Positions 1-37,637 of a DNA stretch of 37,637 nt are shown piece by piece. Made by a program: the position numbers and the translations under genes. Location of the stretch: contig FLMG01001430.1 of the NCBI GenBank assembly GCA_900088475.1, positions 1-37,637 on the forward strand, written 5' to 3'. Under the pieces are notes generated by a model that was not told the origin of the DNA, did no database searches, and worked only from the letters and a program-made list of their open reading frames with translations. The stretch is from Hyphochytrium catenoides. Taxonomy: Eukaryota > Sar > Hyphochytriomycetes > Hyphochytriales > Hyphochytriaceae. How positions within the stretch are numbered: the first letter of the stretch is position 1; the number at the start of each line of letters is the position of its first letter.

Positions 1-17
1 CCATCGCTAACTTAAAG

Positions 18-2939
<2,922 letters not shown>

Positions 2940-3333
2940 AGGAACAACAAAAGCTGGAGAGAGGACACACGTACATTTGGAGAGAGGAAGAAGGGGCGCA
3001 CGGTCACCCTCTAGAAGGCTCAAGTGAACTCATTTTGGGAGATAAGAGCCACAAAAAAGTCAGTCTGGCGGCACTTAGAAAGACGAAATTGCGCCTGACA
3101 AAAGAAAAAGGTGCCAACTCAAGAGGCAAAGTGTAACAATGTGGAAAAAAAGACAGAGAAGGTCACGGAGATGAGGCCGAGAGTGTCTGTGAGAGAGAGA
3201 GAGAGAGAGCAGATGTCACCAGGAAATCTGCAGAAGAGAGAAGAAGAATAATTTGGAGTCACACAGGCAAGCTGCCAAAAGTGCGCGACAGGATCTTACT
3301 GACTTAAATAAGAACAACAAAAATAGGAACACC
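2940..3333. other. Convergent intergenic region with (GA)n tract
   Basis: This stretch separates the stop codons of the ATCase gene (+) and the Myb gene (-). It is A/G-rich with a (GA)n run near 3191-3209. No AATAAA and no coding exon is apparent; it should hold both 3' UTRs. Confidence 0.6.
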
Positions 3334-6300
3334 TCAGTGCATTCCTCCTTTCCCTCCTCCTGGAAGTGTTCTTGAGCTGCCCGCTCTCTCTGTGTCTCTC
3401 TCTCCCTCTTCTTCTGGCACAGCGTCAAGAATCTTCCTACCGAAGAGTAGACCTAATCTGCGCTCAGAGGAAGGATTAATAGGGGATTCTTCTTTCTCTT
3501 TGTCTTTGCCTTTCTCTTCTTCCTCCTCCTCCTCTTCATCTTCTCCCTTGCTGTCTGGCTCTGAGCTGCCATTTGAGGCTTCGTTATTGTCATCAACCGC
3601 TGTGGAGGAAGACCCACTACCAGAGGACTCTTCAGCACCTAGAAGAGAAAAGAAAGGTTAGGCTTGAATAGATGGCTGTTTGCCTCTTGTCTATCTCCCG
3701 TTCTTGGTCGTTTACGCCCTCTCCTAGTTTTCCCTTCATCATCTTTTGGTTCCTTGACCTCTCTCATCTTTCTTCCTCGCTCCTTTCTCTATTCTTTCTG
3801 CCTCTTTTCTTTTCCCTTCTCTTCTGTCTTCATTGCTGGCTGGTGCGTTGATCCTCGCTTCCTCCTCCTTACTGGCAGCGCTTATCGCATCCTTATCCAT
3901 CCCTTACCATTGTCGGCCCTCTCGTCTCCCAACCTCAAGGCATTCATCAAACGGTCGGCGTCTGTCTCTTTTGCTGGAGAGTCGGGCTTGGACTTCTTTC
4001 TCATGGGGGGAGCAGAAGATGTGCTCCGTCTTTTGCCTAAATTTCTCAGTGTCTCTTCTTCTGAAGAGGACGAGGAGCTGCTCAAATGGCAATAGAGGAA
4101 GAGTGTTTTATATATGTGTTTGAAGGGGTGAGTGTAGACAGAGAAGAGAGAGAGAAAGCAAGAAAGAAAGAGAGAGAGGAGAGAGAGAGAGAGAAAGCGA
4201 CAAACGGTTACTAATAGGATATGGCAAATGATGAGCACGACGCTTCGGCAAGAAGAGGGAGCATCATCGCGAGCGAAGGAGAGCACAGATCATCGTCCTT
4301 CACACACCTGCTTTCCTCCTCTTTGGTGCTTGATGCTTGTGCCTCTTCCTGGTTATCCTCAGCTTCCTCTGGGGCAGTCCTAACTACTTCAGGCGCGGGG
4401 CCTAAGAAGCCACGCAGAGGGTAAGAGATGGGTAGAGTGGATTGTCAGGATATGAGAGAGAGAGAGAGAGAAAGGAGAGTATGACACGTATCTTTACCTG
4501 CTTCTACTGCGGGCTCACTGCTGGCCTTCATGTGTCTCAGCGCTGTTGAAGGTAGTGAACTCATAATCTGCGCTACCTCCCATAGTCCCTCTTCCTCAGG
4601 CACGTTCCGTAATAACTTGGCAAAGTAACCGTAAGCATGCGTGCGCACCTACTGGTGGTGTCAGCGGAATCCCTTGCCTATGGAAGACAGATCTATGTTT
4701 TCCGTACCTGCACAGCTGTCTTTGTCTTGACAAGGTGTTGAATCTTCTTCCACTTGCGACCAAACTTCTCTAAGCCCTGAGGAAGCAGATACAAGCAGTG
4801 AGATGTTAACCAGAGTGAGAGAAAATAGAGAGAGAGAGAGTGAGAGCGAGAATGCGGATCAGGAAAGGTGCAAAGCAAAGGAAGCTTATACTGATAGTCT
4901 ATACTCAAGCTTCACGCTGCTAAGAGGATTGACTAACAAAATAGTCAAGCCGAGGAGCAGGAGGCGAAAGAAAGCGCGAGTCACTGCAGATCCGTCAAGA
5001 CAGTACCTCTAGGAACTTCTCATGCTCTTCCTTCGTCCATCTCTCCCGTCTTTTTGATGCTGAGCCGCCTGGTTCTAGAATTAGAAGAAGAAGAGTTAGC
5101 GCAGTGCACTAGCTAGGAGAGGCCACTTTCAGTGGAGTGCGCACTAAAATTTGTGATGACTCTCTATAAGAGAGGATGAGACACAGAAGCTGTGACCAAG
5201 TGCGGGACGTGCAACAGGAGAGATGGAATAGATGCGAGACGGGAGAGAAAATAAGAGAGAAACGATAAGATATAAACCTGAGCTGGCCGCAGCTGCACCC
5301 GTTTCTTCCCTCAGTCCACCTGCCATTTCTCTTCGTTGCTCCTCTCCCTGTGGCTGGTACCAGACTTGAGGGTGATGGGAGCTGGTGTCTGGTGTGCTAT
5401 AATAGGGATATTGATACAGCAGACCCGGGCCCCCTGATGAGGTCAGGCTCATCCCTAAAGGAGCCTGAAGAGCCTGCTTTCCTCTCTGCAGACAAGTGAT
5501 CAGGTAAAGGTATGTCGAATCAGTGACAGCACTAGGGCAAAACTCAAATTTTCTCCTCTCTGCTACCTGATCGAGAAAGCCCAAGTTGCCTGGGAACTGA
5601 TGGGACAGAAGAGTGGCCGCGGCCTGCTGTTCTGCTCTAAAGTCTCTTGGAACTCCTGGATGTGTGGGCACCTGTCGGCCCGCTGGGGCAGGTGAGGGAG
5701 ACTTTGAAGTGGTGGCATGCTTCTCCTGAAACGCAACCGGAAGACCAAGACAGATGCAAACAGCGGTACACAGCAGGTGATTTAGTTAAAGAAATGAAAT
5801 AGCGAGGATAGTCCTACTTTAGACGAGGGAAGACGAGAGACTCCTAAACTGGACAGGAGGACCAATGCGGGGGAGACACATACAGAGAAAAGCAAGAGAC
5901 CCAACAGGAAAATGGTCCAGACCCCGAGGGCAGACTTGCCTGACAGTGTAGACAAAAGACGAGAATGGAAAGGAGAGACTAACACATACAGACACGGAAA
6001 AAGAGAAAATGTGAAAGGTAGAGAGCTTACCATCTGGTGTCCTGGGTGTCTCTTTGGTGTCCCGCCTGCTGCTGAAGGTCTGGGGGGCAGGTTTGCACTC
6101 TGCGGGAGCTGAGATAGCTGTGTCCCGCCCACAGAGACGTCTGAAGAATACGTGGGGCCTAATAACCTATCTGCTTGGTATGGATGGCATTCCCGAAGAT
6201 AGGGAAGAGGTGGAGAAGCCGTCGGACGGAGGCAAAAAGTAGTGGAGGATAAGTGAGAGGCATGCCCTGCAAGAATGAAATCCTGTCGAACCCTAGAAAT

Positions 6301-7529
6301 CCAGGGCGACCCGGAGTGTGTGGTTCCGACATACTGAAAGCCGTACAAAGGCTCAAGGTGAGAAGATAGACCAGACCGCCGGACGTAAACGACAGAAGGG
6401 ATGGAACAAGCCGCTCGCGATCAGACAAAACTCTTACCTATACTACCTAGACCTCTACTCTCTCCTGTCCCTGACAGCATCTGAGACTGGAACTGAAGGG
6501 CCGACGGCGCGCTAAAGCTCCTCTGCTGGTTCTGGCTAGAACCAGATGCAGGCATTTTCACACTTCCACCTCCAAGGTCAGTGGAAGACTGACCGGGAAG
6601 AGGAAGATAGCTCCTCATTCCCGATGAGGGAAGCATATGGCCTAACATCTGTGTCGGGACAAGCCTGCCATGGGATAGAGAAGGAGGGAGAGACTCCCCT
6701 CGAGAGGAAGGAGCAGACGTTTCTGGTTGGTTCTGGCTCTTTCTGTGGTCCAGGAGATCTCGTACGCCAGGAAGAGGGTTGGAAAACCTTCTTCCCTGGC
6801 TTTCTTCTGGGTAGCCTTCGACAGGCGGTCGACTGAACCTTGAGACTAATGTATCGAGCCGCTACCAAGTTGAAGGATGTTGTTAAGAGAAACAGCAATC
6901 AGTGAGTCGAACAAGAGAAGGAGAGAGAGAGAAGGGGAAAGAGAGAGAAAGAGGGAGGAAAGGAGAGTGAGATGTCAAGCGCGATAGAAGAGAGAGAAAG
7001 GTTGACCGCGATGATCAAACATAACAGCGTGAGGCTCTTTTGCAGCCATAGCATTGTAAGAGGACTCCGTACCTGTTGCTGAGGTTGTTGGGGTTGCCCC
7101 CTCTGGCCAGCTGCATCCTCCAGCTGATTTGAAGTGCCAGGGGGATACCTCCCAGGCCTCATCCTAGGCATAAGACACAAGCACACACAGAAGTGCGGCG
7201 ATGGGGAGTGGCCGATGTCGTTGTGAGACAGCGAGGGAGACCCACCAAAGGAAACGGAGAGTGGAGAAAGGGCGAAGCGAGAGGAAGAGCCAGTCGACGA
7301 GGAACAGATTAGTTTGGCAATCATGAGAATGGTCAACGGCCCGGTCTTACCTTCCCTGAAGCCGAAGGCTTGCAAAGGGAGGAGCCTCTGTTTCCTACTG
7401 TGGAAAGGTGAATATTATAAGCCTCCTCACGTAAACAAACACAGCGAGGCGTGTGTGCATAAAGAATGATGCGTAGAGTGTTGACCTTACCCCAGAGACA
7501 GAGCGCCAAATGACTACTCGAGGCAACAT
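3334..7529 (-). CDS. SHAQKYF-type Myb/SANT domain protein, 13 exons
   Basis: Probable DNA-binding nuclear regulator. Exons on the minus strand: 7529-7491, 7394-7351, 7163-7073, 6861-6438, 6158-6031, 5725-5567, 5485-5278, 5074-5007, 4776-4708, 4648-4498, 4401-4308, 4080-3908, 3638-3334; the phases fit throughout and give 650 residues. One Myb repeat lies at about residues 373-425: RRERWTKEEHEKFLEGL, then FGRKWKKIQ, then QVRTHAYGYF, the last replacing the plant-type QVRSHAQKYF. Residues 1-365 are Pro/Ser/Gln/Gly-rich and look disordered. The C-terminal exon carries an acidic run of about eight Glu followed by a Lys/Glu stretch. The Myb exons and everything downstream are firm. The first two exons are less certain, because an alternative in-phase chain exists upstream. 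Exon 4080 could equally start at 4077. Confidence 0.83.
4136..4198. repeat. (GA)n tract in a Myb-gene intron
   Basis: Imperfect GA repeat (CT on the sense strand) inside the intron 4307-4081; a second pure run lies at 4454-4472 in the intron 4497-4402. Confidence 0.9.
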
Positions 7530-8452
7530 GCGAAGAGATAGCAGGAAAGATAGCAGCACGATCACCTGTCCGCCTTCTTAAGTACTAACCTATGGAGATC
7601 CTGCTCAGGTAACTTTCAGACTTCCCCAGCGGCCCATTTCCATCCTACACGTTCACAGGGAGACAAACAAGAGAGAGTTGGCAAAGCCGGGAATGGCGGA
7701 AGAAAGTGAGAAGAGGTCGAAGAAGCAGAAGGAACATGGATAAACGGGGGAGCGAGCCATCAGCTTGCGCTATGAGATGCACAATCTCTTCGTCAAGCCT
7801 TACCTATGATCGACACTAGTATGACCCTTCCATCCAAGGTAAAAGGAGAAAGGAGAGAAGAATGAGAGACCGAAGGCGCCACCGATACTAAGAGTCTTCC
7901 CGCCAGATGATAGGAGAAAGTCAGGGTCTGAATGATTTGAGAGCCTCAGACCGGTACCATTAAGAGGTTCGCCGAAGAGTGGTAGCGGTGAGACAAAGAG
8001 AGAGCTCGAGTAGCCGCGAGCACTTGGCTCACAGAGACGGCCAGCGAGGTCTCATGCTCCCCACCTGCCGACAGGGAGGTTCTATAACTTAACCCTCGGC
8101 CTAGAGGAGAACAGAAGTCAAGAGAGGAGCGTTAGCACATTCGAGGAAGAACAAGCAGAGAGTGCTAGATGAAGGCATAAGTAGGGAGGTAGGGCGACGA
8201 ATGACGGGTTGGCGCAAAGAATAAACCCTCTATAAGGGAAGATAGGTTAAGTCGTCTAAGTCTAGCGGTAAAGGGCTGGCGGGGGAGAGGCAAGAGGCGG
8301 CGTAAGGTATCTAATCGATGTCCCTGTGTTGGGGATGGACCCTACCTCCACTAGCTGCTATCAAGAGCGAAAGCTTAAGAAGCGGTGAGACTTAAGGGAG
8401 ATAGACAAGAAACAGAGAAGGCAGACACAGAGATCGGCTTCGGGTCTAAAGC
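7530..8452. other. Intergenic region, possible alternative Myb exon
   Basis: Mostly purine-rich on the + strand, without a long open frame. On the minus strand 7644-7590 is bounded by TAG| and |GTTAGT and is open for 18 codons (GPLGKSESYLSRIS is part of it). It could be an alternative 5' exon of the Myb gene, but it fits only a competing frame chain. No promoter element is recognised. Confidence 0.4.
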
Positions 8453-8992
8453 TCAGTGGTGTTCGGCATAGGCAAGGACCAGATCTCGAAGCAGACTCTC
8501 ATCGCGCTTGGGCGAAGTGGGAGAAGAGCCACGAATGGCAGCAAGGGCGGAGGGCAGAGGCCAAAGATATGGTGATCGTGTTGGTCCTAGGCTAGTGCTC
8601 GTTCGATCGCTTCCTGCTGATGGCGAGCTTGGGTCCTCTTCCTTGGCTACAGCAGCACCGGCCGCGTATAGCAAACAGTCAAAAGGGGAGAGGGGCCTGA
8701 AGGAGAGAAAGAAGAGATCGAAAGGCGAACGAGAAGTCAAGAGACAGAGACAGAGAGAGAGAGAGAGAGAAGAGAGAGAGAAGAGAGAGAGAGAGAGAGC
8801 AGGGCAATGGTCTTTCTTTGTTTTCCCCCTGTCTTTCATGGTCTTCATCTGGCTTTGTCGCCGCTTGTCTCTCCGCTTCGCCTGCCTTTCCCGCTGCCTT
8901 CGCTCCTCTTCTCTCTCCTCCTGCTCTCCTTTTCTCTCCCTTCACTGCTCCTCCTCCTGCTGCTTCATTTGTATTTCCTCGACAATCGCCGC
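8453..8992 (-). CDS. 3' end of an unidentified gene (two exons)
   Basis: Family not recognised. Two minus-strand exons join in phase: 8992-8946 (reads VEEIQMKQQEEEQ, coiled-coil-like) and 8696-8453 (80 codons plus TGA, ending LLRDLVLAYAEHH). The second is Ser/Pro/Ala-rich (EEDPSSPSAGSDRTSTS) and looks like a disordered tail. The intron between them, 8945-8697, is nearly pure CT on the sense strand, as in neighbouring genes. No upstream exon joins in the same phase: a candidate at 9150-9101 ends in the wrong phase. The start and most of the protein are therefore unassigned. On the + strand the same DNA has an Ala/Pro/Ser-rich frame ending just before an AATAAA at 9038, so the coding strand is not proven. 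Confidence 0.38.
8741..8799. repeat. (GA)n microsatellite
   Basis: Imperfect GA dinucleotide run inside the intron of the minus-strand gene at 8453-8992; it is CT on the sense strand. Confidence 0.95.
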
Positions 8993-10870
8993 CTAGACAA
9001 ACCTCTGAATCAACCTCTGTCTCTACCCTAAAACTTTAATAAAGCCCAGAGAGCTATAACTCTTGACAGCCACTGTCTCGCTCCATCTTTCTTATCTCAC
9101 CTAGACTTTCACCTCCTTTCAAGTGTTCAAGGTCTCGAAGAATCAAAGGCTAAAATGATGGTATTACGGAGTTAGAAGCTAGAGGTCCTAGGTTGAACTC
9201 CGTTATCCGGTTGTGTCTTAGTCCATACATTCATTAGCAGGTACCAAAGTTCATTCAAAAAGGGTCATAACGGGGATTTAGAAAATAAAAACGAGCAAGC
9301 CACCAACCACTTCCTCTCCCCATCGAACGTGTGGGAGGGGTTTCGAGAGTCCGAATTCCTGTATTTTGGCTATTCCCCTACAGAACGATTATCGCTGATA
9401 ACAGTAAAATAGCTTGCCAAACAACTTCATATCTCGAATACCACTCAAACTTTGGGCCTGGCCTTTTGAATTTGGCTCGGAGTGTTGAGGGTCTGTATCA
9501 TAGCGGAACAGGTGTTGTGTTTGGCTACATCCCTGCCTCCGTCCAACCTCACAATCTATAAAAACGCTTCGGAAAACAAAGGGAACACACTGATGGTAAC
9601 AAACAAGGGGGAGGTGCCCACCCCCAGTCAGTGAGGCCACAGTACATATATAATATACGGTGAAAGCTTTACTGTACTAGGAAGAGCGACGACGCTCACC
9701 TCAGAGCTAACGGATATTCTAGAGATTCTACGGTAATATTCCTAATCTTTGTACGGATGACAACCTTGCAAAACCCCAAAGTGGTGATATGATATTTTTT
9801 ATGATTGCCTGGTATTTACCGCTTTCAGTCATAGGAATCATGCACTTTGGCCCTGGTCTGATGCTATAACTGACCACTTTGCTTTCTCTCTTTTGCCATC
9901 TCTTGAGATCTACCTCCCACACATTCCCCTTTCTACCTTGGTGCCGCTCTGTCTCGCACTCTGTCACTGTTCCGTCTCGTAGCTTCCTACCCTTCAATCC
10001 AGGTTGAGTGCTGTGTCCTTCCCCGCTCTTTGGCTCTCCCCTCCCCTATCAACACATCGACATACAGAACCAAATTTCACACTGCAAGAAACAGGGTAGA
10101 ATTACAATGATGATGATGCTGCACCCTCCGCTATTTTCCGCTCTCTGTCTCTTCATCTCTCGCGTTCTAAGAGCTCCTCTCAACTCCCACTCTATCGGCA
10201 GCAGCACTCTGTCTCGTTGTTTGTCCTTTGATTCCTTGCACCATGAGTGAACTGGCCATCTGCGGGGGCAAAGGCAAGTGGGATTTTGAAATTCAAAAGC
10301 TTCGGCCCGTTTCCGCGGTTGTCAAAAATGATAAATGACAGCTATAGTTGACTCAAAAGTGAAGCTCATGTTCTGGTAGTGTAAAGTTAGGGGTGCCTGT
10401 ATTGTCAATTTATTGTCAATTATTGTTCTGTCCGTTATTGCACTTGTTGAGCTTCTTGCGGTCTGCTCCTACGACAGACAGACTTTCTTGTCTAACTCAT
10501 CACTTCTTTCAAGGCAAGCAGAGTCTTCTCTCCTGTTTCTCTTCTCCTCTGTCTCTTGGAGGCTTCACGCTCCCACAGGGCTCTTCGAGGTCAACTCTGC
10601 CTCGTGAAGGTTCCCCATTCCCTACTTTCTCTTTCGGGATCTCTTTCCGGCGATTCGTGTTCGTGCTTTTTGCACCTGACCGCGTGGATGTAAGGGTTGG
10701 ATCACAAGCTCGTTGTCCTATTCCCCAATTGAACCTTTTGGGGTCTTTAGGTAGGGAGTTGGTGCCAGCCTATGCTATTTCATCTGGTCCTTTGCCTGTC
10801 CCACGGAAGCAGGTATAACCTATTGGCTGATCCATCTCTTAAGGTTCCTTTTAACCCCAGTAGAGACACC
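8993..10870. other. Long region with no convincing gene
   Basis: Less repetitive than the rest. It contains an AATAAA on the + strand at 9038-9043, an 8-bp inverted repeat at 9166-9173/9196-9203, and several 60-90 codon open frames on both strands that match nothing recognisable and lack consistent splice partners. A 31-codon + strand ORF at 10243-10338 starts in a good context (CACCATGAG), but nothing else supports it. The last few hundred bases should carry the promoter and 5' UTR of the LRR gene. Confidence 0.5.
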
Positions 10871-13832
10871 ATGGCTGGCAAGCAGAGGCCTGCCAAAGTC
10901 TATCGTGATTCTAACGCCTGCCAAAGGAGGGACGAAGACAAGCCCAGTGTCTGCCGGCATGTCAGAATCCGACCGTCACCTAGTCCGGCCCGTCGGAATG
11001 AGCTCTCAGATTTCCTGGTAGAGTACTCCGTTGTCGGTGCCTCAGAGGGCCATCACCCTCTCGTCATTTCTGTCTGTCCACTTCTTTCTCTGCTTGGAGG
11101 CCCTTTTTTGGTTATCTACAGATGGCTTTGTTCTCTCTTAGCTCTCCGTCTTGACTGACCACCCTTCGGCCACTCCTCTTTGGATAGCCACCCCTGGTAA
11201 CTGGAAGCCTGGTCGCATCTTCTCTTTCTCTCTGTGTTCTCTCTCCTTGTCCCCAGCTACTCAGACAAGTAGGCCTTCTTACACCCATTGTGCTCATCTT
11301 AGAATACGGAGGACATTGCACTGGTAAAGGACTTCATGGAACACGGGGGCCGGATAACACAGAAGCTTAATAAGACGGCAGTGGCGGTCAGAAGATCCCC
11401 TGCAGAGAGAGAAGAGGAGCGCATTGCCGCCCTTCTCTTTCAACAACAGGAAATGGACATCGTGGATCTCTCACACCAACGAATAGGTGGGATGCACGGC
11501 TAACTTTCTGCATTGCATCTTAGGCATTGAGAACTTTCTCTGTCTCTAAACTGCTGATCATTCTCTGCTCCTCACTATTTAGGGTCACCCTCTTCCGAAA
11601 ACTTCTGTCATCACGTCTTAAAATCTCCTTCCTTGTGCACGTTCCATGTTCCCCACTGATATGTTGCGGCAAATGACGCCAATCCTTTACTCTCGCCTCT
11701 CCATCCTGCTCCATGGTGTTGCTTCCTGTTCTTTCACACTGCGATCAACGTAGAGGGCTCCTTACGCTTTGGAACGCAGTTTGGCCTGCTACGCATTTTG
11801 GACCTTTCACACAATGGGCTGACGACTTTGAAAGGAGTGGAACACTTAGCTTCCCTCAGGTAGACTCCATGGGGATAAGGAGGCCCAACTAGTGAATGCA
11901 ATCAGGCCCGAGAGGACGTGGATAGGGCGCTAGGGGTTAGCCAACGTGGGGACAAGTTAAATTTAGCAGAAAGAGTACGAAGCACACCGCATTATAAAGA
12001 GAGGGGAGAATAGACGGTTGGCTAACGCATAGCTTTGGCCCTGTACAAAAGGGAGCTTAACGCTAGCCATAATAAGCTTCGGAGCACCCAAGGCCTGGAG
12101 AAGAATAGTCAACTAGAAATACTGAGGGTGGCGCATAACAGGTAGGCCAACAGACACAAGGTCAGAGCTAGAGGCAGAGACGCAGTGTTTCGAACAGGCA
12201 GATCCCAAAACTGTCATACAGAATGAAGCAGAAGGACGTCTATAAAAGACATGTTAGGATAGGTAATGACTGTCATTGCACAGGATAATGTTTGTCTCGG
12301 GTCTAGAGAGTGTTCTGAAGCTCACCCTTCTGGATGTCTCTCACAATCTCCTCACCAAGTAAGTTCGCTCTAACAATTCCTGCCACTCTCTGGTTAGCCA
12401 GCACTTGTTCTTGAAGGTCTCCTTTTGTCGCCTGTGTTGCCTCTATCCTGGTACTCGAATCTCCTACTGGATCGTCAGTCACCTCAAACAAGATTAAACC
12501 TTAGCCTTCCTTGCATACAGCCTTTCTGACATCAGAAGCCTTTCGCTAAATACCGCGTTAGCCCAGCTTTACTTGGAGGTCAGAAGCAGGGCCAGCATTC
12601 TCGTTGCCTCCACATGTGTCCGTTGCTCTAAATATGTTGTGCTCCTCCGTCCCCGTCTCATTACCACGGCATTTACCATCCGTCAATGTTCCGTGTAAGC
12701 TTTATCTGTTACCGTCTAAGTTTAGCCCTTACATCTGCAGGGAAACCCGCTTGTTCTTAAGCCGAACTTAGTTCTGATTCTCCCTGACCTGGTAGGTGGA
12801 CCACAAAGAATAAGTATATCACTTCCACCGTTGCTCGAATTTGTGCCGCGATCAAGAGGGTAACATCTCACAGGAAATATAATGCTTTCATCAACAGATT
12901 CCAAGTCTTCAAGCGCTAGATCAGGTAGTCCTCAGTAAGAGTAAGAGGGGTGCTAAGCGCGCGTCTAGGTTCTCACCGCAGAGTAAGTTGGAGCACCCTG
13001 TTTATGCCTTGTCCCGTCTACAGTCTGCTACTCGCTTCCTTCTTTTCGTCTTATTATCTGTCTATAGTCTGCTACTCGCTACTTACCCTTCCTTGTTTTC
13101 TCTCTGTCTATGAGTATGCTGCCTTCGGTCTTTATCCAGAACTCAAGACAATGAACCTTTCCACATTTAACTGGACAGGACCAAGGTCTGCAAGATCGTT
13201 AACGCAGCTCCAAACTGCGCGACCAAGTTCTGCAAGACTGCTAACGCAGCCCCAACTTGGGCCTACGAAAGGAAGGCATTCTCCTGCTCTTCAGCCAAAA
13301 GAGACCATACTCCATGTCACTGAAGGTATGTGCAGCCGCCTGTAATGGTGATAATTGTGTGGAAAGAAAGAGCTACGGAATTTGAGAAGGCTTGCAAAGG
13401 AAAGGACGGATGAGCGATGTTTAAAACTAAGCTTAGAGATGTTGCTATTCAATGATGGACCGTGCTAGTCCCATAGACAGATAGAAGTGGATTATGGAAA
13501 GGACGAGGTGGCGTCGTCTAAGTTTTTGAACAAGAGTCATGCTAAGGGCTCACTGTCTTCGGTAAGGCCCGTCGCAGACAGCTCACGAGGAGGCGGAAGA
13601 GCTCCATGACGAACCCAAAGTCAAGCAGGAGGAAGCACCCACGACAAGCCACCCTCCTACCGTCTTTCCGCCATCGGAACTACCCGGCAGCCGCGACGCC
13701 CATCAAATTCAATTAATAGAGCTCTGTCAGGCGCTAGAATCAGTTATTGAAAGGAAGCAGGACGTCATCCGCAGGCTAAAGAGTACCCGAGGAGACTATC
13801 ACAGAACGCCAAGACGACTCTCAGGAGCATAA
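10871..13832 (+). CDS. SDS22-like leucine-rich-repeat protein with coiled-coil tail, 10 exons
   Basis: Exons: 10871-11017, 11303-11486, 11754-11859, 12052-12141, 12284-12358, 12521-12578, 12741-12791, 12898-12982, 13179-13325, 13582-13832; all are in phase, giving 397 residues. The start is ATG at 10871 in the context ACACCATGG. After a basic N-terminus come about five 22-residue LRRs of SDS22 type (residues about 97-250): LRILDLSHNGLTTL, LRELNASHNKLRS, LEILRVAHNRI, LTLLDVSHNLLT and LYLEGNPL. An LRR-cap-like segment (PSLQALDQVVLSK) follows. Then come an Arg/Ser/Gln/Pro-rich duplicated stretch and a coiled coil (IELCQALESVIERKQ). LRRs of this type are protein-binding platforms, common in phosphatase regulators and in ciliary or centrosomal proteins; the partner is unknown. 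Exon 9 could instead start at 13140 in the same phase. A coding-like frame continues after the stop in another frame. Confidence 0.85.
13179..13258 (+). repeat. Coding tandem duplication, unit about 40 bp
   Basis: Within LRR-gene exon 9 two adjacent units of about 40 bp both begin GACCAAG and share TCTGCAAGA and TAACGCAGC. They encode similar peptides, PRSARSLTQLQTA and PSSARLLTQPQLG. Confidence 0.8.
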
Positions 13833-13833
13833 A

Positions 13834-14389
13834 GTGGCACGACTAAAGAAGCAGACGAGAACGATTCCAGCCGTCAATCCATGTCGAGCTCTACAAGTGA
13901 CTCCTATCTTGGCTCCCCCCAAAGCTGAGGATGAATCCCTCGCGGTACACGTTCACAAACAGCAAGTGCCTGGAAGGCGGAACGTCAGCGTGGAGGCAGA
14001 TATTCAGGTCAGGTCCCAAGAAGACTTGCGCGAGCTGAAGCTTAGCTTCACATGGAATTTAGAGACGGCTATTAGATGCAATCGCAAATTGCTTCGTCTT
14101 GGCTCTCCGTTGTAAGACTCTGCTGCCGCTCGCGCTCACTCTGCCCCAAGTGTCAAATTGGTTGGGGCCAAGGACAACCGCATTACTTCTTTCAGCATAC
14201 CATGCATTTGTCGGTGCTCTTGCAGACCCATTTCCGAGTGTGCAGACAATGCTCTGCCTTTTGTTCGGAAGTGGAACCAGGGAATCTGTTCACGGAACGA
14301 TCTTGTTTATCATTAACAGGCATGGCATTCGAAGACCCATGCTCCACTATCAGAATACCTGGGATGTAGAAGCAGAGTATAGGCAGTGA
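13834..14389 (+). other. Coding-like open frames after the LRR stop codon
   Basis: Immediately after the LRR stop a different frame runs open to 14115 and starts with coiled-coil-like text (EHKVARLKKQ). Two further overlapping frames run 14076-14369 (Cys-rich, with CPKC and CRQC) and 14099-14389 (hydrophobic). An AATAAA follows at 14450-14455. This may be an alternative or frameshifted extension of the LRR gene or its 3' UTR; no standard intron joins them. Confidence 0.3.
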
Positions 14390-14449
14390 TGAAGGGCAGT
14401 GTAAGGACTAGGCTTGTGGCGTGCTTAACAACTTCCTTTCATGAAAAGC

Positions 14450-14455
14450 AATAAA
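14450..14455 (+). terminator. Candidate polyadenylation signal AATAAA
   Basis: An AATAAA lies about 620 bp beyond the LRR-gene stop and 60 bp beyond the last open frame there. It is the first canonical signal downstream, so it is a reasonable 3' end for that transcript. Confidence 0.45.
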
Positions 14456-14708
14456 GAAGGCCCTAGCTTCTCCATAAAATCGACTGATGGAATACAATGA
14501 TCCTGCTTAGGCAGACCATCACAAGACACTTATGGAGGTTCAATGTCCTGTCCAGGCTAGCCACATGGTAGCCATCATCCCAAAGATGAGCGCATCAAAG
14601 CTGTCCAACAACTCCACTTGACCAAAGCATCGATCAGGCTCTTTCTTTACTAGGCCGAGATGACCATCATCACAACGCCCACCACATAGAACCGAACCCC
14701 ATCACAAG

Positions 14709-14828
14709 CTTGCCGCCAACCAATCGCCTTGTCCTTTGGCGCCCATCTCTCCATCACTCAACAGCACAACGTCCCGGCATCATTATTGTAAGGTTTGCCG
14801 CCTATCAGAATCCTTGTCCTTTGGCGCC
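14709..14828. repeat. Imperfect direct repeat, about 35 bp, two copies
   Basis: Copies at about 14709-14743 and 14794-14828 share TTGCCGCC near the start and a perfect 17-bp core, CCTTGTCCTTTGGCGCC (14727-14743 and 14812-14828), with a period of about 85 bp. No gene context. Confidence 0.7.
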
Positions 14829-15301
14829 ATGCGGCTCCGGCCGTCAGAGTGTAGGTCCCACGTCCCACCCTGGATCCTAGTTCTCACACCCCCAGGAGTG
14901 GGCACTGTTTGGATTGTTGCTGCTGTATGAAAGCACTAGAAAGACACTGGAATTTTTTTAGTTGTTCAAGGGAACAGCAGGCAGTTATCGTTTTGCCAGC
15001 CCTATTCTCGTTACATGGACTTACTTACAAGGCTTTCGATACAAGGAATTCGGACACGACCAGTGATATTCGGGTTTAAAGCTGCTACCTTCGGTAAGGG
15101 TTGTGTGGGAGTGAGTTTATGATGGGACAGCAGTTTCAGTCAGACTGTACCTATCTGGCCAACCGTGCTGGTTCTATTCTTGTACAGCTCGCCTAAATGA
15201 CTGTCAAGATTCAATGGTGCTACTTCCATAGCGTTCACGGCAATTGACAGTCAAGAGAGTGCTCAAACTCAAAGACTGACCTACTTCCCTTTTTCCCGTA
15301 G

Positions 15302-15467
15302 AACTATGTTCACAGCGTCAAAAGTTTTGGTCCAAGATGGCGACATCACTGACCTACACCATCCCATCTCCACCACCATAGAAAAATTCCCAGACACCTT
15401 TCCTAACTTAGTGCATTTAAACCTTCACTATTTCGAATTCTACCAGACTGAAAGAGCTTTATACTGA
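15302..15467 (+). CDS. Possible terminal exon of an unidentified + strand gene
   Basis: A pyrimidine-rich acceptor (CTTTTTCCCGTAG) precedes a frame of about 54 codons that ends in TGA at 15465-15467. It contains SKVLVQDGDITDL and FPNLVHLNLHYFEF; the second phrase is reminiscent of a leucine-rich repeat. The stop codon overlaps an AATAAA. An open block bounded by TTTTTTTAG| and |GTAAGG at about 14958-15096 could be an upstream exon of the same gene, but the phases do not join without a further exon. The family is unknown. Confidence 0.3.
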
Positions 15468-15472
15468 ATAAA
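15467..15472 (+). terminator. Candidate polyadenylation signal AATAAA overlapping a stop codon
   Basis: TGAATAAA: the last base of the TGA of the putative exon at 15302-15467 is the first base of AATAAA. Another AATAAA lies at 15840-15845. Confidence 0.35.
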
Positions 15473-16800
15473 TAGCATATTTGTCCTGAAGACAAGGCTC
15501 ACATGGGGTTGGTGCCGACGAGGTGAGGCCATCTCGATGACTGCGGGACTTTTCACCCTTTCTTGCTCTGCCCCTCTCCCACTAGAAGCACGCCACAAGA
15601 CCAATCAGCGGTCACTGTCGACCATCGAGCAAGTCGAGCTTATACCTTATCTACACGCCTGTATCTACAAATACATCATAGATACATGCCTATTGTTCTT
15701 GATAGATGACAATAACGTGTCCAAAGTAAGGTCGACATGTCCTCTTTGTCCTTTGTAAGGAGATGTCGTACTCTGGTAACAGAGTGAGTGTTTGTTTCAA
15801 GATAGAGAACAGCGGGGACGAGAAAAGAAAAGTCCTCTCAATAAAGTCCTCGTTCTGTTGCCCCTACACCTGCCATAAGAAATAGAGCAGGAGAGCAATA
15901 TGACATCGAGACAGAGAATCATGAGACACGCAACTTGTACTCGTAGGTACAGTTTAAAAGTCAAAGAGAGATGGGCAAACAGAAGTAACAGAGGACAGAG
16001 AGAGGACAGTTAGAGGTTGACATAGATAGAGAGAACAAGAAGGAAAGGGCTAGGAGAATAGTGTTGATCTGTGAGACAATCCAGCCGGTATATTGGGAGC
16101 TCCTTATCAGAGGGCAACTACCAGGCCTACTCGACGGCTATCACCATATCGTCATTGAGTCAGTAGCCTCGGTTGCACTGGGTGTGGGGCGTTCATCCCT
16201 CATGTCGACTGTTACGGTCACCGTGAAGAATGTTTTGGAAGGTTGACCTAGTCTTCACTTTGTCCTACTCTGTCTGCTTTACTCTTGCTATCTATGGCAT
16301 TGTCATCCGTAGGTATATCCTTACTCTTCCTGATAAAGTTTTGACAAGTATTGTATCTATTCTGGTCCTCTGTCTTCCACCTCTAACCAGGAAGTTCCCT
16401 CTCGGTTGTTCCTTCCTCTTCCAATCGTTTTATGGTCGCCATCCAGCAAGAGTCAGTTCTTAGGTTCCACTCTTTTGTTCTCTTAGGGTAGTGCAAGAGG
16501 TGCTGACACATCTCCCTCCACTCTGTCTCTCAAGATGATTCATCTCCTTTCACTCTGTCTACTCCTCACCTCTTTTCTTACCCGTTTTCAAAATATATCT
16601 GCTCGTTCGGTTTTCCCGAATTTATCTCTCAAGTCATCTCTGTCTTTTTTGATAGGCTGCACCTGTTCAGGAGTGTACGCACGATAATAACTCCTCTTCC
16701 CTCCTCCGCTCCTTCATGTCACACTCTTCCATCGCCTTCTATTCAAAGAAGAGAGAGAGTGACACGTAGAGAATCTATCACGTCAACGGTTCTCCTTCTC

Positions 16801-16838
<38 letters not shown>

Positions 16839-16849
16839 CCTTCGCTCTC
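15473..16849. other. Unresolved region upstream of the kinase
   Basis: It contains exon-like open blocks, for example about 16079-16240 with alternative frames, and CT-rich stretches toward the gap. It may hold 5' exons of the kinase gene, whose start is in or before the N gap, but no exon could be matched to a family. Confidence 0.35.
16798..16836. repeat. (CT)n microsatellite next to the gap
   Basis: A nearly pure CT run ends a few bases before the Ns, a likely reason for the assembly break. Confidence 0.9.
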
Positions 16850-17282
16850 NNNNNNNNNNNNNNNNNNNNNNNNNNNNNNNNNNNNNNNNNNNNNNNNNNN
16901 NNNNNNNNNNNNNNNNNNNNNNNNNNNNNNNNNNNNNNNNNNNNNNNNNNNNNNNNNNNNNNNNNNNNNNNNNNNNNNNNNNNNNNNNNNNNNNNNNNNN
17001 NNNNNNNNNNNNNNNNNNNNNNNNNNNNNNNNNNNNNNNNNNNNNNNNNNNNNNNNNNNNNNNNNNNNNNNNNNNNNNNNNNNNNNNNNNNNNNNNNNNN
17101 NNNNNNNNNNNNNNNNNNNNNNNNNNNNNNNNNNNNNNNNNNNNNNNNNNNNNNNNNNNNNNNNNNNNNNNNNNNNNNNNNNNNNNNNNNNNNNNNNNNN
17201 NNNNNNNNNNNNNNNNNNNNNNNNNNNNNNNNNNNNNNNNNNNNNNNNNNNNNNNNNNNNNNNNNNNNNNNNNNNNNNNNNN
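16850..17282. other. Assembly gap (433 Ns)
   Basis: Run of unknown bases. It probably removes 5' sequence of the kinase gene, because the kinase frame is open right up to its edge. Confidence 0.99.
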
Positions 17283-17318
17283 ATTCCTGCTCAGGGAAAA
17301 GGAAGACCCGTTACCTTC

Positions 17319-18482
17319 ATGGCAGCTTCTGAGGAGCTGAGGAGCCAGTTCGTCTTCTACATCATGCAGAGTAGCAACAGTATCTCCCTCTCAGACTTCA
17401 AGATTCTGAGCGTTATAGGTAAAGGTTTCTTCGGGACCATACTGGTTGGCTATAAGAAGAATGATCCAGAGAAGAAGCTCTACGCACTAAAGGAGATCAA
17501 GATGTCAATCCTTAGAAATAGATCACGCATTGCGACGATTCAGGGCGAGAGAGCGATACTGCAGAAAGTGATAGGGAATCCGTTCATCGTAGGGCTGGAG
17601 TTTGCGTTTGCCAACGCTAACGCTCTCTACCTTGTGATGGAGTTTATGCCTGGAGGAGACTTTTTGAACTATATGAAGGCTCACAACGGGAGGTTGCCCA
17701 AGGAAAGCGTGCAGTTTTATGGCGCAGAACTTCTCCTAGCGCTGCAGCATCTTCATTCTATGGACATAGTCCATAGAGATCTGAAGCCTGAAAACATTCT
17801 TTTAGACAAAGATGGGCACCTCCGCCTGACGGATATGGGGCTGTCGAAGCAGCTCAAGAAGCACAACCTTGCCCACACGTTTTGCGGTACTGATGCTTAC
17901 CTTGCGCCAGAGATGCTTGACATAGACAACAAACGAGCACATGGAAAGCCGGTAGATTTTTGGCAGTACGGCAGTCTCATCTTTGAGATGTTTGTTGGAC
18001 GTCCGCCGTTCTATAAAAGAAACATCAACAGACATGACATCCACGAAGCTATCTTGGATAATGAAGTGGACATTCCGTCTTATATCCCTCAAGATGCTGC
18101 AGACCTTATCCGTAAGCTATTGGAGAAGGATCCAAGCAAGCGGTTGACAGACTGGGAGACGGTTAAACGCCATCCCTTCTTCACTGGACTAGACTGGGCG
18201 GCTGTGTACGGCAAAAAGCTCTCTCCTCCAGTAGAGTTCAAGACTGGAGAAGACTTCCTCAAGAACTTCGATGAGAATCTGACTAGCATTCCTCTGCGTA
18301 TTGAGCCGGCCCCTGAGTCTACAGCTGATGATTTCTACGGCTTCGACTTCACTCGCCCTTCGTCCTTTGGGGGTGGTGAGAGAGGGTTGACCAAGAAGAA
18401 GTCATCTCCTGTCCTTGAGAAATCAGTATCCACGCTATCTATGCACTCCGGGAAGCAGGTTGTTCTGACTGCTGCTTCCTAA
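17319..18482 (+). CDS. AGC-family Ser/Thr protein kinase
   Basis: The kinase domain and C-tail lie in a single uninterrupted exon of 387 codons from ATG 17319. Glycine loop GKGFFG (34-39); ATP-binding Lys58 in ALKE; probable helix-C Glu77; catalytic loop HRDLKPEN (153-160); a metal-binding motif that reads DMG (172-174) instead of DFG; activation-loop TFCGT with Thr187 at the PDK1 site; APE present. The C-tail carries a hydrophobic motif FYGFDF (339-344), with Asp where a phosphorylatable Ser/Thr usually sits, as in PKN kinases. This is an AGC kinase close to the PKA/Akt/PKN groups. The frame is open upstream of the ATG to the gap, with an acceptor-like CAG at 17292-17294. The residues there (GRPVTFMAASEELRSQF) resemble the last strand and helix of a PH domain, so the true start may lie in or before the gap. 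Confidence 0.94.
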   Translation: MAASEELRSQFVFYIMQSSNSISLSDFKILSVIGKGFFGTILVGYKKNDPEKKLYALKEIKMSILRNRSRIATIQGERAILQKVIGNPFIVGLEFAFANANALYLVMEFMPGGDFLNYMKAHNGRLPKESVQFYGAELLLALQHLHSMDIVHRDLKPENILLDKDGHLRLTDMGLSKQLKKHNLAHTFCGTDAYLAPEMLDIDNKRAHGKPVDFWQYGSLIFEMFVGRPPFYKRNINRHDIHEAILDNEVDIPSYIPQDAADLIRKLLEKDPSKRLTDWETVKRHPFFTGLDWAAVYGKKLSPPVEFKTGEDFLKNFDENLTSIPLRIEPAPESTADDFYGFDFTRPSSFGGGERGLTKKKSSPVLEKSVSTLSMHSGKQVVLTAAS

Positions 18483-19198
18483 CTCCCACGCTCGTCTTTA
18501 TCCATTATTTATTCTCAATTGCTCCCCTATTTATGACTCTAAGACAATCAAGACAAATAGAATAAAAGTAGAGAGAGAGAGAGAAAGGCTCTAGCTTAGA
18601 ACCCTAGCTAGCTGATATATTGAACTGATGAATGACAGATTATCTATCTGCTAGTCCGCCTCTCTCAGCTTTTTATTGTGGCCTTCAAAGTTCTGGCAAA
18701 ACTGACATATGTCCTTTCTCTCCGTCACTGTCTTTTATCTTAGTTCCTGGCCGTCAGTCTTCATATTATCGACCAAGCTCACTCCTCATTAGGTTATGTG
18801 AGAAGGGACCAAGATTCTTCATCTCATATGCTTGGGCCCTTCCCTCTCCAGGAGTTGGCTCTATATTTCAAAGAGTCAACTGGACCCATCTTCTTGCCGT
18901 CCACATAATAAGTGGCTCTCTCTCTTTTTATAAAAGACGAATTGACACATCTTCTCTCCGTCTGTCAATGTCCTACATCATGTGTCTGGCACTCAGTTTT
19001 CTTTCATGGTGTGGCTCAAGCTAGTTTGCGTTGACGCGAATGGCGAAGGTTTACCTCTCTAATCTTCCATACTTCAAAGGTCTCTCTGTCAAGAGAGCAG
19101 AAAAATCTCAAAAGACGCCTATGGCAAGACTAATCCCACTCCTCCGAGAGGGTCGATAAATATGTTTCTGACCCTTATAAGGGGTAGCTGCTCCGACG
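18483..19198. other. Convergent intergenic region
   Basis: It holds the kinase 3' UTR with AATAAA at 18561-18566, a short (GA)n run after it, and then a + strand frame of 130 codons at 18632-19024 with no recognisable content. The rest is the 3' flank of the minus-strand GOST gene. Confidence 0.5.
18561..18566 (+). terminator. Polyadenylation signal AATAAA of the kinase gene
   Basis: AATAAA lies 79 bp after the kinase stop codon, at a usual distance. Confidence 0.6.
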
Positions 19199-22100
19199 CT
19201 AAAGGGCGACGACAGCGTCATCCTTCTTTTTGTCTGCTATCGAGTCTTCATGCTCTGGCACAACGCCTGGCTCAACTTCTACGTCCTGACTCGCTGTCGT
19301 CGAATTACTGCCGTCGTCCTGCACCTGATTCTCCGTCGTCGCCTCGACCTCCTCTAAATTGTTTACAGTGGCTTTGGCGCTTAACCCCTTCCGTCCTTTT
19401 CGAAGAGTATCTTCGAAGGCCACTGGACCATTGCAAGTGCTAGAATCTTCGTGGGCTGCATGAGGAATCTGACAAGTCGTCATCACGTTATTGTCGAGAA
19501 ATACAAGGGAAACATGAGACTATTGGTGATAGATGTAATAGTGGGTCTCCAAGACAAGAGGCCGAGGATGAGAGCAATTTTATCAAGGTTGACCAGACCA
19601 ACTGAGATTGTGCGAACAAAGGATAATGCCATGGTAAAGAGGCGACAAAATTTATGATAAATGGGTTGGTATACCTGAGAAGAGAGAGCATAGCGTGAAC
19701 TGGTGGCTGAGGGTCGCCAGATGTAGCTGATGGCGCCGATAATAGCAAAGTTTAGTGACCACCACATGCCCCTACTGTGAACCCAGGCCCAGCTCCATGG
19801 CCATGCAAATATGTCTAGATGGCTGTCAGGACGAACCAAGAAGAGCAAGGCATAAGTGTGGGCCAAAGTGGTTCGGCAACGGGAGAGGCAGCTAGCGGAG
19901 AGAGAGAGGCAGATTAAGAAGAGACCTAATAACATAAGCTGTTTCACAGGTCACAGGTGAGGTATCTAAACCTCAGAGAGAGAATTACAGGTCTTCCAAC
20001 CGCATAGTGGCCAGAGCTAGAGTGTTCTTACCTGGCGATGATAACGAAGATGAGTCCTCCAATTATGACGCAAAATATAGAGACGGTAGAGAAGAGCTTC
20101 TCATACATCTGAAGCTTATAGAACTGCCTCTCCTTCTTTAGCTTCGACTGTGTCTCGAATAAAGCCATATAAATCCACACCATAAAAGTAAGGTCACATA
20201 TCTAAGGACAACAGAGACCGGAGGTGGGAACAGTAAGCTCGTTATACTAGGACCAGGAAATGAAGTACATTGAGCAGGCAAGACAACTTACAGAGCACTA
20301 TAGCAATGCTACTAGAGAATATGACCGAAAGCAAAGGAGTTCGGAAGAGGATTGCAAAAGACTGATGCAGTTCAATAGGACTATTGACTTCCGGGCCAAC
20401 AGACTTACCACTGACAGGAGAGTCCAATAAGAGCTGTATATGCGGACAAACTTGTCCTCACTCTCTCCATGCTCGATTTCGTCAAGGACACTTGACACTT
20501 GGTAGATTGCTGTATGTATGGGAGGCATAAGGTGTGGAACGCAGACGCGAGCAGTGGGTCAGGCCGGATGTGCCAAAACATGGGGGAGGGAAGAGGTAAA
20601 GGCCCAGGATAGAAACAAAAACAGACATCTCAACTCACAAGTGCTAACCTGATAGAGTCAAGATTAGCACTATTTCCTGCTTGTCCAAGCGGGCCCTTGT
20701 AACTCCGTAACCGAGACAAAGGGCAAGGAAGAGCATTCTGTTCATCGTCTTCGATAGGATCTAAAGAGCGCAGGTGCAGAAGCTTAGCGCCAACCTTCAT
20801 TTTCTAGGTCTAACTTCCAGCGGGGAAAGCACTGACCTCTAGCACAACTGACAATAGGTAAGGCGCAGCATGCGGACAGCAGATGGGAGTCCCGGTAGTG
20901 TTTAGATTGCCCCAAGTTAGATACCAACTGAGCCAGACAACTATGGTGCATGATAGAGTTAGGGGATTTGCTGGTAGAGAAATAATGGAGAATGATGCGC
21001 AGAGACGAAAAGACATTGCCGCTGATAGAGAGAGAAGAAGAAAATGGATGGGAAAGAGACAGCGAAACACAGAGAGATCAAGGAAAGGAGAGAGACAGAT
21101 ACAGGCAAGAAGGCGAGGAAAGAGAGCGAGAAAGCGAAGAAGAGAGAGAGACAGAGAGAGAGACAGAGAGAGAGAGAGGTAAAGAGAGAGGAGAGAAAGC
21201 GTAGAAGAAAGAAAATAGAGATAGACACAGAGAAGGAGAGAACATGACCAATCAGGACTTGTGAAGGCCAGCACTAGGAGCAAAATATGTTACCCATCGC
21301 TGTAAGAAGCACCACCAAGATATAGAACTGTAAGCGCATGCACTGGGCCCGATGGTAGAGAAGCAAGAGGCCATAGGAGAGCGACATAAGCCCGTATCCC
21401 ACTGCCAAAATCGCGCTAACCGATAGCCGAAAGTGCCACAGGTAGAGACGTCCAGCGGTCATGTCAGAAGACAGATTTATATTAAGCACGCGACAAAACG
21501 ACCAGCAAAGACTGAAAGAGATGGTAGTGAATGGACTTAGCTAGCCACAGAGACGGAAGGCGAGCAGATAGAGCTCTCTTTTGACGGACCTGAAAGGATA
21601 GAGTCCATAAAAAGCCGCGGGCAGATAGCCGTGGGGATTCTTGAACGTGATTGTCCCATTGTACTTCAGGCGCTTAACTAGGTTCGTCGACGAGCACGTA
21701 GAGATCTGAACGAAGTGAAGGCCTCCCTTTCGTACTGAGTACCGCTGCTGGACTACTACGTCAGTCCTATCGTCAAGGAACTTGGCCTCCTAACAATCGA
21801 GTGAGCATCTACTGCCAATTCTCAAGAGTTAGAAGCTTAATAATCTACCTGGCTGGCAAGGCCATCAATGCCTGGAATATCTGTCTCATTGCCGGTGCTG
21901 CAGAACGCTCCATAGGATAGCTTTTCTCTATTTCTTTCTAATAGCGCTCGGTCTCTGATGTGATAGAAGGATGTAACAACCTTAAAATCGCTAACGGCTT
22001 CACCATCAGAGGAAGACGACGGTGCTGATCCGCTCAACTGAACCTGCGAACGAGCGATCAAAATCAGGCAAGAGCTTACGTTGCTTAAATTGACGAAAAG

Positions 22101-22309
22101 CGAGCTTGACGTAGGACCCAACCTACCGCGATGAAAGCTTCTCCCCTAGCTCCAAACGCCCCTTCATCCGTAGCAAACACATTACCCTCAGTAAAAGTCG
22201 TCTCGGCTATTTCACGCTCTTCAAGCGGATAGATGGAGCCGTAAACGAGACTAAAAGCCCCAACAAGAGAAAGAACAAGGACAACGAAGTGAAGTCTGGG
22301 CACACCCAT
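19199..22309 (-). CDS. GOST-family seven-transmembrane protein (TMEM87/GPR107-like), 10 exons
   Basis: GOST proteins have a lumenal GOLD-like domain and seven TM helices and act in Golgi/endosome trafficking. Exons (minus strand): 22309-22127, 22043-21849, 21789-21590, 21415-21294, 20940-20837, 20760-20649, 20509-20409, 20201-20032, 19822-19675, 19468-19199; all are in phase, giving 534 residues. The ATG at 22309 starts a signal peptide (FVVLVLSLVGAFSLVYG). The family hallmark before TM1 is clear: FKNPHGYLPAAFYGLYPF. Later landmarks are CCP (lumenal loop), LGYGV, FMVWIYMALFETQ and YIWRPSATSSRYA. A cytosolic acidic/Ser/Thr tail of about 90 residues ends the protein. Starts of exons 4 and 9 were chosen because they align without gaps, or nearly so, to the second GOST gene at 34873-37551; earlier in-phase acceptors (21511) or later ones (19771) also exist. 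Confidence 0.9.
21138..21180. repeat. (GA)n microsatellite in a GOST intron
   Basis: GA run on the + strand inside the intron 21293-20941 of the minus-strand gene; it is CT on the sense strand. Confidence 0.9.
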
Positions 22310-23181
22310 GCTTGCCCTTTAAGACGGACGACTTCATGTCAAATCCCTACAACGGTCTGAGTCTTAGCCACAGCTTAACCTGTACGTCAACCACCTCCTT
22401 TCACCTTTACATCCGAAAATCTTTCTTCTGCTGCTTAAAGACTGCAGGCTGCAGACAGAGATTCATTTGCCGATGACGGAAGACAGACAGAGACGCAGAA
22501 TCACGGCGTGAGACAGAGGTTATTGTGCCTTTGAACACTGTGATTCTGATGCCCAGGCATACTTTGCATCTTATTTGACGTCTTCCTATTTTCTTTTTAC
22601 AATCTTCACAAGTTTATTGCCGTTCTTTTCCCTCTTCAATCAGGGAGAATCTATACAATCGTAAACATCTGTGTTTATTGTAAATTCACACCTCGTTTGG
22701 GCTTTTCTTTCACTATTCGAAAATGCCATCCATTTTGACACAGAGGTTGGGACGATGGTGGAATGATTGTTCTGGTGAGCGTTACCCCTCCACCCCGGCT
22801 AGGCTGTGGGCCACCTCCCTCACTTTAATCACGTTGGAAGCCCCGTGTACCCTAGGTGGGGAGGCGCTGCCCTCTCCCAGAAAGTCCACAGTTTATCCGC
22901 AAATAATTCTCAACAAATCTTCCCCCTGCCAAGCGACATCGGGACATCGGGCGCAGATTGAGCTCCGTCTCACAGACCTTGTCCAACAGAGACTCAAAGT
23001 AGGGAAGAAGCTTCAGAGAAGAGGCAGGTTAATTAGCCAGAAAGAGGTTCTGAGAGAGGAAGCAGGACGCATCTCGAGCTCTGCTGCCTTGTGTCTATCT
23101 TCCTATTGAGAAAATTATTAGAGTGTAGAATAAGCTCCTTCATACTTGTCATCGTTCACTCGTATTATCTGACACAGGAGA
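22310..23181. other. Divergent promoter region between the GOST and PPT1 genes
   Basis: About 870 bp separate the two start codons, so both promoters and 5' UTRs must lie here. No element was recognised with confidence. The region also contains a 128-codon open frame (separate entry). Confidence 0.6.
22723..23109 (+). CDS. Possible small hypothetical protein, 128 aa
   Basis: An uninterrupted ATG frame with no recognisable family. The C-terminal half is basic and helix-prone (QIELRLTDLVQQRL; RGRLISQKEVLREEAGR). A strong donor-like GGTGAGCG at 22773-22780, after 17 codons, suggests that only the beginning may be an exon, or that this is 5' UTR of the PPT1 gene starting 72 bp later. No downstream acceptor gives an in-frame join to PPT1. 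Confidence 0.25.
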   Translation: MPSILTQRLGRWWNDCSGERYPSTPARLWATSLTLITLEAPCTLGGEALPSPRKSTVYPQIILNKSSPCQATSGHRAQIELRLTDLVQQRLKVGKKLQRRGRLISQKEVLREEAGRISSSAALCLSSY

Positions 23182-25161
23182 ATGAAGATGGGTAGACTTA
23201 GCGGTGCCATTGCTATGGCGGTGGTCTACATCTTTGCCCTATCGGAGCTGGCCTTCGCACAAGGGCCTCTAGAAAGCGACCTCATGCCAGTAGCTCTCAA
23301 TGAGATGGTTCAATCGAAAGAATCAAGGTTCAGGGAATTCTTCATTCAAAACCTTGGATCTCCTCATGGAGTGAAGACGGATCAAGACCTGGAAGACTAC
23401 TTGCTTCGCACTTACCTCTTCGATGCTTCTCGCGCTTCAGCGACGCATGTTGACAGTACTTGGGGTCAAGACCTCTTCCTCCAAAAGAAAATCTTCTATC
23501 AACGGACAGATATGCCTGTCGTGATCATGCACGGTATGGGAGATGCTGCGGACCACGACGGCATGCAGCGGATTAGAGCGGTAGGCATTCCACGCTTGTC
23601 GTAGCTAGAGATGAAGGCGTAACACTTAGCCGTCTACCATAACACGCTAGGTCGTGGAGAAATACTTGCAAGTATACACTGTGAACGTGCCAATTGGTGC
23701 GTCAAGCTCCGAAGATATGAGAAACAGCTACTTCATGAACCTCGACGATCAGGTTGAGGTCTTCACACAATTCATCAAGAAGGTAGGAGCTTTCATCAAG
23801 GCTTTTGTTGGTCTATTGGAAGCTCAAGGACCATCCTTCGTATCTCCAGGACCCAAAGCTTCAAAACGGCTTCAATGCCATTGGCTTCTCACAGGTGAGG
23901 TCTTCACTTAGACTCATGAGCTTAACTGATGAAGTGGTTTAAGGGTTAGCTCCTGTAGGGCAATCTTATTATCAGAGGTTACATTGAAAGACATAACGTA
24001 CCCGCTGTAAAGCACTGGATCTCACTCCACGGCCCTCACGGAGGCATTGCAGAGCTACCGAGCTGCAAACCAGGCGACACCTTCTGTCAGAGAGTCACAG
24101 AGGTATATCAATCCAATGGTAGTGATGGTAGTAGGTCTAAGTCTAAGTTGGCCTGCCTTGTAGCTCATCGGATCATTCGCATACTCCTCCTGGGTCCAAC
24201 GTAAGGCCATCCTCTCTGTCTCTGCAGTGAAAAAGCCGTCCTTGCTCTCCACGTGAGGCTTTAGTCTGATCTCTAGTCTTTCTGACGGAGTACACGCAAC
24301 GACGGCGTCGTCGGGTTCGCTCTCATTCTTTTCATGCGTGGACTCACACGTCTGGGCCTCCGATGCTTCTTGGTCTATCTTATACTGTCCAGTCTTACAA
24401 TTCTGTCTCTCCTCTTTATTTCCTTCTCACCCTTGCGCCTTGTCTCTCGTTTATCATTAGATCATGTCTGTCAGGCAAACTACTTCCGTGATCCTCTACG
24501 GATTCCGCAATATCTAGCTAACGGTAGGTTCTCGTGTCCCGGCGTCATCTGATCTTCTTCCATCAATGACAAGCGCTCACATCAGAACCTTAGCACTTTT
24601 CCTTCCTGATATCAACAATGAGCGGAAGATGAAGAATGCCACTTACAAGGACAACTTCCTAAAGTTGCAAAGCCTGGCGCTGGTGATGGCAGGCAATGAT
24701 ACCACTGTCATACCTAAACAGAGCGAATGGTGCGTCCCCGTGCTTGCTTCTCCCTCGATCCACTCTGGTCTTTCCTCGTTTGCCTATCGCTCAAGCCTAA
24801 GCCGATGCCCTAGGTGTGTCTAAGTACGTATCGCTCTGCACAGGTTCGGTGCTTTCCGGGACGGCAATTTTTCAGAGATCGTGGAGATGAAAGATACTGC
24901 TTGGTAAGCAACTGGAGCAGGACTTTTGAAAAGGAAGAAGAGAAAGGGAGATGAAGGTGGATAGTCCGCCTAGCACTCTGACGATTGACCTATGCTGCTC
25001 TTGCGACGATTGTGCCAAATAGGTACAAGCAGGATCTGTTTGGCCTACAGACTCTCGATAAGCAGGGCAAGATTTTCAAGTACACGACGAAGGGTAACCA
25101 TATGCACTTCACCAGCGAAGAGCTGCTGGACATCATCAACAAGCACTTTGTCGAGTATTGA
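23182..25161 (+). CDS. PPT1: Palmitoyl-protein thioesterase (PPT1-like), 9 exons
   Basis: A lysosomal or secreted hydrolase that removes thioester-linked fatty acyl groups from Cys residues during protein breakdown. Exons: 23182-23580, 23651-23782, 23850-23894, 23959-24102, 24164-24200, 24461-24523, 24594-24729, 24844-24903, 25023-25161; all are in phase, giving 384 residues. The start has a signal peptide (AMAVVYIFALSELAFAQ). Family motifs: PVVIMHGMGD, nucleophile Ser191 in GFNAIGFSQGN, ISLHGPHGGIAELPSC, ANYFRDP, FLPDINNER, catalytic Asp309 in MAGND and His365 in GNHMHF. Human PPT1 has 306 residues; the extra length is mostly about 80 residues between the signal peptide and the core. It is divergent from the GOST gene upstream. 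Introns are short (61-260 bp). Confidence 0.95.
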
Positions 25162-25554
25162 ATGACAGAGTAGCCATTGGGAAGGGGCCAAAGTCTGAAG
25201 AGGAGAGAAGAATTGAAGATGCGAGCAGAACTGAGGACACCGAAGGAGTGGGAGAAAGGGTAACCAGCGAGAGAGATGAAAGAGAAAGTGGGAGAGAGAA
25301 AAAGATTACCCTAGCATTTTAAAAGCCAGTAAGTTTTTAGCCATAACGTGCTTCCATATCAATGATTTAAGGCGTTGCAGAAGTGAATCTGCATTGCTGC
25401 CCTGCGTAGTGTGCCCAGCCATAGGTAGACATAGAGAAGAAAGAAAGAGGAGAGGGTCTTGTTAAAGAGAGAGACAGACTGAGAAAGATATTGGCTGGTT
25501 AGTTGGTGTTGGCGTGTAGGTTTTAGGCTCTTGCGAAGGAGAGACTGTTCTCTC
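25162..25554. other. Convergent intergenic region
   Basis: Purine-rich stretch between the PPT1 stop and the stop of the FYVE/Sec14 gene. No AATAAA is seen and there is no coding signal. Confidence 0.5.
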
Positions 25555-28500
25555 CTACTCTTCTCCTGAAGAGGGAAGGTCCACGGAATCTTGCTTCTGC
25601 ACCCCTTTCGCGTTCAGCTGCCGAACGAACTCGCCCATCTGCTTCTCCAGCTCTGAGTGCGTAGCGCATCCGCCCGGGCACTCGCAGCATCCTCCATACT
25701 CTTTTGGCACCTGCCAGACAGATTGAAGTTAAAATTGTATCAATGCGGAAGTCCGACACTCTGTTTCTCCCTTGTCTCTCTCCTGTCATTGTCTGAGTTC
25801 CCTCCATCTCGTTCTCTTTTCCTCTGTCTCTTTCATTATCTCTGTCTGTCTGTCTTCTCTCTCCCAGCTTCTTCAGCCACTTCCTCACCTGTGAGGCATC
25901 TACCAGTTCTAAGAGCTCCTTCTCATATCCGCCTTTGTAGATTTTTGTCTTCTGTCTTGTCACTGGATGGACCAGCGGATACATCATCTTCCATATGACG
26001 TTGAACCAGGTAGGAACGTTGATCAGGAAGACTACATGGAGACGCTCAGGATAGTTCGGTCCCACGAACGCAGAAAGAGTCTTCACGAAGTCAAACAGTG
26101 GACCCGCCATATCTGAGAAGGAGATGCCTGGAAACCAGTAGAGAACAGGCATCAGAGGGTCAGAGACACATCTCTAGGGACTTCGAGCAACGAGGAGAAG
26201 AGATACGGGGCAAAAGTACTATTAACGCTCGGTATACTTTCACCTTTCAAGTCCATGATCTTCGTGACCCTTCCTCTAGGCCAGGGTCTGTTGTCTACAT
26301 ACTTCCATAAATATTCCTGTACAAAAGCGTAGTGAAGCAACAAGCTGTCGATAGGGACATTCTCCTCACGAAGAAGCTCGAACGAGCGCCGGCATGTGCC
26401 TGCTATCTCGTAGTTCACAGGGTGCCCTATTTCACGAAAGAGAAAGAAATGGAGATTTACGAAAAGGATGATAACGACAGGAGAGACCACCAAGTGGCGA
26501 AGCAGCCAGGAACCACAAGATGCAGGTCTATTAGCCAGCCGACATGGCTGCTTCGCCACAGATGACAAGACAGGCAAGAGTGGGAGACTGAACATATATG
26601 TGCAGGGAACTAGCACTCGCGTATGTGTTAGACCCGAAGGCTCAGAAATTGAAAGCAAGGAAGAGCTAGAGCTGGAATGAAGGAATAGTAAGCAGTAGGC
26701 GGTAGTACAGGTAGGAGAGAGAGAACAAAAAGAACGAGAGAGTTGTGAGAGCACACCTAGTTTGTCGTAGCCATGAAAGTATGACGGATAGCATCTTTTG
26801 ATCGTCTCAAAGTAAGGCTGAGGCGTGTTCAGCAGCTGTGGAATGTTAAAGTCCTTCACCCATTGTTGATGGACAGCATAACGGCGCTTCGCCTCTTCTA
26901 CGTTGCCTTGTGTGCACTTCAGGAAGCGAAGGGGAAGTCCTCCGCTATCCTCTTCTGCTCGCTCCTGTGCCTCCTGCTGTACCTCTGAAGCGATGCAGCT
27001 AGCAGGACGGGGTTGAGAAGAGAGAGACACACGGTAAATGCGAGGAACCAGAGCCAAAATGGCTAATTATCACTGAAGCTACTAACACCGAGAGGCAAAG
27101 TAACTTTGGCTTGTTTGCAATGCGAGCAATGGATAAGGAAAGAGGGAATAGCCCTTACCTTTCCTTATCTTCCTGCAGAGCTTCAAGTAGGTCCACTCCC
27201 TGCCTACAACCTAAGAAGGTTACCTTCCATGACTTGGCGTGGCTTCGCGTGGGAGGGTGAGCGACGCCTTGCATAAAGAGACAGAGGAAGACAACCCCAG
27301 CTGCGAAAGGTAGGACACTTTCTAGGCGGAGAGTTCCGGAAGATTGGACCACGCCGGAACTGAGAGCAATGCAAACTACCCCTAATCCTCCTAATATTAA
27401 GGGGGAGAGAGCTAGGAGGCGAAGGAAGAAGCGAGAGGTGGATGGCGCCGCCTCTTCCAGTCGAGATGCTCCGCCTTCCGAAACGCGCGTGAGCTCTAGT
27501 TCGAGCCCTATTTGTCTCGGAGTGTCTTCCTCTCCTTCTTGATCTTTGGCACCTTCTGCACTCAATGACTTCGTAGGGATCTGCAGAAGTGGCCACAATA
27601 CCCTCTTTCCTTGGCCATTCTGTCTCTCTCTTCCGAACGGAGCGCTAGGCGTTACTTTCTCCATGTCTTCTCTGCCGATTCTCGCCATCATGCCAGAAGA
27701 TAGATACACCCTAAGACCTTCTGCCGGAGAAAGACGAACTAACATAGAAGAGCCCCATGCAGACTCCCAGCCGATTATCCTCGCTCCCAAAGGAACGCTT
27801 TCTGGGCCCGCATCGACAAGGATCAAATTTATTCGGGTCTCTTCCTCTACCAATGGCTGATCCTCCTCGTATCTACAGAGGCGAGAACACAATGAGCTGC
27901 ATAGGGACAGAATCGTAAAGAATCACAGAAGGGCGGGGCAGACTGAAGGTCAACTTTTCGGAAGATAGACGTGTAGCGGGATAGTGGACAAGAAGGCGCA
28001 TAGAGAATAGCCGGACTACGGCGTACTCCTTATGCATGGAAGTGGAGACGTAAGTCAATTCTTGAAGAAAGGGATTGTCTCAGACGGAAGTTCAAGAGAG
28101 ACCTAGGCTCTTAAGACGAAGAAGAAGAGAGATGTGTACTTCAATACGAGAAAGAGAGAGGCGCGAGAGGGACGGAACGATAGAAAAGAGAGCAAGAGGT
28201 GGGAGTGAGACATGGACTCAGAAACACGGAAGGCATGGATCAAAGGGATAAGAACTTGCGAATATTCTCTGGAGACCCTCGTGCCAAGGGTACAGGGGGC
28301 AGCATGGTACATGACGACTTCTTTCTTACCCTTTGCTGAGATAGACTGGTTTAAGTGAGCCTTCCTTTGCCTTGGCAATTGTCTCCAACCAAAGGTCTCT
28401 GTCCTCTTGCGCCGGAAGTGCAAATACATGCTTTCGGGAACTCCTCTCACTCCTTACTCCCAAACAATATCTCTTCTCGCCTTGAGAGGACGTGAGTTCA

Positions 28501-29784
28501 AGGCCTCTGCTCTCCAGGCTTTCCAACATAAAGTGGCACCTCTCTTCGCCGAGGAGCGTCCCTTCTTGAGGACGGAAGACATGTAAGGCGGCGTTTGTTA
28601 GGACTAAGTGCCTCGAGTTCCATTGCCCAATCTTCGTGTTCTCTTTTGCAAAGCCGGACAGGATAACGCCGATGGAGGGAGAAGAACCATTTCCTCTGAG
28701 TTTCTCTTCCTCCTCACTCTTGATAGAGGCAAAGCAGTCCTTGCACACTCTTACAGGGAATAGGTACCCGTACTGAGGAAGAGGAGAGCGATGAGACGAG
28801 CAGCGTGCACAGAAGGAGAAGCCACATGCACGACAGTAGTGACGATAGCGATTGGATCCAGCACTTTGGATGCCATCGCGAAGTCTGCCTATAGCTCCGC
28901 CTGAGAACGAGATCCTCTGTGCTCTCGTGGGAAGAGGAGGTGAAGGAGCATTGACAGAGAATGAAGAAGACTCTCCATTTACCGCAGCAGGATCGTCAAA
29001 GCTATCGACTGGAGAGGCAGAGAGAGACACCGGTACTGTCGTCGCATCCAGGTGGAATGGGGAGGGAGGGGCACTACGGGTGAGTCTTGTCGCTTCTGGA
29101 GTACTTGGAGATGCATTGGCGGGAGAGACCACTACTGCTGGGGGAGGCAGCCTCTTCTCTCCCTCAGGACTTCCTGCCTCTTGTTTAAGCAGAACAGGGA
29201 GCTCCTGTCCGTGACAGCATATGAGATGAGATAATTGAATATCCAGCATTTTAAAAAAACAAGATCTAGCCATCTGAATGAACTATTCAATTGAGAACCA
29301 AAGCAGTAGCTGCTCTAGAAGGCTCTGGAAAGGCTGGAACTAGAAGGAAAGAAGCTGGAAGGCCGTAAAGTGCCAAGCATAGCAAATAGAGAGAAGGGCA
29401 TCTCCAGGGAGAAAGGGCCACTTGGGGCTGGAGACAGAGACAAACAAGGAGTAGACTCAGCATTGTGAAGAGGCAAATAGACACATATCAAAGGTAGCTC
29501 TGCGCTACATAGGTCAAGAGACAGGCTTGCAAGAGAGCATCCGGCTAGCTAGGGTGCGGTAGACAAAGGACAAGACTCTATTAGGGTTAGAAGAGCCATA
29601 CCACCGTATCCTGCTGACTCTCGCCAGCGGGAGAAGAAGATGCTGAGAAGTTTGGAGCTGAGCTGGAGGAGTTCCTTGTCGGCACCAGGGAGAAAAGAGG
29701 AGCCTTGCAGGCCTTGCAGTGTGTGCTGCGCTTGCGGCGAGGTGGATTGGAGGTCTTCCGCCTCCTCCTCAGGGAGGAGATCAT
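25555..29784 (-). CDS. FYVE-PH-transmembrane-Sec14 (CRAL-TRIO) multidomain protein, 7 exons
   Basis: Likely a phosphoinositide-responsive membrane lipid-transfer protein. Exons (minus strand): 29784-29602, 29204-28330, 27872-27159, 26998-26757, 26426-26244, 26127-25889, 25710-25555; all are in phase, giving 863 residues. Order: basic N-terminus and CKAC (Cys23/26); Ser/Pro-rich linker; FYVE-like cluster [17 protein letters not shown] and PVRVCKDCF (about 180-220); PH domain (about 241-342; [18 protein letters not shown], closing Trp in [10 protein letters not shown]); an uncharacterised beta-rich segment (about 354-420); two hydrophobic helices about 501-527 and 537-556 forming a TM hairpin; Sec14 domain about 600-825 ([42 protein letters not shown]); Cys-rich tail [12 protein letters not shown] and PH domains bind phosphoinositides, and Sec14 moves phosphatidylinositol or other lipids. 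The ATG at 29784 is the first plausible one, but an upstream exon is not excluded. Confidence 0.88.
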
Positions 29785-30974
29785 ACTGAGAGGGCTATGG
29801 AGAGGTGGACCTAGCTAAGGAAGACCAAAACCTTGGGGAGACCGATGCTCCCACTAGCCGCCTGCGATGGGTGCCGAAGAGAAGGAGGACTGTGTCAGCA
29901 ATGCCTGCCAAAAAGGAGTGATGGACAAGGACGAAGCATGGAGACACAGAGTGGAAAGGAAACACGACTAAAGAGCGCTATGGCACCAGCCTCGTCACTT
30001 GACATCCATTAGCCCACGAGAACTGCGGCAAGGTCTAACGTGCTACTTCGCTTCACTATAAAAGGCTGAGGAGTGATTTTCTTAGAGATTCCTATCGGCT
30101 GGCGTTGAAGCTTCTTCATATGCCAATAGCCCGACAATGGACGTGTCACCCGGCCAGCGCAACAACAACGAGGCACAACGAACCGTTGATTATGTTAATC
30201 CTTCCTGAAACTAGCAGTAGAGCGCCAGGGAAGAAGGGGAGCCACGATCATGCATGGAGAGACAGTGGCAACGGCGCCCACTACTGGCTTTGCAGCAGGG
30301 GATTGGAACAATGGCCGGTCGGACCGCCTTCCGATAGACTGCAAGGAGATCTCCGTCTGCGCAGCCAAGCCAAGTCACCACCAAGCATGAGGAGGTTGGA
30401 GGTGCTTCTTATTATATTATCATGCGGCTTCATCAATCAACATCGGCAGAACGAAGACAGACAAGAAAACTGTGAGCGATGAAACAGACAGAGAAGAGGA
30501 ACTTTAGGAGGATTTGGTCAGGCAATCTGATGAGAGACCCTCCTAACCTTGGCCGCATGCATGATAACTAAGAACTGATAATCAGTATTTGTCTAGTCCC
30601 CCTCTCGCGCCCCCTTCCTTCATTTTTGGAGTGTTTATCTTTGGGCGAAACGTCTTCTGAAGAAAGCGCTATGGCCAAATGACGCCGCAGTAGAGGTTAT
30701 GGACCTCCAGATGGTGGTCTACAGATCAAGTCATGACTGGAAGAGAGACAGCAGTGATAAAGATCTAGGAATACGAGACACCACAGAACTTCATGAATGG
30801 AGAAGATGATGATCTTTCTATTGTTGTTGCCACGATGATGTGCACTTCAAGGTCGTTAGGGCTGCTCGATGGCGGCCCGGTGGACGCCTAATGCATGTAT
30901 TAGCTGAGTGGTACATCCTCTGCTTCCGTCAACCCATTCTCCACGATCAAGGTCATTTGGTTTACATTGGAGAC
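29785..30974. other. Intergenic region upstream of the FYVE/Sec14 gene
   Basis: About 1.2 kb between the 5' end of the FYVE/Sec14 gene and the 3' end of the PDZ gene, both on the minus strand. A 125-codon + strand frame at 30105-30482 has no recognisable content. No repeats of note. Confidence 0.5.
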
Positions 30975-32397
30975 TTAACTGATCATCATTCCATCATCAT
31001 CATCACTCTCATCGCGATTGAGTTTGGCTCTACGCTTTCTCTCTCTGTTGAACTCCAGCAGAGCGGGACCGCCAGGTATGTAGCCACGCAGATCACCTGA
31101 GCTTTTTAGATCTGGTGCGTCCATCGCAGTAAGGACGGCTACCGCTTCAAAAATTAGCTCTTGCACGTTATTGACCGTACATCCATACTTCACCATCAGG
31201 TCCCAGCAGCGGCTCAGTACGCGGTCACTGTATCGGCTGCGGCCAGTTCCTGAGCCTTTTCCCTAAACGCAACGGTAGAAAGGCAGACAAAGCGTGTTAG
31301 AGCCCCCGAAAGTAACGATTGAAAGTCTCTAGCGACCTTAGTCGTCCTAGGATCTGCTAAACGCAGATGAGGTTTGCTGGCATTTGTCGCCAGGCGCCTT
31401 ATGGATTGCTGTGCTTCTTCAAGCTGGCCTCTGAGCTCCTCTTCCCTCTCCTGCTGGTCTTTGATTGTTTGCCTGAGAGTTTCTATGATCGCTTTCTGCT
31501 CTGCCTGGAATGTTGGTCCTAGATGGTGGCTTCTTGGCCGCAAACTACTATCCTCGATGGCTGGAGGGTCGTCGCGCGTCTCCTCATGCCGTTCGTAGAG
31601 GTTGATAAGAGCTAACACGGCCTCTCGACGATAGCCTGACAAGCCTAGACTCAGCCCAGTATAGGAAAGTAATCAACAGAAGGATCCACCTTTATCCACT
31701 TCAAGTAGCCCCTTGAAAGTCTTCTGAAGCCACAGCCTGGAAGCCCTTCTGTTTGCTAATATTGTCTTCCGTCGTTGGCGCCGTTCCTTAGAAGAACTCA
31801 TTTGTTGTTCAGCAGCAGGAGGGCGTGCGGTTATTTGACGTCTTTTCCTTTTTCTTGTGACCCTTTCTCTTCGCTGGGCCTCTGACGGACGGTAGAATGT
31901 CAATCGCAATGGGAGCACAGCATCACTCAACATTTGTTTCGTGCATGAAAGCTGCTCTTGGTGGACCTTCTTCAGAGGTATCTGTTGAGACAGAATAGGT
32001 TCGGTGGCGGTGAGGATTCACAAGGTTTATTTATCGAATTGGCTTTTATTAGGCAGTTGAGTAGCACTCTTACCTGCCGGCCATTCACCTTAAAAAGCAC
32101 ATCCCCCACTTGAAGCTTGTTGCTCTCTTCTGCGCGGCCCCCTGGAATTATCTCAGTCAGTGCAACAGCTAGGCTGTTATGGGCGCAACTCGAAGCTCCA
32201 GCCTTAAAGGTGAGACCAAGAGGCTTGTCTTCAAAGATGACATCAAAAAGTGATGCCAAAAACTCTTCTTCTTCGTTCTGACCACCATTTGTCACGCGTA
32301 TATCGATTGAAGCAGGCTCCACTTCAGAGAACGGAGTGGGTTGTGATAGCGCTTTTTTTGCGCCATCGTCATTGCATGTACCGCCCTCAGATTCCAT
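30975..32397 (-). CDS. PDZ-domain protein with basic region and coiled coil, 4 exons
   Basis: Probable scaffold protein. Exons (minus strand): 32397-32074, 31981-31690, 31644-31337, 31262-30975; in phase, giving 403 residues from the ATG at 32397. The PDZ domain covers about residues 55-140 and is cut by intron 1: FDVIFEDKPLGLTF (carboxylate-binding loop PLGLTF), EIIPGGRAEESNKLQVGD, KVNGRQ and then LSDAVLPLRLTFYRP. A very basic stretch follows (RRERVTRKRKRRQ, then KERRQRRK), possibly a nuclear or membrane-binding signal. A coiled coil comes next (EQKAIIETLRQTIKDQQERE) and then an unassigned C-terminal region ending in Arg/Lys and Asp runs. The third intron (31336-31263, 74 bp) was inferred from the frame change and a CTAAC plus TTTAG acceptor. 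PDZ domains bind C-terminal peptides; the ligand is unknown. Confidence 0.83.
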
Positions 32398-33136
32398 ACT
32401 CAAATTTTTCAACTACCCACACCACCACCTGCTGTGCACCTCAGTAACTACGGAAGACCAGCGAGGTTGACGAGCCAGGCAGCAAGCTCTTATGTTGTTA
32501 CCGAACGATCTATCATAGTGCACCCTCACAGTCTTCCTTACACCTCGGACAGTATATGTATGGTATGTTGTCATCTATCATCTTTACGGCGTCCTAGAGC
32601 TTTGCATATACTCAAAGACTCATCAGAAGTCTGGAGAAGAAGAGGAAGTGGAGATCGAAGATCGAAGCCTGAAAGCTCTATCAAAACGGATTTTTCTGTC
32701 AGATCCCTGCTTCCCTTTCTGAACTGGATCGTCTGAGGAGAATCAATATTGTGATAACCGATACTATTGATCTGGCAGCCTTGAGCCTTTCATAGAAATA
32801 ATGTCAAGGTTGATTCTCCATAGACCACCCTATAATAACTTGAAATAATCCCACTTGTTTGTTTCTTTCGATAGCTTCCCAGCCACCCAATGATGGCCTT
32901 GGTCAATAGTAGTACTGCTCATCACCAAAACATTAGAGGCTTACAATGGTAGTAGTAATGCTTGGGGATGGCCTTAACATTTGTTAGCGGACAGTGCCGC
33001 GGATTCAGCGCGGCACCGATTGATGGTGGCGAAGAAGTGGGGCTCAACTTGGGCGCAATAAGCTTCGTGCAGTCTTCACTTTGCGCTCTTCTCCTTCTCT
33101 TCCAGCAGCTTGTGGAGTGCTCCATAGACAGGAACC
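32398..33136. other. Divergent promoter region between the PDZ and eS24 genes
   Basis: About 740 bp between the two start codons. Just before the eS24 ATG there is a pyrimidine tract (CTCTTCTCCTTCTCTTCCAG, 33087-33106) that could be a TOP-like transcription start or the acceptor of a 5' UTR intron. Otherwise nothing was recognised. Confidence 0.5.
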
Positions 33137-34020
33137 ATGGCTGACAAGGCTCCCGTTACGATTAGAACTCGCAAGTTCATCAAGAACCCTCTGCTTCAGC
33201 GCAGACAGATGGTAAGACTAGAATATGTTTCCGATCGGGGAAGAAAGGGCAATGATCTTCACAAGAGTAAAGAGAGACTCCTTTGTGGAGCTAATAATCA
33301 GTCCACGAGATATAGGAGGGAAATGCTGACCCCATGGGATGTCATGGCGTGAAGTACTCAGTCAAGAGGTATATTGGTGACATTTGACGGCCCTGCTGGA
33401 AAGGGTTACTGGTCAGAAAAGGGAAAGAGGTTGATGGATAGGGGGAGGCGCTGCGCAGAATCTAACAGGCGATGTTTTGGCGCCACTAGGTGGTGGATGT
33501 CATCCATCCTGGACGCGCCACCGTTCCAAAGGCTGAGCTTCAGGAGAAGATCGCCAAGGTAATGCAAAGGCTAAGGAAATGTGTATTACTCGACGCGTAT
33601 CTTAGCCCTTCTTGCTCCTACCTTACTCCTCTTACATTCTATCTATTCGCTGCCTTTAGATGTACAAAGTAAACGAGAACAACCTTGTCTTCGTTTTCGG
33701 GTTCAAGACCCTGTTCGGTGGTGGAAAGAGCACTGGCTTCTGCCTGATCTACGACAACCTGCCAGCAGCAAAGAAGTTCGAGCCTAAGTACAGGCTCATC
33801 AGAGTAAGAAAATCTCCTCTTCCTTAAGATCAGGTATCATGGCGGTCCGCTCATACCTCTTCCCCCGCTGTGCCTGCACCTCCCCATTTTATAGAATGGA
33901 CTTGCTGAGAAGGTTGAGACCTCACGTAAGCAGATCAAGGAAGCAAAGAACCGCGCCAAGAAGGTTCGCGGTCTTGGCCGCCGTATCGCTCGGCACAAGG
34001 CAAAGAAGGCCAACAAGTAA
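33137..34020 (+). CDS. RPS24: 40S ribosomal protein eS24, 4 exons
   Basis: Small-subunit ribosomal protein. Exons 33137-33211, 33490-33558, 33660-33803 and 33895-34020, all phase 0, give 137 residues, the usual length for this family. Landmarks: [66 protein letters not shown], and a Lys/Arg-rich tail. The ATG stands in a strong context (ACCATGG). All introns keep phase 0. It is one of the shortest and best-defined models in the window. Confidence 0.98.
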
Positions 34021-34872
34021 ACTTGAACTGTTTGTGCTATGGTCAGCATATGAGGATAGTGGAGAGGAAGCTGCACTCTTTGATAATAAAGAAGGGTACC
34101 TCCGGGTACTTTGCTTGCTGGAGGCCATGGAAGTGCTAGCGTCTCACGTTGCTCTCTACGCTTTATCTTTTGCTTCTTAACCCCATCTCTCTCTATTCAT
34201 CTCTCTCTTTGTGGACGCACTTTCTACATTTACTCTGGAGAAGGATGCCTTTGGCATATCTGCTTTCGCCGAATGCACACCACTTTACGCCTCCAGCGTT
34301 TCTCACTTATTTACGAATGGAAGGCTGACCTATCCTATACATTTTCTTCTTATTTATTGATGCATGTGTGGGTGAGGCATCCATTGAGTTACATTGACAC
34401 CGTCTCCTTGGGGAGTCCGCCCCTTGTTCTATTATTCTTGGTATCTTTCCCACGCTGCGTCCGTCTATATTTGGCAGTGATGAATTTTCTGCCGAGCTGT
34501 TACGGCTATTGGTGAACGCGATCTTGAGGCGCCGATGGCCATATGCCTGTCATCGTCTCTGAGACCACTGCCCATCTTTGATCGTCCATTCTCAGCCTTG
34601 TTGCCATGCCTTCCTCCCCTCCTGCGAACGCACAAACACCTCTTCCAGCCCATTAGAAGAAGAGACACTTAGTATGCCCAACCAGACCCACAGCACAGAT
34701 TAGTCTAGCTCAAGTCATCTAGCAGTGAATGTATTTATAAGAAGTAGGGTAGGGATAACTCTATAACAAGAACTTGCACAAAAGAAAGAATGGCGATCGC
34801 CTCTAGCTAAGCAGGGCCGCAAGCACTCCCTCCCTTAGCGCGCATCACTTCTCTTGTGCATCTTAGGCACGT
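34021..34872. other. Convergent intergenic region
   Basis: eS24 3' UTR with AATAAA, followed by about 750 bp with a 134-codon + strand frame (34111-34515) of no recognisable content, and the 3' flank of the second GOST gene. Confidence 0.5.
34085..34090 (+). terminator. Polyadenylation signal AATAAA of eS24
   Basis: AATAAA 65 bp after the eS24 stop codon. Confidence 0.65.
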
Positions 34873-37551
34873 TTACACCGCATCCAGCTGCTTCTTGGAA
34901 GTTCCTCCTTCTTCGTCGTTTTCTTTTCTATGGAGTGGGGGAGGGCTGCTAGGCTTCTCTGAAGGGGACTCGTCATGATCGTCCGTGATTTTGAACGCGG
35001 GCTCTTGCTCTGAGTTGGACTCTGGAATGTCAAGCCGGATTTTGTCTGGAGTGATGGAATGGACCTCAATCGCCGTTCCGTTCTTCTGTTTCTCTGCCTC
35101 CTTCTCGCTTGTTGGCAGCTGTGAAGACCAGTGAGTCCGAAAGAAAGGGGCGTGACGAGGTGAGGAAGACAAAGACTGTAGGGACGAGAATTAGGGTGGA
35201 GAGTGCGCTACTAATAAATATTCAAAGAGGTGACTTGATAGACGTAGGAAGCGACAAAAAACGCGACAAACCCTCGTAAGAATGCGACAGAAACAAAGGG
35301 CCGCGGGCCATGAGTCGTCAGCATTTACCTGCTGTGAGTAAGCGTACATATAGCTCACTCTAGTCGGCCGCCATATAATGCAAATGGCGGCGACGACCAG
35401 GAACAAAAGCAGTTTTTGCAGGGAAGAGAGCCACGCAAACTTCCAGTACGCCTGTTGGTCGAAGTCGAAGAAATATCCGTTGCTAAAGCATGAAAGACGG
35501 AGAGATTAGTTATAGTCAGAGATTGCTTCGCCAAGATCACCATCGTCCATTTCCCATTAGATACCATCAGCAAGCAGGCCCAGGAAAAAGAAAACGACAC
35601 GACACAACTTGCACTAGAACAGCTCTGAGAGAGGTGTACAGGTGTAGCCTACAAGAAGAGATATCGGCCTAGTCTCATAGAATATATGATGCAAGAGATA
35701 CTTTTGCTTACATTCCGAGGTCGACCAGCAGTAACAAACAAGCTGCCACGACATAGGTCAGATATATCCAATACAGCCAGATATACATCTTCTTCTTTGC
35801 TTCCTGGTTGTTGTCATGCAGTTGGTCTCTTGTCTTACTGATGGCTGCGTAGATCCAAACAGCAAAACAGGCGTTTGCACCAAAACATACTAGCTGCCAG
35901 CGCTGATATAGGTCCTGGGAACTGCCAACTTCCGGCGATGACTTTGGATAGAGAATTGGTTCAAAAAGAGTTAGCCAATGGTAAAGATCGACGAGGGAGA
36001 AGCTAATAAAGCTGCTGCAAGCTGATAACGCCACGGAAGCTGCGCGCCCATATTGCAAAGAGAAGGCTCAGATTACATGGAAGAAGTGAGCTGGTAGACA
36101 GTGGAACTGGCTATCCTTCTCACCTGAATGGTATAAAGTTCGACCTGTACCATCAGCCCTGACACCGCGTAGAGTACGCCAAGAGCGGCAACTATGATCA
36201 CCTCCTTCAAGGTAAGTCTCGGTCTTACCACTCCGTAGCCCAGCCCAATGATCAGTATCAGGATCCTAGCAGCTGTTCTCAAAAAGACATCCAGTAGAGT
36301 GCCAGCGTAGAGAGCGTCTGGAGTGGGACAGCAGGCAGGGACACCTGAAGCATTGATCTCCAAGAACCCAGCGAATGTGGTTAGGGAGGCCGCTGTCATG
36401 ATGACGAGCACAGGAATAATCAGCCACTGGAGCCAAATACTAGTGGACCGGTGTCTGCAAGGAATGTGGGTAGAAAGCCGCAAGTCAGACGATCACCATT
36501 CCGACATCAATTGCGAGTACCATGGGAGGTATGGAAAGAGAATAGAACAGGTGAAAAGTCGACATAGAGAGACCAAAGAACGCGAACTGGAGCTGTTGGC
36601 AGTAAGAGAGCGAGTTCGCAAAGACATTCTAGTCACGGCAAGATTGGAGAGTAAAGAACGAAAGATACAACGATTGGCCAGCATATACGCGAGGAGAGGA
36701 GTCTTCGAGGCAGAGGACAAAGAGAAGACCTGCTGGTTTGATGAAGAGTAATGGTAGAAAAAGAGAGTGAACGAGAGAGACGAGACAAAAAACAGAGGAG
36801 GAGGAAGACGAGTAGAAGAAGCAGGTAAACTAAAGAGGCTAGTAAGTTTGAGAGGGGATGGTGACTGGCCAGTGAGTTGAGTCAGAAGGAAGGATATAGT
36901 AGATCAGGCTAGCACAGAAGGGAACTAGAAGTGTAGCTTCATACCTGCAGAAGATACACAGGAAGATAAGATCCAATAGGCCTGTGAGTGCGAAGACCAG
37001 TCCAGACACGACGACCTGGCCGTACCACGAGGCCGGAAGCCAGCCATAGGGATTATGAAACTTCAGATCCGCATCCGCTGTCACAGTGATGCCAGTATAG
37101 TCGGTGCATAGAGACAGAACAACAGTTTGCAGGCCTAGAAAAACACCAGTTTGTTAGCAACCACGGAGAATCGGGAGCGGCGCCGCGGTTGACTTCTCTC
37201 TTTCTTCTGTCTCTTTCTCTCTCTTTCTCTCTCTTCTTCTATTGTTCTCCCTCTCTCTGACTGTCTTGCTTAATGTGCCGGATAAACACTTATCAGCATC
37301 GCTTCTTCACCTTCTCTATTCACTTGGAAGAGTGCTACTCCGTCTGAGCCATTGATAGCAACAGGGATCATGTTGGTGCTGTTGTCTGGGGCAGTGGAGT
37401 TGAAAGTGAAGAACTGTTGCTTGTACGGCGCCTTCCAGTGCTCTTCGATATAAGAACACTCGTTGCCAAGCTCGTCACCGGGACCAAGAAGAACCACCGA
37501 CGCAGCTGCTTTAACCCCTGGAGGGACCTGGGCGCTGAGGTTCAGGCTGAC
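34873..37551 (-). CDS. Second GOST-family seven-transmembrane protein, 5'-partial, 6 exons seen
   Basis: Same family and likely trafficking role as the gene at 19199-22309. Exons (minus strand): 37551-37290, 37134-36945, 36454-36124, 35914-35712, 35482-35329, 35118-34873; in phase, 461 residues visible. The first visible exon starts at an acceptor (CTACAG, phase 0), so the signal peptide exon lies beyond the window. The lumenal part has several N-glycosylation sequons (NST, NGS). Hallmarks: HNPYGWLPASWYGQ, a CCP loop, IGLGYGVVRPRL, AVWIYAAISKTRDQ, IIWRPTRVSYMYA. The C-terminal tail is acidic, Ser/Pro-rich and charged. The acceptor at 35914 was chosen because it alone joins in phase with a loop length close to the paralogue; a longer open frame upstream to 36058 would need a different phase. 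Confidence 0.87.
37195..37258. repeat. (CT)n tract in an intron of the second GOST gene
   Basis: CT-rich on the + strand although the gene is on the minus strand, so purine-rich on the sense strand; an exception to the usual orientation. Confidence 0.9.
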
Positions 37552-37590
37552 CTGTAGGGCGACAATTGGTAGCAAGAGAGAGAGAAACGT

Positions 37591-37637
37591 GAGAGAGAGA
37601 GAAAAGACAAAGAAAAAAAAAAAGAGAGAGAGAGAGA
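37591..37637. repeat. (GA)n tract at the window end
   Basis: GA/A-rich repeat running to the last base, in the intron before the first visible exon of the second GOST gene. Confidence 0.9.

Follow-up and report, generated by a model that had tools for sequence, protein, structure and literature searches.

Gene model and domain architecture

A predicted gene occupies positions 29784-25555 on the minus strand of the window, that is, of the whole 37,637-nucleotide stretch of DNA analysed here (Table 1). The preliminary description had joined seven exons in phase, and rejoining them reproduced an open frame of 863 residues followed by a stop codon; all six introns have GT-AG ends (397, 457, 160, 330, 116 and 178 bases in length). 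The join between exons 1 and 2 is the one soft junction of the model. Codon-usage scoring indicated a weak coding bias: for exon 1 a wrong frame outscored that of the model, and the scores of intron 6 resembled those of an exon. The combination of a FYVE domain, a PH domain, two hydrophobic helices and a complete CRAL-TRIO (Sec14) domain that had been read from the letters is borne out by hydropathy analysis and by the HMM domain scan proposed at that time, in which FYVE, PH and CRAL_TRIO each exceed the Pfam cut-off.

Table 1 Coordinates of the predicted gene's features and of other frames in the window
Feature	Position	Strand	Content
Exon 1	29602..29784	-	aa 1-61; ATG; CKAC (aa 23-26, 29707-29718), the first zinc pair of FYVE
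Exon 2	28330..29204	-	aa 62-352 and 2 further nt; S/P-rich insert, other FYVE zinc ligands, PH
Exon 3	27159..27872	-	middle region of unassigned fold and hydrophobic pair
Exon 4	26757..26998	-	pre-CRAL-TRIO helices, then start of CRAL-TRIO
Exon 5	26244..26426	-	CRAL-TRIO
Exon 6	25889..26127	-	CRAL-TRIO with E760, T789 and K792
Exon 7	25555..25710	-	end of CRAL-TRIO (VPKEYGG), then stop
S/P-rich insert	29602-29685 and 28851..29204	-	aa 34-61 and aa 62-179; separates the first FYVE zinc pair from the second; length varies with the exon 1/2 join
FYVE core	28719..28850	-	aa 180-223; Pfam
PH domain	28365..28664	-	aa 242-341; Pfam 29.9 bits, cut-off 25.1
Hydrophobic pair	27260..27418	-	aa 505-523 and 539-557; Kyte-Doolittle
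Protein kinase frame	16770-18479	+	open frame of 570 aa; strong protein kinase domain, E 1.3e-62
GOST-type frame	36076-36492	-	partial GOST-type seven-transmembrane domain, 38.8 bits
PDZ frame	31976-32412	-	PDZ domain, 26.8 bits
Carbamoyltransferase pieces	1617-2273	+	weak aspartate/ornithine carbamoyltransferase pieces, both under the Pfam cut-off

Pfam was also run on other frames of the window, covering 10 of its 128 open reading frames. The kinase frame overlaps two blocks, each 1 kb long, with GC contents of 39% and 34%, as against 45-54% in the other blocks, and is possibly of foreign or mobile origin.

The FYVE finger and its insert

The FYVE match scores 42.0 bits, above the cut-off, and spans profile positions 22-66 of 67 only. 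All eight zinc ligands are present (C23, C26, C185, C188, C193, C196, C215 and C218), with non-canonical spacing: the first pair lies in exon 1, across the insert from C185-C218 in exon 2. In the model the insert comprises 146 residues and falls in the loop after the first zinc pair; of the 145 insert residues that were counted, about half are S, P, T or A. It is this loop that known FYVE domains push into the membrane. Shifting the exon 1/2 junction does not abolish the insert, as it retains at least 22 residues in every one of the 45 in-frame GT-AG choices, the model's own included (range 22-146). Judged by eye, the zinc-pair stretch of exon 1 resembles CHVCNAALRLL of the environmental protein P0123, a related sequence described below, although MAFFT left it unaligned; set directly before RYRHYC, it would have the spacing found in CHVCNAALRLLRLRHHC of P0123, again by eye and in an arrangement that MAFFT did not produce.

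The hallmark motifs of FYVE domains are WxxD, R(R/K)HHCR and RVC. The window protein has RYRHYCR (RHYCR in place of RHHCR) and RVC; no WxxD occurs near the finger, the sole WxxD of the chain being at 637, within Sec14. By eye, P0123 and its relative P0124 display RHHCR and RVC; these are the two relatives in which the start of the FYVE domain is present, and neither contains a WxxD, P0125 and P0126 being cut at that end. Because WxxD is missing near the finger and a long S/P-rich insert interrupts its loop, PI3P binding is uncertain: judging from these motifs it is possible but unsafe to assume. Reading of PI3P by the FYVE domain is therefore less sure than was proposed earlier.

PH domain, middle region and hydrophobic pair

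At a Kyte-Doolittle threshold of 1.3 over 19 residues, two separate hydrophobic stretches of the window protein pass, with a gap of 15 residues between them. Such a pair is consistent with a hairpin that would leave both ends of the protein on one side of the membrane.

Between the PH domain and the hydrophobic pair (aa 353-495) lies a region of ~100-140 residues that the window protein has in common with P0123 and P0124 and in which Pfam found no match in any of the three. It appears strand-rich only in a low-confidence AlphaFold2 model of P0123, which was computed from a four-row alignment and, with a mean pLDDT of 37, is unusable as structural support.

The Sec14 domain and its likely ligand

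CRAL_TRIO matches at 112.6 bits over aa 659-819 and is complete (profile positions 2-153 of 153). Among solved structures, matches comprise yeast Sec14, SEC14-like proteins and several FYVE domains; the profile of the family alignment A1 retrieves the yeast Sec14 chain with E 1.8e-31. Yeast Sec14 and Sfh1 are soluble, single-domain proteins. The window protein shares with them the complete CRAL-TRIO domain and their E207 and K239: when the corresponding stretches are aligned to yeast Sec14, E760 and K792 occupy these two positions, as placed by the YPE motif and by a spacing of 32 residues, which also separates E207 from K239. T789 takes the position of yeast T236. PMC4331669 reports that in yeast Sec14 neither E207 nor K239 can be dispensed with for PI transfer in vitro. 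In all four relatives the glutamate is kept, and the K239 position, unlike that of the window protein, holds arginine. From these residues PtdIns appears the likeliest ligand of the domain. An intact PI barcode is nevertheless no proof of a PtdIns ligand, since Sfh5 keeps one and is no PITP according to PMC7462610.

Relatives with the same domain order

With the Sec14 region as query, 511 candidates were scored and four reached E <=0.001. One of them, P0124, is the deposited [Pythium] brassicae hypothetical protein PybrP1_005212 (862 aa); P0123 (794 aa), P0125 and P0126 are environmental proteins. Their identity to the window protein is 43-45% in the Sec14 region and 30-32% overall, and alignment A1 contains shared positions in PH, the middle region, the hydrophobic pair and Sec14. 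An earlier search with aa 190-863 scored 7,991 candidates, returned only two distant Sec14 proteins and missed all four relatives, so absence in searches of that kind is weak evidence.

Along the chain, the four relatives have the same order as the window protein in A1: FYVE, PH-like, middle region, hydrophobic pair, CRAL-TRIO, with two of the four rows starting inside FYVE. CRAL_TRIO exceeds the cut-off in every relative and FYVE in three, and the hydrophobic pair is present in all. The first FYVE zinc pair is found in two; P0125 and P0126 start within the finger, and both sequences probably lack residues at that end. Several features distinguish the relatives from the window protein. Their PH-like regions, at 15.5-16.4 bits, all stay below the cut-off of 25.1, and their C-termini are longer. 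By eye, P0123 and P0124 have a compact FYVE finger that lacks the long insert and carries CxxH at the site of the third CxxC. In three of the four, the first hydrophobic helix is weak (octanol scores of 0.8, -0.6 and 0.2 versus 6.9 in the window protein), and the two best hydrophobic windows overlap in both P0123 and P0126.

By sequence, the window protein is thus no one-off; it is one of an uncharacterised family that is already deposited. The preliminary description could name no protein with this architecture, and in the literature searched, with subscription journals mostly outside coverage, we likewise found no description of FYVE and CRAL-TRIO in one chain. That part stands, but the architecture is not unique, as it is deposited as a hypothetical protein.

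Paralogous loci and kinship of the genome

The genome (1,105 contigs, 42.5 Mb) contains four CRAL_TRIO matches, all above the cut-off, located in the window and on C219, C339 and C1006. At C219, four joined exons encode a PH domain that exceeds the cut-off (37.8 bits); further downstream come an exon in which a hydrophobic pair can be read by eye and then CRAL_TRIO at 97.0 bits, the order being read on DNA. No FYVE match occurs in the 2 kb upstream, which is all that the contig offers. The pair precedes Sec14 at three of the four loci, PH is found at two and FYVE at one, the match on C1006 falling in a partly withheld locus. FYVE itself gives 32 matches in the whole genome, 29 of them above the cut-off, counted exon by exon. 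The Sec14 paralogue at C339 (L025 7074-9813) carries CRAL_TRIO (58.1 bits, second half) with a hydrophobic pair in front and, judged by eye, several more hydrophobic stretches behind; no PH was seen at this locus.

Four relatives with the same domain order, together with a paralogous locus that combines PH, hairpin and Sec14, indicate that the FYVE-PH-TM-Sec14 fusion is very probably real, and the order shared by the relatives makes chance assembly very unlikely. The single fused protein with a hairpin-like pair that had been proposed is upheld by these findings. Its stated counter-case, a separate FYVE-PH and TM-Sec14, is contradicted by P0124, one continuous predicted protein, and by P0123, whose contig is 2,489 bases long and so has space for only ~100 bases of intron.

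HSP90 was used to place the genome. Among the best 120 of 7,999 rows, the top named full-length oomycetes reach 82-85% (Thraustotheca, Pythium insidiosum, Saprolegnia, Achlya, Aphanomyces, Globisporangium and Phytophthora), and the others include Albugo at 80%, Chrysoparadoxa at 82%, Heterosigma at 81%, Cyclotella at 80% and Nannochloropsis at 79%; one environmental protein stands at 91%. Three long plant rows (P0003, P0004 and P0006; 74%) were set aside. By this mainly single-gene comparison, with its small margin, the genome is most likely that of a non-photosynthetic stramenopile near the oomycetes. An alga and an alveolate were considered and rejected: an exon-by-exon search with prokaryote controls gave no match to PF00504 (light-harvesting) or to PF12314 (alveolin), results that we count as supporting only.

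Discussion

Membrane-anchored lipid-transfer proteins with phosphoinositide readers are a known kind, and the present architecture is uncharacterised rather than unseen, as sequence databases hold it. Protrudin (ZFYVE27) carries its FYVE domain at the C-terminus, along with a Rab11-binding region and an FFAT motif. Its helices lie N-terminal to FYVE, whereas in the window protein FYVE lies N-terminal to the hydrophobic pair, so that the order of protrudin is not the one found here. The likeness consists in the union of FYVE and membrane helices at ER-late endosome contacts; no Sec14 or PH is described for protrudin in the available sections of PMC9692390. According to the same sections, MOSPD2 joins CRAL-TRIO to a TM anchor in the ER and acts at contact sites, but has a single C-terminal TM and an MSP domain, with no FYVE or PH described (PMC9692390). 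Sec14 proteins of Toxoplasma and Plasmodium include PH and TM among their domains in a figure legend of PMC10543664 that names domains, the combinations per protein lying beyond it; FYVE is not among the domains of this legend.

We favour, with confidence and doubt in balance, a membrane-anchored Sec14-type protein that would transfer or present PtdIns at a phosphoinositide-marked membrane recognized via PH and, less surely, FYVE; the site could be an ER-endosome contact. The hydrophobic helices would anchor the protein as a hairpin, a topology in which the head with FYVE-PH and the tail with Sec14 would both face the cytosol. The head, whichever phosphoinositide it may read, would dock on a marked (endosomal) membrane, and the tail would take up PtdIns and deliver or present it there, which would couple lipid supply to membrane identity. 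If the hairpin lies in the ER, the protein would be an ER-endosome contact-site lipid-transfer protein; by analogy, we infer that this version best parallels protrudin and MOSPD2. For this reading we count the architecture, the four relatives, the C219 locus, E760/K792 and the precedents of protrudin and MOSPD2. Against it we count the motif and insert features of the window FYVE (no WxxD, RHYCR, an interrupted finger) and, in the relatives, the sub-threshold PH, the weak first helix and the arginine at the K239 position.

A version confined to one membrane fits nearly as well as the ER-endosome contact. Here the hairpin would sit in the endosome or vacuole membrane, FYVE-PH would read that same membrane and Sec14 would present PtdIns to a local PI kinase, all in cis and with no tethering. 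The same domains fit, and presentation of PtdIns to kinases is a Sec14 role given in PMC10543664 and drawn as a model in PMC10225987. However, PMC9692390 describes proteins that combine a TM anchor with a lipid reader as also binding another stretch of membrane, and we regard action purely in cis as somewhat unlikely.

Less probable still, and in our view unlikely, is a lipid sensor or scaffold without transfer, in which FYVE would not bind PI3P, PH would target weakly and Sec14 would hold a non-PI ligand. The absence of WxxD near the finger, RHYCR, the finger insert and the weak PH of the relatives are all compatible with such a protein, as is the precedent of Sfh5; yet E760 and K792 are kept, and the window protein retains RVC and all eight zinc cysteines. 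Two adjacent genes joined in error, for which one may cite that the model was predicted from DNA alone and that its exon 1/2 junction is soft, are extremely improbable and were set aside given the fusion seen in P0123 to P0126 and the paralogous locus on C219.

Going beyond the favoured reading, one may imagine that oomycetes and their kin possess a family of PI-transfer tethers anchored in the ER. In the lineage of the window protein, a long S/P-rich disordered stretch would have opened the membrane-inserting loop of FYVE; phosphorylation, for instance, could then switch endosome docking on or off, and the reader itself would gate lipid delivery. We consider this conjecture a long shot.

Multidomain Sec14 proteins are described in PMC10543664 for Toxoplasma and in PMC10341546 for Leishmania, in the latter case with Sec14 joined to CAP-Gly, and the family described here would add stramenopiles to them. 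Its members would unite two predicted phosphoinositide readers, a putative membrane anchor and Sec14 in one chain. If bridging between ER and endosome is true, this would be a lipid-transfer tether made of one protein.
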